Of a stretch of DNA of 64,000 nt, positions 1-64,000 are shown one piece after another. The DNA comes from a virus, in the IMG/VR virus record IMGVR_UViG_3300023172_003539, positions 1-64,000 of that record, one strand, 5' to 3'. The notes under the pieces are model-generated. The model did no database searches and was not told where the DNA came from. It worked only from the letters and a program-made list of their open reading frames with translations. Position 1 is the first letter of the stretch. The number at the start of each line of letters is the position of its first letter. A program made the translations under genes and the position numbers.

Positions 1-453
1 GTTCTTGCTTATTGTAAACCTGGAAAATCAGCATTGGTCAAAAAAAGATTGCTGGATAAGAACATCGATTTCAAAAAAATATTCTTTAAAACTGATCGAT
101 ATATTGTGGACTCTTCGACTGTTGATTACAGTGTCATCACACCAGACGGAAGCACAAAAAATTTCGAATTAAATGAAATAGTAAATGAGGAAGAAATAAA
201 AATCAGATCAAATTCAACAGTATTAAATTATGGTGATCAAGTCACCGCAGATGATTACGTTTCTTTAAAGTACTTGAGTGCTGACACACAACTGCGATCT
301 GCAGATTTTGAGCCTGATTTTTCATTATTACACGACGGAACAAACAAAAAAACCACAATTAAATTTACCAATCCTCCTTCTCCCGCTACTAAAATAAGAG
401 TCGAGAGAAACGGAGATAAATATCTAGCATTTAAAAGAAAAATAAAGGAATAA
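1..453 (+). CDS. C-terminal part of a phage structural protein (5' end outside window)
   Basis: The reading frame is open from base 1, so this is the 3' end of a longer gene. The only in-window start candidate, a TTG at 34, has no ribosome binding site. The visible 150 residues are rich in beta-forming stretches and Thr/Ser/Asn, as in T4-like baseplate or fibre proteins, but no family-specific motif is visible. The next gene, starting one base after this stop, is a virion-type protein, which supports a structural role. Function beyond that is not established. Confidence 0.6.
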   Translation, partial: VLAYCKPGKSALVKKRLLDKNIDFKKIFFKTDRYIVDSSTVDYSVITPDGSTKNFELNEIVNEEEIKIRSNSTVLNYGDQVTADDYVSLKYLSADTQLRSADFEPDFSLLHDGTNKKTTIKFTNPPSPATKIRVERNGDKYLAFKRKIKE

Positions 454-454
454 C

Positions 455-1033
455 ATGACAAGTGCAATAGTACCAGGTAACATAGACGGCGCATTTCCAG
501 TAGCAGGTCAGGACAACTCATCACAGGGTTTCCGAGACAATTTCACTGCTATCGTTAATAATTTTACAACTGCCTCTTCAGAAATTACATCATTACAAAA
601 CAATAAAGCATCAACCAATGCCGCAACTGATTTCAATGGCAACACAGTAAGCAATGTGAACTTACAGAATACTAAATTCACTGTGGTCGATCATGGACAG
701 ATAACATCTGGTGCCACTGTTACCCTTAACTATCCGAGCGGTCATTATCAACAAATCACAGGCACACTTGGTGATGTGACTTTGGCATTTACTAATATGC
801 CAGGCACTGGTGCTGGAAGAATGATTTTAGACATGACTTACACAGCAAACTCACATTTGTTGTATCTAACATCCTCGATGTTGGTTGCTGACAATGTCAC
901 AGGTTTCAATGCTTCGACCAATGCAATCACAGTTACCACAGCAGGAAGATATCTTTATGAGTTTATATCAATAGATAATTCCAATGCGATACTGATGCAT
1001 CAACTTGGTAAATTATATACCACAACACCTTAA
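455..1033 (+). CDS. T4-like virion structural protein (tail/fibre-associated type)
   Basis: 192 residues. The N-terminus carries the FPVAGQDNSSQGFRDNF pattern that, from memory, recurs at the start of T4-like cyanophage structural proteins. The rest is Thr/Asn/Gly-rich with a repeating beta pattern and no cysteine, typical of virion surface proteins. It starts one base after the stop of the preceding structural gene, so the two are translationally coupled. The exact position in the virion cannot be read from sequence. Confidence 0.65.
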   Translation: MTSAIVPGNIDGAFPVAGQDNSSQGFRDNFTAIVNNFTTASSEITSLQNNKASTNAATDFNGNTVSNVNLQNTKFTVVDHGQITSGATVTLNYPSGHYQQITGTLGDVTLAFTNMPGTGAGRMILDMTYTANSHLLYLTSSMLVADNVTGFNASTNAITVTTAGRYLYEFISIDNSNAILMHQLGKLYTTTP

Positions 1034-1053
1034 TTAAATTAGAAAGGAGTTAA

Positions 1054-1308
1054 ATGTATTTTCATCCTTTGCAAGAAGAAGTTGGTAATTTATCTGAAGA
1101 AGAAATTTCAAAAAGAATTCAAGAGCTCACTAAAAAATCTGTGAGTGCCAGACGATTCAGTCGTAATCCTGATCTATTAAATCAAATCAATTTTGCTTTG
1201 GAAAGTTATAGGACCGAATTGAGAAATAGAAGAATAAAAAATCTTCAAGACAATTTAAAAAAAGCCAGAAATGAACCAGATCTAGGAGAACTGATCAACA
1301 TCGAATAG
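1054..1308 (+). CDS. Small conserved phage protein, unknown function
   Basis: 84 residues, highly charged and predicted mostly helical (LSEEEISKRIQELTKK near residue 13, many Arg/Lys later). A good ribosome binding site (AAAGGAG at 1042-1048) precedes the ATG. No enzymatic motif. It sits between a virion protein and a conserved late-type protein; a small assembly factor is conceivable but not shown. Confidence 0.6.
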   Translation: MYFHPLQEEVGNLSEEEISKRIQELTKKSVSARRFSRNPDLLNQINFALESYRTELRNRRIKNLQDNLKKARNEPDLGELINIE

Positions 1309-1320
1309 TAAGTAGTGTTG

Positions 1321-1965
1321 ATGAGAAAAAAATCTTTTAGTTGGTCGACAACTTTCAAATCGATACTTATTGTTGACAATGAATTATTCCATAACACCTA
1401 TGATGTCAAATTATCCATAGAACCCATTACCAAAGACCTTGCAGAACAGAGCAGTTATTTTGAAAGACTGAAATATTTGTACACATATATTTTTGCCAAT
1501 ACTGTGGTCACCTACAGGGAAGAAAACCTATACAGAATATTGGAAACCACCACATCAAATAGATTTATTGAATTACCAAGACCTCCCTATGATCAGGTGA
1601 TGAGTGCTGTGTGTTTTAAAAAATCCAACGCAATATTAGATGGTAAAATTATCGTCAAGAGTGTTGAATTATCCAGTTATCAAGGAGATGGTATCAGTTA
1701 TACTGTTGAGGAGGATTCACCAGAATTGGAACTTTTAAATGTTGACAATTGGTTTTCAAACAAGTATAATAAGTTTAATCCATGGTGGTTGAGAGGAGAT
1801 ACTGCAACATATGACAAAGAACTTGGTAAGGGAATATACACAGGTCATTTCCAATGGGACACCGACACAGTCACCGAAAAGAAACACGAAGATAACACAG
1901 ACCATGCCAAAATTTTTAAGTTTAATCCTAGGATCATAGATGGCGGAAAGAATAAAAATAAATGA
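1321..1965 (+). CDS. Conserved T4-like phage protein, unknown function
   Basis: About 214 residues from the ATG at 1321; an in-frame GTG at 1315 is an alternative. I prefer 1321 because a late-promoter-like GTAAGTA (1308-1314) lies 6 bases before it, the spacing seen at other late genes here. The protein contains an SWSTTFKS N-terminus, an FIELPRPPYDQV segment and a C-terminal stretch of aromatic residues (NPWWLRGDTATYDKELGKG). I recall this architecture in T4-like cyanophages next to the Pol III-like fragment that follows here. It overlaps that gene by 26 bases. Confidence 0.6.
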   Translation: MRKKSFSWSTTFKSILIVDNELFHNTYDVKLSIEPITKDLAEQSSYFERLKYLYTYIFANTVVTYREENLYRILETTTSNRFIELPRPPYDQVMSAVCFKKSNAILDGKIIVKSVELSSYQGDGISYTVEEDSPELELLNVDNWFSNKYNKFNPWWLRGDTATYDKELGKGIYTGHFQWDTDTVTEKKHEDNTDHAKIFKFNPRIIDGGKNKNK

Positions 1966-2464
1966 GTATGGTGATTGTATCTACAGCGAAGAAGAGATCA
2001 TCGAACAACTCTACAGCAATCCCCAATTAAATTTTGATAATCTTTTCATAGAAACAGCCAAGCAATACAACGAATCCCTACAAAAAGTCGGAATCAATTT
2101 ACCATTTTTAAGCGAAGGACCTTCGCATTCAGAGACAGCCACAGAGTTTGATCAAAGAATGCAGAAAAATTGGTTCATGCCTCAAGAATATCATGACATA
2201 GATACGTTGGAATACTTGTTGAACAAATGTCAAAACGAGGAAGAAAAAAACAGAGTGAAGATGGAACACGAATTGTTTGAAAAGAAAAACTTCATAAAAG
2301 TCCTACAATTTTTGATATACTTTATAGATACCCTGAGAAAAAATAACATAGTGTGGGGAGTGGGCAGGGGGTCCAGTGTGGCCAGTTTCTGTTTGTTCCT
2401 GATAGGAGTACACAAGATCAATCCCCTGCTGTACAATTTGGATCACCGTGAATTCCTGCGATGA
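1940..2464 (+). CDS. Pol III alpha (DnaE/PolC)-like fragment with GRGSS palm motif
   Basis: 174 residues. The last 40 residues (NNIVWGVGRGSSVASFCLFL, GRGSS at 142-146, then NPLLYNLDHREFLR) match the palm of bacterial C-family DNA polymerases, where GRGSxxGSLVAY...DPLxYxLxFERFLNP is conserved. The polymerase would continue from here into the catalytic PDxDxD motif, but this gene stops at once, so it cannot be a polymerase. It ends 13 bases before the next gene. The N-terminal 110 residues are acidic and helical without a recognised domain. A role in DNA binding, or interference with host Pol III, is inference. Confidence 0.7.
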   Translation: MAERIKINEYGDCIYSEEEIIEQLYSNPQLNFDNLFIETAKQYNESLQKVGINLPFLSEGPSHSETATEFDQRMQKNWFMPQEYHDIDTLEYLLNKCQNEEEKNRVKMEHELFEKKNFIKVLQFLIYFIDTLRKNNIVWGVGRGSSVASFCLFLIGVHKINPLLYNLDHREFLR

Positions 2465-2477
2465 TAAGTAGTTTAGT

Positions 2478-2825
2478 ATGACACAGATGTCTTGGGAAAA
2501 AATTAAAAATCAAGACGGTGGTAGGTACACTGTCAAACATCATACATTACCAAAAAATGTAAGTTTGTTTCAAACTACTCCTGAAGGTCTTCCATTACAA
2601 GAAAAAATGGACACCTATAAAAATAGAAAAGTAGTAGAGCACACGTATACTAGAAATGTTATTGATGATAATACTATAGAAATTATTGTTGAGGCTTTTT
2701 GGAAGAATAAAGATGATTATAATGAATTTGAACAGTGGTATAAATCTAACTTTAGAGGTATAGTTGATGAATATAATAAAAAAAATAATATTATACATCA
2801 ATATAAAGTAGAGATAATTAAATAG
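2478..2825 (+). CDS. Stand-alone paralogue of the N-terminal domain of the nitroreductase-like gene
   Basis: 115 residues. It aligns along its length with the first ~125 residues of the protein at 3751: TPEG, then WKNKDDYNEFEQWY against WKNKDSYNEFEAWY, then KKNNIIHQYKVE against KKHNIIHEYNVE. It is therefore a duplicated domain present once alone and once fused. ATAAGTA at 2464-2470 lies 7 bases before the ATG and may be a late promoter. Function of the domain is unknown; the WKNKDxYNEFExWY helix looks like a protein-interaction or ligand-binding module. Confidence 0.65.
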   Translation: MTQMSWEKIKNQDGGRYTVKHHTLPKNVSLFQTTPEGLPLQEKMDTYKNRKVVEHTYTRNVIDDNTIEIIVEAFWKNKDDYNEFEQWYKSNFRGIVDEYNKKNNIIHQYKVEIIK

Positions 2826-2835
2826 GAGATAACAT

Positions 2836-3267
2836 ATGGCAAGACAAATACAAAAAAGAATGTATAGAACCATGCAAGGTCGTTTGGTCGACATCGAAAA
2901 ATTGAGAATGTCAAACGAATCAGTTCAGGCAGTTGGTAATATGAATGTCAATGCTCGTGGGGATATAGTAGGAGCAGGTGGTAAAATAGTTACTACAAAA
3001 GAACAGATAATGAAACAATATTATGAAACTCCCAAGGGAAGAGCCAGCGAAGAAACAACAGCATCTGTGCAAAACGATAAATCATTAAAAAAATTACAAA
3101 CACAAAATATTGTTATCGAGCAGGCACCGGAAGCAGTTGAAACTCCAGCACCTAAAACAAAAACTATTAGCACATTCAAACCAAAAGTCAAACAAGAAGA
3201 GAAAAAGATAGAAACTGATAGCCAAGAAAAAACAGGTATAGACGCGGCACTTGACGGAATAGAATAA
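2836..3267 (+). CDS. Conserved T4-like phage protein with low-complexity tail
   Basis: 143 residues behind a good ribosome binding site (AGGAGA, 2825-2830). The N-terminal ~65 residues (KRMYRTMQGRLVDIEKLR, then VGNMNVNARGDIVGAGGKIV) match a small protein I remember as conserved in T4-like marine phages. The C-terminal half is a Lys/Glu/Pro/Thr-rich, probably disordered tail. No catalytic motif. Neighbours are the co-chaperonin gene and conserved late genes, so an assembly role is plausible but unproven. Confidence 0.6.
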   Translation: MARQIQKRMYRTMQGRLVDIEKLRMSNESVQAVGNMNVNARGDIVGAGGKIVTTKEQIMKQYYETPKGRASEETTASVQNDKSLKKLQTQNIVIEQAPEAVETPAPKTKTISTFKPKVKQEEKKIETDSQEKTGIDAALDGIE

Positions 3268-3279
3268 TTACTCTATAAT
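3251..3279 (+). promoter_or_regulatory. Sigma70-type promoter of the co-chaperonin gene
   Basis: TTGACG (3251-3256), 17-base spacer, TATAAT (3274-3279). The ATG at 3287 follows 7 bases after the -10, so the predicted transcript starts at or next to the start codon. The promoter lies over the 3' end of the upstream gene. An alternative reading of ATAAGTC (3278-3284) as a late element is weaker. Confidence 0.65.
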
Positions 3280-3286
3280 AAGTCAT

Positions 3287-3694
3287 ATGGATATAAGTTC
3301 AGCACAATCAAAAGGTTTTGGTTCACATGGTGGTTCCAAATATACTTTAAAAGACAGAGACATACAACCCCTTCATAAAAGAGTGCTTGTTTCAGATATG
3401 TTCTTTGGAGAAAAGAAAACCAAAGGTGGTATCATACTGATGGACGACGACGGCACAGAATCCGGAATCCATCCCAGATGGTGTAAAGTATATGCTGTGG
3501 GTCCTAAACAGGATGACGTCAAGGTCGGTCAATGGTTGCTCGTGGCCCATGGTAGATGGAGCAGAGCATTGAAAGTCGTCAAGAACGAGCAAGAGCTCGA
3601 TGTGAGAATGATCGACGAAAATGATATACTTTTAGTTTCCGATGAACAACCAAACAACGACGGCGTGGATCTGAGGGCCGGATACAGCAAATAA
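3287..3694 (+). CDS. GroES/gp31-like co-chaperonin
   Basis: 135 residues with the GroES core: IQPLHKRVLV (about 26-35), EKKTKGGIIL (about 42-51), then a turn-rich segment VYAVGPKQDDVKVGQWLLVAHGR and a closing DENDILLV strand. These correspond to PLxDRVxV, ETKTAGGIVL and the beta-barrel/C-terminal strand of Cpn10. T4 encodes gp31 for the same job: it replaces GroES on host GroEL to fold the large capsid protein. Here the protein is longer than bacterial GroES (~97 residues), with extra residues at both ends. The mobile loop that contacts GroEL would be around residues 38-50. Preceded by its own host-type promoter. Confidence 0.8.
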   Translation: MDISSAQSKGFGSHGGSKYTLKDRDIQPLHKRVLVSDMFFGEKKTKGGIILMDDDGTESGIHPRWCKVYAVGPKQDDVKVGQWLLVAHGRWSRALKVVKNEQELDVRMIDENDILLVSDEQPNNDGVDLRAGYSK

Positions 3695-3750
3695 AACTTA
3701 CATCACGAGATAAGTAATATACATATATATTAAAATAAGGATTAAAAATT

Positions 3751-4935
3751 ATGCCATGGACAGATGATGAACCAAAAACAATAAATTTAAATCATATTGT
3801 AATTTCCGATCATGACGGTTATAGATGGACAACCAAAAAATTCACAAGACCTCGAGGAACACCGGTGTACGCAATGACCCCGGAAGGAATAGAGATCTAT
3901 AATCATATTGAACGTTACAAGGCATTGGGTCATTTGGAATCCCATGTTGAAATTCGTTCTTTACCCGAAGACAGAGAACAATTTGTTTTAAAAAATACCT
4001 GGAAAAATAAAGATTCGTATAATGAATTTGAAGCATGGTACATGGCACCCGATCCAGAAACAGGTTTGTCTATGCAAGATAAAACCAAAGAATACGAAAA
4101 AAAACATAATATAATACACGAATACAATGTTGAAGCATTGAATTCTTCTTCCACTGTCGATGAACATTTACAAAAAAGTTTTGTTGAAAAAATGGCTTTT
4201 AGAAGAAACATACATTTTTTTGATCAGAAAAAAAATCCTGAAAAAACAGTAATTGAAAAAATTTTAAAAGATTCTTTTCATTATGTTCCGATATTACAAT
4301 GTGTGTATCCTTTTCGTGTCAAAATATGGGGACCTGAATATCATGAAATGAAGAAGCAATTAGTGATTAGAAGTGTTTGCGGACCCAACCAAGAGAATTT
4401 CCGTCGTGGTGGAAAGCACCAGGGGGATTGGAAACTGGCCGAAGAAATATATGATAAATGGATCAATCAATGGATAGATACCGGCGAAGAACAGTACTAT
4501 GACGGTTACTATTTCAATCAACAAATAATGGCTCCCTATTTGATTTCATGGCATCCGATGCCTGATCTGCCTACACAAACACAATTGGACAAGGGTTATG
4601 TTGAATCAAGAACTAGCGGACATATGGAAAAGGTCGGTTGTCGACAACACATACAACAGATGACAATCGGCGTGTCCATGCATGGTTATGGAATGAGTTT
4701 ACTGGCGGCAAATTATGGACTTCATGCTTCTTTTACGAGAAACATAATTGTTGATTTTGATACTCCCGAAACATTACCAGAAATGGTGAAACCAATGTTT
4801 ACATCTCCGGATTCTGATTATCATAGAATTCCTTTCGTAATGGGTATTGGGTATAGAGATCCAAGGTTTACTTATTTTGGTGATTCTAATATGGGTAAAA
4901 AACCAACATTTGACGAAATCAATCTTTGGCAATAA
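3751..4935 (+). CDS. Nitroreductase-like protein with duplicated N-terminal domain
   Basis: 394 residues. Residues ~1-125 are homologous to the stand-alone gene at 2478. Residues ~150-380 resemble the FMN-dependent nitroreductase fold: MAFRRNIHFFD (an RRS-R-xF start), APYLISWHP, VSMHGYGMSLLAANYGLHAS (the typical AxxxxxLAAxxxGL helix) and a closing IPFVMGIGYRDPR. Family members reduce nitro compounds or quinones with NAD(P)H. No paired FMN-binding residues can be assigned with certainty, so the call rests on pattern. Separate gene, 55 bases from its upstream neighbour; ATAAGTA occurs at 3712-3718. Confidence 0.6.
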   Translation: MPWTDDEPKTINLNHIVISDHDGYRWTTKKFTRPRGTPVYAMTPEGIEIYNHIERYKALGHLESHVEIRSLPEDREQFVLKNTWKNKDSYNEFEAWYMAPDPETGLSMQDKTKEYEKKHNIIHEYNVEALNSSSTVDEHLQKSFVEKMAFRRNIHFFDQKKNPEKTVIEKILKDSFHYVPILQCVYPFRVKIWGPEYHEMKKQLVIRSVCGPNQENFRRGGKHQGDWKLAEEIYDKWINQWIDTGEEQYYDGYYFNQQIMAPYLISWHPMPDLPTQTQLDKGYVESRTSGHMEKVGCRQHIQQMTIGVSMHGYGMSLLAANYGLHASFTRNIIVDFDTPETLPEMVKPMFTSPDSDYHRIPFVMGIGYRDPRFTYFGDSNMGKKPTFDEINLWQ

Positions 4936-4947
4936 CAAATATTTTTC

Positions 4948-4976
4948 TTTACTTTTATTATTTTAATCTATATAAT
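4948..4976 (+). promoter_or_regulatory. Sigma70-type promoter of gp44
   Basis: TTTACT (4948-4953), 17-base spacer, TATAAT (4971-4976). The start codon of gp44 lies 10 bases further at 4987, so the leader would be only a few bases and has no Shine-Dalgarno sequence. Confidence 0.65.
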
Positions 4977-4986
4977 AGTATAGACA

Positions 4987-5913
4987 ATGAAAGAACTTTG
5001 GACCGAAAAATATAGACCTAAACAACTAAAAGAATATGTTGTCAGAGATGAAAATCAAAGAGAACAAATTCAAAGTTGGATCAAAGACGGAGCCATTCCT
5101 CATTTGTTGTTCTCAGGTGCTCCGGGTACGGGCAAGACCACATTGGCCAAGGTGTTGTTCCAGGAACTAAATGTAGATCCATATGACATACTGGAAATCA
5201 ACGCATCTAGAGAAAATTCAGTAGATACCGTCAGAGATAAAATTATAAACTTTGTACAGATCATGCCATTCGGAGCATACAAGTATGTGTTACTCGATGA
5301 GGCAGACTATATTACTCCCAACGGTCAAGCGGCATTGCGTGGCGTGATGGAGATGTATCATACATCGGCAAGATTTGTTTTGACCTGCAACTATCCCAAC
5401 AGGGTGATCCCGGCGCTACATTCAAGATGCCAAGGATTCCATATAGAGACATTAGACAAAAATGAGTTTACTGCTAGAATAGCCGAGATACTGATCGCAG
5501 AAAAAATTGAACCAAACATTGATTTGATAGACACATATGTCAAGGCCACATATCCCGATATGAGAAAATGTATCAATCTTGTGCAGATGAACTCACGTAA
5601 TGGTGTTTTACACGCACCAGATAAATCTGATAAAGGACAGGCTGATTATCGTTTACAAATGGTTGAATTATTTAAACAAGGAAAAATACTAGAAGCACGA
5701 AAACTAGTTTGCTCTCAGGCAAGACCCGAGGAAGTAGAAGAAATATTTAGATGGCTGTATGACAATCTCGATTTGATTTCAAAAGAAGATGATGGACAAG
5801 ACAAAGCAATATTGGCTATAAAACAAGGTCTCGTGGATCATTCGTTTGTTGCAGATCCAGAAATCAATTTAGCCGCAACAATGATAAAACTAGCGAGGAT
5901 ATCAAATGGGTAG
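4987..5913 (+). CDS. gp44: Clamp-loader large subunit gp44 (RFC-type AAA+ ATPase)
   Basis: 308 residues. Starts with the RFC signature WTEKYRPKQLKEYV; Walker A GAPGTGKT near residue 45, Walker B LLDEADYI near 100, and an SRCQGF sensor/arginine-finger motif near 145. In T4, four gp44 with one gp62 load the gp45 clamp for gp43. The clamp (31117) and polymerase (27581) lie more than 20 kb away here, unlike the 45-44-62 cluster of T4. The following gene overlaps by 8 bases. No gp62 is recognisable in the window. Confidence 0.93.
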   Translation: MKELWTEKYRPKQLKEYVVRDENQREQIQSWIKDGAIPHLLFSGAPGTGKTTLAKVLFQELNVDPYDILEINASRENSVDTVRDKIINFVQIMPFGAYKYVLLDEADYITPNGQAALRGVMEMYHTSARFVLTCNYPNRVIPALHSRCQGFHIETLDKNEFTARIAEILIAEKIEPNIDLIDTYVKATYPDMRKCINLVQMNSRNGVLHAPDKSDKGQADYRLQMVELFKQGKILEARKLVCSQARPEEVEEIFRWLYDNLDLISKEDDGQDKAILAIKQGLVDHSFVADPEINLAATMIKLARISNG

Positions 5914-6169
5914 TAAAGGAAATAAAAAACGATTTTTCATTGTAAACTATGTAGAAAAACCGGACGGAAAGTTTGATGAATATGTGGAACTGTCAAAAAA
6001 AAACTTAGGCTCGGGAAAAATAGCACAGTCTAGAGTGATCCTCGATTTGATCAATCAAGAAGTTGTCAAAGTGGATTTACCTAACGTACCCAAAGATTTT
6101 CCATTTGATGCACTTTATCAGCACTATAGAAAATGGTATGCTGACGTCATGGACGAATTTGTAAAATAA
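5906..6169 (+). CDS. Small conserved protein coupled to gp44, unknown function
   Basis: 87 residues starting KGNKKRFFIVNYVEKPDGKF, overlapping the end of gp44 by 8 bases. Its position is that of clamp-loader subunit gp62 in T4, but at 87 residues it is less than half the size of T4 gp62 (187) and I see no similarity, so I do not call it gp62. It ends exactly against the stop codon of the convergent phoH gene in a TAATTA. Confidence 0.6.
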   Translation: MGSKGNKKRFFIVNYVEKPDGKFDEYVELSKKNLGSGKIAQSRVILDLINQEVVKVDLPNVPKDFPFDALYQHYRKWYADVMDEFVK

Positions 6170-6883
6170 TTACTCTCCGTATATTCCTAACACTTCAGAA
6201 ACTGCCGGATGTCTTTGTATGTCCATTTTGCCTAACTCAACGAATTTAACATATTCCGGATTGAAATATCTTTCATAATGGCTTTTAAAATCAACTAATC
6301 CGTTTCCTATCATCCTGTCCGACTGACGAGTATCTCCAGTTATCACCATTTGTGATCCTCTGCCTAATCTTGTCATTAACATTTTCATTTGAGATGGTGT
6401 AGAATTCTGCATCTCATCACCTATAATAAATGCATCTTTAAATGTTCTACCCCTCATGAAGGCCAATGGAGCAATTTCTATTGTTCCTCGTTGCACCATG
6501 TCTTCAACAGTGTTGGGCATGAAATGATTTTCAAAAACATCTAAAATAGGTTTCATCCATGGTTCCATTTTTCTATTGATATCACCCGGTAAAAATCCTA
6601 TTTCCTCATCCACAGACGATGCTGGTCTTGTAACTATAACTTTGTCAATTTCGCCTTTTTGTAGACGTTCTATAGCACGTTCTGTTGCCAACATTGTTTT
6701 TCCTGTACCTGCAGGACCTAATGCTACAATAATCTTGTTTTGGTAATCGTTTAATATGTTCAAGTAGTTCTGCTGACCCGGTGTTTTAGCGGTAGGTCTA
6801 GCCGCAAGTCTTTTTTCTGCGAGATAGTTCATAAAATTAATTGTGTTTGATTGATGTTTTTGTCTTCGATTTTTTCTTGACAT
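6170..6883 (-). CDS. phoH: PhoH-like P-loop ATPase
   Basis: 237 residues from the ATG at 6883. Walker A GPAGTGKT, then VTRPASSVDEEIGFLPGD, a FIIGDEMQNSTPSQMKMLMTR Walker B/sensor region and GDTRQSDR are the hallmarks of PhoH. The frame extends upstream to 7015, but residues there are not PhoH-like; a late-promoter-type GTAAATAC on the minus strand (6893-6900) lies 9 bases before ATG 6883 and supports this start. An ATG at 6904 is less likely. PhoH genes are very common in marine T4-like phages; the proposed ATPase/RNA-related role is not settled. Only minus-strand gene in the first 53 kb. Confidence 0.9.
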   Translation of the reverse strand: MSRKNRRQKHQSNTINFMNYLAEKRLAARPTAKTPGQQNYLNILNDYQNKIIVALGPAGTGKTMLATERAIERLQKGEIDKVIVTRPASSVDEEIGFLPGDINRKMEPWMKPILDVFENHFMPNTVEDMVQRGTIEIAPLAFMRGRTFKDAFIIGDEMQNSTPSQMKMLMTRLGRGSQMVITGDTRQSDRMIGNGLVDFKSHYERYFNPEYVKFVELGKMDIQRHPAVSEVLGIYGE

Positions 6884-6892
6884 TATGTAAAA

Positions 6893-6900
6893 GTATTTAC
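6893..6900 (-). promoter_or_regulatory. Late-type promoter of phoH
   Basis: Reads GTAAATAC on the minus strand, 9 bases before the phoH ATG. Together with the plus-strand motif at 6954 it makes the 83-base gap a divergent late promoter region. Confidence 0.45.
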
Positions 6901-6953
6901 TCATCACACCAAAGTTTGATATATACGTATAAATCTGCCAACTGCTTTTAAGG

Positions 6954-6960
6954 CTAAATA
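6954..6960 (+). promoter_or_regulatory. Late-type promoter (CTAAATA)
   Basis: CTAAATA ends 6 bases before the ATG at 6967. This matches the T4 late -10 element TATAAATA and the spacing found before other late genes in this window. Confidence 0.5.
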
Positions 6961-6966
6961 TACAAT

Positions 6967-7437
6967 ATGCATGACGTTTTAGACATAGTACGTAATATAC
7001 AGAATCTTTACGCATTATCTCCTAGTCTGGGTATACTGAAAGATTTCGAAAGAGTGATCGACGAATTAGATGTGTACGTGTTCAAGAATTGGGAGGATGG
7101 CGAATTGTTATCAGGACCCAACGACTCAAGACATTTCGTGACCTGTTCGTTCATGTGGCCAGCAGATAAGATGCCAGACCCATCGGGTGGTAAGAGACTG
7201 TTAGACCACGGCTGTAAAGTCACATTCAAAAAAGACATATTATTCAAACCCAGAGTGATAAAAAAACCTGAGGATTACAGACCAGGAACACAAAAAGGCA
7301 AAATAGACGGACATGACATATGGGTGGTTGAAATCAAAATGCCAAAAGAACTGATTGGAAATTTTAAACACGGACAAGATTTAGAAACCACACCATTAGA
7401 TAACCTAGAAGACAAAAATAACGATGCAACAATTTAA
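6967..7437 (+). CDS. Conserved T4-like late protein, unknown function
   Basis: 156 residues. Contains LKDFERVIDELDVYVFKNW, HFVTCSFMWPADKMPDPSG and GKIDGHDIWVVEIKMPKEL, patterns I associate with a conserved protein of T4-like cyanophages usually listed as hypothetical or structural. Late promoter directly upstream; overlaps the next gene by 14 bases, which is its usual partner. No enzymatic motif. Confidence 0.6.
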   Translation: MHDVLDIVRNIQNLYALSPSLGILKDFERVIDELDVYVFKNWEDGELLSGPNDSRHFVTCSFMWPADKMPDPSGGKRLLDHGCKVTFKKDILFKPRVIKKPEDYRPGTQKGKIDGHDIWVVEIKMPKELIGNFKHGQDLETTPLDNLEDKNNDATI

Positions 7438-8167
7438 CGAAGGATTGAAGGCCGGAGATTTGGACGGAATAATCGCTGATACTTTTTCAGTGGATAGATA
7501 TAAATCCAAGATGGGCGAAGACAGAAATATATGTGTACTCGCTTTTGTTTGCTCAGGAGCCGCTGGTGCAAAAGATCTAGAAAGATTTGCAGAAAAAGGT
7601 TATAAGAAAGTTTTAGATGCGGATGCCACTCCAGGCACAATGTCCGATGGAAAACATAGAGTTTTTATAGAACTTGCTAGGGAAGAAAAATTAGATCAAT
7701 ACATAAGCGAGTTTCTAGACGATCTTAAAAAATTAACTAACATAGATGTTTTTAAATTCACATATCACAAACACGACAAGGTGTTTGTTGCCGATAGGAA
7801 GAATTTGGCCGACGTGTTGCCTAGAACTCCTATAGCCTACACACAAAAACTACAAATGCTACAATTGGGAGAAGTAAAAAACTTCTTCGACAAATTCAAC
7901 ATGATGGAATTTAAAATGGATAATAACATAATATCCATTAAAAAAAATAACACACAACAGGAATTAAAATTTGTACTAGAAAGTTATGGCAAAACAAATC
8001 TAGTACTGAACGAAGTCAAGGCTTTTTTAGTGGATGAAAAATCTATGGCTGAATGTATATTTCTTACCAAATACTTCGGACCATATCATATTACCAAAAC
8101 AATGGAAAATAAATTCATATTTTCTAAGGGTGGAGAATCTGCTGTGGTAAGTAAGTACAAATGGTAA
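7424..8167 (+). CDS. Conserved T4-like late protein, unknown function
   Basis: 247 residues. The N-terminal third has DLDGIIADTFSVDRYKSKMG and a GYKKVLDADATPGTMSDGKH segment, recalled from T4-like cyanophage genomes as a conserved partner of the preceding gene. No transmembrane segment or catalytic motif. It overlaps both neighbours (14 and 7 bases) and leads into the endolysin, so it is probably expressed late. Confidence 0.6.
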   Translation: MQQFNEGLKAGDLDGIIADTFSVDRYKSKMGEDRNICVLAFVCSGAAGAKDLERFAEKGYKKVLDADATPGTMSDGKHRVFIELAREEKLDQYISEFLDDLKKLTNIDVFKFTYHKHDKVFVADRKNLADVLPRTPIAYTQKLQMLQLGEVKNFFDKFNMMEFKMDNNIISIKKNNTQQELKFVLESYGKTNLVLNEVKAFLVDEKSMAECIFLTKYFGPYHITKTMENKFIFSKGGESAVVSKYKW

Positions 8168-8625
8168 GATTATCAACAAATTTCACACTACAAGAATTTA
8201 CAAAGAGCCAAACTGCTCTGAGACAGGGTATAGACAACACACCTGGAGAAGAACATCTGGCAAATGCAAAACAACTTTTTGAAAATGTTGTACAAAAGGT
8301 CAGAGATAATTTTGGAGTCACTGTTATTAATTCAGGTTACAGAGGACCAGCATTGAACGAAGCAGTTGGGGGATCAAGCAAGTCACAGCACTGCAAAGGT
8401 GAAGCGGTGGACATAGAATGTCCAGGCACACCCAACTACGATGTGGCCAAGTGGATCGAGGACAATCTAGACTTCGACCAATTGATATTGGAATTCTACA
8501 CACCAGGCATACCAGATTCGGGTTGGGTACACGTATCGTATAAATCAGAAGGCAATAGAAAACAAAGCCTTACTGCCATGAAAGAAAATGGCAAGACTGT
8601 GTACAAGCCTGGTCTAATACAATAA
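8161..8625 (+). CDS. M15-family peptidase endolysin
   Basis: 154 residues. Zinc ligands of the M15_3 D-Ala-D-Ala peptidase fold are visible: H77 and D84 in SQHCKGEAVDIE and H124 in GWVHVSY, with NSGYRGPALN upstream. These enzymes cut the peptide cross-links of peptidoglycan and serve as phage endolysins. No signal peptide, so export depends on a holin. Followed within 11 bases by spanin-type genes, which confirms a lysis role. It overlaps the gene before it by 7 bases. Confidence 0.88.
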   Translation: MVRLSTNFTLQEFTKSQTALRQGIDNTPGEEHLANAKQLFENVVQKVRDNFGVTVINSGYRGPALNEAVGGSSKSQHCKGEAVDIECPGTPNYDVAKWIEDNLDFDQLILEFYTPGIPDSGWVHVSYKSEGNRKQSLTAMKENGKTVYKPGLIQ

Positions 8626-8628
8626 ATA
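8622..8628 (+). promoter_or_regulatory. Late-type promoter (ATAAATA) of the spanin genes
   Basis: ATAAATA overlaps the endolysin stop codon and ends 8 bases before the ATG at 8637. Confidence 0.5.
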
Positions 8629-8636
8629 CATACATT

Positions 8637-9113
8637 ATGTTTTCAAGCATTAAAATGGCAATCGCAATACTTCTGATAACCGGCGTAGCGGGTGCAGGAG
8701 TGTACGTGATGAAATTAAGAGCTGACAATGCCACATTGAAGGCCAACCAGATTGTGTTGGAACAAAGTGTTGAGTCACAAAAGAAAGTGTTGGAACAACA
8801 GAAAAAAGACTTCCAAGATATTCTCAAGGCCAACAAAGAGCTGACAGGTTTGATTAACAATCTCAAAAAAGATTTGGAAGATTTGGACAAAAGATTCACA
8901 AAGAAAGATAGAGACATCGGCAAACTGGCCATTGAAAGAACAGGAGCCATTGAAAGAATCATCAACAAAGCCACAGACAAAGCGGCAAGATGTATAGAGA
9001 TAGCCTCAGGTGCTCCTCTCACAGAACAGGAAATTAAAGCCACATTGAAGAGCGAGATAAACACTGAATGCCCTTCGATAGCAAACCCCAACTATGTACC
9101 ACACAATGAATAA
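8637..9113 (+). CDS. Inner-membrane spanin-like (Rz-like) protein
   Basis: 158 residues: a single N-terminal transmembrane segment (about 6-25, IKMAIAILLITGVAGAGVYV) followed by a long charged coiled coil (about 28-110). This is the layout of lambda Rz and other i-spanins, which sit in the inner membrane and reach across the periplasm. Its place between the endolysin and a small lipoprotein gene supports the call. Sequence alone is weak evidence because spanins diverge strongly. Cysteines in ARCIEI and NTECPS could form intermolecular disulfides. Confidence 0.65.
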   Translation: MFSSIKMAIAILLITGVAGAGVYVMKLRADNATLKANQIVLEQSVESQKKVLEQQKKDFQDILKANKELTGLINNLKKDLEDLDKRFTKKDRDIGKLAIERTGAIERIINKATDKAARCIEIASGAPLTEQEIKATLKSEINTECPSIANPNYVPHNE

Positions 9114-9255
9114 ACCAGAAGGATACAACGCAGGCAACTTCCAGGAGTACACTTACGAGTGTGAATGGTTGGAGTGTGACTGGAAAATAGTATATGGTAC
9201 CTTCAACCTAGTGACAGCGTTTTGGTATCCATGGATAAGGATCAATTATGAATAA
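9106..9255 (+). CDS. 49-residue ORF nested between the two spanin-like genes
   Basis: ATG at 9106 overlaps the i-spanin end by 8 bases and its stop overlaps the lipoprotein start by 8 bases, so it is tightly coupled on both sides. The product is aromatic and Cys-containing (CEWLECDW, then FNLVTAFWYPWIR) with no clear membrane span. Unknown function; a small lysis regulator is only a guess from position. Confidence 0.55.
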   Translation: MNKPEGYNAGNFQEYTYECEWLECDWKIVYGTFNLVTAFWYPWIRINYE

Positions 9256-9616
9256 AATTATCACAGTACTATTGATAGGTTTATTGCTGACTGGTTGTTC
9301 TATAGGTGAAAAACGTTTGAAAGTGTTCACACTGGAAGAACCCAGAGCCAAACTAAATCTCGAAGTACCAACGCCGCTCACCATGGAAAAGATTCGTTGG
9401 ATCATCATCACATCTGAAAATGCTCAAGAAGTGTTTGCCAAACTGGAAGCAGAAGGCATAGATCCTGTGCTGTTTGGGTTAACAGACAAAGACTACCAAG
9501 TGATAGCAAGAAACTTTGCCCAAATACGAGCAAAACTAAAAGAATCAAACGCAATCCTAGAGAAATACAAAGAGTATTACGAACAAGATACCAAGGATCT
9601 CACTCCAGAAAAATAA
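9248..9616 (+). CDS. Lipoprotein, outer-membrane spanin-like (Rz1-like)
   Basis: 122 residues with a lipoprotein signal: K near the N-terminus, hydrophobic core ITVLLIGLLL, lipobox LLTGC with C17 as the lipidated residue. The mature part is charged and partly coiled (residues ~90-117). Located after the endolysin and Rz-like genes, it fits the o-spanin that pairs with the inner-membrane spanin to fuse the membranes. It is longer than most Rz1 proteins and not embedded in the Rz frame, so a separated spanin pair is inferred. Confidence 0.65.
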   Translation: MNKIITVLLIGLLLTGCSIGEKRLKVFTLEEPRAKLNLEVPTPLTMEKIRWIIITSENAQEVFAKLEAEGIDPVLFGLTDKDYQVIARNFAQIRAKLKESNAILEKYKEYYEQDTKDLTPEK

Positions 9617-9627
9617 CAGTAGATTTG

Positions 9628-9635
9628 GTAAATAC
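9628..9635 (+). promoter_or_regulatory. Late-type promoter (GTAAATAC)
   Basis: GTAAATAC 24 bases before the ATG at 9659; unlike other late genes here this one has room for a leader with a Shine-Dalgarno sequence (AAGGAGA at 9649-9655). Confidence 0.4.
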
Positions 9636-9658
9636 ACATACTAAATTTAAGGAGATCT

Positions 9659-10243
9659 ATGGAATTTATTATCGCATTAGCAATGAAATTTTGGCAATGG
9701 ACTGTGCTGATAGCAGTGGTTATTGTTGCCGCAATCATCAACAAGTTTGATAAAAAAGCAAAAACAAATTTAAAATTTTCATACAACGAATTACCACACT
9801 TACAACCTTTAAGAATACCTACAAAAGACAAAGGGTTCTGGGGAGCAATCATCATGTGGTTGTTGTCAACACGTAATTGGGAAATCACAAAAGACTGGCA
9901 CTACAATATCGACGGAAAAGACTATGTGATCCCAGCAGGATTCACATTTGACGGAGCCAGCATACCAAAATTCATGAGAACATTTTTCTCACCAGTGGGC
10001 GTACTACTAGTGGGAGGATTGGTACACGACTACGCATACAAGTACAAGACACTTTTAGAAAAAGATAAAAAAACCACAATGGGCGAACTAACACAGAAGA
10101 GAGCGGACGAGATCTTCAGAGATATCAACTGTAATGTGAATGGCTTTTATACCATGAACTATCTTGCTTATTGGTCATTGAGGATCGGCGGTTTTGTTGC
10201 GTGGAACGGTCATAGAAAAAGAAACGCAAAGATAGGGGATTAA
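9659..10243 (+). CDS. DUF1353-family protein with N-terminal membrane anchor
   Basis: 194 residues. One transmembrane segment at about 10-28, then the DUF1353 signature: YVIPAGFTFDGASIPKFMR and, after a short gap, GLVHDYAYKYK. This family is frequent in phage lysis regions and its biochemical role is unknown. The His-Asp pair in VHDY is a candidate metal or catalytic site. Strong ribosome binding site. It abuts the next small membrane protein gene with no gap. Confidence 0.75.
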   Translation: MEFIIALAMKFWQWTVLIAVVIVAAIINKFDKKAKTNLKFSYNELPHLQPLRIPTKDKGFWGAIIMWLLSTRNWEITKDWHYNIDGKDYVIPAGFTFDGASIPKFMRTFFSPVGVLLVGGLVHDYAYKYKTLLEKDKKTTMGELTQKRADEIFRDINCNVNGFYTMNYLAYWSLRIGGFVAWNGHRKRNAKIGD

Positions 10244-10447
10244 ATGATAAAAAATTTTAAAGATATTGTAATATTACTAATAACATCTGGTGTATTAGTG
10301 TTACTTGGAGTTATCATCATTGGTGACTATGTGGTAGCACTAGAAGAAAACAGACCAGTAGATGAAAGCGTAATTACATTAATGAAAATGTCAGTCACAG
10401 GACTTATTGGTGTTATTGGTGGTTACATTGGTGGAAGTAGAAATTAA
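10244..10447 (+). CDS. Small two-span membrane protein, holin candidate
   Basis: 67 residues with two hydrophobic segments (about 8-28 and 47-63) separated by a charged loop, ending GGYIGGSRN. Size, topology and location after the endolysin and spanins fit a class II holin, but many small phage membrane proteins look like this. Two further small membrane genes follow; which one is the holin cannot be told. Confidence 0.5.
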   Translation: MIKNFKDIVILLITSGVLVLLGVIIIGDYVVALEENRPVDESVITLMKMSVTGLIGVIGGYIGGSRN

Positions 10448-10460
10448 ATAGGAGACTAAT

Positions 10461-10571
10461 ATGTTTTTAACAATAGGATTTATAGTTGGCTTCATCGCAG
10501 GATGGTGGGTCAATGAGAAAGTGGAAAATTTAGGTGAAAAACTTAATCCCATGAAATGGTTTAAAAAATAA
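10461..10571 (+). CDS. 36-residue single-span membrane peptide
   Basis: ATG at 10461 behind AGGAGA (10450-10455). Hydrophobic residues 2-16 (FLTIGFIVGFIAGWW) followed by a charged, amphipathic tail ending in FKK. Sits between two holin candidates with 2-13 base gaps, so it is likely a real member of the lysis operon, possibly a holin regulator (inference). Confidence 0.55.
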   Translation: MFLTIGFIVGFIAGWWVNEKVENLGEKLNPMKWFKK

Positions 10572-10573
10572 TC

Positions 10574-10909
10574 ATGGAAGACAAAAAAATAGACAAAATA
10601 GTTGTACCTGCTGACAAAGACACAGCAACAAAAAAAGTTTCTGTGGAATTGGAAGTGGATACATCAGTTAAAGATCTAGGACCAAATCCTTTTGCCTGGG
10701 TCATTCATTTGGCAAGAGCCGTTGATGCTTGGAGAATTTTTCCAAGAATATTCATTACAACTTACATCTACCTATTATACAAAGTGGTAATTTGGTATAT
10801 GGAAATGCCAAATCCTACCATGGAACAATCGGGTTTGGTCAGTATCGTTGTAGGTGCAGGTGCGGCTTGGTTTGGTTTATATACCGGTTCTAGAGCAAAA
10901 GGCAAATAA
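10574..10909 (+). CDS. Membrane protein, holin candidate
   Basis: 111 residues. A polar N-terminus (1-38) is followed by NPFAWVIHLARAVDAWRIFPR, a hydrophobic segment (about 60-78) and a second Ala/Gly-rich span (about 88-106, SIVVGAGAAWFGLYTGSR). The pattern of a long cytoplasmic N-terminus plus two spans recurs in marine myophage proteins near lysis genes. Holin function is an inference from topology and position; it is the strongest of the three candidates here by conservation of the GAGAAWFGLY motif. Confidence 0.55.
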   Translation: MEDKKIDKIVVPADKDTATKKVSVELEVDTSVKDLGPNPFAWVIHLARAVDAWRIFPRIFITTYIYLLYKVVIWYMEMPNPTMEQSGLVSIVVGAGAAWFGLYTGSRAKGK

Positions 10910-10916
10910 TTACCAC

Positions 10917-10932
10917 TGCGTTGACAAACGCA
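10917..10932. repeat. Perfect inverted repeat over the dnaJ promoter -35
   Basis: TGCGTT (10917-10922), loop GACA, AACGCA (10927-10932). The loop and the left arm contain the -35 hexamer TTGACA. No T-run follows, so it is not a typical terminator of the lysis operon; it could be an operator. Confidence 0.5.
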
Positions 10933-10948
10933 AGATCTAGTATAAAAT
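10921..10948 (+). promoter_or_regulatory. Sigma70-type promoter of dnaJ
   Basis: TTGACA (10921-10926), 16-base spacer, TAAAAT (10943-10948); ATG at 10956 follows after 7 bases, so a leaderless transcript is predicted. TATAAA at 10941 with a 14-base spacer is a poorer alternative. Confidence 0.6.
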
Positions 10949-10955
10949 AATAGTA

Positions 10956-11813
10956 ATGAAGAATTATTACGACACCTTAGGTGTGAATGAAACAGCATCT
11001 GACAACGAAATCAAACAGGCATTTAGAAAACTTGCCGCAAAATATCATCCAGACAAAGGTGGCGATGAAACAAAATTTAAAGAAATCAACGAAGCCTACG
11101 ATACATTAAAAAATACTCAAAAACGTCAAGAATATGATGCTTTGAGAAAATATGGGCAACGATCTTTTGGTTCTGGAGAAGGTTTTAATTTCAATATAAA
11201 CGATATGTTTGACGAAAACATATTCCAGGAATTTTTTTCAGGATTTGGAATGAACCCAGGAAGCCACAGAAGTAGTACCAGAGTTTATAGGAATCAACCT
11301 AGACAAAATAAAAATGTCAATATAAGATTAACTCTCAGTATCAAAGAGGTGTTCCGAGCAACAGATAAAACAATCAGCGTAAGATTACCATCGGGTAGAG
11401 ACGAGATCATAAACATAAAAATACCTGCAGGTTGCCAAAATGGAGTGACTTTTAAATACAGAGGAATGGGCGATGACACAGATAAACATCTTCCACGGGG
11501 CGATCTGTTGGTCACTGTATCTATTTTAGATTCGGATGGATTCACACGTGAAGGAAATGATTTATGGACAGATAAAAATATAGGAGCATTTGACGCCATA
11601 CGAGGTTGTGATTTTAACATACGTTTACTAGACGACTCTATTAAAAGAGTCAAAGTTCCGGCCGGAACACAACCAGGGTCTGTATTACAATTAAAAGGTC
11701 TTGGAATGCCGGTGCATGAAGGATTAAATATAAAGGGTAATGTTTATATCAGAATCAGTATAACAATACCAAAATTGTCAAAAGAAGAATTGAAAAAAAT
11801 AGAGAATTTATAA
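10956..11813 (+). CDS. dnaJ: DnaJ/CbpA-type co-chaperone
   Basis: 285 residues. J-domain at 1-65 with the essential HPD at 31-33 (AKYHPDKGG), a Gly/Phe-rich linker (about 70-105) and two C-terminal beta domains (RLTLSIKEVFRATDKTISV onward). It lacks the CxxCxGxG zinc-finger region, so it is the CbpA type. J-proteins stimulate the ATPase of host DnaK and deliver substrates. It is the first gene of a block with peptide deformylase and a ClpA-like unfoldase (1-base gap and 1-base overlap), suggesting a coordinated take-over of protein quality control. Confidence 0.9.
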   Translation: MKNYYDTLGVNETASDNEIKQAFRKLAAKYHPDKGGDETKFKEINEAYDTLKNTQKRQEYDALRKYGQRSFGSGEGFNFNINDMFDENIFQEFFSGFGMNPGSHRSSTRVYRNQPRQNKNVNIRLTLSIKEVFRATDKTISVRLPSGRDEIINIKIPAGCQNGVTFKYRGMGDDTDKHLPRGDLLVTVSILDSDGFTREGNDLWTDKNIGAFDAIRGCDFNIRLLDDSIKRVKVPAGTQPGSVLQLKGLGMPVHEGLNIKGNVYIRISITIPKLSKEELKKIENL

Positions 11814-11814
11814 A

Positions 11815-12294
11815 ATGAATATACAAGTCTATACAAATCCATATCCAACATTATACCAAATGAGTTCATCTGTGAACTTTTTCATGCCACCTATGGGATA
11901 TAACGATTGGTCGCAATTTGAAAAAGACTACTTAAATATTATGGTAAGATCAAATGGAATTGGGTTAGCGGCAAATCAAGTGGGAGTGACTCAAAGATTT
12001 TTTGGAATGGGACATTCATCATTTGACGAATTTAAAAAACCTGCTATACTGTATAATGCAAGGCTTATAAAAGCGTCCGAAGAAGTAGAAATAGGTGAAG
12101 AAGGATGTTTAAGTTTTCCGGGTGTGTATTATAATGTATACAGACCAAAACAAATTGAAGTGGAATGGCAAAATATGAAAGGTGAGATGCAAGGGGCAGA
12201 ATTATCAGGGTTAGAGGCCAGATGCTTCCAACACGAGTTAGATCATCTTAACGGAATTACATTTAACCAAGTAGCAGAGGAGAATAATACATAA
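11815..12294 (+). CDS. def: Peptide deformylase
   Basis: 159 residues with all three PDF motifs: GIGLAANQ (48-55), EGCLS (metal ligand C98) and HELDH (H140, E141, H144). The enzyme removes the N-formyl group from nascent proteins with an Fe/Zn centre. Phage deformylases in marine myoviruses are known and tend to be short forms like this one, lacking a long C-terminal helix. It overlaps the ClpA-like start by one base. Confidence 0.93.
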   Translation: MNIQVYTNPYPTLYQMSSSVNFFMPPMGYNDWSQFEKDYLNIMVRSNGIGLAANQVGVTQRFFGMGHSSFDEFKKPAILYNARLIKASEEVEIGEEGCLSFPGVYYNVYRPKQIEVEWQNMKGEMQGAELSGLEARCFQHELDHLNGITFNQVAEENNT

Positions 12295-14609
12295 TGTTAG
12301 ACGCAAACGATTCGCTAGAAGATATATTTGAACGTTCAGTAGCAGAAGCAGAAAAAAGAAAACACGAGTACGTTACTATAGAACACTTATTATTGGCATT
12401 GGTAACTGACAAAGAAGTTGGTACAGTACTACACGATTTCAAAATAAATGTTGCTGGTTTGATTAGAGATATAGAAAATTATCTCGATACCAAATGTAAT
12501 GATATCATAACAAAATCACCAACTCCCGTACAACCTAGAAAAACTGCATCACTTGAGAGACTAATGAACAGAGCATTCACACAGGCTTTATTCCAAGGAA
12601 GACAAACAGTTACTTCTATAGATGTATTATTGAGTATTTTTTCGGAGAAAAAAAGTTATGGTGCATATTTCTTAAAAACTCACAAAGTCAACAAAGAAGA
12701 TCTTGCTGACTTGATTTCTGCAGAAAATATATTAGACGAGGCATCCATAGGATCGGGTGGGCCAGAACAAAGATTGAGACCAAATCAAGCAGACAAGGTT
12801 TTAAAAAACTATTGTGAGAATCTAAACCAAAAATACTTTGAGAAAAAAATAGATCCTGTTATCGGCAGAGAAGAAGAATTAGAATCACTAAAACAGATAC
12901 TTGCAAGAAGGAATAAAAACAATGTGCTTATAGTGGGCGATCCAGGAGTGGGTAAGACTGCCATCGTGGAAGGTTTGGCTAGAAGAATCGCAAAGAACAA
13001 AGCAGATGTGCCAGAATATCTAAAAGATCATATTGTGTTCAGTTTGGATGTGTCTTCAATGTTGGCGGGTTCTAAGTTCCGAGGTGATTTTGAAGAAAGA
13101 CTTAAACTGGTATTAAATGCACTAGATCAAAAAGGCAAAACAATCTTATTCGTTGATGAAGCACACATGATGGTGGGTGCCGGCACAACAGGACAAGGAG
13201 GAATGGATCTAGCAAACATGATGAAACCTGTTCTTACCAAAGGCAACATTAAAGTGATTGCTTCTACCACTTGGGAAGAATATAGAAAATTCTTCGAAAA
13301 GGATAGAGCATTGATGAGAAGGTTCCAACGGATCCAAGTTGGAGAACCTACAAATGAAACTTGCGTTAAGATTTTAAAAGGCATCAAAACATATTACGAA
13401 CAGCATCACGGATGCATTATCACAGATGAGGCCTGTGAGGATGCTGTGGAATACACACAAAAATTTGTTGCCGATAAAAAATTGCCAGACAAGGCAATAG
13501 ATATAATAGATTCTGCCTGTGCTAGATTGAGACTGAATGGAATAAAAGATGGCAAGATCGATCATGATGAAATTATACACGAAATTAGTAAACAAACTGG
13601 TATCAGCATCGAACAACTATCGCAAAAACAAGCGGTTAACTTGAAAACACTCGAAGAAAAAATGAAATTACAAGTGTTTGGGCAAGACGATGCATTGAAC
13701 ACGGTGATAGATAAAATATTAGTATCAAGGGCAGGTTTAAAATCTTTGAACAAACCTGTTGGTTCTTTTTTATTCTTAGGCCCCACAGGATGTGGTAAAA
13801 CAGAGACCGCGAGACAACTGGCAAAAACACTTGGTACCGAATTGATTAGATTCGACATGTCGGAATATCAAGAGAAACATTCTATATCTAAATTGATTGG
13901 CTCTCCTCCTGGATATGTGGGTTACGAAGACTCTAATATGGGTGGAGGAATACTGATCAATGAGATTGAAAAAAATCCACACGCAGTGGTCCTATTTGAC
14001 GAGATAGAAAAAGCACATAGAGATGTATCAAATATGTTGTTACAAGTCATGGATTACGGTACTGTTACAGGATCCAACGGTAAGAAAGCAGATGCTAGAA
14101 ACATTATACTAATCCTGACCTCAAACCTTGGTGCTGAAGAAATGGAAAAAGCAAGTATAGGTTTTGGCGAAGTTGAAAAAACTGCCGACGAAGACGAAAC
14201 TAAAAAATTCTTTGCTCCTGAATTTAGAAATAGATTAGATGCTATTGTTAAATTTAAAAAACTTCCAAAAGAAGTGATGACCAAAATTGTCAACAAGTTC
14301 TTGTTGGAATTGAACAGTATGACTATTGAAAAGAATGTGGAAGTAAATGCCACACCGGAAGCAATAGAATACCTAATTAAAAAAGGGTTTAATGACAAGT
14401 TGGGGGCGAGACCTTTACAGAGAATCATCGACAATGAGATTAAAAAACCTTTGTCTAAAATGATATTGTTTGGAGATTTATCGAAGGGCGGTAGAGTTGA
14501 AGTGACACTTTCTGAAGACATGATTCCAAAACTTGAAATAAATTTCAAAGCAGTAGAAGTGTTATCGCAATTTAAACCTAAAACTGAAGATGCGAAAACA
14601 TCCAAATAA
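12294..14609 (+). CDS. clpA: ClpA-like AAA+ unfoldase
   Basis: 771 residues. Two N-terminal Clp repeats (about 1-150), D1 with Walker A GDPGVGKT near 216 and D2 with GPTGCGKT near 496, Walker B motifs LFVDEAH and LFDEIEKAH, and pore-type GYVGYED. No long M-domain between D1 and D2, so ClpA-like and not ClpB. An IGF tripeptide at 622-624, just before PEFRNRLD, is where ClpA carries its IGL/IGF ClpP-docking loop. No ClpP is encoded nearby, so it would recruit host ClpP (inference). Co-transcribed with dnaJ and def. Confidence 0.88.
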   Translation: MLDANDSLEDIFERSVAEAEKRKHEYVTIEHLLLALVTDKEVGTVLHDFKINVAGLIRDIENYLDTKCNDIITKSPTPVQPRKTASLERLMNRAFTQALFQGRQTVTSIDVLLSIFSEKKSYGAYFLKTHKVNKEDLADLISAENILDEASIGSGGPEQRLRPNQADKVLKNYCENLNQKYFEKKIDPVIGREEELESLKQILARRNKNNVLIVGDPGVGKTAIVEGLARRIAKNKADVPEYLKDHIVFSLDVSSMLAGSKFRGDFEERLKLVLNALDQKGKTILFVDEAHMMVGAGTTGQGGMDLANMMKPVLTKGNIKVIASTTWEEYRKFFEKDRALMRRFQRIQVGEPTNETCVKILKGIKTYYEQHHGCIITDEACEDAVEYTQKFVADKKLPDKAIDIIDSACARLRLNGIKDGKIDHDEIIHEISKQTGISIEQLSQKQAVNLKTLEEKMKLQVFGQDDALNTVIDKILVSRAGLKSLNKPVGSFLFLGPTGCGKTETARQLAKTLGTELIRFDMSEYQEKHSISKLIGSPPGYVGYEDSNMGGGILINEIEKNPHAVVLFDEIEKAHRDVSNMLLQVMDYGTVTGSNGKKADARNIILILTSNLGAEEMEKASIGFGEVEKTADEDETKKFFAPEFRNRLDAIVKFKKLPKEVMTKIVNKFLLELNSMTIEKNVEVNATPEAIEYLIKKGFNDKLGARPLQRIIDNEIKKPLSKMILFGDLSKGGRVEVTLSEDMIPKLEINFKAVEVLSQFKPKTEDAKTSK

Positions 14610-15285
14610 ATTATTTTTCAACAAGTATACTCACAAAGCGTCGTTTAAAACACCGTTCGCCGGATGGATGTATCCTACCACAGACGAACATCTAAGAAAA
14701 ATTGTTACGGATCCTTTTGTTTTTTCTGAAAAAAGTTATCTATACAGGAACATCATGATAGATAAAAAACAAAAAGAACATTTGCGTAGATTGGCAAGTT
14801 TTATTCTCACAAATAGGAACAATATTAAATTTAGACTACAAACATCTGTGTCTTATTTCTATGGTTCTTCGTCTGTTATTAGAGATCTAATATTAGAATT
14901 TTGGGATCATTGGTTCGATATAAAATCCGTAGATAAAAAATATCTCGATCAAGTAGATAAAAATACTATACTGTGTACTAGATTACCACATAAAAAATAT
15001 CAATATCAAGTTCATTTAAAAAAATTTGCTCATCTCAATATGAGTAAAACAAAAAGAGAACAACTGGCATCTTATCTTTTTAGAAGCAAAGACAACACGT
15101 ATGTTTCCGGTAAACATCTCAAAATGTGGTTAATGGGCGACAGTGATTATTCCGAAGGATATTTTTATGTCAAGGATGAAAAATGTTTGACTCCGGTATA
15201 CATGATTGCACAAGAATCAATTGACAAAATAATAAAGTTTGTTACTATTAATAGAAATGACAGAAATAATACAAAAACTAATTGA
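14590..15285 (+). CDS. Conserved marine-phage protein, unknown function
   Basis: 231 residues, basic and aromatic, starting MRKHPNKLFFNKYTHKASF; overlaps the ClpA-like gene by 20 bases. Contains SVSYFYGSSSVIRDLILEFW and a C-terminal MWLMGDSDYSEGYFYVKDE segment. No recognised fold. Position suggests expression with the chaperone block. Confidence 0.6.
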   Translation: MRKHPNKLFFNKYTHKASFKTPFAGWMYPTTDEHLRKIVTDPFVFSEKSYLYRNIMIDKKQKEHLRRLASFILTNRNNIKFRLQTSVSYFYGSSSVIRDLILEFWDHWFDIKSVDKKYLDQVDKNTILCTRLPHKKYQYQVHLKKFAHLNMSKTKREQLASYLFRSKDNTYVSGKHLKMWLMGDSDYSEGYFYVKDEKCLTPVYMIAQESIDKIIKFVTINRNDRNNTKTN

Positions 15286-15565
15286 TCGTAAAATATTTAA
15301 AGAAGGAACAATGATCGATGCTCCTATATCTAAGATGCAATTTGCTTCTCCGATTGTTTTAAATAAAACTTTAAGAATAAAAGAACTAAAAAAAGATTAT
15401 TGTATCGCAGACGAGGAGTTTGAGATTGAAGCAGAAGTTCCTTACAGAAAAATTTATTATAAAAATATTACAAAAGTAGACGGTATGGATCCAGAAGAAC
15501 TGGCCGCGGTGTATGGTCTTGTTCCCAAGACACCAAGATTCAAAAGAAAAGATCTCGATAAATAA
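15257..15565 (+). CDS. Small conserved phage protein, unknown function
   Basis: 102 residues from ATG 15257; a TTG at 15239 would add six. Overlaps the preceding gene by 29 bases. The C-terminus (YYKNITKVDGMDPEELAAVY, then RFKRKDL) is helical and charged. Nothing catalytic seen. Confidence 0.55.
   Translation: MTEIIQKLIDRKIFKEGTMIDAPISKMQFASPIVLNKTLRIKELKKDYCIADEEFEIEAEVPYRKIYYKNITKVDGMDPEELAAVYGLVPKTPRFKRKDLDK
15558..15564 (+). promoter_or_regulatory. Late-type promoter (ATAAATA)
   Basis: ATAAATA overlaps the stop codon of the upstream gene and ends 6 bases before the ATG at 15571. Confidence 0.55.
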
Positions 15566-15570
15566 TCGTA

Positions 15571-16146
15571 ATGGCACATACAAGTACAACTATATCACCA
15601 CAAAAAACTTTTGTATCGGCGATCACTGTTACCGAAGGTTGTAGATTCACGGCCGCAGACAAAAGAATAAGTGCCGCAACAACAAACTTATCAACTTTAT
15701 CTGTGAGAGATTTAATCACAATTTCAGGAACAAGCAACAACAATGGTAACTTCACAGTTGCTAGTGTCAATTCAGATGGAACTTATATCACAGTTGAAGA
15801 AACAGTTGTTGATGAACTATCAGATGGTTCAACAGATACCGTGATAACATACACAGGATTTGTCACAGACAAATACAAAGGTGATGGTTACTATTCAAAA
15901 TCCGATGGTGTACACACAGCAACATATCACGTACATACATCCTTGTATGGAAAAATTATCATGCAGGGTTCTCTAGCCACAACACCAACCGAAAATGATT
16001 GGTTCAATATTGACTCTACAGCATTCACGGCAGACCAAAGTACAGCAACAGTGGCAAATACATTTACAGGCAATTTTGTCTGGATAAGAGCCAGAGTATA
16101 TGACGTGACAGCCGGTGATATTACCAAAATATTATATAACAATTAA
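15571..16146 (+). CDS. T4-like virion structural protein
   Basis: 191 residues, Thr/Ser/Asp-rich with alternating beta strands and a repeated TITVxxxVxxDG type pattern; the second half (YHVHTSLYGKIIMQGSLATTPTENDW, split here as two runs) resembles a domain of cyanophage structural proteins where HTSxxGxIxxQGSL precedes DWxxI. Preceded by a late promoter. Exact virion location unknown. Confidence 0.6.
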   Translation: MAHTSTTISPQKTFVSAITVTEGCRFTAADKRISAATTNLSTLSVRDLITISGTSNNNGNFTVASVNSDGTYITVEETVVDELSDGSTDTVITYTGFVTDKYKGDGYYSKSDGVHTATYHVHTSLYGKIIMQGSLATTPTENDWFNIDSTAFTADQSTATVANTFTGNFVWIRARVYDVTAGDITKILYNN

Positions 16147-16153
16147 GCCACGG

Positions 16154-16181
16154 TTGACAAAACATTAATATCTTATATACT
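16154..16181 (+). promoter_or_regulatory. Sigma70-type promoter
   Basis: TTGACA (16154-16159), 16-base spacer, TATACT (16176-16181), then 6 bases to the ATG at 16188; leaderless transcript predicted. Confidence 0.6.
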
Positions 16182-16187
16182 GTAAGT

Positions 16188-16361
16188 ATGAATGATAATA
16201 ATTTAGAATACGAGTATGTGCGTGTAACCCCAGAATCAATGGATGCTCACGTGCAATGTTTAAAAGAAAACGGTTATAACATAAACAAAACATTTACCCT
16301 TTTTTCAAAATATATTTTTGCGTTTTTACTGGGTGGATATTTAATTAAATTAATCAGTTAA
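16188..16361 (+). CDS. 57-residue single-span membrane protein
   Basis: Starts MNDNNLEYEYVRVTPESM; a polar first half is followed by a hydrophobic segment at about 38-55 (FSKYIFAFLLGGYLIKLI). Its stop overlaps the next ATG (TAATG). A near-consensus host-type promoter lies directly upstream, which supports it as a real early gene. Function unknown. Confidence 0.6.
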   Translation: MNDNNLEYEYVRVTPESMDAHVQCLKENGYNINKTFTLFSKYIFAFLLGGYLIKLIS

Positions 16362-16555
16362 TGGACACAGTTGAAATACTTTGTTTGAACAACGACAAAA
16401 GCAAACCAGCAGAGGTTTTGTCCAAGTCGGACAAATACATGAAAGTCGTTTTACAAGGTACTCAGATAACAATAGAACTTTCTAGAACGGACTTAAATAA
16501 ACCATACGTAGGAAGAACAGCAGGATTGGAGTTTTCATACAATGAGCAAAGATAA
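16361..16555 (+). CDS. Small conserved protein, unknown function
   Basis: 64 residues, beta-rich (VEILCLNNDKS, KVVLQGTQITIELSR, then YVGRTAGLEF). Coupled to the genes on both sides by short overlaps. It resembles small beta-barrel phage proteins but no family can be named. Confidence 0.5.
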   Translation: MDTVEILCLNNDKSKPAEVLSKSDKYMKVVLQGTQITIELSRTDLNKPYVGRTAGLEFSYNEQR

Positions 16556-17012
16556 TATAAAATTTTTAGTCACTTTAAATTCAGAATATTGGGATCAACC
16601 ACCGTCAGCAGAATTTCGTATCAATGGTAAAACAGTTTGGGGACCTCAAGAAATTAAAGAAAAAACTGTTGCAGAGTTTGATGTTGATTTTGAAGACGAA
16701 AACGAGTATGTTTTTGAAATGATCAGATCAGGTAAAACTGACAAACAGGTAAAGATAGAGAACAATCAGATAGTCAAAGATCAATTGCTTTCAATTGAGA
16801 ATCTGAACATTGATAATGTTGACTTAGGAAACCTTATATATGAGATAGATTTTTATCCGGAGTATCCAGAAATATGGTATAATCAACAGAAAGAAGAGGG
16901 GAATACACCACAGTCTCCGTTGCGAAATATAACATCGTTTGGTTGGAACGGCACCTGGAAAATAAAATTAACTTCACCCTTCTACCTATGGCTGTTAGAG
17001 AACTTGTATTAG
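16542..17012 (+). CDS. Conserved phage protein, carbohydrate-binding-like beta domain
   Basis: 156 residues. N-terminal PPSAEFRINGKTVWGPQEI and FDVDFEDENEYVFEMIRSGKTDKQV read like the start of a jelly-roll ligand-binding domain found in many T4-like marine phage proteins; the C-terminus is aromatic (NGTWKIKLTSPFYLWLLE). A related layout appears in the gene at 20536. No catalytic residues. Likely structural or carbohydrate-binding, low certainty. Confidence 0.5.
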   Translation: MSKDNIKFLVTLNSEYWDQPPSAEFRINGKTVWGPQEIKEKTVAEFDVDFEDENEYVFEMIRSGKTDKQVKIENNQIVKDQLLSIENLNIDNVDLGNLIYEIDFYPEYPEIWYNQQKEEGNTPQSPLRNITSFGWNGTWKIKLTSPFYLWLLENLY

Positions 17013-17013
17013 C

Positions 17014-17020
17014 ATAAATA
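17014..17020 (+). promoter_or_regulatory. Late-type promoter (ATAAATA)
   Basis: ATAAATA ends 5 bases before the ATG at 17026, leaving no space for a Shine-Dalgarno sequence. Confidence 0.55.
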
Positions 17021-17025
17021 CAGGT

Positions 17026-17385
17026 ATGCGAGCAAACCAGTTCATAAAAGAAGAGCATATAGACTCAAATGCAGTTCGAGAATTAGAATTATTCATAATG
17101 AATAATGAGGATCTTTATCGTAGAAGATTCATGCCTATCATACACAACCTAAAAAAGAAGATCTCAAAAAACATATATGACCATGAAAAAGCCAAAACAT
17201 TATGGATGTATTTGATCAATGATGCGGCCAAAGAATATGTAAAAGAATACGGTAACCCCGACGAGGATGTAAAAGATCTTTTCCCCAAAGAAGTCAGAAG
17301 TCGTATTGCAGAAATCATAGCAGATAGAGAATTAGAAAATATTAAACAAGGCGAATACGATGCTACTCAAGGAAATATTTCTTAA
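17026..17385 (+). CDS. Candidate virion-packaged protein with capsid-targeting-like N-terminus
   Basis: 119 residues. N-terminus MRANQFIKEEHID resembles the T4 internal-protein targeting peptide (MKTYQEFIAEA), with an I-K-E that would be a gp21-type cleavage site after residue 9. The rest is helical and charged (MYLINDAAKEYVKEYGN). Own late promoter directly upstream. Overlaps the next gene by 26 bases. Packaging is inferred; no enzymatic domain seen. Confidence 0.55.
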   Translation: MRANQFIKEEHIDSNAVRELELFIMNNEDLYRRRFMPIIHNLKKKISKNIYDHEKAKTLWMYLINDAAKEYVKEYGNPDEDVKDLFPKEVRSRIAEIIADRELENIKQGEYDATQGNIS

Positions 17386-18553
17386 GGAAGACGATCAATC
17401 AAGTGCCGTATTTGCATTTGGTCGATTCAATCCTCCCACAAAAGGTCACGAAAAATTAATACAAAAGGTTAGATCTGTTGCACAGAAAATGGATGCAAAA
17501 CCATATCTTTTCGTAACACATTCAGTAGATAAAAAAAATCCTCTTTCACATCAAGAAAAAGTTGCTTACATGAAAAGCACAGGACGATTTGATGACATAG
17601 AAATAGGATTCAATGATGTTAAAACCATTGTCCAAGCATTACAAAAGTTAATGAACGAAGGTCGTACTAGAGTTGTCATAGTAGCGGGTTCCGATAGAGT
17701 AGATTATTTCAAAAACTTCCTTAACCAATATAATAAGAAAAACGATAAAGCAGGCAATCTTGTTTTTGATTTTGATTACGTTGATGCTGTGAGCTCAGGA
17801 GAAAGAGATCCCGATGCTGAAGGAGTTACTGGATTTAGTGCATCACAGGCTCGTGAATATGCGGCCAATAACGATTTTGAAAACTTTATAAAAGTTGCAA
17901 TGGACAATGACAATAACACTATTAGAAAACTTTTTACCAAAGTTCAAAGCAAGGTTGGAAAGACGGTTGCAATAAACAACGAAAAGTTGTATAATGAAGA
18001 CGATATGCCAAAATCAAAACCAATAATATATCTGGATATGGACGGTGTGATCGCAGACTTCTTCGGTGGAGTTGAAAAAATGTTTGGAGTAAATCACTGG
18101 AAAGAGCTCACGAGCAAACTGTCTGGTGGAGAGTTAAAACAAGAAGTGATCGATAAAATTACCGGATCGGATTTTTTTGCTACACTACCAAAATTTCCAA
18201 CTGCCGACTCGTTAATTCAACTGATTAAAAGTGCTACAGATGGAAAATTTTCCATACTCACATCACCATTGATAGGTGATCATGAAAACTCGGCTACTCA
18301 GAAAAAAATTTGGATTAGTAAAAACATAGAAAAGCCTGAAGAAGTGATTGTGTCCGGAAGAAAAGAAAAATGGGCAAAACAAAAAGATGGCACGCCAAAT
18401 ATACTGATCGACGACAGACCAGTCAATATCGAAAGATGGAAAGCAAAAGGCGGCTTTGGAATATTGTATCAAGCAAACAGAGACAGCATAATTAAAGTAC
18501 AACAAGAACTCAACAGATATGGAGAAGAAAATGAAGCATCAAGGAATCAATAG
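17360..18553 (+). CDS. Fusion of nucleotidyltransferase and 5'(3')-deoxyribonucleotidase
   Basis: 397 residues. A targeting-like N-terminus (MLLKEIFLKEDD, candidate L-K-E cleavage after residue 10) is followed by a cytidylyltransferase/NMNAT-type Rossmann domain with GRFNPPTKGH (21-30) and a TGFSASQAREY motif near 167 in place of ISSTxxR. From about 216 a second domain begins: PIIYLDMDGVIADF (nucleophile D226, D228) and ILIDDRPVN are those of NT5C HAD-type deoxyribonucleotidases. Such enzymes make NAD-like or activated nucleotides and dephosphorylate dNMPs. The fusion, and its virion-type N-terminus, are unusual. Confidence 0.75.
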   Translation: MLLKEIFLKEDDQSSAVFAFGRFNPPTKGHEKLIQKVRSVAQKMDAKPYLFVTHSVDKKNPLSHQEKVAYMKSTGRFDDIEIGFNDVKTIVQALQKLMNEGRTRVVIVAGSDRVDYFKNFLNQYNKKNDKAGNLVFDFDYVDAVSSGERDPDAEGVTGFSASQAREYAANNDFENFIKVAMDNDNNTIRKLFTKVQSKVGKTVAINNEKLYNEDDMPKSKPIIYLDMDGVIADFFGGVEKMFGVNHWKELTSKLSGGELKQEVIDKITGSDFFATLPKFPTADSLIQLIKSATDGKFSILTSPLIGDHENSATQKKIWISKNIEKPEEVIVSGRKEKWAKQKDGTPNILIDDRPVNIERWKAKGGFGILYQANRDSIIKVQQELNRYGEENEASRNQ

Positions 18554-18707
18554 GAATTATTCTGCCGATTACACAGAAAAAACACCACAAGAAAAACAAA
18601 GAGAGTTGGACGAGTTAATGAAAAAATTTTTAGAAAAAGGCGGTAAAGTAGAAAAAGTCAAAGCACACAATCCAACCAAGCAACAATTAAAAGACTGGAC
18701 CATCTAA
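18531..18707 (+). CDS. Small charged protein, unknown function
   Basis: 58 residues from the ATG at 18531 (GGAGAAG 3 bases upstream); overlaps the fusion gene by 23 bases. Lys/Glu-rich and helical (QEKQRELDELMKKFLEKGGK). Probably real by its coupling and codon usage, function unknown. Confidence 0.5.
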   Translation: MKHQGINRNYSADYTEKTPQEKQRELDELMKKFLEKGGKVEKVKAHNPTKQQLKDWTI

Positions 18708-18712
18708 TACTC

Positions 18713-18919
18713 ATGAATATAGACGAACTAAAAAAATTAGCAGGAATTGATAATTCGTCTAATGATAATTCAATGGGTGAAAATCTATCATACGTGGGAA
18801 CGGCCAAAGCACAATACCAAAGAAAACACAATATAAAACCCGGTACTCCGGAATGGTTTAAATTATGGTTTGCACAACCAAGATTAACGGGTGAAAACCC
18901 AATGCCAAAAAATAAATAG
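18713..18919 (+). CDS. Small late protein with MNIDELKKLAGI N-terminus
   Basis: 68 residues. The start MNIDELKKLAGID is a variant of the M-(K/R)-I-x-E-L start seen in neighbouring late genes, and KLAGI recurs in the protein at 23436 (IAKLAGIKEY). The C-terminal half has GTPEWFKLWFAQPRLTGE. Its end carries the late promoter of the Dps gene. Function unknown. Confidence 0.5.
   Translation: MNIDELKKLAGIDNSSNDNSMGENLSYVGTAKAQYQRKHNIKPGTPEWFKLWFAQPRLTGENPMPKNK
18912..18918 (+). promoter_or_regulatory. Late-type promoter (ATAAATA) of the Dps gene
   Basis: ATAAATA ends 8 bases before ATG 18927 and sits on the stop codon of the preceding gene. Confidence 0.5.
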
Positions 18920-18926
18920 TTCTACA

Positions 18927-19364
18927 ATGAATTCAGAAATTAGATTAAAAGCCAAACAGGCATTTGCGGATAGTTTCCTATTCTATCTAAAAGCACATTA
19001 TTTCCATTGGAATGTGGAAGGTAGACATTTTTCACAAGACCACGAATTACTTGGTAAAATTTATGAAGAAGTGTATGGAGCATTAGACAAATTCGCAGAA
19101 GAAATAAGAACACTTGATACGTATGCTCCTGGAATATTCAATCGATTTATGAATCTTTCAAACATAGAACAAAAAGGACAGATACCGTCTGCAGAAGAAA
19201 TGTATTCAGAATTGATGCAAGACAATCAAAAAGTTATTTCTAATCTCACTCTTTTATTCGATATGTTGGAAGATTTAAAACTTTATGGGTTTGCAGATTT
19301 TATCGGTGAAAGAATAGACGCACACAATAAACATCAGTGGATGCTTAGAAGCACACTAAAATAA
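18927..19364 (+). CDS. dps: Dps-like mini-ferritin
   Basis: 145 residues from ATG 18927; the frame opens earlier (18891) but the homology and the late promoter support this start. The Dps ferroxidase set is complete with canonical spacing: H27 (YFHWNVEG), H39, D54 and E58, matching E. coli H51/H63/D78/E82. Family members form 12-subunit shells that oxidise and store iron and often bind DNA, protecting it from peroxide. A late-expressed copy could protect phage DNA or be packaged; that is inference. It lacks the Lys-rich N-tail used by E. coli Dps for DNA binding. Confidence 0.85.
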   Translation: MNSEIRLKAKQAFADSFLFYLKAHYFHWNVEGRHFSQDHELLGKIYEEVYGALDKFAEEIRTLDTYAPGIFNRFMNLSNIEQKGQIPSAEEMYSELMQDNQKVISNLTLLFDMLEDLKLYGFADFIGERIDAHNKHQWMLRSTLK

Positions 19365-19368
19365 TTCA

Positions 19369-19375
19369 ATAAATA
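19369..19375 (+). promoter_or_regulatory. Late-type promoter (ATAAATA)
   Basis: ATAAATA ends 8 bases before the ATG at 19384. Confidence 0.5.
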
Positions 19376-19383
19376 CTGCTAAT

Positions 19384-19614
19384 ATGAGAATACACGAGAT
19401 ACTAGCCACGAATTATGTACACCCAGATGTTGAGAAACAGTTAAAGAAAATCGAAAAACGTGCAACAGGAAAACCAAGGATGGGTTATCATTCCATGATG
19501 GCATATCCTTTCAGGGTAAAAGAAGCATGGTCTGACAAATATAAAAAATCAATCAATTGCAACAATCCAAAGGGCTTTTCACAAAAAGCTCATTGTGCCG
19601 GAAGAAAAAAATGA
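19384..19614 (+). CDS. Small basic late protein with two-Cys tail
   Basis: 76 residues. N-terminus MRIHEILATNYVH belongs to the shared MRIxE group. The C-terminus is Lys-rich with two cysteines (NCNNPKGFSQKAHCAGRKK), a pattern repeated at the ends of the proteins at 19611, 24668 and 25464. Predicted to bind nucleic acid and perhaps to be packaged; neither is shown. Overlaps the next gene by 4 bases. Confidence 0.55.
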   Translation: MRIHEILATNYVHPDVEKQLKKIEKRATGKPRMGYHSMMAYPFRVKEAWSDKYKKSINCNNPKGFSQKAHCAGRKK

Positions 19615-20144
19615 AAATAAAAGAACTTTTTAAAGATTGGATAATCATGCCCCAAAGTATCAAACCATTAGGACTGATACATAAACCCGGCATCGGTCCC
19701 AATAACAGATTTGATTTTAAAAACAAAGGCAACAACAAAGCCAATGAGGAAGCACCTCCGGGCAGAGAGAAGCAGGTCAAAGCACTCAAGGGCAAAGTGG
19801 ACAATCCATACGCAGTCGCTTGGGCTAGTTACAACAAGAGTAAGAAGAACGAAGATGCCGCAGGTGTGGGCATAATTACAAAACAAAATACCACTAAGGA
19901 TGTCAAACCCGGGGACGAATATAAAAATGTCAAGAAGTTGCACATGGAATGGCAAGAGTTTTCTGAAAATTTTGCAGATAAAAAAATTAAAGGCAAGAGC
20001 AGACCGGGTAGAGTTAAAAAAGCAGGTGCCAGTTGTAAAGGTAGTGTGAGTAGTTTGAGAAGCAAAGCCAAGAAGTACGGCGGTGAAAAGGGTAAGATGT
20101 ATCACTGGTGTGCCAACATGAAGTCAGGTCGTAAAAAGAAATAA
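19611..20144 (+). CDS. Lysine-rich late protein with two-Cys tail
   Basis: 177 residues from ATG 19611, overlapping the preceding stop (ATGA). N-terminus MKIKELFKDW fits the shared late N-terminal pattern. Very basic and low in hydrophobics; contains NPYAVAWASYNKSKKNEDAA and a C-terminal ASCKGSVSSLRSKAKKYGG...YHWCANMKSGRKKK module. Likely DNA- or RNA-binding by composition. The earlier in-frame start at 19557 lies inside the previous gene and is not preferred. Confidence 0.55.
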   Translation: MKIKELFKDWIIMPQSIKPLGLIHKPGIGPNNRFDFKNKGNNKANEEAPPGREKQVKALKGKVDNPYAVAWASYNKSKKNEDAAGVGIITKQNTTKDVKPGDEYKNVKKLHMEWQEFSENFADKKIKGKSRPGRVKKAGASCKGSVSSLRSKAKKYGGEKGKMYHWCANMKSGRKKK

Positions 20145-20150
20145 TAAGTA
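20144..20150 (+). promoter_or_regulatory. Late-type promoter variant (ATAAGTA)
   Basis: ATAAGTA ends 5 bases before the ATG at 20156, the same spacing as ATAAATA elsewhere, which suggests G is tolerated at position 5. Confidence 0.4.
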
Positions 20151-20155
20151 TCTGT

Positions 20156-20539
20156 ATGGTTAAGCAGATCACAACTAAAAACAAACAATCTTGGGGTTAT
20201 CACTACATGGTCGATTGTTCAGGTTGTAATGACAACATATCAGATAAAAAACAAATTTCAATTTTTGTAAAAGAATTAATTAAAAAAATAAAAATGAAAG
20301 CTCATGGTAAACCCACTATAGAATATCTTTTACCAGGCCATAAGAATGAGGGTTATAGTATGTTGCAGTTGATACACACCTCAAATCTAGCGGCACATTT
20401 TATGAGCAAAAGCAAAACTGCTTATTTCGACGTTTTCAGTTGCAAAAAATTTGATACAAAAATCGTTGATTTAACTGTAAAAAAATATTTTGCTCCAAAA
20501 AAAACCAAATCAAAATTTTTAACTCGACAAGCACCATGA
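20156..20539 (+). CDS. S-adenosylmethionine decarboxylase (SpeD)-like protein
   Basis: 127 residues. Resembles the SpeD family: WGYHYMVDCSGC at the start, a helix KELIKKIKM, GYSMLQLIHTSNLAAHF in the middle and YFDVFSCKKFDTKIVD near the end, matching the GYxxLxLIETSxIxxHF...AYxDxFSCKxFD form of short bacterial and phage SpeD proteins. In active enzymes a Ser after Glu is cleaved to form the pyruvoyl cofactor; here the equivalent Glu is His (IHTSN), so self-processing is doubtful. Possible role in polyamine supply or a derived non-enzymatic role. Confidence 0.65.
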   Translation: MVKQITTKNKQSWGYHYMVDCSGCNDNISDKKQISIFVKELIKKIKMKAHGKPTIEYLLPGHKNEGYSMLQLIHTSNLAAHFMSKSKTAYFDVFSCKKFDTKIVDLTVKKYFAPKKTKSKFLTRQAP

Positions 20540-21183
20540 AGTACGTTTTAATTTTATCATTCAGAGCACAAATTTACAGGTACGAACCCAGAGTTAGAGT
20601 ATACTTCAGAGACTCTATGATAGATGAATTTCATGTGTCTGAACATAAATTTGATGATCCAAAAAAACCAAAAATACTTTCGTACATCGTTGAAGTACCC
20701 AAAGATCTCCAAGAAACGGAAATAAAATTAAAAATTTTAAATCATGACAACAACTGGACCAACGGATTCATGACCAAAGATACCAATATCTGGTTGGAAG
20801 ATATACATTTTTTTCCTGAACCCCAAATGGATAACCTCTATCAATTCCATTGGTTTGCCAATAAAGGAGATTCCATTCATGAAAGATTTGAAAATATGAG
20901 AGTTAAATTAAGAGGTCATAATAATTCCGATGACAAAAACGGACTGTTTAATTTGATTGAATACGTGTCGTTTCATCGTATAGAAGGATTGCATAAGGGT
21001 GAAGAAGTTAAAGAAATAAGACATCTTAAATTTGGAGGTAGCGGCTATTATTCTGTCAAATTATATAAAAAATATGGAATGTTGATACCTAAAAATATGA
21101 AATATCCTCGAAAATTCTGGATTAGAAGGCCCGCATTCATACAAAAAGTGTATGAAGGTTACAAAAACTTATTCGATATCTAA
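20536..21183 (+). CDS. Conserved phage protein, beta-rich, unknown function
   Basis: 215 residues, overlapping the SpeD-like gene by 4 bases (ATGA). Beta-strand-rich first half (VLILSFRAQIYRYEPRVRVY) with a WLEDIHFFPEPQ motif, then an aromatic/basic C-terminus. The first half is similar in layout to the gene at 16542. No family assigned. Confidence 0.5.
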   Translation: MKYVLILSFRAQIYRYEPRVRVYFRDSMIDEFHVSEHKFDDPKKPKILSYIVEVPKDLQETEIKLKILNHDNNWTNGFMTKDTNIWLEDIHFFPEPQMDNLYQFHWFANKGDSIHERFENMRVKLRGHNNSDDKNGLFNLIEYVSFHRIEGLHKGEEVKEIRHLKFGGSGYYSVKLYKKYGMLIPKNMKYPRKFWIRRPAFIQKVYEGYKNLFDI

Positions 21184-21190
21184 ATAAATA
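21184..21190 (+). promoter_or_regulatory. Late-type promoter (ATAAATA)
   Basis: ATAAATA ends 9 bases before the ATG at 21200, right after the upstream stop. Confidence 0.55.
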
Positions 21191-21199
21191 CTACTAATC

Positions 21200-21454
21200 A
21201 TGAGAATCAAAGAAGTTTTAATAAAAGAAACAGCGACAGCAGGTGCAACATCATCTGGTAATATTGCTTCTGTTGTATCTCCACATATAGCGATCGGACC
21301 CGATAGATTTAAAAAATCATACACAGGAACACCGGGAGTTTCGGGAACCAAGGCACCTAACCTTCCAAAAATCAAGAAACAAACTCCCAAAGATAATGCA
21401 CTGGACATGACCGGTACATCCTTGTTTGGAGGACCAGGAGTGGTGAGAAGATAA
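21200..21454 (+). CDS. Candidate virion-packaged protein with capsid-targeting-like N-terminus
   Basis: 84 residues. N-terminus MRIKEVLIKETATAG has the L-I-K-E followed by small residues, the best match here to the T4 internal-protein leader and its cleavage site (after E10). The remainder is Ser/Gly/Pro/Lys-rich and probably disordered, as in T4 internal proteins. Stop overlaps the next ATG. Confidence 0.55.
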   Translation: MRIKEVLIKETATAGATSSGNIASVVSPHIAIGPDRFKKSYTGTPGVSGTKAPNLPKIKKQTPKDNALDMTGTSLFGGPGVVRR

Positions 21455-21618
21455 TGAGTGATATTTTATTGTTAAAAAAAGAATGGATATTGACTTGTCA
21501 AAATTGCGGACATGACTGTCATTGTGGAGGATCTTGTATGCAAGACTTACACGACGGAGATATGAAACCGGTCACTATCGAATGCTGTAAACACTGTAGG
21601 CACAAAGATGAAAATTAA
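21454..21618 (+). CDS. 54-residue Cys-rich zinc-ribbon-like protein
   Basis: Contains eight cysteines: C-x2-C in TCQNCGH, then DCHCGGSC and ECCKHCRH, compatible with one or two zinc sites. Overlaps the gene before by one base (TAATG) and the gene after by 11 bases, which argues that it is translated. Function unknown; small treble-clef or ribbon proteins often bind nucleic acid. Confidence 0.55.
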   Translation: MSDILLLKKEWILTCQNCGHDCHCGGSCMQDLHDGDMKPVTIECCKHCRHKDEN

Positions 21619-22039
21619 TGAAGTCATAAACGAAGGCGCTTCCATGATGCCTTACTACAAAGATCCAAAAGACAAAGAACAGAGAATTTGGACTTTTCCA
21701 GATAAATGGCAGAATGATGAGGAGTTAGACACTCCTTATATGAGCAATGCCAGTATGAGAATTTTTTTGAACACGTTGGGATATGATCCAGATTTTGAAG
21801 ACATGCCTCCTGTTCCAGCAAAAGAATTTATTGCCAGAACAACACAATGGCTTCAAAAGAATATTGGCAAACCATCACCAGAAGAGCCAACAACAGTTGA
21901 CCAAAATCCAGGAGGTCCTACAATGTACAGTGGCGGTAGGCCGGAAGGATACATGAATCAACAAGTGAAGTACCATAACGAGTTGGCAAGAAAAATAATT
22001 CAAAAATATCCAGAGGTGACACACTTTGGATTTAACTAA
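21608..22039 (+). CDS. Candidate virion-packaged protein with capsid-targeting-like N-terminus
   Basis: 143 residues. N-terminus MKINEVINEGASM contains I-N-E-G at residues 7-10, a candidate gp21-type site. The body is acidic with Pro-rich linkers (EEPTTVDQNPGGPTMYSGG) and a C-terminal helix. No enzymatic motif. Its coding end carries the promoter of the next gene. Confidence 0.5.
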   Translation: MKINEVINEGASMMPYYKDPKDKEQRIWTFPDKWQNDEELDTPYMSNASMRIFLNTLGYDPDFEDMPPVPAKEFIARTTQWLQKNIGKPSPEEPTTVDQNPGGPTMYSGGRPEGYMNQQVKYHNELARKIIQKYPEVTHFGFN

Positions 22040-22045
22040 TAAATA
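22039..22045 (+). promoter_or_regulatory. Late-type promoter (ATAAATA)
   Basis: ATAAATA ends 5 bases before the ATG at 22051 and starts inside the preceding stop codon. Confidence 0.55.
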
Positions 22046-22050
22046 TTGAT

Positions 22051-23391
22051 ATGAAAATAAACGAATTGAACACTCCTGTACTGCCTGACACATACGAAGC
22101 AAGTATGTTCTTGAACCAAACTATCAGGGCAGGAAAGTATGCCATAAAAATTCATAACATGATCGACAACGACCAGGAGATGGAAAGTTGGGTGGCAAAA
22201 AAATTAGATCTAGCCAGTTCATACATATCATCCGTAGGACACTATCTAGAAGGTCAGGAAATGTCCGAAGATGCCGGCGAAGGACACATGGCCAAGAGCC
22301 AAATGTACAAGATTGCAAAATATTGTTTAAAAATTTCAACTTTAGTTAAACCGGGTGATGACATAGAGGCATGGGTACAAACCAAAATGAATCGTGCTGT
22401 GGATATGTTGGATGCTGTTTACCACTATGAGGATTACCAAAGGTTGAATCCTTACAGAGAGCAATTGGAACAAAATGTATTACAAAAGCATTCACAAGTG
22501 ATTCAAAAAAACATCGATGAAATCTTATCAAAAGAAACTCCAGCCGATGATATAGAGACCAAACCTGGTATGTTAAACATCTTAAAGAAAAGAGTACAAG
22601 AAGTTGAAAAGAAAATGTGTCGAGAAAAAACAGAAGCAATCAGCAAAGAAGGAATACAACAAGGTTTTGCTGTGAGATATGAACGTGATGGAAAAAGATT
22701 AGCACAGGCATACAAAAACAAAGATGATGCTAAAAAGAGGGCATCGGAATTAAAAAATACAACCGGTGTGAAAGATATCTCAATCACACAACATACATTT
22801 GCTTTCAAAGAAAACGATATGCTAGATGAAGGCATCAAAGATTGGATGAAAAAATTAGCGGCCGCTGGAATAATTGTTGGTGCTGTTGCGGGCATGGGTT
22901 CAATCAATAATGCGATTGATAACAGTGTACCTGCGATCCAGGCCATGAACACAGCATACGAAATGGCCGTCGATGCTGGAAATGACGATTTGGCAAAAAT
23001 GATCAAAACAGATATATCAGATGCCAAAGTTAGATTGAGCTCGGGCAAGGACTTGAATCACATAAAATACCTACAAGACAAGTATTCAAAATTCATGAGT
23101 ACAGAATCGGTAAATGAATATTCCATGGCAAAAAATAAAATTGATTTGATAAAACAAAAACAAGACAAAGAAGCATATCAAGATAAAGTACAAACGTTAC
23201 AACAAATACAAAATGATCCAAATACAAATAAAGACGAATTATTAAAAAAGATGTTGGTGAAAAGAAAAGAGAAATTAGCAACCACAGGTGAATCAAAAAC
23301 AGTGCTTTATACCAATAGATTAGTGGATATGATGGGTAAAAAACTAGGAGAAACCTGGACATTTGCTTTCAAAAACAGTCTAAAATCATAA
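22051..23391 (+). CDS. Large late protein with targeting-like N-terminus, unknown function
   Basis: 446 residues starting MKINELNTPVLPD. Mostly helical, with ISSVGHYLEGQEM, a central segment rich in Lys and Glu, a hydrophobic stretch at about 270-288 (KKLAAAGIIVGAVAGMGSI) that could insert into a membrane, and coiled coil to the end. A late, Lys-rich protein with one hydrophobic patch could be an ejected internal protein; that is inference. VRYERDGKRLAQAYKNKDDA is a DUF-like short beta-alpha unit. Confidence 0.55.
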   Translation: MKINELNTPVLPDTYEASMFLNQTIRAGKYAIKIHNMIDNDQEMESWVAKKLDLASSYISSVGHYLEGQEMSEDAGEGHMAKSQMYKIAKYCLKISTLVKPGDDIEAWVQTKMNRAVDMLDAVYHYEDYQRLNPYREQLEQNVLQKHSQVIQKNIDEILSKETPADDIETKPGMLNILKKRVQEVEKKMCREKTEAISKEGIQQGFAVRYERDGKRLAQAYKNKDDAKKRASELKNTTGVKDISITQHTFAFKENDMLDEGIKDWMKKLAAAGIIVGAVAGMGSINNAIDNSVPAIQAMNTAYEMAVDAGNDDLAKMIKTDISDAKVRLSSGKDLNHIKYLQDKYSKFMSTESVNEYSMAKNKIDLIKQKQDKEAYQDKVQTLQQIQNDPNTNKDELLKKMLVKRKEKLATTGESKTVLYTNRLVDMMGKKLGETWTFAFKNSLKS

Positions 23392-23399
23392 AACAATAA

Positions 23400-23429
23400 T
23401 ATAAATAATAGCATAACTCAATATAAATA
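23400..23429 (+). promoter_or_regulatory. Two tandem perfect T4-type late promoters (TATAAATA)
   Basis: TATAAATA occurs at 23400-23407 and again at 23422-23429; the second ends 6 bases before the ATG at 23436. Both are exact matches to the T4 late consensus. Confidence 0.65.
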
Positions 23430-23435
23430 GTTCAT

Positions 23436-24464
23436 ATGGCAAAAAAACATCACAGTGATTGGTTAGATATAGTTGAAAGACTTAAGGAATTGAGCAACAT
23501 ATCTCCTGAACAAGAACGACAACAACTGTTGGAAGCGGCAAAGCAAGAACCAAGAATATTAGATGACAAAGATGTGAGTTTGGCCGACATTGCTAAATTG
23601 GCCGGGATCAAGGAATACACAGAACCAAAAGTTTCCAAAGAAGCAGAAAAATTAATAGAGTCGATTGTTAACGATCAACCGACTAAAGAATCTATAATAA
23701 CAAAAGCAATAAAAGAATCAGACACCGATACTTCTATTTCAACCAAGATTAAAAAAGAAGTTACAGAAGATTCAAAGAGACTTGACAAGATTGCTGAGTT
23801 GGAGGCACAACTGGCAGAACTAAAAGCAGAACAAAAAAATGAGCAAACTCATGATGCTGAATCTTTCAAAAAAATTATTTCTGCAGAAATTGAAGAATAT
23901 ATTAAAAATGCCGACGAAAATCAATTGTCAGAACTATACAACAGCATTTCCGACAATGAAGCAGTTTACAACGAAGAACAAAAAACTATTCTAATCAAGA
24001 CTGCTGAAACTAAAGAAATTATAGCAGACGCTGAGAAAAACGAAGAAAAAGTTGTACAAGAAATCGATAACGATAAAGAGATAGAAGAGATGGAAGCAGA
24101 ACCGGCAAAATGCACACACTGTGACGGAACAGGTAAACACGGAGAAGATGACTGTGAAGTGTGTGGTGGTTCAGGAATAATAAGAGAAGCAGGTTACGAA
24201 GGACAAAGTGACCCACACGCACACGAAATTACTTTAGCAGGTGATTACAATCAAGAAAATGCTGTAAGTGACGAAGACGCTATGAGAATTCAATCAATGT
24301 TAAAAAAAGCAGGTATTGATGCTGAAGTACATCCAAGCGAACAAGCACATAATAAAATTCATGTTCATACCATGGCAAGTAAAGACGCTGTATTAGACGT
24401 GTTAGGTGATGGCATTGACGAGCAGGTGAGTTACAAAGACGAGTTGTCCGAAAACAAAAAATAA
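23436..24464 (+). CDS. Late acidic protein with CxxCxGxG motifs
   Basis: 342 residues. Contains SLADIAKLAGIKEY (compare 18713), a long acidic coiled coil (about 95-215), then CTHCDGTGKHGEDDCEVCGGSG (two CxxCxGxG repeats of DnaJ zinc-finger type near 227-247) and a C-terminal MLKKAGIDAEVHPSE region. The two CxxCxGxG repeats should bind one zinc. Two late promoters upstream. Function unknown. Confidence 0.55.
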   Translation: MAKKHHSDWLDIVERLKELSNISPEQERQQLLEAAKQEPRILDDKDVSLADIAKLAGIKEYTEPKVSKEAEKLIESIVNDQPTKESIITKAIKESDTDTSISTKIKKEVTEDSKRLDKIAELEAQLAELKAEQKNEQTHDAESFKKIISAEIEEYIKNADENQLSELYNSISDNEAVYNEEQKTILIKTAETKEIIADAEKNEEKVVQEIDNDKEIEEMEAEPAKCTHCDGTGKHGEDDCEVCGGSGIIREAGYEGQSDPHAHEITLAGDYNQENAVSDEDAMRIQSMLKKAGIDAEVHPSEQAHNKIHVHTMASKDAVLDVLGDGIDEQVSYKDELSENKK

Positions 24465-24494
24465 AACTTTCTTCTTTTTTCATCAAATATTAGA

Positions 24495-24653
24495 ATGAAA
24501 AAAAGAAACAAAAAAACACACAATAAAAATTATAAAGAACAAACCACATTCGATCCTAAAATACATATAAGAACGGGTAGCGGATACCACATGAAGCACA
24601 ATGCTCCTGCTGGTAACATGAGTGGTTCTCAGTTGAAGCATATACTGAAATAG
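24495..24653 (+). CDS. 52-residue basic protein
   Basis: Starts MKKRNKKTHNKNYKEQ, contains HIRTGSGYHMKHNAPAG and ends SQLKHILK; about a quarter Lys/Arg. No ribosome binding site is obvious. It fills the gap between two late genes and ends just before a late promoter. Probably real, function unknown. Confidence 0.45.
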   Translation: MKKRNKKTHNKNYKEQTTFDPKIHIRTGSGYHMKHNAPAGNMSGSQLKHILK

Positions 24654-24660
24654 ATAAATA
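24654..24660 (+). promoter_or_regulatory. Late-type promoter (ATAAATA)
   Basis: ATAAATA follows the preceding stop codon and ends 7 bases before the ATG at 24668. Confidence 0.55.
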
Positions 24661-24667
24661 TCAGTAT

Positions 24668-25462
24668 ATGAGTAATATACCAATATTTTCTTACAAACAA
24701 TACCTAGACGACATGAGTCGTATGACTCAGACAGGCACCATTGATGCTGGGCAACAAGCAGAAGCACCTGTGTCCGCAGGCTCTAGAGGATTAAAAAAAA
24801 CAAAAGAATTTATAAAAGATCCAACACAAATGAAGATGGGAGAATCGATCACTATGGAAGACATGAAAAATTTAATAAACAGAATAGATGGGTTGAACGT
24901 GCCAACAAACGAGATCAACGAACTGGCGGATGACGACAAGATTGAATTCACAAAGGTGATGCTGGACATATCACAGATCAAGGACAGGGTCGAAGCACTG
25001 TCAGTGGACGAGGAAGCCAAGAAATCTGCCATACAGTCACTGACCAACGCAGAGGAGGCCCTAGTGGCCCTGGACGAAAGTGAATACGATCCATTCCCAG
25101 AAGAGGACGAGATGACGTTCGAGGACGATGATGCGTTCTTTGAAGCATTCGGTTACCTAGGCTTTCCAGAAGACGAAACGGAACTGTTCGACGCAGAATA
25201 CAGAGGCAGAAAAGTACCACTGAACAAACCCATGCGTGGTGATATTAAAAAATTCAAAGTTTATGTGAAAGATCCCAAATCTGGAAACGTGAAGAAAGTT
25301 AATTTCGGACATGGTGGAAGTTCAGCGAGGAAAGCCGGACAGAAAACCATGAAGATTAGAAAGTCTAATCCAAAGGCGAGAAAAAGTTTTAGGGCGAGAC
25401 ACAACTGTGCTAACCCAGGACCGAAAACCAAAGCAAGATATTGGTCATGTAGGAAGTGGTAA
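24668..25462 (+). CDS. Late structural-type protein with conserved basic C-terminal domain
   Basis: 264 residues. An acidic, helical first part (to about 180) is followed by YRGRKVPLNKPMRGDIKKFKVYVKD and NPKARKSFRARHNC, then PKTKARYWSCRKW. This basic C-terminal domain with its two cysteines recurs in many marine and vibrio myophages (I recall it as DUF5872). Here the FGD of the usual form reads FGHGG. It ends one base before the next small basic gene. Function unproven; binding DNA or acting in head assembly is plausible. Confidence 0.6.
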   Translation: MSNIPIFSYKQYLDDMSRMTQTGTIDAGQQAEAPVSAGSRGLKKTKEFIKDPTQMKMGESITMEDMKNLINRIDGLNVPTNEINELADDDKIEFTKVMLDISQIKDRVEALSVDEEAKKSAIQSLTNAEEALVALDESEYDPFPEEDEMTFEDDDAFFEAFGYLGFPEDETELFDAEYRGRKVPLNKPMRGDIKKFKVYVKDPKSGNVKKVNFGHGGSSARKAGQKTMKIRKSNPKARKSFRARHNCANPGPKTKARYWSCRKW

Positions 25463-25463
25463 T

Positions 25464-25616
25464 ATGAGAATATACGAAGTTACAGAAAAACACCTACCAG
25501 AAGAGAAACAAAAAGGCGTTGACGGCAAGGCTTGTTGGAAAGGCTACAAGAGAATGGGCACAAAGAAAAAAGGTGGCAAGACTGTAGACAACTGCGTTCC
25601 AATTAAGAAAAAATAA
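25464..25616 (+). CDS. 50-residue basic late protein
   Basis: ATG 25464, one base after the preceding stop. N-terminus MRIYEVTEKHLPEEK belongs to the shared late pattern; the rest is GKACWKGYKRMGTKKKGG...DNCVPIKKK, the two-Cys basic module. Its last base is the first base of the next ATG. Probably nucleic-acid-binding; function unknown. Confidence 0.55.
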   Translation: MRIYEVTEKHLPEEKQKGVDGKACWKGYKRMGTKKKGGKTVDNCVPIKKK

Positions 25617-26218
25617 TGAAATTTATTATTATAAACGGAACACTTAAACCAAGTACAGAATCAAACACTTCAGTTGTTTGTGAAATGGTCAAAGTAGGTT
25701 TTGAAAAGTTAGGCCACGAGTGTGAAATCGTTAACATGGCAGAGTTAAACTATAAAAATACCACAGAAGATCACGACGACGACTTACGTCCGATAATCCA
25801 CAAAATGATACAACCTGAAATGAGTGGAATTATTATTGCCACACCTATTTGGTGGGGTATGTTCAGTAGTCATACACAGGCATTGATAGAAAGATTAGAC
25901 TATATTGATACGTGGAGTTTGGATAACAACCATTACAAACCCATGATGGGCAAAGTGTTTGGCAGTATTGTTTCGGGAGGAGTTGATGGTTGGCAACATA
26001 TCACAGGTACCTTATACAGTTTTGCATCAAACTTATCTTTGACTACACCACCTTTGTGTAATATAGAATCAGAAGCACAGGGTAGAAATAACATACTGAA
26101 GGATTCCGAAACTATCGGTATGGTCAAAAGTTTGGTCAACAACATGATAGTCTGGGCAGAAGCCATGCAAAAAGGCGAAACTGCCAAAAAAGGTCGTCAC
26201 AAAGGAAACGTAGAGTAA
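25616..26218 (+). CDS. NADPH-dependent FMN reductase / flavodoxin-like oxidoreductase
   Basis: 200 residues. Flavodoxin fold: IIINGTLKPSTESNTS (FMN phosphate loop, with G-T-xxxxSNT), then GIIIATPIWWGMFSSHTQALIERLD (typical ATPIYWG) and GKVFGSIVSGGVDGWQ. The family reduces flavins or quinones with NAD(P)H. It could feed reduced flavin or electrons to another enzyme nearby, for example the dioxygenase-like protein at 26295; that is speculative. Confidence 0.78.
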   Translation: MKFIIINGTLKPSTESNTSVVCEMVKVGFEKLGHECEIVNMAELNYKNTTEDHDDDLRPIIHKMIQPEMSGIIIATPIWWGMFSSHTQALIERLDYIDTWSLDNNHYKPMMGKVFGSIVSGGVDGWQHITGTLYSFASNLSLTTPPLCNIESEAQGRNNILKDSETIGMVKSLVNNMIVWAEAMQKGETAKKGRHKGNVE

Positions 26219-26286
26219 TGTATAAATTAATTTTCTGGATGTTAATTATATCAACAGCGGTATATTGTGGTATCTACATTTGGTAA
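26218..26286 (+). CDS. 22-residue hydrophobic peptide ORF
   Basis: ATG overlaps the stop of the FMN reductase (TAATG). The peptide is one hydrophobic segment (FWMLIISTAVYCGIYIW). Translation by coupling is plausible, but such a short ORF may be chance. Confidence 0.3.
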   Translation: MYKLIFWMLIISTAVYCGIYIW

Positions 26287-26294
26287 TATGAAAT

Positions 26295-26963
26295 ATGCAA
26301 ACTCTAAAACTCATAGAAAATAGATCTCCGTACTTTATCAAATTCGAGATACCTAATTTAGAAGACATTAAGAAACGTGTAGTGCAAAGTCTTGCAATAA
26401 AAACAGCGACTATGAAAAAAGACGACGGTAACTTGTCTAAAACATACAATCACGTTAATCTAGATCCTATAGACGGACAGAAAATAATAGATATGTTTCC
26501 ATTATCTAAACTGTATAACTTTGATGCCAACAGAGTGGCGCTGTTCATAACTCCTGCTTACGGAGGAGGAGGAGTACACAAAGATGGTCCCGTCCTAGAA
26601 AAAGGCAGAGCGGGTCCACATAATATAAGTTTCAACATACCTATCAAGATATCTGATGATAAATGTGTTACAAAATGGTACGATGATCAAACCTTTGAAA
26701 AAGAAAAAATACAGCACAGTAGATATTCTCGTAATGTATTTTTAGATTTTACCAATACTGATAAATTTGAGGCAAAGGCACAAACCATAATGGATCCCAA
26801 TAATGTTCTTTTCATGACCACTGAACAATGGCATAGTTTTTATAACAATAGTAGACACACAAGGATAGTTTTAACACTTAGATTGGCTAGACAAGAAAGA
26901 AAGAATCATTCTTTTGTTTCGATGGCGAATAACTTAATAGATAACAACTACCTGGTAAATTAA
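26295..26963 (+). CDS. 2-oxoglutarate/Fe(II) dioxygenase-like protein
   Basis: 222 residues. The double-stranded beta-helix iron motif is visible: VHKDGP (H-x-D), NISFNIPIK and, 80-90 residues later, EQWHSFYNNSRHTRIVLTLR (distal His and the 2OG-binding Arg). This resembles aspartyl/asparaginyl beta-hydroxylase-type oxygenases, which hydroxylate protein side chains; T4-like marine phages carry several such genes. Substrate unknown. Confidence 0.6.
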   Translation: MQTLKLIENRSPYFIKFEIPNLEDIKKRVVQSLAIKTATMKKDDGNLSKTYNHVNLDPIDGQKIIDMFPLSKLYNFDANRVALFITPAYGGGGVHKDGPVLEKGRAGPHNISFNIPIKISDDKCVTKWYDDQTFEKEKIQHSRYSRNVFLDFTNTDKFEAKAQTIMDPNNVLFMTTEQWHSFYNNSRHTRIVLTLRLARQERKNHSFVSMANNLIDNNYLVN

Positions 26964-26982
26964 TACAACCGATTATAATCAG

Positions 26983-27011
26983 TTGATCTATTTAAAAATC
27001 TAATGTATAAT
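26983..27011 (+). promoter_or_regulatory. Sigma70-type promoter with normal leader
   Basis: TTGATC (26983-26988), 17-base spacer, TATAAT (27006-27011). The leader carries AAGGAGA (27024-27030) five bases before ATG 27036. A 10-base palindrome GATTATAATC (26971-26980) lies just upstream of the -35. Confidence 0.6.
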
Positions 27012-27035
27012 AAACGATTAACAAAGGAGACATAT

Positions 27036-27293
27036 ATGTCAGGTAAAAATTTTAATGACGCAGAAAAACAAAAAATAATACAAATCATAAGAGAAGGTTC
27101 TCAGGTGCTGGGAGAGATTGATGATCTCAAAGGCGGATTGAGAGACACAGTCAAGGCCATAGCAGAAGAATTAGAAATCAAACCAGGATTAATCAATAAG
27201 GCAATTACCATTGCACACAAAGATTCTTACAAAACTGTGACAGATGATATGGACATGGTTGATTCTATATTAGCGGCCGCTGGAAAAATCTAG
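27036..27293 (+). CDS. dsbA: DsbA-like dsDNA-binding protein
   Basis: 85 residues from ATG 27036, chosen for its Shine-Dalgarno; an in-frame ATG at 27003 lies within the promoter. It is helical with KGGLRDTVKAIAEELEIKPGLINKAITIAHKD, the layout of T4 DsbA (IRIRAKDELGVDGKMFNRLLALYHKD). T4 DsbA binds double-stranded DNA and stimulates late transcription. A role in switching to the ATAAATA promoters here is an inference. First gene of the gp43 operon. Confidence 0.7.
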   Translation: MSGKNFNDAEKQKIIQIIREGSQVLGEIDDLKGGLRDTVKAIAEELEIKPGLINKAITIAHKDSYKTVTDDMDMVDSILAAAGKI

Positions 27294-27577
27294 TGTATGG
27301 TGATATCAAAAAATTCTGGATAAAAAGTTATCAATCAGATAATGTAGCCTTTTACTTTGAATTAATAAGTTTTATTTTCACTGTTGGAGCAAGTTTAACT
27401 TTGGCAATAACAGCCGATAATCCTGATCTGACCGTCATATATCCTGCATTTTTTGTTGGTGCCACAACTCAATGTTATGCCGCTTACAGAAGAGGAGCCG
27501 CATTCGTAATGGTGCTCACAGGATATTTTTCGATCATAAACATATATGGGTTTGGTGTTGCAAGTTATTGGTGGTAA
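27293..27577 (+). CDS. Small membrane protein, unknown function
   Basis: 94 residues with two to three hydrophobic segments (about 21-40, 47-62 and 70-90) and a GAAFVMVLTGYFSIIN stretch. Overlaps DsbA-like stop by one base and ends 3 bases before the polymerase gene. Conserved as a hypothetical membrane protein beside replication genes in related phages as far as I recall; function unknown. Confidence 0.55.
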   Translation: MYGDIKKFWIKSYQSDNVAFYFELISFIFTVGASLTLAITADNPDLTVIYPAFFVGATTQCYAAYRRGAAFVMVLTGYFSIINIYGFGVASYWW

Positions 27578-27580
27578 AAA

Positions 27581-30241
27581 ATGAGTTATATTGATGCATA
27601 TTACAAGAGAGATCAAGACAAAGTTTTTGTTGTCGAAAGAAACAAAAATGGAGAAAGAAAATTTGTAGAATATGATGCCAGATACGTATTTTATTATCCC
27701 GATAACAAAGGAAAACACAGAAGCATATTTGGTGAACCTTTACAAAAAGTTCAATCCAACACATATAGCAATTTCATAAAAGAACAACGTATAAGATCAA
27801 ATAAAAAACTTTATGAGCAGGATATTAATCCTGTGTTCCGTTGTCTCGAAGAGAATTATCTAGGCAAAGATGCTCCCAATCTAAATGTAGTATTTTTTGA
27901 TATTGAGGTAGACTTTGATCCTGAACGAGGATATTCTACCACGGATGATCCATTTATGCCTATAACAGCAATTACTTGTTATTTGAATTGGACCGATCAA
28001 TTAGTCACTTTTGCTGTACCACCTAAAAAATTGGGTTTTGAAAATGCCAAATTACAAGTAGAACGTTTCAGCAACGTGATGTTGTTTGAAAAAGAAAAAG
28101 ATATGCTTGATGCTTTTTTAACATTGATCGAAGAAGCAGATATATTATCAGGATGGAACTCGGAGGGATACGATATACCCTATACCGTAGGCAGAATACA
28201 AAAAGTGTTAAGTTCCGATGACACAAGGCGTTTATGTTTTTGGGGTGAGAAACCCAGAAAAAGAACCTTTGAAAAATATGGCAGAGAACAGATCAGTTAC
28301 GACTTAATTGGAAGAGTACATTTAGATTTACTTGAACTATATAGAAAATACACTTATGAGGAAAGACATTCGTATAGATTAGATGCCATAGGCGAGCATG
28401 AACTAGGAGAAAGAAAAACTGTGTACGAAGGATCACTAGATGCTCTGTATAATAACGATTTTGGATTGTTCATAGAATATAATAGACAAGACACGGCACT
28501 GCTGGCCAAACTTGAGAAGAAATTGAAGTTCATAGAACTGGCGAATGAGATCGCACACCAAAACACTGTTTTACTTCAAACAACAATGGGTGCAGTGGCG
28601 GTCACAGAACAGGCTATTGTGAATGAAGCACATCGAAGAGGAATGATTGTTCCGGGTAGAGTCAAAAGACAAGAAGGAGAGTCGACCCAGGCCGCAGGAG
28701 CATATGTGGCAACACCTAAAAAAGGATTGCATGATTGGATAGGAAGTTGTGATATAAACAGTCTATATCCTAGCGTGATTCGTGCATTGAACATGGGACC
28801 TGAATCTATTGTGGGACAAATACGTCCAATTATAACATCAGCAGAAATTAACAGAGCAATACATCAGAAGAAATCATTCGCATCGGCATGGGATAATCAA
28901 TTTGGTTCATGGGAGTATCAAGCAGTGATGAAACAAGATCGTGGTGTAGAAATTACAGTGGACTGGGAAGACGACACATCAGTCAAAATGTCCGCGGCAC
29001 AATTATACGAAATAATTTTTAATAGTAATAATCAATGGATGCTGTCTGCCAATGGTACGATTTTTACATACGAGTTTGAAGCCATCATTCCAGGACTATT
29101 GAAACGTTGGTATGCTGAAAGAAAAGAGATGCAACGCAAAATGCACGATGCCGGAGACAACGATATTGAACGAGAATTTTGGGACAAAAGACAACTGGTT
29201 AAAAAAATTAACTTGAACAGTTTGTATGGTGCAATCTTAAATCCAGGTTGCAGGTTCTTTGACATACGTATCGGACAATCTGTGACACTGACAGGCAGAT
29301 GTATCACAAAACACATGGCGGCAAAAACTAATGAAATTATAACGGGCGAGTATGATCACAAAGGAGATTCTATCATATATGGTGATACAGATTCTGTGTA
29401 TTTTTCTGCTTATAAGCCATTACAGAAAGAAATAACAGCAGGACAAATCCCATGGGAAAAAGAAAACGTTATTGCTTTATATGATAAAATATCATCTGAG
29501 GTGAATTCATCTTTTGCTGGATTCATGACCAAAGCATTTCATTGTCCAAAAAGCAGAGGAGAAGTCATAGCGGCAGGACGAGAACTTGTTGCGAGCAAAG
29601 GACTTTTTATCACAAAGAAAAGATATGCAGTTCTATATTTTGATAAAGAAGGACAAAGAACAGATACCGAAGGTAGCATGGGTAAAATGAAGGCAATGGG
29701 TCTTGATCTAAAAAGATCAGACACACCTGTATTTGTACAAGATTTTTTGAGTGAATTGTTGATGATGGTATTAACAAATAAAACCGAAGAAGATGTTCTC
29801 AAAAGAATATCAGAATTTAGGGCTGAATTCAAATCAAGACCCGGTTGGGAGAAGGGTTCTCCAAAAAGAGCCAATAAGATAACAGAATATCTCGGAAAAG
29901 AAAACAAACAAGGTCGTGCCAATATGCCAGGTCATGTTCGTGCCAGCATCAACTGGAATAAATGTAGAGAACTATACGGAGACAAATATTCTATGCCTAT
30001 CACAGATGGTGCAAAAGTAATTGTATGTAAATTAAAAAACAATCCATTAGATTATACTTCCATAGCATATCCAGTGGACGAGTTACGTATTCCAAAATGG
30101 TTCCAAGAATTACCATTTGATTCTGAAGCGATGGAATCTACCATCGTTGATCAAAAAATAGATAATCTAATAGGAGTATTAAATTGGGACGTACAATCGA
30201 CAGAAACAACCAATACGTTTAACAAACTTTTTGAATTTTAG
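27581..30241 (+). CDS. gp43: Family B DNA polymerase gp43
   Basis: 886 residues. Exonuclease motifs: FFDIEVDFD (D107, E109), SGWNSEGYDIPY and YNRQDTALL. Polymerase motifs: A CDINSLYPSV (D391), B KKINLNSLYGA, C YGDTDSVYFS (D602, D604). The C-terminus ends LNKLFEF-like (NTFNKLFEF), similar to the clamp-binding tail of T4-like polymerases. It replicates the genome with gp45 and gp44/62. Full length for the family (T4 gp43 is 898). Located in one operon with DsbA-like upstream. Confidence 0.96.
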   Translation: MSYIDAYYKRDQDKVFVVERNKNGERKFVEYDARYVFYYPDNKGKHRSIFGEPLQKVQSNTYSNFIKEQRIRSNKKLYEQDINPVFRCLEENYLGKDAPNLNVVFFDIEVDFDPERGYSTTDDPFMPITAITCYLNWTDQLVTFAVPPKKLGFENAKLQVERFSNVMLFEKEKDMLDAFLTLIEEADILSGWNSEGYDIPYTVGRIQKVLSSDDTRRLCFWGEKPRKRTFEKYGREQISYDLIGRVHLDLLELYRKYTYEERHSYRLDAIGEHELGERKTVYEGSLDALYNNDFGLFIEYNRQDTALLAKLEKKLKFIELANEIAHQNTVLLQTTMGAVAVTEQAIVNEAHRRGMIVPGRVKRQEGESTQAAGAYVATPKKGLHDWIGSCDINSLYPSVIRALNMGPESIVGQIRPIITSAEINRAIHQKKSFASAWDNQFGSWEYQAVMKQDRGVEITVDWEDDTSVKMSAAQLYEIIFNSNNQWMLSANGTIFTYEFEAIIPGLLKRWYAERKEMQRKMHDAGDNDIEREFWDKRQLVKKINLNSLYGAILNPGCRFFDIRIGQSVTLTGRCITKHMAAKTNEIITGEYDHKGDSIIYGDTDSVYFSAYKPLQKEITAGQIPWEKENVIALYDKISSEVNSSFAGFMTKAFHCPKSRGEVIAAGRELVASKGLFITKKRYAVLYFDKEGQRTDTEGSMGKMKAMGLDLKRSDTPVFVQDFLSELLMMVLTNKTEEDVLKRISEFRAEFKSRPGWEKGSPKRANKITEYLGKENKQGRANMPGHVRASINWNKCRELYGDKYSMPITDGAKVIVCKLKNNPLDYTSIAYPVDELRIPKWFQELPFDSEAMESTIVDQKIDNLIGVLNWDVQSTETTNTFNKLFEF

Positions 30242-30253
30242 TAAATAACATAT

Positions 30254-31069
30254 ATGTTAAGCATCGAAGAAATTAAATTACTCATAGAAAAACTTAAAAA
30301 AATAAAAGGTACAGATTTCCAAAAAATACTTGATGATAATTTATCAATATTGGAAAACCTGGCTGAATCTGTCGACATCAATAATCAACAGGAAATAAAT
30401 CGACTAGACAAAACCAAAGAATGGTATGCTAAAGATTTAGATTTCACATATGAAAGAAAAGATCAGTTTGATGAAATGTTAACTAAAAAAGTCGAAGATA
30501 AGATCAAGATGTTTGCAAAAACTGGTGCTCAATCTATTCTTTATAATAGTTTAGAAATAGGCCCGGGATATGGAAGATTCAGTAGATTTTTCTTACCATG
30601 GAGATTAAATTATTATCTAGATCTGTTACCGCATTGTCAAGAAAAAATAAAAGCACTTTTTAAACCACAACAACACAAACTGATAAAATTTTATACAACC
30701 AACAGAACCAGTTGTCCAGAAATTGACGACAACGCAGTAAATTTTGTCTTCAGTTGGAACACATTTACTTTTTTTACTCAAGAACATATAAAAGAATATC
30801 TAACAGACATCAATAGAGTATTGTTACCAGGCGGATATGGATTTATACACTATGCAGATTGTCATTACGATTTCGATCTTCATGAAGCAAAACGTGGATA
30901 CTGGAATTATAATACCAAAACATCAATGAAAGAGATCACAGAAAGTTGTGGATATGAAGTAATTGAAATGGATCAATTTCGTCCTGGTGCCAACTATATA
31001 ATTTTCAAAAAACCTGGTAATAAAAATCCAGTATTATATAGTGCTTTAGAATTACCTGTAGAAAAATAA
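30254..31069 (+). CDS. SAM-dependent methyltransferase-like protein
   Basis: 271 residues. An N-terminal helical part (1-75) precedes SLEIGPGYGRFSRFFLP (motif I, SAM-binding E-x-G-x-G-x-G) near 98, then NFVFSWNTFTFFTQEHI (motif IV region) and INRVLLPGGYGFIHYAD, typical of class I methyltransferases of the UbiE/bioC type. Substrate unknown; between polymerase and clamp, so possibly early. TTAACA/TAAATA-like elements precede it but are weak. Confidence 0.7.
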   Translation: MLSIEEIKLLIEKLKKIKGTDFQKILDDNLSILENLAESVDINNQQEINRLDKTKEWYAKDLDFTYERKDQFDEMLTKKVEDKIKMFAKTGAQSILYNSLEIGPGYGRFSRFFLPWRLNYYLDLLPHCQEKIKALFKPQQHKLIKFYTTNRTSCPEIDDNAVNFVFSWNTFTFFTQEHIKEYLTDINRVLLPGGYGFIHYADCHYDFDLHEAKRGYWNYNTKTSMKEITESCGYEVIEMDQFRPGANYIIFKKPGNKNPVLYSALELPVEK

Positions 31070-31078
31070 ATTAAACAT

Positions 31079-31107
31079 TTGACTTTAATCTAAATAATCT
31101 ATATAAT
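31079..31107 (+). promoter_or_regulatory. Sigma70-type promoter of the sliding clamp gene
   Basis: TTGACT (31079-31084), exact 17-base spacer, TATAAT (31102-31107). ATG 31117 is 9 bases further, so the leader would be about two or three bases long. Confidence 0.75.
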
Positions 31108-31116
31108 AGTTTTATT

Positions 31117-31854
31117 ATGATAGATATCTTAAAAGACATAGTCAAACACACACACGGTTTAGGCTTTCTAGACCTTGTTAAAATTACAGGCAACGAATCT
31201 GAAACAACAATAGATTCTATGGCTGAAGACAGATCAGTGATCTTGCAAGGATCTTTTCACAAACCACAAGCAGAAATGACGGGTACTTTTGGTATGCCTC
31301 AGTTGAACAAACTGGACATACACTTGAAGTGTCCTGAGTATAAAGACAAAGCAAACATCACTGTAATCACAGGTACTAGAAATGGTGCAGAAACTCCTAC
31401 AGGTATTCATTTTGAAAATGAAAAAGGAGATTTTAAAAACGATTACAGATTTATGAATGCTGAAATTATCAACGAAAAACTTAAAACTGTAAAATTTAAA
31501 GGTGTTAAGTGGAATGTTGAAATTGAGCCTACTGTGGCCAGTGTACAAAGATTTAACTTCCAGGCAACTGCAAATACAGAACACAATACATTTGTTGTGA
31601 GAACCGAAGATGGAAAACTTATTTTCACTTTTGGTGATCAAGCATCACACGGTGGAGAATTTGTATTCGCTGATAATGTATCAGGTAGTCTTAACAAAGG
31701 GTGGAGTTGGCCGGTAGCACAGGTATTACAGATATTGAAATTATCAGATTCGGCAAAAGTTACTTTACACTTCTCTAATGAGGGTGCGATGCAGGTCACT
31801 GTTGACTCTGGACTTGGAAAATATCAATATATCATACCAGCACAGGCACAATAA
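31117..31854 (+). CDS. gp45: DNA polymerase sliding clamp gp45
   Basis: 245 residues. T4-like clamp pattern: LKDIVKHTHGLGFLDLVKITG at the start (split), alternating beta/alpha PCNA-type repeats, DNCVSG-like FADNVSGSLNKGWSWPVAQV and a final GLGKYQYIIPAQ strand. Trimeric ring that tethers gp43; in T4 it also activates late transcription. The first gene behind a strong host-type promoter; its stop overlaps the transglycosylase start (TAATG), linking replication and DNA modification genes in one transcript. Confidence 0.88.
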   Translation: MIDILKDIVKHTHGLGFLDLVKITGNESETTIDSMAEDRSVILQGSFHKPQAEMTGTFGMPQLNKLDIHLKCPEYKDKANITVITGTRNGAETPTGIHFENEKGDFKNDYRFMNAEIINEKLKTVKFKGVKWNVEIEPTVASVQRFNFQATANTEHNTFVVRTEDGKLIFTFGDQASHGGEFVFADNVSGSLNKGWSWPVAQVLQILKLSDSAKVTLHFSNEGAMQVTVDSGLGKYQYIIPAQAQ

Positions 31855-33302
31855 TGACTGAACAAAATAACAGGCAGGAACATTTAGGAGAATTGAGTCG
31901 AGACTTCGCAGTGTTCTTGCCTGCTATATCAAATTTTTATAATACCTTTATTAGCAAACAAAGAGTCACAGAAGGTACACATATTCCCAAAGAAAGAATA
32001 CCTGTTGGATTTGAAAATGGTGTGGAAGGACTAAACTTTATAAATCCAGAAAAAGGTATGTTCACTTATCCTACAGCATTATACTCGGCGGGTCATGCTT
32101 GTCTAGACATGGACAAAGTGGGAGATCGAGATCATATGTTTGTAAACAGGGATCGTAAATTCAGCACCATAGTGGGAGATTCGGGTGGATATCAAATTGG
32201 TCGAGGCGTAATACAATTTGATTGGAAAGATTTTGAAGGTAACAAGGCCAACAAAGTTAGAAGTGATATATTAAATTGGTTAGAACTCACATCAGACTGG
32301 GCAATGACTTTGGATGTTCCAACTTGGGCGGCAGATGATTTAAATTCACCTAAAACAGGATTAAAAAGTTTTCGAGATACACTAGACGGAACAATCTATA
32401 ATAACAATTTTTTTCAAAAGAACAGATTGGGTCAAACTAAATTTTTAAATGTACTACAAGGCGACGACTGGGAAACAGCACAAACTTGGTACGATGCCGT
32501 AAAAGATTTTGAATTCGAAGGATGGGCAATGGGCGGTATCAATATGTGTGATATGGAAGTCATGTTGAAGCGTTTGATCATAATGAGAGATGAGAAAAAA
32601 CTGGACGGTAAAGACTGGATGCACGTACTGGGTACATCGCAACTGGATTGGGCTTGTTATCTAACACAAATACAAAGACAAGTTAGAAAATATATTAATC
32701 CTAATTTTACAATAAGTTTTGATTCAGCATCCGCTTTCTTATCAACAGCGAATGGATTAGTTTACACTCATAATGTGTTCACACCATCTAGATGGTCATT
32801 TATAATGGACAAGGCACCGGATGATAAAAGATTAAAGAATTCAAAAATACCTTTTCCTTTCCAAAGTGCTATTGGTAATAGACTTACCATGGGAGATGTC
32901 TGTTGGTACGGAGAGGGAGATCTAAATAAAAACAACAAAGAAGGTAAAACTTCGTGGGACTCTTTTTCATATGTATTAATGATGGCTCACAATGTGTATA
33001 ATCAAATTAGAGCAGTACAGGTTGCCAACGACATGAACGATATAGAAAGTGTCGTGCATAGACCAGAAGTAAAACACTGGCGTAAAACCAAAGCATCAGA
33101 TACCACAGACGAGCATAGTGTTTATGTTCCTAGAAATATATTATATTTCAATACATTTGTTGAAGAAGTATTCACCAGCGAAAAACCAATGGAATTAATA
33201 GAAAATGCGAGAAGTTATCTTGCAGATATAAGAGGAACAAGATGGGCAAGAGCCACAGGTGGTGGTAAAGGTAAAAACAATTTTAGTTCATTATTTGAAT
33301 AG
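31854..33302 (+). CDS. dpdA: TGT-like transglycosylase, DpdA type (7-deazaguanine DNA modification)
   Basis: 482 residues with transglycosylase landmarks: DSGGYQ (109-114, proton-acceptor Asp), LDVP (153-156), WAMGGI (224-229, substrate-binding GGL equivalent) and SFDSAS with nucleophile candidate D290. TGT swaps guanine for a 7-deazaguanine base in tRNA; the viral/bacterial relative DpdA does so in DNA. Divergence from tRNA TGT, the phage context and companion genes for preQ0 synthesis (folE, queE, QueD-like, YhhQ) favour DpdA. Coupled to gp45. DNA rather than tRNA specificity is inference. Confidence 0.78.
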   Translation: MTEQNNRQEHLGELSRDFAVFLPAISNFYNTFISKQRVTEGTHIPKERIPVGFENGVEGLNFINPEKGMFTYPTALYSAGHACLDMDKVGDRDHMFVNRDRKFSTIVGDSGGYQIGRGVIQFDWKDFEGNKANKVRSDILNWLELTSDWAMTLDVPTWAADDLNSPKTGLKSFRDTLDGTIYNNNFFQKNRLGQTKFLNVLQGDDWETAQTWYDAVKDFEFEGWAMGGINMCDMEVMLKRLIIMRDEKKLDGKDWMHVLGTSQLDWACYLTQIQRQVRKYINPNFTISFDSASAFLSTANGLVYTHNVFTPSRWSFIMDKAPDDKRLKNSKIPFPFQSAIGNRLTMGDVCWYGEGDLNKNNKEGKTSWDSFSYVLMMAHNVYNQIRAVQVANDMNDIESVVHRPEVKHWRKTKASDTTDEHSVYVPRNILYFNTFVEEVFTSEKPMELIENARSYLADIRGTRWARATGGGKGKNNFSSLFE

Positions 33303-33310
33303 GAGGAAAC

Positions 33311-33505
33311 ATGGCAAAAAAAAGTAAAAAAATAAAAAAACTTCAAGATCATCATTCTTATCTAGATCGAAAGGTAAAAGAACTTACCGAAGAAAGAAAA
33401 AAAGATCGTAGTGATGAAAGCAAAACATTATTAATAAGATTAAAAAAAACCAAACTTGCTTTAAAAGATGCCATCACGAGAGCCTCAAAAGCATTGACAA
33501 ATTAG
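33311..33505 (+). CDS. Small basic coiled-coil protein (YdcH/DUF465-like)
   Basis: 64 residues, GGAGGAAAC ribosome binding site. Lys-rich, with HHSYLDRKVKELTEE and LLIRLKKTKLALKDAI, the pattern of the short DUF465/YdcH helical hairpins. Function unknown. Its last codons contain the -35 of the next promoter. Confidence 0.55.
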   Translation: MAKKSKKIKKLQDHHSYLDRKVKELTEERKKDRSDESKTLLIRLKKTKLALKDAITRASKALTN

Positions 33506-33522
33506 TCATACAGTAATATAAT
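33494..33522 (+). promoter_or_regulatory. Near-perfect sigma70 promoter
   Basis: TTGACA (33494-33499), 17-base spacer, TATAAT (33517-33522), then 6 bases to ATG 33529. Consensus on all counts and predicted leaderless; overlaps the end of the previous gene. Confidence 0.8.
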
Positions 33523-33528
33523 ATAAAG

Positions 33529-34080
33529 ATGCAAAGAGATTATAAAAATGGACAAAGTGAGAGTGTAGGTATTTTTTCAGGTATCGAAATAGAACACACA
33601 CAGGCCTATGGTTTACAAACATTATTTTTAGCACGTAATGATCTTTCATACGACGAGATCAAGACATACGCAGAAAAAGTAAATGCCAAAGCAATTTACT
33701 ATGGAGCAAATAGAACATATATGCACAATCATGGAATGCAACTAGCACAGATGAAACGATTAATCGATGACGGTTATTTTGTGACAGTTGATTATCCTCA
33801 TGATATCCACAAAGAAGTAAAAGAAAAATTTAAGATATTGTGGAACAACGAAAAGTTTATTCCTTTTTGTTCAATAATATTTCCAAATTCCGAAGATGAT
33901 GATCAACTTTGCATCAAAGTCGATGACGTTGACTTTAATAAGACCAATCCTGGAGTCTGGAGCATGAGCATGAATCATTTTAAACAGACCGCAGGATTTA
34001 CGTCATGGAACGAATACAAACAAGATGAACCAATAGAGGAGAACAAATGGATACTGAGCACCAACATGATCAAGCACTAA
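33529..34080 (+). CDS. Conserved phage protein in the 7-deazaguanine gene region, unknown function
   Basis: 183 residues. Very conserved-looking segments GIFSGIEIEHTQAYGLQTLF, IYYGANRTYMHNHG, FVTVDYPHDIH, PFCSIIFPNS and KVDDVDFNKTNPGVWS. Acidic and His-rich residues could form a metal site. I recall a similar protein in marine T4-like phages without an assigned role. It stands between the DpdA-like gene and the QueD-like gene (overlapping the latter by 34 bases) behind a strong promoter of its own. Confidence 0.6.
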   Translation: MQRDYKNGQSESVGIFSGIEIEHTQAYGLQTLFLARNDLSYDEIKTYAEKVNAKAIYYGANRTYMHNHGMQLAQMKRLIDDGYFVTVDYPHDIHKEVKEKFKILWNNEKFIPFCSIIFPNSEDDDQLCIKVDDVDFNKTNPGVWSMSMNHFKQTAGFTSWNEYKQDEPIEENKWILSTNMIKH

Positions 34081-34469
34081 AAGAACAGGCCAACAAGGCT
34101 AGTAAAATGATATGGGTAACCTTTCAAAAAGAAGGTATGCACAAATACCCAGCGGCACTTACTGATCCCAAATTAGCAACAGGTGACGAATATGATGTCA
34201 GTTTTCTAGGACATCCACATAGACACATATTTCATTTCAAAGTAGCCATAGAGGTGTTCCATGATGACAGGGATATAGAATTCATACAGTTCAAGAGATG
34301 GTTGTTGAATCTGTACAAGGAAGGCACATTACAGAACGACTTTAAGAGTTGTGAGATGATGAGCGATGATTTATATGTAGAAATAGCAAAGAAATATCCA
34401 GGAAGACGTATCGAAATAGACGTGTCAGAAGATGGAGAGAATGGATCACACGCAGTCTATGACAAGTAA
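34047..34469 (+). CDS. QueD/T-fold-like protein (tentative)
   Basis: 140 residues behind AGGAGA (34036-34041). HPHRHIFHFKVAIEVF (56-71) resembles the HGHxYxVEVxV zinc strand of 6-carboxytetrahydropterin synthase, IEFIQFKRWL the xDFxxLK strand-helix, and PGRRIEIDVSEDGENG the closing strand with its Glu. QueD makes the carboxy-tetrahydropterin used by QueE. The catalytic Cys is not where expected, so it may be diverged or non-catalytic. Overlaps both neighbours. Confidence 0.45.
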   Translation: MDTEHQHDQALKEQANKASKMIWVTFQKEGMHKYPAALTDPKLATGDEYDVSFLGHPHRHIFHFKVAIEVFHDDRDIEFIQFKRWLLNLYKEGTLQNDFKSCEMMSDDLYVEIAKKYPGRRIEIDVSEDGENGSHAVYDK

Positions 34470-35400
34470 GCACACAAAAGTTTTGATTATAGGTTCTGGT
34501 CCTGCAGGATACACTGCGGCAATATATGCCTCTAGAGCAATGTTAAAACCAATTTTAGTACAAGGCACTCAACCCGGTGGACAATTGACTATAACCACAG
34601 ATGTTGAAAACTATCCGGGTTTCGGAGACGTTATACAAGGACCATGGTTAATGGAACAAATGGAAAAACAAGCACGTGCAGTTGGAACAGATATTATTTT
34701 CGATATGATCAATAAGGTAGATTTCAGTAAAAAACCTTTCGAAGCAGTGGGAGATAGTGGAACAATTTATACGGCAGATTCTGTGATCATATCAACAGGT
34801 GCTCAAGCGAGATGGTTGGGTTTAGAAAAAGAAAAAAAATTTTCGGGTTTTGGTGTAAGTGCCTGTGCCACGTGTGATGGATTCTTTTTCAAGGATAAAG
34901 AAGTTGCTGTTGTTGGTGGAGGAAATAGTGCAGTTGAAGAAGCATTGTACCTATCACACATAGCCAGCAAGGTGCATCTGATACATCGAAGAGATAGCCT
35001 AAGAGCAGAAAAAATAGCACAAGATAGATTGTTTGCAAATGAAAAAATTAATGTGGTATGGAACTCTAGAGTTAAGGACATCATAGGAACGGATGATCCT
35101 ATAAATGTCACGGGAATAAAACTCGAGAACACAAAAGATGGCACAGAGTCCACAATGAACATCGACGGTTTATTTGTGGCCATAGGACATGATCCAGCAA
35201 CAAAACTTTTTAAAGAACAAATTAACATGGATGATGAGGGTTATATCATAACCAAACCCGATTCAACTGCTACTAACATACCGGGAATTTATGCGGCGGG
35301 CGATGTCAAGGACAAAACATACAGACAGGCAGTCACAGCGGCGGGCATGGGTTGTATGGCGGCCTTGGAAGCAGAAAAATTTGTGGCAGGAAATTCATGA
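34459..35400 (+). CDS. trxB: Thioredoxin reductase
   Basis: 313 residues from ATG 34459 (MTSKHTKVLIIGSGPAGYTAA); an upstream in-frame start at 34432 would lie inside the previous gene. FAD-binding GSGPAG, redox-active CATC (C136, C139), NADPH-binding GGGNSAVEEALYL and a C-terminal GIYAAGDV. Reduces thioredoxin with NADPH, which supports ribonucleotide reductase and peroxiredoxin. A peroxiredoxin follows two genes downstream. Complete length for bacterial TrxB. Confidence 0.95.
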   Translation: MTSKHTKVLIIGSGPAGYTAAIYASRAMLKPILVQGTQPGGQLTITTDVENYPGFGDVIQGPWLMEQMEKQARAVGTDIIFDMINKVDFSKKPFEAVGDSGTIYTADSVIISTGAQARWLGLEKEKKFSGFGVSACATCDGFFFKDKEVAVVGGGNSAVEEALYLSHIASKVHLIHRRDSLRAEKIAQDRLFANEKINVVWNSRVKDIIGTDDPINVTGIKLENTKDGTESTMNIDGLFVAIGHDPATKLFKEQINMDDEGYIITKPDSTATNIPGIYAAGDVKDKTYRQAVTAAGMGCMAALEAEKFVAGNS

Positions 35401-35717
35401 AAGAAATCAGCATAAAAGAAAAGAGAGTAACAACAAGACAAGAAAATCTACCCATAGAGGGTGGTGGCTTGAATGCTTCATACACGACAGTGGACGCAGT
35501 GGCCAATATATGTACCACCGCTGGAAACCTAGGCATGAAGTATGGCAAAGACTTCATCTGGTCACATACCGATTACGATGACGACATGGACGAGTGTATC
35601 ACTCTGTTGGTAAAGGAAGACAAATACGAGTCATTCCTGCACCTGGCCCTACAGAATGAACACAGAATCAAACACACATTTACGGGTCAAATAAAACTTA
35701 CAAAGGAGAGAAAATAA
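35397..35717 (+). CDS. Small conserved protein between TrxB and peroxiredoxin
   Basis: 106 residues from ATG 35397, overlapping the trxB stop by 4 bases (ATGA). Starts MKEISIKEKRVTTRQENLP; middle TTAGNLGMKYGKDFIWSHTD; C-terminus RIKHTFTGQIKLTKERK. No recognised fold. Co-transcription with redox genes is the only hint at function. Confidence 0.55.
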   Translation: MKEISIKEKRVTTRQENLPIEGGGLNASYTTVDAVANICTTAGNLGMKYGKDFIWSHTDYDDDMDECITLLVKEDKYESFLHLALQNEHRIKHTFTGQIKLTKERK

Positions 35718-35718
35718 A

Positions 35719-36264
35719 ATGAAAGGTTTAAAAATACCTAAAGTAACATTCAGAGTCAGAGAAGGTGATTCTGTTTTAGAAGAAGGCTGTTCGTTTGACG
35801 AAGGAAAATGGATAGACAAAACAACTGATGACTATTTCAAAGGAAAAAGAGTGGTATTGTTCAGTTTACCTGGTGCATTTACACCCACTTGTACATCAAC
35901 ACAACTTCCGGGATTCGAAGAGAACTATGATAAAATCAAAGGTTTAGGAATCGATGAAGTGTATTGCTGTTCAGTCAATGATACATTTGTAATGAATGCA
36001 TGGGCAGAAGTGCTTAAAATTAAAAATGTAAAAGTTATTCCAGATGGATCTGGTAACTTTACAAGATTTATGGGTATGCTTATTGGTAAAAATCATTTAG
36101 GTTTTGGAAGCAGAAGTTGGAGATACATGGCAGTAATCAATGATGGCACAGTTGAGGCATGGTGGCAAGAACCAGGAATCAACAACGACGGTTCGGATAA
36201 TGATCCATATGTTGAGTCCACACCTGAAAATATGTTAAAGTATCTAGAACAAAACAATGGCTAA
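35719..36264 (+). CDS. Peroxiredoxin (Prx5/AhpE-like type)
   Basis: 181 residues. Peroxidatic C58 in PGAFTPTCTS, then CSVNDTFVMNAWAEV and DGSGNFTRFMGM, the standard Prx5 sequence. Reduces peroxides using thioredoxin or glutathione. Preceded by a good ribosome binding site (AAGGAGA). Likely recycled through the trxB product two genes upstream. Its end overlaps the next gene by 8 bases. Confidence 0.92.
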   Translation: MKGLKIPKVTFRVREGDSVLEEGCSFDEGKWIDKTTDDYFKGKRVVLFSLPGAFTPTCTSTQLPGFEENYDKIKGLGIDEVYCCSVNDTFVMNAWAEVLKIKNVKVIPDGSGNFTRFMGMLIGKNHLGFGSRSWRYMAVINDGTVEAWWQEPGINNDGSDNDPYVESTPENMLKYLEQNNG

Positions 36265-36445
36265 TTGGGACGGTAAATCTAGACCAACTAATGAATCATA
36301 CCGCAAGAATTACGATGACATTTTTAAAAAGAAATCTTGTCCTTGCGGTAGATCACCAACTGGTAAATGTATCGGCTGGCACGGATTGACAGAAAGCGAG
36401 TATCAAGTTAAACTACAAGAGTGGAATAATAAAAATGAATATTAG
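36257..36445 (+). CDS. Small Cys/His-containing protein
   Basis: 62 residues with CPCGRSPTGKCIGWHGL, a possible zinc or Fe-S site (three Cys, one His). Overlaps both neighbours. Function unknown; a redox or metal-binding role would suit the location. Confidence 0.5.
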   Translation: MANWDGKSRPTNESYRKNYDDIFKKKSCPCGRSPTGKCIGWHGLTESEYQVKLQEWNNKNEY

Positions 36446-36788
36446 ATTAATGTTTGAGCCTGAACCAAAAGTAAAATGCAACGTGGATGCTATGTTCCGA
36501 TGTTATGCTGAAAATTATCTAAGTGATTATCCAGAATTCCAATGGGGTGGTTACATTGTGATGAATGTGTTTGAAATGAAATACAACGATAATGCGGCGG
36601 GAGAACCTTTGTATCAATTTGTTGCTTCTAATGTTGATGATAAATTGTTGCAAAATATTCAAGATTATGTGAATCAAAATCCAATGCACGGTTATTACAC
36701 ACACATACACTATTCTAAGAATGGTGAAAACGAGCAATCAGTGATGCCACTAGAAGGCACACCTTATATTAGAGGAGAAGGCATATAA
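36435..36788 (+). CDS. Conserved phage protein, unknown function
   Basis: 117 residues; starts MNIRLMFEPEPKVKCN and contains YPEFQWGGYIVMNVFEM and a His-rich YYTHIHYSKNG. Mixed alpha/beta, no known motif. Coupled to both neighbours by an 11-base and a 1-base overlap. Confidence 0.5.
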   Translation: MNIRLMFEPEPKVKCNVDAMFRCYAENYLSDYPEFQWGGYIVMNVFEMKYNDNAAGEPLYQFVASNVDDKLLQNIQDYVNQNPMHGYYTHIHYSKNGENEQSVMPLEGTPYIRGEGI

Positions 36789-37957
36789 TGAAAATATTTT
36801 ACATGGGTCTAGAACCATACGAAGGCAGATATACTCTACAACTACAAGAGTGGACTGAACGTGTGTATAAAAAAAGAGGTATAGACTATGTGGTTGTGCC
36901 AGGCACCACAATAGACGATACAAAAGCAATCAGTGTTGGACAAGTGCTTGACGCACACGGCAGATCATATTTTGGCATGAGCCAGATGATGAATCTTGTA
37001 CAGATGATGCGTAATGGTAGTGTCACAAGTAAAGACATTGTGTTCTTTGAAGACATGTTCCAACCAGGTATGGAGTCACTACCTTACATATTACACCAAG
37101 TGGAAGAAAAACACAGACCAACAATATACCTAAGATGTTTGGCACAAGCGATCGACCCAGATGACTTCGTACACGTGTGGGGCATGAGCAAGTGGATGAG
37201 TATGTACGAACAGATGTGTAATGAAATTCCTAATGTTCACATATTGGCCACCAATGAAGAAATGGTGGCACATATGCGTATAGCAAATTGGCGAGCACCC
37301 ATCTATAACATCTCGGGTTTGAGTTTTGGAAAACAAGAAGTGCTATCAAGAGTCAAATCAATAAAGCCTTTTGATCAAAGAGCAAAAAGAGTTTGTTTTG
37401 CGGCTAGATTTGATCAAGAAAAACAGCCAGACTTTTATATGGATCTGGCAACTAGAGTCAGAAAGCAAGATCCATCTGTTGAGTTTGCAGTTTTCTCAGG
37501 AGGACCTTTAAGAAGTAATAATGAAAAATACCTTACAAGAGCAAGAGAACTTGAATCCAAAGGAGATTTAAAAATTTACGAAAATTTGAAAAAAGATCAA
37601 TATTATGAACTGTTAGCAGATTCAAGAGTGCTGTTTAATTGTGCATTGCAGGACTGGGTATCAAACACAGTGTCAGAAGCAGACACATTAGGTTGCAACG
37701 TATTATTTCCAGCATACAGATCATTTCCAGAAACGTTTTCTAATGACAGGGATAGATTGTATATCCCATGGAGCCAAGAGGACGCATACCAAAAATTAAA
37801 TATTTTATTAATGAGGCCTCATAACAATATTGGCAAACTGTCAGATTGGACCGACGGAACAATCGATAGAATGATCGATATCATGACCGGAAAAGGCGAG
37901 CAATGGAGAAGAGATGGAAAACATTACAGAGACTGGGTCTCAGAATCTAAATATTAA
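36788..37957 (+). CDS. GT-B-type glycosyltransferase
   Basis: 389 residues. The C-terminal half carries GT4-like features: VCFAARFDQEKQPDFYMDLA (start of the nucleotide-sugar-binding domain), FSGGPLRSN, YELLADSRVLFNC and NTVSEADTLGCNVLF (the E-x7-E donor region). The N-terminal half is the acceptor domain. Directly coupled to a UDP-glucose 4-epimerase, so a glucose or galactose donor is likely. Could glycosylate DNA, as T4 glucosyltransferases do, or a host or virion surface; sequence does not decide. Confidence 0.7.
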   Translation: MKIFYMGLEPYEGRYTLQLQEWTERVYKKRGIDYVVVPGTTIDDTKAISVGQVLDAHGRSYFGMSQMMNLVQMMRNGSVTSKDIVFFEDMFQPGMESLPYILHQVEEKHRPTIYLRCLAQAIDPDDFVHVWGMSKWMSMYEQMCNEIPNVHILATNEEMVAHMRIANWRAPIYNISGLSFGKQEVLSRVKSIKPFDQRAKRVCFAARFDQEKQPDFYMDLATRVRKQDPSVEFAVFSGGPLRSNNEKYLTRARELESKGDLKIYENLKKDQYYELLADSRVLFNCALQDWVSNTVSEADTLGCNVLFPAYRSFPETFSNDRDRLYIPWSQEDAYQKLNILLMRPHNNIGKLSDWTDGTIDRMIDIMTGKGEQWRRDGKHYRDWVSESKY

Positions 37958-38954
37958 AGGAACTAATAAATCTGTATTAGTGGTCGGTGGTGCCGGATAC
38001 ATTGGTTCTCACACAGCAAAAGAATTAAAGAAAAACGGATACACTCCTGTTGTTGTAGATAGAGACATCACTTCCAAGCCATGGGCAACTCAATATGGTC
38101 CAGCCTATGAGTTAAATCTTCCACAAAACATCGAAACCATAGATGAGATTGTTAAAAGACACAACATTGACAGTTGTATACACTTTGCGGCTCACACTAA
38201 AGTTGGTGAAAGTGTAGCCGACCCATCAAAGTATTATATTAATAATGTACTAATGACGTTTAGATTAATTGAAAAATTAAAATCACTTGACGTAAACACA
38301 TTTGTTTTTAGTTCTAGTGCCGCTGTCTACGGAGTACCAGAAAATGGAACTGCATACGATACGCAAGAAAAACTACTTCCTATCAATCCATATGGTAGAT
38401 CAAAACTAATGATTGAACATATATTACAGGACTATCATCGTGCGTATGGATTTGCCAGTGTAAGTTTACGATATTTCAATGCCGCGGGTGCAGATGCTGA
38501 AGCAGAAATTGGAGAATTAAGAGAAGATGAATCACATATTATACCACTTGCCATCGAAGCAGGAAAAAATGTAAAAGAATTTAGATTATTCGGGACAGAT
38601 TTTGATACACCCGACGGAACCTGCGTCAGGGATTATGTACACGTAACAGATCTTGCTCACGGACACGTGCTGGCTTTACAAAAAGCTCATAAAGAAAAAA
38701 TATGTGCAAGTTATAATTTAGGATCTGGTATTCCAACCAGCAACAGAGAACTTCTAAATACTGTACAAAAATTTACAGGTGCTATGAAAATAAAAGAAGA
38801 AAATAGAAGACCGGGTGATCCTCCTGTGCTGGTAGCAGATATTTCTAGAACTACCAAAGAATTAAATTGGAAACCTACACAAAGTTCTATTGACAACATA
38901 GTAGGAACTGCTGTAAAATGGTACAATAAGATAAATCAAAAAAAGATAAATTAA
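37914..38954 (+). CDS. galE: UDP-glucose 4-epimerase
   Basis: 346 residues. NAD-binding GGAGYIGSHTA, catalytic SSSAAVYG with Y-x3-K in YGRSK, and SLRYFNAAGAD, all diagnostic of GalE. Interconverts UDP-glucose and UDP-galactose. Overlaps the glycosyltransferase by 44 bases, which suggests it makes the donor for that enzyme. Start uncertain by a few codons. Confidence 0.92.
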   Translation: MENITETGSQNLNIKGTNKSVLVVGGAGYIGSHTAKELKKNGYTPVVVDRDITSKPWATQYGPAYELNLPQNIETIDEIVKRHNIDSCIHFAAHTKVGESVADPSKYYINNVLMTFRLIEKLKSLDVNTFVFSSSAAVYGVPENGTAYDTQEKLLPINPYGRSKLMIEHILQDYHRAYGFASVSLRYFNAAGADAEAEIGELREDESHIIPLAIEAGKNVKEFRLFGTDFDTPDGTCVRDYVHVTDLAHGHVLALQKAHKEKICASYNLGSGIPTSNRELLNTVQKFTGAMKIKEENRRPGDPPVLVADISRTTKELNWKPTQSSIDNIVGTAVKWYNKINQKKIN

Positions 38955-38955
38955 A

Positions 38956-39684
38956 ATGGATGAAAATATATTAAAAGATAGTTGGTTACCACCAAAACCC
39001 GTTAGCGAAGAAATCAAAGAAAGAATTAAAAAGGCCGGAAAAAGATTTTATGCGGCTGATAATATTAGCGAATTTATTGAATCGGGTGAAAAAGAAAAAT
39101 TAATTGACGAGTTGCAACAAAAATTCGAATCTGTTTTGGACAGTTTAATCATTGACAGGGAAAACGATCCCAACAGCAACGGTACAGGTAGAAGACTTGC
39201 TAAAATGTATGTTAATGAGATAATGTCTGGTAGATATTATCCAAAACCAGATGTGACAGCATTTCCAAACGAGGACGGAAGATATGATCAATTAATTGTG
39301 GTAAGAGCAGATATTAAAAGTATGTGTTCTCATCATCACCAACCGGTAACGGGAGTTTGTTATATCGGTTGTTTACCTGGCAAAAAACTGATAGGATTAA
39401 GCAAATACACAAGGATAGCACAGCATTTAGGACATAGAGGTCATTTACAAGAAGAATTAACGGAAATGATTGCCTATGAAATCACGAAACTAACCGACAG
39501 TCCGGCTGTGGGAGTTTATATACGAGCAAGACACGGCTGTTGTGAAAATAGAGGAATCAGAAGTGCCAACTCAAGCACACAGACCACAGTGTTAAAAGGA
39601 TTATTGAAAAATGATCCAGCACTGAAAAACGAATTTATGCACAATATACAATTACAAGAAACACAGTGTGGACCAATTGGGTAA
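38956..39684 (+). CDS. folE: GTP cyclohydrolase I
   Basis: 242 residues. CSHHHQPVTG and HGCCENRGIRS hold the zinc Cys/His ligands, with YTRIAQHLGHRGHLQEELT between. The enzyme makes dihydroneopterin triphosphate, first step of both folate and 7-deazaguanine (queuosine) synthesis. Together with queE, the QueD-like gene and the DpdA-like gene it makes the preQ0 route the likelier purpose. One base after galE. Confidence 0.95.
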   Translation: MDENILKDSWLPPKPVSEEIKERIKKAGKRFYAADNISEFIESGEKEKLIDELQQKFESVLDSLIIDRENDPNSNGTGRRLAKMYVNEIMSGRYYPKPDVTAFPNEDGRYDQLIVVRADIKSMCSHHHQPVTGVCYIGCLPGKKLIGLSKYTRIAQHLGHRGHLQEELTEMIAYEITKLTDSPAVGVYIRARHGCCENRGIRSANSSTQTTVLKGLLKNDPALKNEFMHNIQLQETQCGPIG

Positions 39685-39934
39685 AAAAAAGAAAACAAAA
39701 GAAAAACTAACATCAGACGGAATATGGTCTTATTCTGGAGATTATGGAGATCTTAATGTAGGAACATTATCCGAGTCAATGTCTGTTGATTTTGGTGATT
39801 TACACACACAACTGAATCTAGATTTTGATGATGAAAAATTAAAAAACAAATATCCTGCATTAAAAGATGCATGGGAACACTATAATAATGTATTAGATAT
39901 GTGTAGAGCAAAGGAAAAAGAAGATGAGAATTGA
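39677..39934 (+). CDS. Small conserved protein, unknown function
   Basis: 85 residues if it starts at TTG 39677 (MGKKKKTKEKL); GTG 39668 is the alternative. Contains YGDLNVGTLSESMSVDFGDL and a C-terminal helix ending KEKEDEN. Overlaps folE and guaC by short stretches, so translationally coupled. No motif. Confidence 0.5.
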   Translation: MGKKKKTKEKLTSDGIWSYSGDYGDLNVGTLSESMSVDFGDLHTQLNLDFDDEKLKNKYPALKDAWEHYNNVLDMCRAKEKEDEN

Positions 39935-40982
39935 TTATAACATACATTTAGATTATTCGGATGTGTTATTACAACCAAAAAGATCTACGTTGAGTTCAAG
40001 ACGTGATGTAGATATATTGAGAGAATTTAAATTTAGAAATAGTGGCAAGACACTTTCATATGTGCCCATCATGGCATCAAACATGGATGGTGTTGGCACG
40101 TTTTCTATGGCAAGAGTGCTACAAGAATTTAAAATGTTGACTGTGATCAGGAAACACTATACCCTGGATGATTGGAAACAAGCCGCAGGCACAGGACTTA
40201 AATTCAAATATGTATCTGCCTGTGTTGGAACAGGTGCCATATGGGACGAGAACGCACAGGACTATCAAACACTCAAACAGGTAATGAGTGCATTTCCAGA
40301 CATACCTTGTATCACAATTGATGTTGCCAATGCTTATCATGAATCATTTGTGGACTTTGTTGATAGAATTAGAACAGAATATCCAGACAAAGTGATCATA
40401 GCAGGCAATGTGGTTACACCAAACATGACAGAAGAATTAATTATCAAAGGTGCTGATGTGGTCAAAGTTGGAATAGGTCCAGGCTCGGTTTGTACCACAA
40501 GAACACAAACAGGTGTAGGTGTTCCACAATTTTCAGCAATCATGGAATGTTCAGATGCCGCAAATGGAGTTGGTGGACACATCATTGCTGACGGTGGTTG
40601 TACACAACCAGGCGATGTTGCCAAAGCATTGGGCGGAGGTGCTCATTTTGTGATGTTGGGTGGAATGTTGGCAGGACACGATGAAGGTGAAACAGAATTA
40701 AGAGATGGCAAGAGATATTTTTACGGAATGAGTTCTCAAACAGCATTGGACACACACGGACAAAGAAAAGATGGATACAGAGGCACAGAAGGTAAAACCG
40801 TTGTATTGGATGACAAAGGTCCGGTCAAAGACACTGTGGAACAGATACTGGGCGGAGTGAGAAGCACCTGCACTTACATTGGAGCAAGAAGAATTAAAGA
40901 TATGCCCAAGGCGGCACATTTTGTTAGAGTTAATAATGTGATCAATAGAGTTTATGACAGATACGAAACTGACAACAAGTAA
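39924..40982 (+). CDS. guaC: GMP reductase (IMPDH/GMPR family)
   Basis: 352 residues, the size of E. coli GuaC (347). No CBS domains. Catalytic loop GPGSVCTTR with C190; phosphate-binding IIADGGCTQPGDVAKALGGGA; YRGTEGKTV. Converts GMP to IMP with NADPH. Rare in phages; it may recycle host guanine nucleotides into adenine nucleotides or lower normal dGTP while a 7-deazaguanine is used. A purine phosphoribosyltransferase follows directly. Confidence 0.9.
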   Translation: MRIDYNIHLDYSDVLLQPKRSTLSSRRDVDILREFKFRNSGKTLSYVPIMASNMDGVGTFSMARVLQEFKMLTVIRKHYTLDDWKQAAGTGLKFKYVSACVGTGAIWDENAQDYQTLKQVMSAFPDIPCITIDVANAYHESFVDFVDRIRTEYPDKVIIAGNVVTPNMTEELIIKGADVVKVGIGPGSVCTTRTQTGVGVPQFSAIMECSDAANGVGGHIIADGGCTQPGDVAKALGGGAHFVMLGGMLAGHDEGETELRDGKRYFYGMSSQTALDTHGQRKDGYRGTEGKTVVLDDKGPVKDTVEQILGGVRSTCTYIGARRIKDMPKAAHFVRVNNVINRVYDRYETDNK

Positions 40983-41424
40983 ATTATACTTCACAAATAT
41001 ACAAATGAGGAATGCTCTCATTCAGATCGAAGACAAAATGGTTCACACTCCGTGGATGCCTACAGTGATTATGGGTATCAACAGAGGAGGTTGTATTCCT
41101 GGTGTATATTTGTCTCATAGATTAAAAGTTGCACACGAAGTACTTGATATTAGATTGAGAGATCATAAAAGCACACCTAACTTAAACAATCTAAAATCAA
41201 ATCATGAACAAGGTCATAGAATATTAATCATAGACGACATCAATGACAGCGGAGCAACATTTCAATACATCATTGACAACTTCGGAAAACATGACAACAT
41301 AAAATTTGCTTCTCTAATCAATAATAAACCATCACCGGTAAAAATGGATTTTCATGGTTACGATATTGATAAGGATACCAATCCACAATGGGTAGTATTT
41401 CCATGGGAAGAATGGGACAAGTAA
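40954..41424 (+). CDS. Purine phosphoribosyltransferase (Gpt/Hpt-like)
   Basis: 156 residues, about the length of E. coli Gpt. PRPP-binding motif RILIIDDINDSGATF, an early GINRGGCIPGVYLSHRL loop and a C-terminal WVVFPWEEWD as in xanthine-guanine phosphoribosyltransferases. Makes GMP, XMP or IMP from free base. Overlaps guaC by 29 bases, so purine salvage genes are paired. Confidence 0.82.
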   Translation: MTDTKLTTSKLYFTNIQMRNALIQIEDKMVHTPWMPTVIMGINRGGCIPGVYLSHRLKVAHEVLDIRLRDHKSTPNLNNLKSNHEQGHRILIIDDINDSGATFQYIIDNFGKHDNIKFASLINNKPSPVKMDFHGYDIDKDTNPQWVVFPWEEWDK

Positions 41425-41437
41425 CGTCAAAGTTGTA

Positions 41438-41467
41438 TTGACAACATCATATAAAAACTGTTAAAAT
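41438..41467 (+). promoter_or_regulatory. Sigma70-type promoter of the transporter gene
   Basis: TTGACA (41438-41443), 18-base spacer, TAAAAT (41462-41467). Followed by a leader with a strong Shine-Dalgarno (AGGAGG, 41490-41495) before ATG 41499. Confidence 0.6.
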
Positions 41468-41498
41468 ATTGAACATTAACTAACCTATAGGAGGCTTA

Positions 41499-42146
41499 AT
41501 GTTTAAATCACTACTAGCAGGTGTAGATAAGACACTTGTAAGAAATCTAGTAATTCTACACACACTCGTTATCGCTGTGTCGAACTATCTAGTCACGATC
41601 AGATTTGATTTATTCCCCGGTGCGGATCTTCCATTATTTGGATCGTTTCCATTAGCGGCGGCGGCATTCACATTTCCGATTGTTGTAGTAGCAACTGACT
41701 TGACTGTAAGGTTGGTCGGCAAGGAAGCGGGAAGGGCCGTTGTAGCAATGGCGATCATTCCGGCTATCGTGGCATCAGTACTGGTACTGTTGGCACTGGG
41801 TGATCCACACGCATACAGAGTTGGATTCGCATCAGGTACAGCATACGCGATCGGTACCATGCTGGACGTGTACGTCTTCCAAGCGATCAGAGAAAGATCT
41901 GACAACTGGTGGGCGGCACCGGCACTTTCGACCATCGCGGCAAACATAATCGATACATACTCATTCTTTTATGTTGCGTTCGCAGGATCCCTCGACGCAG
42001 AGGGCAAACTGAGTTGGATTGGTGCCAACTGGCATATCGTTGCACAGAACAACACATTGACCAAGATTGTGGTTGGCTTGATAGTATTCTTACCAGCATA
42101 TGGTATACTATTGAACAGACTGCAAGTTATAGGCAAGAAAAAATAA
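41499..42146 (+). CDS. yhhQ: YhhQ/VUT-family queuosine-precursor transporter
   Basis: 215 residues, about six hydrophobic segments, with LVIAVSNYLVTIRF, TFPIVVVATDLTVRLVGKEAGR (the conserved TD in the transporter core) and SYFFYVAFAG-like DTYSFFYVAFAGS. The family imports preQ0/preQ1. Codon and base use look richer in GC than the flanking genes (many gcg, ggc, ccg), and it has its own promoter, strong SD and a terminator-like hairpin, all hints of a recent, self-contained acquisition. It fits the 7-deazaguanine theme. Confidence 0.88.
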   Translation: MFKSLLAGVDKTLVRNLVILHTLVIAVSNYLVTIRFDLFPGADLPLFGSFPLAAAAFTFPIVVVATDLTVRLVGKEAGRAVVAMAIIPAIVASVLVLLALGDPHAYRVGFASGTAYAIGTMLDVYVFQAIRERSDNWWAAPALSTIAANIIDTYSFFYVAFAGSLDAEGKLSWIGANWHIVAQNNTLTKIVVGLIVFLPAYGILLNRLQVIGKKK

Positions 42147-42152
42147 TCTCTA

Positions 42153-42174
42153 GGGGGGAGTTTTTTCTCCCCCC
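42153..42174 (+). terminator. GC-rich hairpin after the transporter gene
   Basis: Perfect 8-bp stem GGGGGGAG (42153-42160) / CTCCCCCC (42167-42174) with a T6 loop, starting 7 bases after the yhhQ stop. No T-run follows the stem, so it may end transcription weakly or protect the 3' end. The next promoter starts two bases later. Confidence 0.55.
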
Positions 42175-42175
42175 A

Positions 42176-42204
42176 TTGACTATGAAATTAAATAATGTTA
42201 TAAT
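42176..42204 (+). promoter_or_regulatory. Sigma70-type promoter of the cupin/amidinotransferase operon
   Basis: TTGACT (42176-42181), 17-base spacer, TATAAT (42199-42204), 6 bases to ATG 42211; leaderless transcript predicted. Confidence 0.75.
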
Positions 42205-42210
42205 TGTATT

Positions 42211-42594
42211 ATGAAAGCAGGAAAAATTTGGGGAAACACGGAACTTGTACACGCAAATGGTGTGTTAGAATTCCATAGAATAGAATATAAAAAAGGCGGT
42301 GTTTGTTCTAAACATCTGCACGAATACAAATGGAACGGTTTTTTTGTTGAATCAGGAAAAATGAAAATTCGTGTATGGCAAAAAGATTACGATCTAGTAG
42401 ATGAAACAATATTAAATGCAGGAGACTTTACAAGAGTCAAACCTGGACTGTATCACTCATTCGAAGGTCTAGAAGACGGAGTTGCATTTGAACTGTACTG
42501 GGCGGAATTCAATCACAACGATATAAAAAGAGAATCAGTCGGTCATATCAAAACTGATAACGTAGTACGTTTGGACAAAAAGAAAGGGAAATAA
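42211..42594 (+). CDS. Cupin-domain protein
   Basis: 127 residues. Cupin motif 1: GGVCSKHLHEYKWNGFFVESG (as KHLHE...E), motif 2: AGDFTRVKPGLYHSFE. Three His and one Glu could bind a metal. Single-domain cupins bind small ligands or are isomerases/dioxygenases. First gene of a three-gene operon with the amidinotransferase-like enzyme (stop/start overlap), so it may act on the same metabolite. Confidence 0.75.
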   Translation: MKAGKIWGNTELVHANGVLEFHRIEYKKGGVCSKHLHEYKWNGFFVESGKMKIRVWQKDYDLVDETILNAGDFTRVKPGLYHSFEGLEDGVAFELYWAEFNHNDIKRESVGHIKTDNVVRLDKKKGK

Positions 42595-43616
42595 TGATCC
42601 CTATCAAAGGTTATGCAACCTTTCATCCTTTAAAACATTGTTTAATTGGGAAAAATTTTTCAAGCAACTTCTTTGAAAAAATTACAAAAAATACAAAAGT
42701 TTCTGATCCATTAAAAAAAATCGCCGATGAAACAGAAGAAGACTATCAAATACTCGAAAAACTTTTAAAAGATGCCGGTGTTGAAACACACAGACCAGAA
42801 TTTGACGAATCGTTGTATGACGGTAACTTTCATGGTAGACCTCCTGTGTGTCCTAGAGATCATTTTGGAGTGATCGGAGAAACTTTTTATGCCACACAAC
42901 CCACTAGTTTTTATTCTCATACATTAAAACAGATTGATCCAAAATCATTATTTTTACAAAACTGGGATTATGAAACAGCCATAGTTAGCACAGCAAATAT
43001 TTGTAGAGTCGGAAAAGACATATTCTGGGATAGAAAGATTACAAAATTATGGGATGGCACAGGAACAGAACAACAATGTATGGATCGTATCAATCAAATA
43101 AAAGAAAAATGGATCAATGAAGGATTTCGTGTACATGAATCAGACAGAGGATATCACTCGGACGGTGCTTTTTGTGTGGTCAAACCGGGCTGTATAGTAT
43201 CCTTGTTTGATGTACAGGATTATAAAACAGAATTTCCCAATTGGGACGTATTATATCTACCAGACCAATCATGGGACAAAATGAGTTCTTTTTTAAAAAT
43301 GAAAGAAAAGGTTGGAGGGAGATGGTGGTTAAAAGGAGAAGAACACAACAATCAATTAATAGAATTTGTCAATACTTGGCTAGATAAGTGGGTGGGTTTT
43401 GTTGAGGAAACTGTGTTTGATGTTAATATGTTATCTATCGATGAAAACACAATAATCTGTAACAATTATAACAAAGAAGTTTTTGAACATTTTAAAAAAC
43501 ACAAAATAGAACCAATCATATTTAATTTTAGACATCGATATTTTTGGGACGGTGGTGTACATTGTATCACACAAGATTTATACAGAGAAGGAACACAGGA
43601 GGATTATCTTGGCTGA
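42594..43616 (+). CDS. Amidinotransferase/pentein-family enzyme
   Basis: 340 residues. Pentein-fold signatures: RPPVCPRDHFGVIGETFYAT (split), catalytic His in YHSDGAFCVV (H188, D190), NMLSIDENTIICNN, and the C-terminal Cys nucleophile in GGVHCITQDL (C324). This is the arrangement of L-arginine:glycine and inosamine-phosphate amidinotransferases, which move the guanidine group of arginine; hydrolytic relatives (DDAH, ADI) are possible. Known amidinotransferases are of similar size. Coupled to the cupin and to the small gene after it. An unusual activity for a phage. Confidence 0.78.
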   Translation: MIPIKGYATFHPLKHCLIGKNFSSNFFEKITKNTKVSDPLKKIADETEEDYQILEKLLKDAGVETHRPEFDESLYDGNFHGRPPVCPRDHFGVIGETFYATQPTSFYSHTLKQIDPKSLFLQNWDYETAIVSTANICRVGKDIFWDRKITKLWDGTGTEQQCMDRINQIKEKWINEGFRVHESDRGYHSDGAFCVVKPGCIVSLFDVQDYKTEFPNWDVLYLPDQSWDKMSSFLKMKEKVGGRWWLKGEEHNNQLIEFVNTWLDKWVGFVEETVFDVNMLSIDENTIICNNYNKEVFEHFKKHKIEPIIFNFRHRYFWDGGVHCITQDLYREGTQEDYLG

Positions 43617-43956
43617 CATATATCATATTTTCGCGGATCATAACAAAAATGTAGATGCCAAAGAATTTGCAAAAAAAATGAGAATTTTTTTAGACAAATT
43701 AGTAGAAATGAAAAGGATGAAAAGTTATCGTTTGACAAGAGCAAAATTGGGATTCCGTTCAATGAATTTACCAGAATTCCATGTGATGATGGAATTTGAC
43801 AATATGCAACAACTCGATGATGCCATGACCTCGGTAATACGCAACGAAGAAAGTATCGACGAATCACACGTGGCATTTAATCAATTAGTAGACACGGAAA
43901 CAATACAACATTTTTTGTATAGAGATTTTCCAGACGGAGTTGACCAATCTAAATAA
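43609..43956 (+). CDS. Small protein coupled to the amidinotransferase (DUF6614-like)
   Basis: 115 residues from TTG 43609, chosen because a perfect AGGAGG (43597-43602) lies 6 bases upstream; an ATG at 43552 lies deep inside the previous gene. ADIYHIFADHNKNVDAKEFA, then SYRLTRAKLGFRSMNLPEFH and MMEFDNMQQLDDAM fit a small ferredoxin-like (dabb/antibiotic-monooxygenase style) fold; I recall this type as DUF6614. Its last codons hold the -35 of queE. Confidence 0.6.
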   Translation: MADIYHIFADHNKNVDAKEFAKKMRIFLDKLVEMKRMKSYRLTRAKLGFRSMNLPEFHVMMEFDNMQQLDDAMTSVIRNEESIDESHVAFNQLVDTETIQHFLYRDFPDGVDQSK

Positions 43957-43968
43957 ACATAGTATTAT
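43940..43968 (+). promoter_or_regulatory. Sigma70-type promoter of queE
   Basis: TTGACC (43940-43945), 17-base spacer, TATTAT (43963-43968), 6 bases to ATG 43975; leaderless transcript predicted. Confidence 0.6.
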
Positions 43969-43974
43969 TATATA

Positions 43975-44868
43975 ATGGAAAAAAAATATTATTATTCAGA
44001 GATATTCTATTCGATACAAGGCGAAGGACATTATACCGGTATTCCCACTGCTTGGATACGTTTCTTCTTGTGTAATCTACAGTGCAACGGATTTGGACAA
44101 TTAAATCCAACCAATCCAGACACTTATGAATTGCCATTTGAAGAGTTTGATGTTTCTACTGTGACAAGAGTAGAGGATTTACCTGTATGGAATAAAGGAT
44201 GTGATTCGTCATACACTTGGGCAAAAAAATATAAACATTTAATGGGTCAGGCTACTGCATCGGAACTAGCAGACAAAGTCATTGATATATTAAAAAATGA
44301 TTCTAATCCAACAGGATCGTTTCTGCATCCTGTGTCTAGGCAACAACAACATCTTTGTATCACAGGTGGGGAACCACTTATGCCTCAGTCTCAAAAAGCA
44401 TTTATAGAAGTCTACAAAGAACTAGTGAAAAGAAATAACATACCGGAATCTATTACATTTGAAACTAACGGCACACAAAAACTCACAGATGAATTTAAAG
44501 AACTTGTTAGAACTATAGATACAGAGATATTTTTTTCAATATCACCTAAACTATGGACCGTAGCCGGAGAAAAACGAGAAAAAGCAATAAGGCCTGATAT
44601 AGTTAAGGAATACAGAGAATTATCATTACAAGGACAACTAAAATTTGTTCTAGGCAACAAAGACGAACAATGGAATGAAATGGAAGAGGTTCTGAAACTG
44701 TTTAGGTCGACAGGTATCGATTATCCTGTATGGATCATGCCAGTGGGTGCTAGGGAAGAAGAACAGTCAGCAACAGCAGGTGAAGTGGCAAAAAGAGCCT
44801 TCCAGAGAGGATATAATGTGGCGGCAAGAGTACACGTTCACTTGTTTGGTAATGCTATTGGAACATAA
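43975..44868 (+). CDS. queE: 7-carboxy-7-deazaguanine synthase QueE (radical SAM)
   Basis: 297 residues. YSIQGEGHYTGIPTAWIRF is the diagnostic QueE start. The first two cluster cysteines are C33 and C37 (CNLQC), but the third appears only at C76 in GCDSSYTW, so about 38 residues are inserted where most family members have two. CITGGEPLM and ETNGTQ follow as usual. Converts carboxy-tetrahydropterin into 7-carboxy-7-deazaguanine. QueC, which makes preQ0, is not in the window. Own promoter. Confidence 0.9.
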   Translation: MEKKYYYSEIFYSIQGEGHYTGIPTAWIRFFLCNLQCNGFGQLNPTNPDTYELPFEEFDVSTVTRVEDLPVWNKGCDSSYTWAKKYKHLMGQATASELADKVIDILKNDSNPTGSFLHPVSRQQQHLCITGGEPLMPQSQKAFIEVYKELVKRNNIPESITFETNGTQKLTDEFKELVRTIDTEIFFSISPKLWTVAGEKREKAIRPDIVKEYRELSLQGQLKFVLGNKDEQWNEMEEVLKLFRSTGIDYPVWIMPVGAREEEQSATAGEVAKRAFQRGYNVAARVHVHLFGNAIGT

Positions 44869-44869
44869 T

Positions 44870-44898
44870 TTGACAATAAACAAAAAAATATATATAAT
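44870..44898 (+). promoter_or_regulatory. Consensus sigma70 promoter
   Basis: TTGACA (44870-44875), 17-base spacer, TATAAT (44893-44898): perfect match. ATG 44905 follows after 6 bases, so the mRNA should be leaderless. Confidence 0.85.
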
Positions 44899-44904
44899 AT
44901 AGAT

Positions 44905-45222
44905 ATGAAAGTTAAAAAAACTACAAAAAGTAAAAAAACTAAAAAAGACAAAAACAAAAGCGAAGAACCATGGGTCAAAGTATTGAACATGAATGTCAAT
45001 CCGGAGAATCCCAAGAATGGTTTTTTCGAGTTGGATTGGAATGACGAATTTGTGAATATGTTGAAGCAGAATGGTTACACAGGAGAATCACAGGAAGAGA
45101 TAGTAGATCGTTGGTTTCAATCTCTTTGTAGAACAATCGGCAATGAACAAGGTATGGATATTACCGGAGCCGGATATGTTCAGATCAACAGACGAGACGA
45201 CGGCAAAACCGAAGTATCGTAA
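44905..45222 (+). CDS. Small early protein with basic N-terminus, unknown function
   Basis: 105 residues. Lys-rich first 22 residues, then EEPWVKVLNMNVNPENPKNGFFELDWNDEF (in two runs) and SQEEIVDRWFQSLC. Driven by the strongest promoter in the window, so probably abundant early in infection and possibly a host-takeover factor (inference). Overlaps the next gene by 47 bases. Confidence 0.6.
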   Translation: MKVKKTTKSKKTKKDKNKSEEPWVKVLNMNVNPENPKNGFFELDWNDEFVNMLKQNGYTGESQEEIVDRWFQSLCRTIGNEQGMDITGAGYVQINRRDDGKTEVS

Positions 45223-46168
45223 AGTGGATCCACAAGTTTATATCTTTAATAGTGCAGGGTGTCATGGTCATTATTTGACATATCTAATTGATCGTCTGAG
45301 TAGGAAAACACCGGAACTGAAAGAACTTCCATTTAATAGTTTAGGAAACTCCCATCTCAAAGTAAATTACTCAGGATTTTCTCAATTTGTTGATTCTCAT
45401 AAACACACCGCGGCTATCGGTCTTTTAAATCAAAATATAATAAAACTTGTTTTTACAAATGATGTACTGTATTATGAACGGGCGGCCATGAACAGAGCCG
45501 AGGATTCGGATAGAGATATCAACAACATAAACAAAGACATATCGTTTTTAAAACAATACAACTTAGAATTTTATAACAAGATTCGTGAACTGTACTCTAT
45601 AAAAAATGACAACGTGCCCAAATGGATGTTGCGTGACGCATTCAAAATAGGATTCTTGGATTGGAAAAATCAGGGTAGTGTGAAAAGAGATAGAGAACAA
45701 ATCATATGGATGAATGAAAATTTCAAAAATAACAAATTGCACTTTACCCACGTGAATGTATTTTTTAGTTACGAATCTTTAAAAACAGAATTAGAAGAAC
45801 TAGATAAAAAATTTGATTTAGATTTAAATTTTGAGGAATTAGAAATGCTCTACAACGAGTTTTCAAAGAGAAATAAAATATTACATTCACATAGAAATAC
45901 GGACATGGTGTTAAATGCTGTACGTGATCACAAAGATATTTCCATTCCAAATTTGGATATAATACAACAGGCCTATGTTTATGCCCAACTAGAAAAATTA
46001 CATAGATTTATAGTGATGCCAATGACTGACTATTTTTTTACGACTACCGGTGAAATATTGGATTTTGTAAATCTATATCCCCAACACTATAAAGCAATGA
46101 ACCCTAATTTACCAACATTCAATAACATACCCAATCCGTTCTTTTTACATAGACAGAATAAAAAATAA
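45176..46168 (+). CDS. Possible sulfotransferase-fold protein
   Basis: 330 residues from ATG 45176 (GGAG 8 bases upstream); ATG 45143 is an alternative. QVYIFNSAGCHGHYLTYLIDRLS near the N-terminus looks like the PAPS-binding strand-loop-helix of phage and bacterial sulfotransferase-like proteins (F-x-S-x-G-x-x-G-x-x-L). The rest is helical with many Asn/Lys/Tyr. No second PAPS motif is clear. Function uncertain. Confidence 0.45.
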   Translation: MFRSTDETTAKPKYRKVDPQVYIFNSAGCHGHYLTYLIDRLSRKTPELKELPFNSLGNSHLKVNYSGFSQFVDSHKHTAAIGLLNQNIIKLVFTNDVLYYERAAMNRAEDSDRDINNINKDISFLKQYNLEFYNKIRELYSIKNDNVPKWMLRDAFKIGFLDWKNQGSVKRDREQIIWMNENFKNNKLHFTHVNVFFSYESLKTELEELDKKFDLDLNFEELEMLYNEFSKRNKILHSHRNTDMVLNAVRDHKDISIPNLDIIQQAYVYAQLEKLHRFIVMPMTDYFFTTTGEILDFVNLYPQHYKAMNPNLPTFNNIPNPFFLHRQNKK

Positions 46169-46178
46169 ATGTTATAAT
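46150..46178 (+). promoter_or_regulatory. Sigma70-type promoter of the RNase H gene
   Basis: TAGACA (46150-46155), 17-base spacer, TATAAT (46173-46178), 6 bases to ATG 46185; leaderless transcript predicted. Lies over the end of the preceding gene. Confidence 0.7.
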
Positions 46179-46184
46179 ACTATT

Positions 46185-47171
46185 ATGACTCACATATTAG
46201 TAGACACTGCCAATACTTTCTTTAGAGCTCGACACGTTTTCCGTGGAGATACTTCTGAGAAAATTGGTATGGCTATACATATCACATTAAATTCTATCAA
46301 AAAAGCATGGAATGATTTTGATGGTTCTCATCTTATATTTTGTCTGGAAGGACGTAGTTGGCGTAAAGATTATTATCCTCCATACAAAAGAAATAGAAAA
46401 GAAACAGTGGATGCGATGTCTCCTACCGAACAAGAAGAAAATAAAGTGTTCTGGGAATGTTATGATGATTTTTGTGACTTCATAAAAACAAAAACAAATG
46501 CAACTGTTTTACAAAACTCACAAGTAGAAGCCGACGACTTGATTGCTAGATGGATTGATAGAAATCCTGATAAAAAATGTGTCATAATTAGTACCGACAA
46601 AGATCTAAACCAATTGGTAAATCAAAATGTTTCTCAATATAACGGTATCACTGAAGAAACTATGAAGATAGACGGTGTGTTTGATAAAAAAGGAAATCCA
46701 ATTATTGACAAGAAAACAAAACAACCCAAAAAATTAGACGAAAAAGAATGGATGCTATTTCAGAAGGCAATGAGAGGTGACCCATCGGACAATATTTTTT
46801 CAGCATATCCTGGTGTGCGTACCAAAGGAACAAAAAACAAAATTGGATTAACGGAAGCATTCGCGGACAGAGAAGCAAAAGGTTATACTTGGAATAATCT
46901 AATGTTAAGCAAATGGGTGGATGCGGACGGCAAAGAACACAGGGTGTTAGACGATTACACAAGGAATATGCAACTAGTGGACCTACACGCACAACCTGAA
47001 AACATAATACAAGAATTAGATCAAACAATAGATCAGGCCAGAGCAGATAATAAACAAATTTCACAAGTAGGAGTACGATTTATGAAATTTTGTGCCAAAT
47101 ACGACCTACAAAAAATTACAGAACAAGCACAATTATATGTAGAACCCTTCAACGCGGTGCTCAATGAATAA
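46185..47171 (+). CDS. rnh: T4-like RNase H / FEN-type 5'-3' exonuclease
   Basis: 328 residues. Metal-binding acids in ILVDTANTFFRARH, CLEGRSWRKDYYPPYKRNR, QVEADDLIARW and IISTDKDLNQLV; then a helical H3TH-like region with MRGDPSDNI. This matches T4 RNase H, which removes RNA primers and flaps during lagging-strand synthesis. Length close to T4 RNH (305). Overlaps the next gene by 8 bases. Confidence 0.9.
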   Translation: MTHILVDTANTFFRARHVFRGDTSEKIGMAIHITLNSIKKAWNDFDGSHLIFCLEGRSWRKDYYPPYKRNRKETVDAMSPTEQEENKVFWECYDDFCDFIKTKTNATVLQNSQVEADDLIARWIDRNPDKKCVIISTDKDLNQLVNQNVSQYNGITEETMKIDGVFDKKGNPIIDKKTKQPKKLDEKEWMLFQKAMRGDPSDNIFSAYPGVRTKGTKNKIGLTEAFADREAKGYTWNNLMLSKWVDADGKEHRVLDDYTRNMQLVDLHAQPENIIQELDQTIDQARADNKQISQVGVRFMKFCAKYDLQKITEQAQLYVEPFNAVLNE

Positions 47172-47577
47172 TCTATATCTTTTTCCTGCATTGCTATTTC
47201 CGGTCATACCGTTGATGATGATCAGTTTTGGAAATAGATATACTGCTATGTCCACTCTAATCAGAAAATTACACGACGATTTTATAAAACAGAAAAAGAA
47301 ATTATCAAAAAAGTCCAAGGAACGTACATTGGCCGAAATAAAAATACTCACGACCAGATTAAAAATTAATCGTTATGTACAAACCCTGGGAGGATTGGCA
47401 CTTGCTCTCAATCTCTTGGCTATTTTTTGTTTATATAAACAAAATGATGAGATGTTCTATTGGGTTTTTGGCACAGCATTAGGATTTTTTACAGTGTCGA
47501 TACTGTTATTTGTGGCAGAATTACAGGTTTCTGTACTTGCTTTGAAAAAACATCTTGAAGATTTGGGAGATTTATAG
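47164..47577 (+). CDS. DUF2721-like membrane protein
   Basis: 137 residues. A hydrophobic N-terminus (2-22), a positively charged cytoplasmic stretch (30-65, KQKKKLSKKSKERTLAEIKIL) and two spans at about 75-90 and 95-118, ending EISVxAL-like (ELQVSVLALKKHLEDL). This is the layout of DUF2721, whose role is unknown. Contains the promoter of the next gene near its end. Confidence 0.6.
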   Translation: MNNLYLFPALLFPVIPLMMISFGNRYTAMSTLIRKLHDDFIKQKKKLSKKSKERTLAEIKILTTRLKINRYVQTLGGLALALNLLAIFCLYKQNDEMFYWVFGTALGFFTVSILLFVAELQVSVLALKKHLEDLGDL

Positions 47578-47583
47578 TAAAAT
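47555..47583 (+). promoter_or_regulatory. Sigma70-type promoter (weaker match)
   Basis: TTGAAG (47555-47560), 17-base spacer, TAAAAT (47578-47583), 6 bases to ATG 47590. The spacing is the same as in the strong leaderless promoters, which supports it. Confidence 0.5.
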
Positions 47584-47589
47584 ATCTTT

Positions 47590-48102
47590 ATGTCAATTAA
47601 TGCAAAAACACTGATAAAAGACAAATTTTGGATCGTGGAAAGCAACGGTCACAAATTGGGCACTTTACAAAAAGAAGACACCAATGGTTGGATATTTCTA
47701 GGTAAAAATCAAGGAAAGGAAGTATTTCATACAAAAGATAGTTTATATAAAAAATTTGGTGAAAAACTTTTTTCCAGTGACATAACAATACCTAGTGATG
47801 TTGAACCCGAGAACACTGACACAAATTGGGAAGTACACGGATTTCCTGTAAATCAAAAACCTTTCAACCCAATATTTGACGTGCAAAAAAAATTACCAAT
47901 ATATACAAAAGCAAAAAAAAGTAAAAGCCAATTTTGTGCAGGGTACTACATAATAGACTTTCCTAAAGGATGGCGTAAAGCATACTGTCCAAAATTGATT
48001 ACATTGCAAAGATATGATTATAAAGGACCTATAAAAACAAAAATTGAGATGCAACAGATTTTGAACAATGCAATCAAAGAGAACATATCAGCCAATATTT
48101 GA
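47590..48102 (+). CDS. Conserved T4-like phage protein, unknown function
   Basis: 170 residues. Contains LIKDKFWIVESNGHKLGTLQ, WEVHGFPVNQKPFNPIFDVQ (both conserved in T4-like cyanophages as I recall), KSKSQFCAGYYIIDFPKGWR and YCPKLITLQRYDYKGP. The C-terminal part with FCAGYY...RKAYCPK looks like a compact, nucleic-acid- or peptide-binding unit. No enzyme motif. Overlaps the aminotransferase-like gene by 35 bases. Confidence 0.6.
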   Translation: MSINAKTLIKDKFWIVESNGHKLGTLQKEDTNGWIFLGKNQGKEVFHTKDSLYKKFGEKLFSSDITIPSDVEPENTDTNWEVHGFPVNQKPFNPIFDVQKKLPIYTKAKKSKSQFCAGYYIIDFPKGWRKAYCPKLITLQRYDYKGPIKTKIEMQQILNNAIKENISANI

Positions 48103-48682
48103 TTTTGAATCTGCCCTAGCAGATTACACAGGTGCTCCTTATGTGGTGGCCACCGATGGATGTACACACTCCATAATGCTCGCAATGAAATTGTATGGTG
48201 TTAAAAAATGTGAGTGTACAGCATTTACATATCTTTCAGTTATACAAGCATTACAACACATCCACGTGGACTACACACTGACAGACGAACAATGGATCGG
48301 AGAATATCAATTCCATTCCACTAACATATGGGATTCTGCTAGAAAATTAGAACCGAAGATGTATAGAAAAAATCAAATACAATGTTTGAGTTTTGGAATA
48401 AACAAACCGATGAGTATAGGAAAAGTTGGTGCTATCTTGCTAGATGATGAAAAAGCATATGTAGAATTGAGTAAGATGAGAGCCGATGGCAGAGATTTGA
48501 AAACTTATCCATTGACAGGAGCAACCGAGTGGAGTGAACAACAACAATTTAAAAACGGTTATCATTTTTGTCCCACACTGGATGATTGCACACGTGGGAT
48601 AGAAATGCTCAAGTCACACAAACCAGAAAGTCAACAAATAATATATCCCGACTGCCGAAAATTAGTGATAAGTACAGAATAA
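48068..48682 (+). CDS. Truncated DegT/DnrJ-type aminotransferase-like protein
   Basis: 204 residues, against about 360 for the full family. Keeps FESALADYTGAPYVVATDGCTHSIMLAMKL (split; the sugar-aminotransferase start), CTAFTYLSVIQAL and a FGINKPMSIGKVGAIL segment with the PLP-type Lys. The C-terminal domain is missing. A full-length relative is on the minus strand at 54912. Whether it is active without the C-terminal domain is doubtful; such short forms occur in T4-like marine phages. Confidence 0.7.
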   Translation: MQSKRTYQPIFDFESALADYTGAPYVVATDGCTHSIMLAMKLYGVKKCECTAFTYLSVIQALQHIHVDYTLTDEQWIGEYQFHSTNIWDSARKLEPKMYRKNQIQCLSFGINKPMSIGKVGAILLDDEKAYVELSKMRADGRDLKTYPLTGATEWSEQQQFKNGYHFCPTLDDCTRGIEMLKSHKPESQQIIYPDCRKLVISTE

Positions 48683-48683
48683 T

Positions 48684-48926
48684 ATGTCCAAAATACAAAC
48701 ACAACCCATTGAAGAATTTATCAGTAGAGTCAAGAGCTCCAAACAAAGACAAGAAAAAATGCTGTCTCTGTCCCTACAGGATGCCGAACGTTTATCTAAC
48801 AGTTTAAGCCAGGTCATGACACGACTTGTTTCTGTACAAGAAGAGATAATCGAAGCATTAAAGACAGCCAAAGAAGCACAAACCGTTTCAATTGAGATGG
48901 ACGGCGGAACTTTCGATAACAAATAA
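48684..48926 (+). CDS. Small coiled-coil protein, unknown function
   Basis: 80 residues, one base after the preceding stop. Helical with heptads (QDAERLSNSLSQVMTRLVSV, then QEEIIEALKTAKEAQ). Possibly a dimeric scaffold or chaperone; no further evidence. Confidence 0.5.
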   Translation: MSKIQTQPIEEFISRVKSSKQRQEKMLSLSLQDAERLSNSLSQVMTRLVSVQEEIIEALKTAKEAQTVSIEMDGGTFDNK

Positions 48927-48960
48927 GCATCTATCAACAATCTACCCTTCATAGTTTCTG

Positions 48961-48968
48961 GTAAATAC
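48961..48968 (+). promoter_or_regulatory. Late-type promoter (GTAAATAC)
   Basis: GTAAATAC 10 bases before the ATG at 48979; spacing slightly longer than at other late starts. Confidence 0.35.
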
Positions 48969-48978
48969 AGTTACTATT

Positions 48979-49266
48979 ATGAGCAGACCAAAACCCACAG
49001 TGCTGTTAACCATCAGCAATAAAGAGACCTACAAGCAGGAAGAAGTCCTTGCGGCAGAGGGCATATGGGCAGTGTTTTACGATGGCAAACCAATCAATCT
49101 AAAGTCCAGCAGTTTGGTATCCAACTACCCAGGTCCCAAGTACAAAAAGGTAAGTTTTTCCAATCCGGGTCATGCAGAGAACTTGGCAAAAAAGTTGAAC
49201 GCACAGCATAAAACCGACAAGTTTGGTGTGTATCTATTAAAGACCGGCGAAATATTCAAACGATAA
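48979..49266 (+). CDS. Conserved T4-like phage protein, unknown function
   Basis: 95 residues starting MSRPKPTVLLTISNKETYKQ, with IWAVFYDGKPINLKSSS and YPGPKYKKVSFSNPGHAENL, a sequence I know as widely conserved in T4-like cyanophages. Alpha/beta, no catalytic motif. Adjacent to another conserved unknown. Confidence 0.65.
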   Translation: MSRPKPTVLLTISNKETYKQEEVLAAEGIWAVFYDGKPINLKSSSLVSNYPGPKYKKVSFSNPGHAENLAKKLNAQHKTDKFGVYLLKTGEIFKR

Positions 49267-49274
49267 TTAAGTGT

Positions 49275-49670
49275 ATGGACACTAAGACTGCCTACACTCG
49301 CACATTCATGGAACTATTGAAATTGCCCATGCACGATGAGAGTGTGAAAAATCATTACTACACCTGGTGGCAAAATGTGAGAGAATCCTATCAAGCACGA
49401 TCTTTGAGGCTCACCAAAGAAGGTTTAAAAATGCTGGAAAAATTAGACATCAAAACCTACACCATCAAATTCCCCGACAAGATCATATTCACACCACAGA
49501 CCTATCTTTGGTTGGATGAATTCGTAGATTGTCCATATTTTGTTGACAAGAAACAAATACACGTGACCATGGAAAAAATGGCTTTACAACTGATGATGTT
49601 CGCTGGAGATATCACCAAATATGGTCTTGCCCGTGCAATGAGCAAGATTGACGATCAAAAAAGCCAGTAA
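49275..49670 (+). CDS. Conserved T4-like phage protein, unknown function
   Basis: 131 residues. Contains ARSLRLTKEGLKMLEKLDIK, FTPQTYLWLDEFVDCPYFVD and MALQLMMFAGDITKYGLA, typical of a conserved T4-like cyanophage protein beside the previous gene. The helix-turn-helix-like LRLTKEGLKML segment may bind DNA. Function unknown. Confidence 0.6.
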   Translation: MDTKTAYTRTFMELLKLPMHDESVKNHYYTWWQNVRESYQARSLRLTKEGLKMLEKLDIKTYTIKFPDKIIFTPQTYLWLDEFVDCPYFVDKKQIHVTMEKMALQLMMFAGDITKYGLARAMSKIDDQKSQ

Positions 49671-49689
49671 AACTGCGACTTCTGTGCGG

Positions 49690-49717
49690 TTGACCTATAT
49701 TATATTTCTGTTATAAT
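49690..49717 (+). promoter_or_regulatory. Sigma70-type promoter of the moxR operon
   Basis: TTGACC (49690-49695), 16-base spacer, TATAAT (49712-49717), followed by a 34-base leader with CAGGAG before ATG 49752. Confidence 0.65.
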
Positions 49718-49751
49718 GATACTATACAACATTTAAACAGGAGTGTACTAA

Positions 49752-50861
49752 ATGGTAAGAGCAAATAAAAACAACAAAGAAGCAACAATAGGCAGTCAGA
49801 ATAGAACTGTCACACCAAACGAGGCAAAAGCGGCATTGTCGCATTGTTTGAAATTACAAAGACCCCTAATGATGTGGGGTGCACCGGGTATTGGTAAATC
49901 AGATATCGTTAAACAGATAGGCGAAGAACAAGACAGGCAAGTAATAGATATCAGATTACCATTATGGGAACCCACAGACATCAAAGGTATTCCTTATTAT
50001 AATCAAAAAGAAAATAACATGGTTTGGGCATCACCGGCAGAATTGCCCACTGATCCTAAATCTAAAGCAATCATATTTTTAGATGAGTTGAACTCGGCGG
50101 CGCCGGCTGTACAGGCGGCGGCCTATCAATTGATCTTGAACAGAAGAGTAGGACAATACAAGTTACCGGATGGCGTTGCCATAGTTGCCGCGGGTAACAG
50201 AGACGCAGACAAGGGTGTCACATACAGGATGCCGGCTCCGTTGGCCAACAGATTCGTACACGTTGAATTGAGAGTCGACTATGACGACTGGATGACATGG
50301 GCTACAAACAACACTGTTCATCCTGATGTTGTTGGTTATGTGACTTTCGCAAAACAAGATTTATATGACTTTGACCCTAAAGGAGCATCGCGATCATTTG
50401 CTACACCTAGGAGTTGGAGTTTTGTATCAGAACTTCTATCTGATGACCTGCCTGAAAGTACGCTCACTGACCTCGTTGCAGGCGCAGTAGGAGAAGGGTT
50501 GGCCGTGAAATTTATGAATCATCGTAAAATCAGCGGCCAACTACCTAATCCGTCAGATATATTATCAGGTAAAGTAAAAGACTTAAAATGCAAAGAAGTT
50601 TCAGCAATGTATTCTTTGACTGTGAGTTTGTGTTATGAATTAAGACAGGCACACGAAAAGAAAGACAAGAACTGGAACGAACTAGCAGATAGATTTTTCA
50701 ACTATATGATGGACAACTTTGAAACTGAGTTGGTTGTTATGGGTGCCAAGATTGCACTGACAAACTATCAATTGCCATTCGATCCTAGCAAGTTGAAATC
50801 ATTCGATAGGTTCCATAAGAAGTTTGGCAAATATGTCATAACTGCTATGGAGTCTAAATAA
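49752..50861 (+). CDS. MoxR-family AAA+ ATPase
   Basis: 369 residues. Walker A GAPGIGKS (43-50), Walker B AIIFLDELNSA, sensor 1 VAAGNRDAD and the MoxR insert; arginine finger in MPAPLANRFVH. MoxR ATPases remodel or activate partners through a VWA-domain adaptor, and the next gene encodes such a protein with a 1-base overlap. Known bacterial pairs (RavA-ViaA type) act in enzyme maturation and stress response. The target here is unknown. Confidence 0.9.
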   Translation: MVRANKNNKEATIGSQNRTVTPNEAKAALSHCLKLQRPLMMWGAPGIGKSDIVKQIGEEQDRQVIDIRLPLWEPTDIKGIPYYNQKENNMVWASPAELPTDPKSKAIIFLDELNSAAPAVQAAAYQLILNRRVGQYKLPDGVAIVAAGNRDADKGVTYRMPAPLANRFVHVELRVDYDDWMTWATNNTVHPDVVGYVTFAKQDLYDFDPKGASRSFATPRSWSFVSELLSDDLPESTLTDLVAGAVGEGLAVKFMNHRKISGQLPNPSDILSGKVKDLKCKEVSAMYSLTVSLCYELRQAHEKKDKNWNELADRFFNYMMDNFETELVVMGAKIALTNYQLPFDPSKLKSFDRFHKKFGKYVITAMESK

Positions 50862-52093
50862 TGTCAGACGCAAGAATCATAGACAAACTGGTAACGGCAA
50901 GAATCGCTCTGTTATTGAAACAACCATTTTTTGGTAATCTTGCCACTAGACTAAAGATAGTCAATGCCGATGACTGGTGCCCGACAGCGGCCACAGATGG
51001 TAGATACTTCTACTATAACACTAAATTTATTGATTCGTTGACTCCCAGAGAAACTGAATTTTTGTTTGGTCATGAGGTACTTCACTGTGTGTTTGATCAT
51101 TTTCAATCAAGAGCACAAAAAAGAGATCCTCAAATTTGGAATATCGCGGCGGATTATGCCGTGAACCAAATTTTAGTTGAAAGTCATATTGGTGAGATGC
51201 CCAAAGACACCAAAGGTAAAGACAAAGGATTCCAAGACGACAAGTACAAGGATTGGCCAGCAGAAAAAATCTACGACGAAATATACAAAAAAGCCAAAAA
51301 GAACGGCAAAAAAATGTTGGAAGAATTAGGACAGTTGTTGGATGAACACATAGACTGGAACAAGGATTCTACCGACGGACCTGGAAAAGAAAACAAAGAC
51401 AGCAAAGGCAAAGGCAAAGCACCAAAATATACCAAGGAAGAATTGAAAAAAATCAAAGACGAAATCAAAGAAGCAATGGTGTCGGCCGCACAGTCAACAG
51501 GTACAGGTAATCTACCAGGTGCTTTGCAAAGGTTAATAAAAAATCTTACAGAACCCAAGATGGACTGGAGAGAGATTATACAACAACAGATCGTTAGCAC
51601 TATGAAATCCGATTACACATTCATGAAGCCCAGTAGAAGAAGTTGGCATATGGATGCCGTATTGCCGGGTATGTTAAACACCGATAAGATAGATATATGT
51701 TTGGCCATTGATGCTTCTGGTTCAATATCAGAAGAACAATGTAAAGAATTTTTATCTGAAGTAAAAGGTATAATGGATCAATACAAAGATTTTACAATAC
51801 ATCTTTGGACATTTGACACAGAAGTTTTCAATCCAAAAGTGTTCACTCCGGATAATGCAGACGAGATTGAAGATTATGTGTTAGGCTCTGGAGGTGGTAC
51901 GGAGTTTGAATGTAATTGGAGATATATGAAGGATGAAGGTATAGAACCAAAAAAATTTATCATGTTCACGGACGGTTGGCCATTTGATAGTTGGGGCGAC
52001 GAAGACTACTGTGATACAGTATTTTTGATCAACAATCCATATGAGAAAAATATCGAGGCTCCTTTCGGACTAACGGTACAATACAATAATTAA
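50861..52093 (+). CDS. VWA-like / metallopeptidase-domain protein (MoxR partner)
   Basis: 410 residues. N-terminal DUF2201-type putative metallopeptidase domain with HEVLH (71-75), a Lys/Glu-rich linker with a long acidic-basic stretch (about 150-200), and a C-terminal VWA-like domain with the MIDAS DASGS at 284-288 and FTDGWPFDSWGDED. It should be the adaptor/target-binding partner of the MoxR ATPase. Whether the HExxH is catalytically active is unknown. Stop at 52093. Confidence 0.85.
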   Translation: MSDARIIDKLVTARIALLLKQPFFGNLATRLKIVNADDWCPTAATDGRYFYYNTKFIDSLTPRETEFLFGHEVLHCVFDHFQSRAQKRDPQIWNIAADYAVNQILVESHIGEMPKDTKGKDKGFQDDKYKDWPAEKIYDEIYKKAKKNGKKMLEELGQLLDEHIDWNKDSTDGPGKENKDSKGKGKAPKYTKEELKKIKDEIKEAMVSAAQSTGTGNLPGALQRLIKNLTEPKMDWREIIQQQIVSTMKSDYTFMKPSRRSWHMDAVLPGMLNTDKIDICLAIDASGSISEEQCKEFLSEVKGIMDQYKDFTIHLWTFDTEVFNPKVFTPDNADEIEDYVLGSGGGTEFECNWRYMKDEGIEPKKFIMFTDGWPFDSWGDEDYCDTVFLINNPYEKNIEAPFGLTVQYNN

Positions 52094-52100
52094 TGGAAAA

Positions 52101-52364
52101 ATGAGGATTAATCCAAAAAATTTTCATCAAAGAAAACTAGATAAAATACCACCGTATTTTGTCACATTAAAAATGGATTGGAAAAACGAAGGACAATTGG
52201 AGTTTTTATCTAGATGGATTTACCAAAATTGTTTTGGTCGATTTGCTTTCAGTGACATATCCGATTATGAAAATTCAAAAGATGAAGTGAAACATCGTAC
52301 ATTGGTTGGTTTTGAAGAACCAAGCGATCTTACCTTATTTGCCTTAAGTGGTAAAAGCTCGTAA
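52101..52364 (+). CDS. Small conserved protein, unknown function
   Basis: 87 residues, 7 bases after the VWA gene. RINPKNFHQRKLDKIPPYFV and CFGRFAFSDISDYE, aromatic and charged. No motif. Probably co-transcribed with moxR/VWA. Confidence 0.5.
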   Translation: MRINPKNFHQRKLDKIPPYFVTLKMDWKNEGQLEFLSRWIYQNCFGRFAFSDISDYENSKDEVKHRTLVGFEEPSDLTLFALSGKSS

Positions 52365-52382
52365 AAAATTTTTCTAACACCG

Positions 52383-52412
52383 TTGACAGTCATAATTACA
52401 TAATAGTATAAT
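52383..52412 (+). promoter_or_regulatory. Sigma70-type promoter overlapped by a 20-bp palindrome
   Basis: TTGACA (52383-52388), 18-base spacer, TATAAT (52407-52412). The -10 is the left end of the perfect palindrome TATAATATACGTATATTATA (52407-52426), and a second palindrome TAATTGCAATTA lies at 52431-52442 in the leader. Ribosome binding site AGGAGA precedes ATG 52456. Confidence 0.65.
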
Positions 52413-52442
52413 ATACGTATATTATAATATTAATTGCAATTA
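52407..52442. repeat. Two palindromes in the leader at 52.4 kb
   Basis: A perfect 20-bp palindrome (52407-52426) and a perfect 12-bp palindrome (52431-52442). They could be repressor sites or RNA hairpins that control the downstream operon. Confidence 0.55.
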
Positions 52443-52455
52443 TTAGGAGAATCAA

Positions 52456-52770
52456 ATGGCAAGCAAGAAAAAAGAGAAAAAAGAATCAGTAAAAAAAACA
52501 GCGACGGCTGAAACAACTACTGCTTCTGCAACTCCACAAACAGGACAACAACCTGGTAGTGATTTATCAATATCAGATCTCAAAAACATATCAACTATAA
52601 TTGATGTGGCTTCTACAAGAGGCGCATTTAGAGCCAATGAGATGGCTACTGTGGGAGTTATGTTTAACAAGTTATCGGCCTTTTTGGCTAAAGTCGCACC
52701 CGAACAAAAACCTGATGTAAATCAACAGGTAGAACAAAATGCGACTGAATCCACAGGTGCAAAAAAATAG
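52456..52770 (+). CDS. Conserved T4-like phage protein, unknown function
   Basis: 104 residues. Lys-rich start, low-complexity Thr/Ala linker, then DLSISDLKNISTIIDVASTRGAFRANEMATVGVMFNKLSAFL (in pieces), the core of a protein family conserved in T4-like cyanophages (usual form: DLxxxxxIIDxxxxRGAFxxxExxxVGxxyxrxxxFL). Function not established. First gene of a three-gene operon. Confidence 0.65.
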   Translation: MASKKKEKKESVKKTATAETTTASATPQTGQQPGSDLSISDLKNISTIIDVASTRGAFRANEMATVGVMFNKLSAFLAKVAPEQKPDVNQQVEQNATESTGAKK

Positions 52771-52779
52771 GAGAAACAA

Positions 52780-53298
52780 ATGGTACAACCAATGATGCCT
52801 TTAGATGTTAACGACACTGCAAAAACAGTAGAGGCCAATAGACGTAAGATCAAACATATTGGAAAATTAAAAGACGGTGGTGCACCAGTAGCCATTGTGT
52901 TTAGAACTGTTCCTGGTGAACCTAAAAATTGTCTAGTCGTTGGAACAAAATTTCTAGACACAAACTATCAGGATACATTCATGAAGGCCTTGGAAAGTTT
53001 TGAAGGACAAAATGCTTTCGAATTAGGACATCATTTAATGAAATCTAGATTTTCAGACGGTGTTGAAATTTTACCATTTTTACATAGAAATAATTTTCTT
53101 AAAAAATTTTCAACTGATCAAATAATAGTTACATTTGGTTCGGGAAATTCAGACGAAATTATTCTCTCTGATTTAAATGAACAAATTGCTAAACAAAAAG
53201 GTATCTCTGTAGACGAACTTTCATTATTAGATCAACCTAAAACTTCCGAAAAATCTACAGATGAAACAAAAAAGAAAACAACAAAATCCAAGAAATAA
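52780..53298 (+). CDS. Conserved T4-like phage protein, unknown function
   Basis: 172 residues. LDVNDTAKTVEANRRKIKHI, GAPVAIVFRTVPGEPKNCLV, FMKALESFEGQNAFELGHHL and a Lys-rich C-tail. I recall close relatives in T4-like cyanophages, always hypothetical. Alpha/beta, no enzyme motif. Behind a ribosome binding site (AGGAGA). Confidence 0.6.
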   Translation: MVQPMMPLDVNDTAKTVEANRRKIKHIGKLKDGGAPVAIVFRTVPGEPKNCLVVGTKFLDTNYQDTFMKALESFEGQNAFELGHHLMKSRFSDGVEILPFLHRNNFLKKFSTDQIIVTFGSGNSDEIILSDLNEQIAKQKGISVDELSLLDQPKTSEKSTDETKKKTTKSKK

Positions 53299-53620
53299 TC
53301 GTACTTGGGTTCAACTCACACAAGAATTTGTTAAGGAATGGCCCGAGGTATTAGACGGGCTATCCTTTACAAACTTGCCAATTCGTTACGTGAAATGGTG
53401 TGATATCATTTTAAGAAATAGAGTAACTATACACGTTGATGTACAGAAAGATTTAAAAATTAAATCACAGACCCATGTTGCGAATGCTCTAAGAAAATAT
53501 ATAAACGACAATTATAACAACATACAAACTGTCGATTTAAAATTTGATGTTCCGAGATTAAAACAAGATATGGAATCTAAAACATCAAAATTAATGAAAA
53601 AAACATTTAAAGAAAATTAA
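53261..53620 (+). CDS. Conserved T4-like phage protein, unknown function
   Basis: 119 residues overlapping the previous gene by 38 bases. TWVQLTQEFVKEWPEVLDGL and YNNIQTVDLKFDVPRLKQDM belong to a protein conserved next to the two preceding genes in T4-like marine phages. Basic at both ends. Its stop abuts the stop of the convergent minus-strand operon in TAATTA. Confidence 0.6.
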   Translation: MKQKRKQQNPRNNRTWVQLTQEFVKEWPEVLDGLSFTNLPIRYVKWCDIILRNRVTIHVDVQKDLKIKSQTHVANALRKYINDNYNNIQTVDLKFDVPRLKQDMESKTSKLMKKTFKEN

Positions 53621-54922
53621 TTAGTTGTATCTTTTTTTATAAAAGACATCAACATAGTCCCATTCATAACTCTTAAAAATAACATCAAAATTATAATCAT
53701 GAGATTGTACAAATTGTAAGGCATCTTCTCTTGCGGCATTCACATATGAAGCACCCGGAACAATATCCAAGTCTGACCATTTTTTCAGTATAAAGTTATT
53801 CTCAACTGTTGGTTTTAGTTTTTTATTATAAAGCAACTTGACTATTTCGCGAAAAGCAGTTCTATAACATACTTGTGGATCGGTATAAAAAGTTGTCTCT
53901 GCACTCAATAAAGAAATATGGTCGTGCTTCTGTGATAGTGTAAAGTCCAGACCTTTGCCGTCATTTTCTAATGTAAGTTTTTTATTATAAAGTATGATTG
54001 CTTGATGTCCGTAAGTGTAATTGATCACAGGATTAAAACAATCAAAAATATAATGTCTTGGAGATTTCAATGTGTCTGGCACAAAATCAAAAGCAAAATC
54101 CTTGTTTACTTTTAGTTTGGCAAAAACGGCATAGAAATATTCTGTTTCACTTGCTCGTGCGGCAGTTTGGTAGGCTTCCTTACGACCTTTGACTCCTTCG
54201 ATTATGTGAAGTTTGTTTGGTTTTTTCTTTAGATGTTGTTTTAAAAACATCAAATTTTCTTGTGCCTGCGGTTCTCCGTTGTGTATATAACAAATATCAA
54301 AATTTAATTTTTCACTGGGATTATCCATCAACAATGTGGGAGAATATTCGTACAACTCTTCTTTCATATCAAATCTCGGTACCAATAAATTTAAACGATT
54401 CTTGTCCAACACATATAACTTTTGATCTTCCCAAAAACTTGGTATTATGCTATGCTGTTTTTTGAAATAATAATTTGCATATCTTGTTTTTTGATTTTTT
54501 ATTTGTTCTGTCAAATTATCAAATGTAAATTTAAATGACGGCCATTCGTTGTATTCAAAATTGGTATCATGATAGTTTATATCCTTATAATCTCTCAAAA
54601 ACTTTATATGATTCATTTGAGATTTAAATTCGTTAGTGGGCAACAACATTATATCTCCCTCTCTCTGTGATTGAGTATTCCATACATGAATTTGTTTTTG
54701 TTGGTGTTGATCGGGAATAAAATTAAAATCAAAATGTTGTAAATTTACAAGATCACTTGTTAACCAAAAAAAATCAGTTTTTACACCATCAACAAAACTT
54801 TTAAGGATGTCAAAGTAACTTCCTACAAACGGAGTCGAAAGAGCATAAGGAAATTTATTGAATAAAAACTCCTTGTTTTTTTGATCTTTTTGAAAATCGA
54901 CAATTACACAATCAAATGCCAT
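53621..54922 (-). CDS. Glycosyltransferase-like (GT-A) protein, last gene of the operon
   Basis: 433 residues. A C-terminal half with CYIHNGEPQAQENLMFLKQH, KLHIIEGVKGRKEAYQTAARAS and EYFYAVFAKLKVNKDF reads like a GT-A sugar-nucleotide fold (start strand, G-R-x-x-A-x helix, DxD-like region replaced by FAKLK), so the donor site is not secure. The N-terminal half (FDCVIVDFQ...) looks like a second GT-A-like domain. Operon context (aminotransferase, epimerase) supports a glycosyltransferase. Overlaps the gene before it by 11 bases. Confidence 0.5.
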   Translation of the reverse strand: MAFDCVIVDFQKDQKNKEFLFNKFPYALSTPFVGSYFDILKSFVDGVKTDFFWLTSDLVNLQHFDFNFIPDQHQQKQIHVWNTQSQREGDIMLLPTNEFKSQMNHIKFLRDYKDINYHDTNFEYNEWPSFKFTFDNLTEQIKNQKTRYANYYFKKQHSIIPSFWEDQKLYVLDKNRLNLLVPRFDMKEELYEYSPTLLMDNPSEKLNFDICYIHNGEPQAQENLMFLKQHLKKKPNKLHIIEGVKGRKEAYQTAARASETEYFYAVFAKLKVNKDFAFDFVPDTLKSPRHYIFDCFNPVINYTYGHQAIILYNKKLTLENDGKGLDFTLSQKHDHISLLSAETTFYTDPQVCYRTAFREIVKLLYNKKLKPTVENNFILKKWSDLDIVPGASYVNAAREDALQFVQSHDYNFDVIFKSYEWDYVDVFYKKRYN

Positions 54923-55982
54923 TGAATTCTTTTATCCTTTTACAAATATAATCAATTTCACTATCGGTTAGGTATGGATAGATCGGTAAACTTAATGCAC
55001 GTTTACAAATTTTTTCAGCATTTGGATAAGACGTAAGCCAACCGTGGTTCAAGGTTTTTGAATAGTGTATTTTTGTTTCTATCCCGTGCTCCTTGAGATA
55101 CTTTTGTAAATCATCTCTTTTTTCATGTAGCAACACCAGTTTATGATAACTGCTTATAGTGTTATTTTTAGATTTTATAAATGATTCAGTAGGTAGATTT
55201 TTAAAATACCTTTTGGCCACTTTTTCTCTCATACTTTGCAATGAATCAAACTTATCTAATAAAAAATTTAATTGTGCTGAATGATCTTCTGGAATCACAC
55301 TGTTGTAACCATAATCCATGTTGTTGTGTAAGCCGTGTCTTCTTAAACTGATCAAGTTTTCGTATACCTGTAAAGAATCGGTTAATATCATGCCGCCTGA
55401 TCCAAAGCAAGGCATATTCTTCATAGGATCAAAACTAAAGATCGATATGTCACCCAGTGTTCCAGATGGAATTTTTTTAAACCAGTTTCCTAAATATGCC
55501 CCTTGTGACTGTGCGGCATCCTCTATGAGAAATATTTTATTATCTTCGCAATATTCTTTTAATCGATTGTAGTCCGCTACATTGCCATATAAATTTACGT
55601 AAAGTATGGCATTTGGTTTAGTCTGTAAATTTATACTACCAATATTTCCAATGTCGTCCACATCAACAAAACGTATTTTTGCACCTAACCTTTTGATTGC
55701 TCCCGCGGTGGCCACGTAACTTAATGCCGGACACACTATGGTCGACGATCTGTTTAGTCCCAGTGCCTTCATTGAAAAGTACAGTCCGTCTGTGGCTGAT
55801 CCCACTCCGACCGCATATTTTCTTTTATATTTTTTGCAAATGTTATTTTCTAATTTTTTTAGTTCTGCACCTAACAACACATTTCCAGAGCTCCATACTT
55901 TTTTCGCTCTACGAGTCAGTCTCCACGAGTATGCATCATACAATCTGTCGACACCGTTAAATTTTATTTTGTAACCACTCAT
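54912..55982 (-). CDS. DegT/DnrJ/EryC1/StrS-family sugar aminotransferase
   Basis: 356 residues, full length. AVGVGSATDGLYFSMKALG (substrate/PLP loop), VCPALSYVATAGAI, FLIEDAAQSQGA (Asp for the PLP pyridine) and IFSFDPMKNMPCFGSGG with the PLP Lys in a K-N position. Family members transaminate keto-sugars to make amino-deoxy-sugars for surface glycans. Preceded by an epimerase in the same operon. Confidence 0.88.
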   Translation of the reverse strand: MSGYKIKFNGVDRLYDAYSWRLTRRAKKVWSSGNVLLGAELKKLENNICKKYKRKYAVGVGSATDGLYFSMKALGLNRSSTIVCPALSYVATAGAIKRLGAKIRFVDVDDIGNIGSINLQTKPNAILYVNLYGNVADYNRLKEYCEDNKIFLIEDAAQSQGAYLGNWFKKIPSGTLGDISIFSFDPMKNMPCFGSGGMILTDSLQVYENLISLRRHGLHNNMDYGYNSVIPEDHSAQLNFLLDKFDSLQSMREKVAKRYFKNLPTESFIKSKNNTISSYHKLVLLHEKRDDLQKYLKEHGIETKIHYSKTLNHGWLTSYPNAEKICKRALSLPIYPYLTDSEIDYICKRIKEFNGI

Positions 55983-56901
55983 AATAGTATTCTAGTCCTT
56001 GATCAAAAGTTGTTTCTGGTTGATAATTCAATAATTTTTTGGCTCTGGATATATCCAATGTTCCTCTACGAGGATAAAGTTTATGAGCACCTGTATCAAC
56101 TATATCACTCTTACTGCCTGTGAGTTCTATGATCTTTTCTGCCGCCACACGTAATGATGTGGCATTGCCCGCAGTAATATTGAAACTTTGATTGGCTTCG
56201 TCTGATAATGTTGCTTTTATGATACCTTCTGCTGTGTCATTGATATAAGTAAAATCTACTTTGTTGTCACCATCGTGTACTTCTATTGTTTCGTTATTCA
56301 TTGCTTTCTGGAAAAATTTACTTAATACCCTGTCTTCCATGTCTCCTGGACCATAGACTCCGCTCGGTCTTACTATTGCATAATTTATTTTATGTTGAGC
56401 GTGATAATGTTTGACGAATCGTTCCGCAGTTAATTTAGATTCTCCATATAAATTGTTCGGTTTGGTATCTGCGTCTTCTTTGGTTCCATCGGAGAAGTGT
56501 CCGTATATCATTGACGAACTAACAAACACAAACTTTTTCACAGGCATATATTGGCAATGAGAAAGAAGATTTACTGTTCCTCCTATAATATTTTGTACTC
56601 CCACCCACGGATTATTGTTTACTATTTTTGCTCTAGGATATGATGCTAGGTGTATCACATAATCTGGTCTATTTTTAAAAGCAGACAATACATCATCTTG
56701 TTTTGTTACATCTCCGTTTTTACAATAAACGTTTTTCCAGTTTCTCTGTCTCCAAGAATATAATTTTTCGAGATCTTTTTCCGAAATCACTCCATATGTT
56801 TCTTTATTATCCATTACTATAACACTATGATTCATTTCAATTAATCTTTCAACAATCCTAGATCCTATAAAACCATAACCTCCTGTGACTAAAATTCTCA
56901 T
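55957..56901 (-). CDS. NAD-dependent epimerase/dehydratase (extended SDR)
   Basis: 314 residues. MRILVTGGYGFIGSRIVERL (GxxGxxG), VIHLASYPRA, catalytic SSSMIYGH and Y-x3-K in YGESK, and IVRPSGVYGPGD. Acts on a nucleotide sugar, either as epimerase or dehydratase, and would supply the keto-sugar for the aminotransferase. Overlaps both neighbours (26 and 4 bases). Confidence 0.9.
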   Translation of the reverse strand: MRILVTGGYGFIGSRIVERLIEMNHSVIVMDNKETYGVISEKDLEKLYSWRQRNWKNVYCKNGDVTKQDDVLSAFKNRPDYVIHLASYPRAKIVNNNPWVGVQNIIGGTVNLLSHCQYMPVKKFVFVSSSMIYGHFSDGTKEDADTKPNNLYGESKLTAERFVKHYHAQHKINYAIVRPSGVYGPGDMEDRVLSKFFQKAMNNETIEVHDGDNKVDFTYINDTAEGIIKATLSDEANQSFNITAGNATSLRVAAEKIIELTGSKSDIVDTGAHKLYPRRGTLDISRAKKLLNYQPETTFDQGLEYYYEWLQNKI

Positions 56902-58385
56902 AAAACTTTTACTCCATATTTGTTGGTAAATGCTTTACCATCATCTTTGTCATTTACTATAGGTTGTCCTTTTATATTCAAACTGGTGTTAAGCAGTATA
57001 GGGCAACCTGTTTTCTTTTTCCATTGCGTAAGCAATTCATAAAAACCTGGATTGTCTGCTTTAGACACTGTTTGAACCCTACTCGTGTTATCGTAGTGTA
57101 TTATGGCAGGAAAGTCTTTACCATGCGTACAAACCGCTGTGTGTTGCATATAAGGGGTGTTTTTAACACCTTTAGGTAGGGTAAAATACTCGTTCACATC
57201 CTCTTCTAATATGGCTGGTGCGAATGGTCTAAACTTCTGTCTTTTTTTAATACCATTTACCAAATCCTTGATTTTTGATCCTCTAGGATCAGCAAGTAAT
57301 GATCTATTACCAAGTGCTCTTGGTCCAAACTCCGCCCGACCATTGGCCACTCCCACCATTTTATTTTCCAACAATTCCTTTATGAGAGCATCCACAGGAT
57401 ATTCACCCTCTATGTTCGTGCCCAAAAATGGATGTTTCCAATTTAGGTGTCTGTGCATCGAAGCGGCTATACAACCCAACGAACTACCCGCATCTCCGGG
57501 ATTGGGCATGATCCATGATTTATCGTATATTTTCTTGTTCATTAAAATTGCATTGGCCACACAATTCAATGCCACGCCTCCACCATAACATAAATTACGA
57601 CTTTCACCATATTTGCTCACAGCACGTTGTCCGTCTGGTATGTAAGTCGTACTCCATTGCCATATATGAGTGAGTGCTTCTTGTATGACTTTTTGAATGG
57701 ATGCGGCAAGATCCATGGGATCCGCTTCCGGTAACCAATTTCCTATTCCTCTGTGTAAATTTCTTTTTAATTCCAGAGTTCGATAATCCAACAATTCATT
57801 GTAGATATTATCTCGGTACTTTGGTGTTCCGTATGCTGACATTCCCATCAATATGTATTCTTCCTCTGCGGGTTTCAATCCAACTCTTTGTGTAAAAGCA
57901 GAATATAAGATTCCCAGTGAATGAGGATATTCCATGCTTTCCAGTTTTTCTATTTCGTTGCCTTTGGCTTTCCATATAGTCATAGTTTCCCATTCTCCTA
58001 TGGCATCCACACACAACACCATGGAATCTGTAAAGGGCGATGTGAAAAAACTTCCGGCCGCATGCGAATGATGATGATCTACATACTGGTCAATTTTGAT
58101 TCCAAACTGTTTTAAATGTTCCGATGGCAGATTCTGTGTTGTAAAAACTTCCGACCATTGTCCCGCTCTAATCTGTCGTCTCTTTTTTAACCATGGTTTT
58201 TCATAATACACCACTTTGTCAAAAGGACCATAACTCATTGCCTCGTTCACTATCCCCCAGTTCAGGTGATGATCATTTTTTATCTTGCTGTATCTCTCGC
58301 TATGTGCGGCCCATAGAATATCTCGGCCGTCAACCACAGCCATGGCGGCATCATGATTCATACAATTTATTCCTAATATTCTCAT
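56898..58385 (-). CDS. NodU/CmcH-type carbamoyltransferase
   Basis: 495 residues. N-terminal HUP-like domain with GINCMNHDAAMAVVDG and DHHHSHAAGSFF (metal-binding His), GGVALNCVANAIL; C-terminal EFGPRALGNRSLLADPR and ILLNTSLNIKGQPIV. These enzymes transfer a carbamoyl group from carbamoyl phosphate to hydroxyls of sugars or antibiotics. Slightly shorter than bacterial NodU (~560). Carbamoylation of a phage- or host-surface sugar is the likely role. Confidence 0.9.
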   Translation of the reverse strand: MRILGINCMNHDAAMAVVDGRDILWAAHSERYSKIKNDHHLNWGIVNEAMSYGPFDKVVYYEKPWLKKRRQIRAGQWSEVFTTQNLPSEHLKQFGIKIDQYVDHHHSHAAGSFFTSPFTDSMVLCVDAIGEWETMTIWKAKGNEIEKLESMEYPHSLGILYSAFTQRVGLKPAEEEYILMGMSAYGTPKYRDNIYNELLDYRTLELKRNLHRGIGNWLPEADPMDLAASIQKVIQEALTHIWQWSTTYIPDGQRAVSKYGESRNLCYGGGVALNCVANAILMNKKIYDKSWIMPNPGDAGSSLGCIAASMHRHLNWKHPFLGTNIEGEYPVDALIKELLENKMVGVANGRAEFGPRALGNRSLLADPRGSKIKDLVNGIKKRQKFRPFAPAILEEDVNEYFTLPKGVKNTPYMQHTAVCTHGKDFPAIIHYDNTSRVQTVSKADNPGFYELLTQWKKKTGCPILLNTSLNIKGQPIVNDKDDGKAFTNKYGVKVL

Positions 58386-58765
58386 AAAGATTCTATATAT
58401 TTTTTTAATTCTTTATCCTGTACATCGGTAGGTATTTCATTTTTGTAAAATATCCTATAACTATCACTGCCATATTTTCCTATTCCGTGTAGATCCGACG
58501 CATCTTCACCATTCCAGTTTAAAAATTGCTCGCTCATTTTTCTCAATCTTTCCGATCTCACACGCCACATTCCCAAAGGTTTTAATAATTTTTGCTGTGC
58601 TGATAATCTACCTTTGAGATAACTTTTGGCATTCGGATATCGTTTGAATAATTCACTTAAAACACGTTTGGCTTGTTTTCTGTAAGTTTGATTGAGGCAG
58701 ATAACACCCACCATGTGTTGCCATTTGTTTTTGACCTGCTGTTGTACCATTAGATCTTCTCTCAT
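58382..58765 (-). CDS. MBD4-like HhH-GPD DNA glycosylase
   Basis: 127 residues. VICLNQTYRKQAKRVLSELF, LLKPLGMWRVRSERLRKMSE and LHGIGKYGSDSYRIF (helix-hairpin-helix at 92-99) match the C-terminal glycosylase domain of MBD4 very closely, and D117 aligns with the catalytic Asp (D560 in human MBD4). MBD4 removes T or U from G mismatches and modified pyrimidines. Found in a surface-chemistry operon with overlaps of 4 bases to both neighbours. Substrate in the phage unknown; repair of deaminated or modified bases, or attack on host DNA, are options. Confidence 0.8.
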   Translation of the reverse strand: MREDLMVQQQVKNKWQHMVGVICLNQTYRKQAKRVLSELFKRYPNAKSYLKGRLSAQQKLLKPLGMWRVRSERLRKMSEQFLNWNGEDASDLHGIGKYGSDSYRIFYKNEIPTDVQDKELKKYIESL

Positions 58766-59127
58766 ATCAGTTCTCCACGATCACGCATCTGTTGTCTTAT
58801 ATTTGTTGCGGATATCTTTTGAGTTTCTTCATCTAACACTATTTCTTCTATTTTGTAACCCACACCCCTGCCATAACATATGTTTGTTATGTTGGGTACT
58901 AGTATCACTTTGAACTGCCCTTCAAACTTGGGATTGAGCCTTTCCTCAATATTTTTCTTAACAGTTTCAAAATCAAATGGATTGTCATCAACACCTTGCA
59001 CATCTCTGACCATTATCAATACCTGCCCTGTTTTTTTGTGTATCTCCTGGAACAATTTATAGTGCCCGTCATGGAACGGTTGCCATCTTCCTAGCATTTG
59101 TGCTGTTGGTTTTTTATTGTCCCACAT
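58762..59127 (-). CDS. Nucleotidyltransferase (cytidylyltransferase-like fold)
   Basis: 121 residues. GRWQPFHDGH (13-22) supplies the H-x-G-H motif and ISATNIRQQMR the closing ISSTxxR motif. Family members activate small phosphates with CTP or ATP. Its partner is the APS-kinase-like gene (14-base overlap); a similar two-enzyme pair activates small phosphorylated molecules. Confidence 0.85.
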   Translation of the reverse strand: MWDNKKPTAQMLGRWQPFHDGHYKLFQEIHKKTGQVLIMVRDVQGVDDNPFDFETVKKNIEERLNPKFEGQFKVILVPNITNICYGRGVGYKIEEIVLDEETQKISATNIRQQMRDRGELI

Positions 59128-59551
59128 TTTTCTTCTCCCATATTATATCTCGTATTTCCTGTGTTATCAAAAATGCCCAAGTCTCAGCATCTTTTGATGT
59201 ACATCTAAAATCAAACGTTGTCGGTGGCTGAAAAAGTTTGTTGGTGTCCTCAAATCTACCCTCTTTGATTGTGTCCATCCATATCAGATAATCTGCTTTG
59301 AATTGTGCTCTTGTTTCTTCAGTGGGGCAAACAAAATCAGCGATCACAACTCTGCCTTTGTCTAACGCCTCTTCGGCGTACGTCCACATCCTCAGTGCTT
59401 GTCTCTTTCTGCCTTCGTCTGAGAAATCCCAATCATTGCATTCTTCTCTTATCTTGTCAGCATTTAGCCATACAGCATTCAACCTTGGTGCTATCATTTT
59501 TGCCAATGTAGTTTTGCCCGATCCGGGTAGTCCCATTATCAATATTTTCAT
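59114..59551 (-). CDS. Adenylylsulfate-kinase-like P-loop kinase
   Basis: 145 residues. Walker A GLPGSGKT (7-14), then NADKIREECNDWDFSDEGRK and VIADFVCPTEETRAQFK, the APS kinase pattern (GDNxRxxLNxDLxFSxxxR; SFISPyrxxR). The N in place of the usual DG before R is a change, so APS may not be the substrate. With the nucleotidyltransferase it may build a sulfate- or phosphate-activated donor. Confidence 0.75.
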   Translation of the reverse strand: MKILIMGLPGSGKTTLAKMIAPRLNAVWLNADKIREECNDWDFSDEGRKRQALRMWTYAEEALDKGRVVIADFVCPTEETRAQFKADYLIWMDTIKEGRFEDTNKLFQPPTTFDFRCTSKDAETWAFLITQEIRDIIWEKKNVGQ

Positions 59552-60111
59552 TTTAGTTTAAAAAACCCTTTCGCTCTTTCTAAATACTTGTTCCATTGTT
59601 CCAGTGTAATGTCATATTCAAAATTTTGTGTTGTGTCGTTGCGTTGTAATAGTTTTGCTCCGTTCTTTATATGAAACCTTTCGGCCATTTCTGTCAAAGG
59701 ACTTAAAGTGACTAATCTTTCTATGTGTTGTTCTCTTTTAAATTTTTTAAAAATTTCGTTTAATATGTGTTTTCCGCCACCTTTCATTTTGGCCCAAACT
59801 GTATAAGCAACTGCTATTTTTCCCACTATGCCTGCCCGCAACACCGACGGACCGGCCGCATCACGACTCAACATATCTAGTTCTTCGACTGTTGTGGGGA
59901 TTTCATTTGTGAATGCTATGCATATGATTGCCATGATATCACCATTTTTGTTTTTGAGTCCATAAATTTTTCTTCCGTAGATAGTACGAAATGTGAGAGA
60001 CAATTCCGGTCTCACCGGATCCTCTGTTATATCTATATCATTCATTTCGATCAAATTAAATTTAGAATTCTTTCGAAAAATATTGTTTATTTTTTCTTTT
60101 AATTTTTCCAT
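59548..60111 (-). CDS. GNAT-like acyltransferase (tentative)
   Basis: 187 residues. VAYTVWAKMKGGGKHILNEIF resembles the acetyl-CoA pyrophosphate loop and helix (R/Q-x-x-G-x-G/A), and RLVTLSPLTEMAERFHIKNGAKLL is a GNAT-type last strand-helix. The N-terminal half is basic. Could acylate a sugar; no direct evidence. Confidence 0.55.
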   Translation of the reverse strand: MEKLKEKINNIFRKNSKFNLIEMNDIDITEDPVRPELSLTFRTIYGRKIYGLKNKNGDIMAIICIAFTNEIPTTVEELDMLSRDAAGPSVLRAGIVGKIAVAYTVWAKMKGGGKHILNEIFKKFKREQHIERLVTLSPLTEMAERFHIKNGAKLLQRNDTTQNFEYDITLEQWNKYLERAKGFFKLK

Positions 60112-60761
60112 TTTGTAAAAACTACTTCTTTTTTTCTTGATCTTCCAAATTCTTTATATCCCACACTGTCTAAAAACTCTATTATTTGTTTTCCTTTTCT
60201 TCTTTGTGCTTCATTTTTATGTTCTATTTCCACGTTCAATACACAGTCATTATTTCGTAGTGTTTCTTCGCCGCCTAATAAGATGTCGTATTCACTGCCT
60301 TGTGTATCAATCTTTATTAGATCAACATCGGTAAATTTAAAATCATCTAATTTTTTTACTTGTAATTCAGATTTATCAACATTATCTTCAAATATTTGAT
60401 CTCTAAAAAAACTATGTCCTCCTGATGTTGTAGGACTGATATAAAATTCTTTGACTTCTTCTTTACTACCTAAACCAACTTCATGTAAAGTGAAGTTTTT
60501 ATAGGTTTTTAAATTTTCTTTAAGACATTTAATATTTGACGGATCCGGTTCAAAAATTATCACTTCATTGAACTTATTACAAAAATCTTTGCTCCAAAAT
60601 CCAATATTGCCACCTATATCAATTGCTTTTCGAAATTGTTTTACTCTGGCCAATGCATATTCTCGTTGAAGGCGTTGATACGTTGTTTCATTGTTGATAC
60701 GCATCCATTCTTCATAATGAACATCATAGTCTGGCAAAAACCAATTGTGTACTGTTTTCAT
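60099..60761 (-). CDS. FkbM-family methyltransferase
   Basis: 220 residues. AIDIGGNIGFWSKDFCNKF (SAM motif I), VIIFEPDPSNIKCLKENL and DLIKIDTQGSEYDILLGGEE are diagnostic for FkbM O-methyltransferases, which modify sugars or polyketides. Together with the carbamoyl-, amino- and acyl-type enzymes it points to decoration of a surface sugar. Overlaps the previous gene by 13 bases. Confidence 0.88.
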   Translation of the reverse strand: MKTVHNWFLPDYDVHYEEWMRINNETTYQRLQREYALARVKQFRKAIDIGGNIGFWSKDFCNKFNEVIIFEPDPSNIKCLKENLKTYKNFTLHEVGLGSKEEVKEFYISPTTSGGHSFFRDQIFEDNVDKSELQVKKLDDFKFTDVDLIKIDTQGSEYDILLGGEETLRNNDCVLNVEIEHKNEAQRRKGKQIIEFLDSVGYKEFGRSRKKEVVFTKWKN

Positions 60762-60762
60762 T

Positions 60763-60867
60763 TTACTTGTAAATAAAAGGGTCTTTTTTCTTTAATTCTT
60801 TTAGTCTTTTTCTATAAGCAATTTGTTGCTTTACTTTATCAATCAAAGACCTAATCCATTTGATCAT
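60763..60867 (-). CDS. 34-residue basic peptide ORF
   Basis: ATG at 60867 behind AGGAGA (minus strand) with a 7-base spacer. MIKWIRSLIDKVKQQIAYRK and LKELKKKDPFIYK: amphipathic and basic. Overlaps the upstream gene by 17 bases and ends one base before the FkbM start, so it may be a coupling leader or a real small protein. Confidence 0.45.
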   Translation of the reverse strand: MIKWIRSLIDKVKQQIAYRKRLKELKKKDPFIYK

Positions 60868-61660
60868 TTTTTTCTCCTATTATTTTTTTAAATTCGGGTA
60901 ACATTAACATTATAGCATCTTTATGTGCTTGGTCAAGCGGATGAGTTGATGCTCTCGGATAGTCATTTAAAAGTGCCCATTGGTTAAATCCCATATGCCT
61001 GTCTCCAAAAGTGAACCATTTGGTAAAATCTATTTCTTTTAAAAGATTTTTTAATAATTTGTCGTTTTGGTATAATAATTCAAATTCTTCCCAGAATAAT
61101 GTGTTATCGGCGAGTGTAAACATAAATGGTATTTTCTTTTTTTCTAATATATTTTGTAACCAAACGATGCTTTTCCAACTTAGATATGTTTCATGATAAC
61201 GATTTGCCGCATTCTTATAAAGTGAATCGGCAAATGCTGTGACTTTCGCATCAGAAAACTCTTTTCTTCTTTTTTTAAAATCTCGTATTACTGAATCATT
61301 ACCTATCAAAGTTTTTAATACTTCTGCTTCGTTTTCTGTACAGTCCCAGGGGGTTATAGTGGCCCAACGAGTATCTTCTAATATGTTATGTCTAGGCATC
61401 GCCCAATCATAACGTGAAGGAAAAGTCCACATGACAGTCACAGCAACCTTTCTGTTATCGTTGTCCGAAACTGCGTTGAACACCCTTCTGGCTATACCGG
61501 AGTTCCCTAACCCTCCTTTTGCCGAATTGACAAAATCCATGCCTGTTTGTTGTGACAACAATGCCGCCCATGACATTTTTGAAGGATTGATACCATCGTC
61601 GTCAGATAATTCGTTACCAAATGTAAAACTACAACCACCTGCTACCAATACGTCACTCAT
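60851..61660 (-). CDS. SGNH-hydrolase-like protein
   Basis: 269 residues. GGCSFTFG (8-15) matches the GxSxx block with S11 as candidate nucleophile, KGGLGNSG the Gly-Asn block and HPLDQAHKDAI the D-x-x-H block near the C-terminus. SGNH enzymes deacylate sugars or lipids; phage versions occur in similar operons. Overlaps the radical SAM gene by 8 bases. Confidence 0.7.
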   Translation of the reverse strand: MSDVLVAGGCSFTFGNELSDDDGINPSKMSWAALLSQQTGMDFVNSAKGGLGNSGIARRVFNAVSDNDNRKVAVTVMWTFPSRYDWAMPRHNILEDTRWATITPWDCTENEAEVLKTLIGNDSVIRDFKKRRKEFSDAKVTAFADSLYKNAANRYHETYLSWKSIVWLQNILEKKKIPFMFTLADNTLFWEEFELLYQNDKLLKNLLKEIDFTKWFTFGDRHMGFNQWALLNDYPRASTHPLDQAHKDAIMLMLPEFKKIIGEKNDQMD

Positions 61661-62852
61661 AAATCTTTAATAGATTATTTAAATCCTTAAAAGTTTCTCC
61701 AAAATTTTCTTTCCTGACGGAATCGATTGATTTTATTTTTTCAGTTAATGCTTTTTTCCAATCCTTAATCTTGTAGTCAGGTTCTCCGTTAATATAGTCA
61801 ATAGCCGTCTGTATTTCTTGTTGGTATATTTCAGTTTTTCTAAGTTTGTCAATTATCTGTTGCTTGAGCTCTCTAGGAATCTGTTGTATATCAAACTCCA
61901 CAGGATGATGCAATATGTTTATGTACCAAAAATCTGGATTCCATTCTTTTACTTTATGTGCTAACTCGTCAATGTTCCATATGTTAAAAAAATTTAGAGT
62001 TGTGCATATCTGCGTAGAAAGATTTTTTAATCCTGAATTTAAAAATCGATTTATGTTTGAATCAACTTCTGTCCATACAGCAGGATGTCTTTGATACTCA
62101 AAACGTTTTTCAATATCGTCAATGCTGAATGCTATTTCTACCCTTTTAAAATGTGGCCAAATGTCTTTTACTGCTTCTTCCGGATACTGTGTACCATTGG
62201 TGTTGTAATGAACTTCTATTTTATCTGCCACTCCTGCTTCCACACACTTACGTAAAATTGAAAATTGCTCTTTTATCATTAATGGCTCTCCGCCCGTGAT
62301 CTCAAAAAATCTTATCGAGTCTATGTGCTTCTCTAGATCTTCATAAAATTTGTTAGGCTGTCTTGGCCATAATCCATCTCGATTGAATTTTTTCCAATAG
62401 TCTTTTCTGTTTGGGTCTATCCTGATCATGTCGTTCGTCCATTGAGAACTTGAGTGAGGCGAACATATTCTACATTTTAGATTACAAATATTCCCTAACT
62501 TTAAATCAATAAATCTAGGCGAAACTATATTTTTTTGTATATGAGTTTGACCTATTACTCCTGCCTTTAACCACATATGTTGTCTCTTTGAAGTTTTACC
62601 TACTGCTTCTTCTTTCCAACAACTGCTACAACTACTGGGTTTTTCTCCATTTAAAAATTGTTTTCTCAAATCATCCATGGCATCGGAATTCATTACTTCC
62701 GATATCGAATGTTCCGTTGTATTGTATTTTTTCCCGGAAGTGTCTTTTAATTCTTCCCTATACAAACAGCAAGGCTTGTACCTGCCATCGGGCCTAGTTT
62801 CTAAACTAGTCCATGGAAGATGACACATATTACTTTTTAAATATTTTTCCAC
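61653..62852 (-). CDS. Radical SAM protein (twitch/SPASM-like) 1
   Basis: 399 residues. CNLKCRIC (C123, C127, C130) is the radical SAM cluster; FEITGGEPLM follows. N-terminal CHLPW...GRYKPCC (C10, C28, C29) and CSSCW (C75, C78) look like auxiliary Fe-S ligands of the SPASM/twitch type, placed before the barrel. Enzymes of this class modify peptides or sugars. A second, similar gene follows with a 16-base overlap. Confidence 0.85.
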   Translation of the reverse strand: MEKYLKSNMCHLPWTSLETRPDGRYKPCCLYREELKDTSGKKYNTTEHSISEVMNSDAMDDLRKQFLNGEKPSSCSSCWKEEAVGKTSKRQHMWLKAGVIGQTHIQKNIVSPRFIDLKLGNICNLKCRICSPHSSSQWTNDMIRIDPNRKDYWKKFNRDGLWPRQPNKFYEDLEKHIDSIRFFEITGGEPLMIKEQFSILRKCVEAGVADKIEVHYNTNGTQYPEEAVKDIWPHFKRVEIAFSIDDIEKRFEYQRHPAVWTEVDSNINRFLNSGLKNLSTQICTTLNFFNIWNIDELAHKVKEWNPDFWYINILHHPVEFDIQQIPRELKQQIIDKLRKTEIYQQEIQTAIDYINGEPDYKIKDWKKALTEKIKSIDSVRKENFGETFKDLNNLLKIYE

Positions 62853-64000
62853 CAGTCTAATATCCTTTTATCTTTTTCAAGTATTTTTGTTATGTCTTGA
62901 TTCCTTAATTTATCGATTGATTCTTGTCTGCTCTTACCACTCTTTTTTCCCCTGAAAGCATCAAATCCCAAAAACATATCATCGATATTTTCTCTCATCT
63001 TTAAATTTTTGAGAGTGTCTATCAATGCCTGTTGTTTTCTGTTTGCCTTTGGTTCCATGTATTCTAATGCTTCATCTATAATTTCGCACATGAGTTCTCT
63101 AGGCAATGCCAACGGACTCAACACAGCCGATGCACTAAAAGTGAACATCACTTTGGTCAATATTTCTACATCTAATTCCTGGCTCAGATCAAACATATTT
63201 TTTAATTCTAATAATCCTGGCATTGTGATTGTGAAATCTAATCTCATTTCCCTTGATGTTTTTGCTACCGCCAATCCTTTTTTAAAATTACCTAACCATT
63301 CTTTGTAATTCAATCCATCACGTATGTATTCTCCCACATCTCCTGTTCCGTCGATCGAAGCACATATTTGCCAATCCTGAAACTGTGGCAACAACTTAAA
63401 AAGATCAATATTCTTAAATGTTGTTCTACTTAAATTGGTATTATATCTAACATAAACATCCTTTGAAAATCCCAAATCAATTATCCTTTGCATACTGTTC
63501 CAGTGTATTTCCCACATCAACGGTTCTCCGCCACACCAATATATTTCTTTTATTTTTTTTGTTTCTATCGCATCAGTAAACTCTTGTACTATTTGTGTGT
63601 CTTGAAAATTTTTAATTTGTTCACGCAACGGAGAAGCCATCCATGGTTGAGAATCTTCGTTCCATGTTTTGTTTTTCCTCGACTCGGCTTCCCAACTGGA
63701 ACTCAACATATCTCCGCACATTCTACATTTGAAATTACATAGATTATTAAATCTATAATCAAAACTTATCGTAGGCATTGTGGTTGCTCCGTTTTCGTCT
63801 GTGCTTTCAAATGCTTCGTCTATTTTATTAGCAAAGAGTTTGTTCCAATAAGATCTATAGACATTTGTATTCAACAGTTTATGATCACATACCTGGCATT
63901 CGGATAATTCTTCTCCGGCTAGCATTCTTCGTCTCACAGAACGCATATGTTCTGAATTCCAATGTTCTTCTAACGTTAGAGGTTTATACTCATTGGCATC
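62837..64000 (-). CDS. Radical SAM protein (twitch/SPASM-like) 2, 5' end outside window
   Basis: Open to the right end of the window; the frame upstream of an internal Met at 63946 reads EEHWNSEHMRSVRRRMLAGEE, the same pre-cluster helix as in the first copy, so the true start is beyond 64000. CNFKCRMC is the cluster and WCGGEPLMW follows. SECQVCDHK is the CxxC ahead of the barrel. The two copies probably arose by duplication. Confidence 0.85.
   Translation of the reverse strand, partial: DANEYKPLTLEEHWNSEHMRSVRRRMLAGEELSECQVCDHKLLNTNVYRSYWNKLFANKIDEAFESTDENGATTMPTISFDYRFNNLCNFKCRMCGDMLSSSWEAESRKNKTWNEDSQPWMASPLREQIKNFQDTQIVQEFTDAIETKKIKEIYWCGGEPLMWEIHWNSMQRIIDLGFSKDVYVRYNTNLSRTTFKNIDLFKLLPQFQDWQICASIDGTGDVGEYIRDGLNYKEWLGNFKKGLAVAKTSREMRLDFTITMPGLLELKNMFDLSQELDVEILTKVMFTFSASAVLSPLALPRELMCEIIDEALEYMEPKANRKQQALIDTLKNLKMRENIDDMFLGFDAFRGKKSGKSRQESIDKLRNQDITKILEKDKRILDWWKNI

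Follow-up and report, generated by a model that had tools for sequence, protein, structure and literature searches.

Genes and features of the locus

The window analysed here covers bases 1-64,000 of a marine phage's IMG/VR record, which is 83,620 bases long. As proposed in an earlier note made from the sequence, it carries three genuine, overlapping genes on one strand, encoding a cupin, an amidinotransferase-like protein and a DUF6614 protein. The first (42211-42594, plus strand) starts with ATG and encodes a cupin of 127 amino acids (Pfam Cupin_2, E 1.4e-8; phrog_7851, E 6e-13) in which the HxH and PGxxH metal-binding motif is visible. The ATG of the second gene (42594-43616, plus strand) overlaps the cupin stop codon by 1 nt, and its product of 340 amino acids is a pentein-fold amidinotransferase-like enzyme, hereafter AMT. 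The third gene (43609-43956, plus strand) overlaps the AMT stop codon by 8 nt, an overlap also found in many homologs, and encodes a protein of 115 amino acids that matches DUF6614 (PF20319) at E 3.5e-24 and 85.5 bits, above the curated cut-off of 25. Its TTG start does lie behind an AGGAGG ribosome-binding site (43597-43602, plus strand), as previously described; the site is located within the 3' end of the AMT gene, 6 nt ahead of the TTG.

The operon has lineage-specific neighbours. Upstream lie a YhhQ-family queuosine-precursor transporter (41499-42146, plus strand; NF008406, E 1.7e-41; TIGR00697, E 1.6e-25) and GTP cyclohydrolase I (FolE; 38956-39684, plus strand; PF01227, E 4e-38), and downstream is a QueE-like radical SAM gene (43975-44868, plus strand; phrog_2076, E 4e-54; TIGR03963, E 4e-12) with its own promoter at 43940-43968. 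An IMPDH-like gene at 39924-40982 of the window matches GMP reductase (NF003470, E 3e-141) and is adjoined by a xanthine/guanine PRTase-like gene. Elsewhere in the window, a minus-strand block (56898-58385, 54912-55982 and 61653-63946) encodes proteins that by eye are carbamoyltransferase-like, DegT-type aminotransferase-like and SPASM-like radical SAM-like, and resembles a modification or glycan island.

Promoter and hairpin

A sigma-70-like promoter, TTGACT-N17-TATAAT (42176-42204, plus strand), precedes the operon; it scores 11/12, has a TG before the -10 element and ends 6 nt ahead of the cupin ATG. A promoter of the same type is found upstream of most homologous cupins, and the call is based on this conservation and not on the count of promoter-like sites in the region, which shows no excess over shuffled sequence. 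The operon had been credited with a strong leaderless promoter: the promoter itself is borne out by its retention in relatives, and the spacing suggests a leaderless message for the window's phage only, given that in several homologous cupins the leader is longer and includes an AGGAAGG ribosome-binding site. A -10-like hexamer exactly 6 nt before an ATG, together with a matching -35 hexamer, occurs at several genes (42204/42211, 43968/43975, 44898/44905, 46178/46185 and 33529), an excess in a small count (7/96 genes) that suggests repeated leaderless promoters in this phage. The motif ATCTAAATA, located between the -35 and -10 elements, recurs upstream of homologous cupins (e.g. L010, L016, L020 and L027) and at window positions 31079 and 43940; it is possibly a lineage-specific promoter element.

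The hairpin reported in front of the operon is present between the YhhQ-like gene and the promoter, at about 42153-42174 (plus strand). It is perfect (GGGGGGAG-TTTTTT-CTCCCCCC) and the sole one of its kind within the window, and many homologous loci have a G-rich/C-rich hairpin at the corresponding position. It likely serves as an insulator or as the RNA 3' end of the upstream unit.

Family, predicted fold and active site of AMT

Neither AMT nor the other members of its family gave a meaningful model match in Pfam or NCBIfam. A sequence profile built from 17 relatives and searched against solved structures (PDB) matched AGAT at E 4.8e-23, as well as SxtG, HsvA and StrB1, and found no pentein hydrolase at E <= 0.1. 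The predicted structure points in the same direction. In Foldseek searches with the AlphaFold model (pLDDT 81.5, pTM 0.85; low confidence at residues 270-272), the first seven chains were amidinotransferases, with E values of 1e-17 to 1e-15 (SxtG, 1.3e-17). ArgZ, ADI (5.5e-10) and DDAH (8.5e-9) were also found, the latter two at least five orders of magnitude below the weakest amidinotransferase match. AMT has the fold of AGAT/GATM, SxtG, HsvA and StrB1 (Foldseek E values as low as 1e-17) and resembles them over the whole alignment and in four active-site equivalents, whereas ADI and DDAH have the pentein fold and the Cys-His-Asp core in common with it but match its structure much more weakly and its sequence profile not at all. 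Both comparisons uphold the amidinotransferase assignment of the earlier note over a closer kinship with ADI/DDAH hydrolases, and the catalytic Cys is invariant.

Four AMT residues, C324, H188, D190 and D89, align with AGAT C407, H303, D305 and D170. Three of these (H188, D190 and C324) are identical in 43/43 relatives, and D89 is kept in all 40 relatives of this set that cover the position; in a larger family set, C324 is present in 92/92 and D89 in 90/92 members. The previously proposed catalytic pattern thus holds for its individual residues but does not amount to a complete triad, as the triad Asp of AGAT (D254) aligns with S132 of AMT. This position is mostly Ser or Asn in the family and Asp in only 4/92 members, whereas of 13 penteins at the same loci that are divergent or closer to the canonical form, 8 keep Asp. 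Further residues set the family apart: E272, within an inserted segment, is fixed (91/92), and W318 and D319, just before GGxHC, are each present in 91/92 members, with glycine replacing D319 in 12/13 of the more canonical or divergent penteins. Compared with AGAT, AMT is shorter, substitutes Ser/Asn for Asp254 and has the additional invariant E272 and an RHRxFWDGGxHC loop where AGAT has RNANSLGGGFHC. No residue in the AMT alignment corresponds to AGAT Arg322, the anchor of the arginine carboxylate, a point against arginine, which is here a presumed donor.

Cys, His and the two guanidinium-binding Asp residues, all of them conserved, fit an AGAT-like covalent amidino-enzyme mechanism. With the triad Asp lost, the canonical mechanism cannot hold unchanged: either it has been modified or, with lower likelihood, the enzyme is non-catalytic.

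Distribution of AMT

AMT belongs to a large family, nearly all of whose members come from uncultivated phages. A first scan recovered 51 viral loci, and a profile scan of IMG/VR at least 556 confirmed stretches encoding AMT relatives, compared with 4 of 50,697 GenBank phage records (one is a cyanophage, and the other three come from the same single-cell virus set). Among genome contigs, five MAG loci contain AMT homologs; they were considered as cellular homologs, but most of the contigs look like phage, with L054 and L055 carrying the phage module, L056 and L058 also phage-like, and only L057 of bacterial appearance.

Guanidino transfer had been regarded as unexpected in a phage, a view that needs revising insofar as GenBank and BFVD hold phage proteins labelled as glycine or inosamine-phosphate amidinotransferases. 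Phage-borne proteins similar in sequence or predicted structure occur in Synechococcus phage S-SCSM2R, Campylobacter phage CP20 and an uncultured member of the Caudovirales (A0A6J5LX73), their labels originating from annotation. The S-SCSM2R protein is 31% identical to AMT and is encoded in a KdsA/KdsB and oxygenase context.

Partner genes

Gene order differs between close and distant relatives of the window: it is (YhhQ)-cupin-AMT-DUF6614-QueE in the former and C130-C129-AMT-DUF6614, or variants thereof, in the latter. Linkage was scanned with DUF6614 or C129, not AMT, as the query, counting as partners genes within four genes of the query, and the AMT-DUF6614 cluster was rechecked with trimmed profiles to guard against inflation by ORFs extended out of frame across the 3' end of AMT. 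Across 54 DUF6614 loci, the partners were AMT (31), C130 (31), C129 (29), QueE (22) and cupin (20); across 65 C129 loci, they were C130 (62), DUF6614 (60) and AMT (24). When 20 large AMT-bearing records were searched whole, DUF6614 was present in 18, C130 in 11 and C129 in 8, and in several AMT-bearing records these genes sit far from the first-found AMT. The record containing L131, a 343-kb phage, has a C130-C129-DUF6614 cluster (G007, C1:3591-4857) more than 100 kb from an AMT/FolE/QueD/QueE island. Neither the DUF6614 nor the C129 query matched anything in the 50,697 GenBank phage records.

The constant partner of AMT across distant phages is thus DUF6614, often accompanied by C129 and C130. 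The operon had been presented as a cupin-AMT-DUF6614 unit whose order might recur in other phages; that order proved limited to the window's lineage, and the cupin is confined to the same T4-like phages. Marker partners are lacking within four genes at 29/83 AMT loci, and the pathway in which AMT acts may hence differ between phages.

The partners themselves are sparsely characterized. A literature search returned no paper on DUF6614; its model (pLDDT 74, moderate; best Foldseek E 7e-5) predicts a dimeric alpha+beta barrel of ferredoxin-like type. Bacterial DUF6614 genes were examined for informative context and set aside, as 12/398 genomes in one phylum match and the better matches stand alone beside unrelated genes. 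C129 matches ATE_C in 9/11 members (best E 2e-9) and Ate1 among solved structures (E 0.004), which identifies it at the sequence level as an ATE_C-type, arginyl/leucyl-tRNA-protein transferase-like protein, though it differs from those transferases in usually consisting of one short domain (about 140 amino acids). C130 is a 'PCPYAxxA' protein with conserved Cys/His residues and invariant W, CP-A--A, H and YY--W positions; it has weak matches to DUF6875/DUF1415 in Pfam and chance matches only among solved structures.

Proposed function and alternatives

From the family, predicted fold, conserved residues and gene linkage of AMT, we infer its donor, chemistry and shared pathway as follows. The guanidinium group of L-arginine, or of an arginine derivative, would be held by Asp89 and Asp190, with Cys324 attacking the guanidino carbon and His188 acting as acid/base. 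Ornithine, or another leaving amine, would then depart, leaving an amidino-thioether on Cys324 from which the amidino group would be handed to an amine acceptor; the job of AGAT Asp254 would be taken by other residues, perhaps Glu272 or Asp319. AMT would be part of a small phage pathway in which DUF6614 is its constant partner, joined by the aminoacyl-tRNA-transferase-like C129 and by C130 in most other lineages, and by the cupin in the window's lineage. The linkage with C129 invites speculation that the acceptor is aminoacyl or peptide-like.

AMT is accordingly proposed to be a phage-specific subfamily of pentein amidinotransferases that, in a phage-specific pathway with DUF6614, moves an amidino group from arginine to an amine, a reading to which we assign a probability of about one in two; it probably belongs to uncharacterised phage chemistry. 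A bolder version is tentative and on balance doubtful: AMT, DUF6614, C129 and C130 would form a phage-exclusive pathway that many uncultivated aquatic phages share and that no sequenced isolate has as a full set. Drawing on aminoacyl-tRNA and arginine, it would assemble a guanidino-bearing group on a protein, nucleic acid or small molecule, or attach one to it, through pentein chemistry that dispenses with the classical triad Asp. The family warrants attention in that Pfam and NCBIfam have no model for it, phage isolates almost lack it, and it is consistently tied to the unstudied DUF6614 and often to a homolog of tRNA-dependent transferases. If its chemistry is amidino transfer, phages would have a widespread guanidino pathway, and a pentein active site would be able to work without the classical Asp.

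The surroundings of the operon in the window make a role in the 7-deazaguanine pathway attractive, whereby a deazaguanine, or a derivative, made by FolE, (QueD) and QueE would receive an amidino or guanidino group from AMT, for phage DNA or tRNA. Genes for FolE, GMP reductase, the PRTase, the YhhQ-type transporter and QueE surround the operon in the window and its relatives; L116 has the order FolE-QueD-C130-C129-DUF6614-AMT-QueE, L131 has FolE, QueD and QueE near AMT, and L120 has FolE near AMT. Moreover, 7-deazaguanine DNA bases are known from phages (PMC6884629). Against this, L116, L120 and L131 share the window's backbone (sheath-like..GT-GalE-FolE), and since all Que-bearing cases have this one backbone, they represent a single lineage's island. 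Outside that backbone, loci with AMT and DUF6614 lack Que genes, and there are loci with cupin-DUF6614-QueE that lack AMT. Que genes are also carried by Far-T4 phages anyway: queuosine genes are an established feature of these T4-like phages, which like the window have GTP cyclohydrolase, PRTase and Que genes, but amidinotransferase is not mentioned in their description (Roux et al. 2015, PMC4360716); the pelagimyophage paper mentions neither queuosine nor amidinotransferase. TGT (PF01702) was found neither in the window's record nor in 32 AMT-bearing records, which are fragments and in which a divergent DpdA could escape PF01702; QueC was likewise missing from the window's record and gave weak matches in 3/32 of the same fragmentary records. 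Given the restriction of Que genes to one backbone, the lack of TGT and the weak QueC matches, QueE and FolE are treated as lineage neighbours, and with them YhhQ is judged to lie outside the AMT module. Distant relatives and the TGT/QueC searches thus weaken the deazaguanine partnership, which is improbable, and deazaguanine DNA modification is not supported, with no TGT and essentially no QueC in these fragmentary records. The earlier note suggested that the product could be a guanidino compound for host metabolism, for DNA or for an antimicrobial-like molecule; of these candidate roles, the one in DNA is weakened by the same searches.

Three further readings concern AMT itself. It might be a guanidine hydrolase that deiminates or dihydrolyses arginine, agmatine or arginine residues with water as the acceptor, shifting host arginine/nitrogen or polyamine metabolism while the phage infects. 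The Cys-His-Asp core is common to pentein hydrolases, and ADI, DDAH and ArgZ are among the Foldseek matches, yet in both the profile and the fold search amidinotransferases score many orders of magnitude better, which makes hydrolysis unlikely. ADI and DDAH also have Glu or Asp at the position of AGAT Asp254, so that its loss does not favour a hydrolase. A link to polyamines is suggested by L042-L044, in which AMT lies behind ribonucleotide reductase and a gene whose L044 version has a match to AdoMet decarboxylase (SpeD-like), and by the presence of SpeD-derived arginine/ornithine decarboxylases in marine phages (PMC9992855). Alternatively, AMT could be a plain auxiliary metabolic gene, a GATM or StrB1-like amino-sugar amidinotransferase whose guanidinoacetate or guanidinylated sugars would go into host metabolism or phage-encoded glycans. 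This is in line with the glycine/inosamine-phosphate amidinotransferase labels of phage homologs in GenBank/UniProt, with the KdsA, KdsB and 2OG-Fe(II) oxygenase genes adjoining AMT in S-SCSM2R, with the DegT aminotransferase adjoining it in L036, and with the reported enrichment of the creatine-pathway gene GAMT in ocean viruses (PMC11360552). It is nonetheless quite unlikely, as neither Arg322 nor Asp254 of AGAT is conserved, no Pfam/NCBIfam model matches, and the AMT-DUF6614 core occurs without consistent GAMT or glycan genes. Finally, the lost triad Asp and the divergent tandem AMT copies of several phages (e.g. L004, L016 and L023) would be compatible with an altered pentein that binds a guanidine (arginine or an arginine-tagged peptide) without turnover, as a sensor or a partner of C129/DUF6614; retention of the Cys, the His and both guanidinium-binding Asp residues in many divergent members fits catalysis better, and a non-catalytic AMT is considered very unlikely.

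Additional pentein genes accompany AMT at some loci. Two AMT copies per locus, often tandem and divergent, were observed in L004, L016, L023, L049, L091, L111 and L117. A second, more canonical and amidinotransferase-like pentein shares the phage locus with AMT in L034 (6339-7253), L051 (6366-7280), L078 (5389-6300) and L100 (4211-5125), and in these four proteins the triad Asp is kept within an FDAAN or DAAN sequence.
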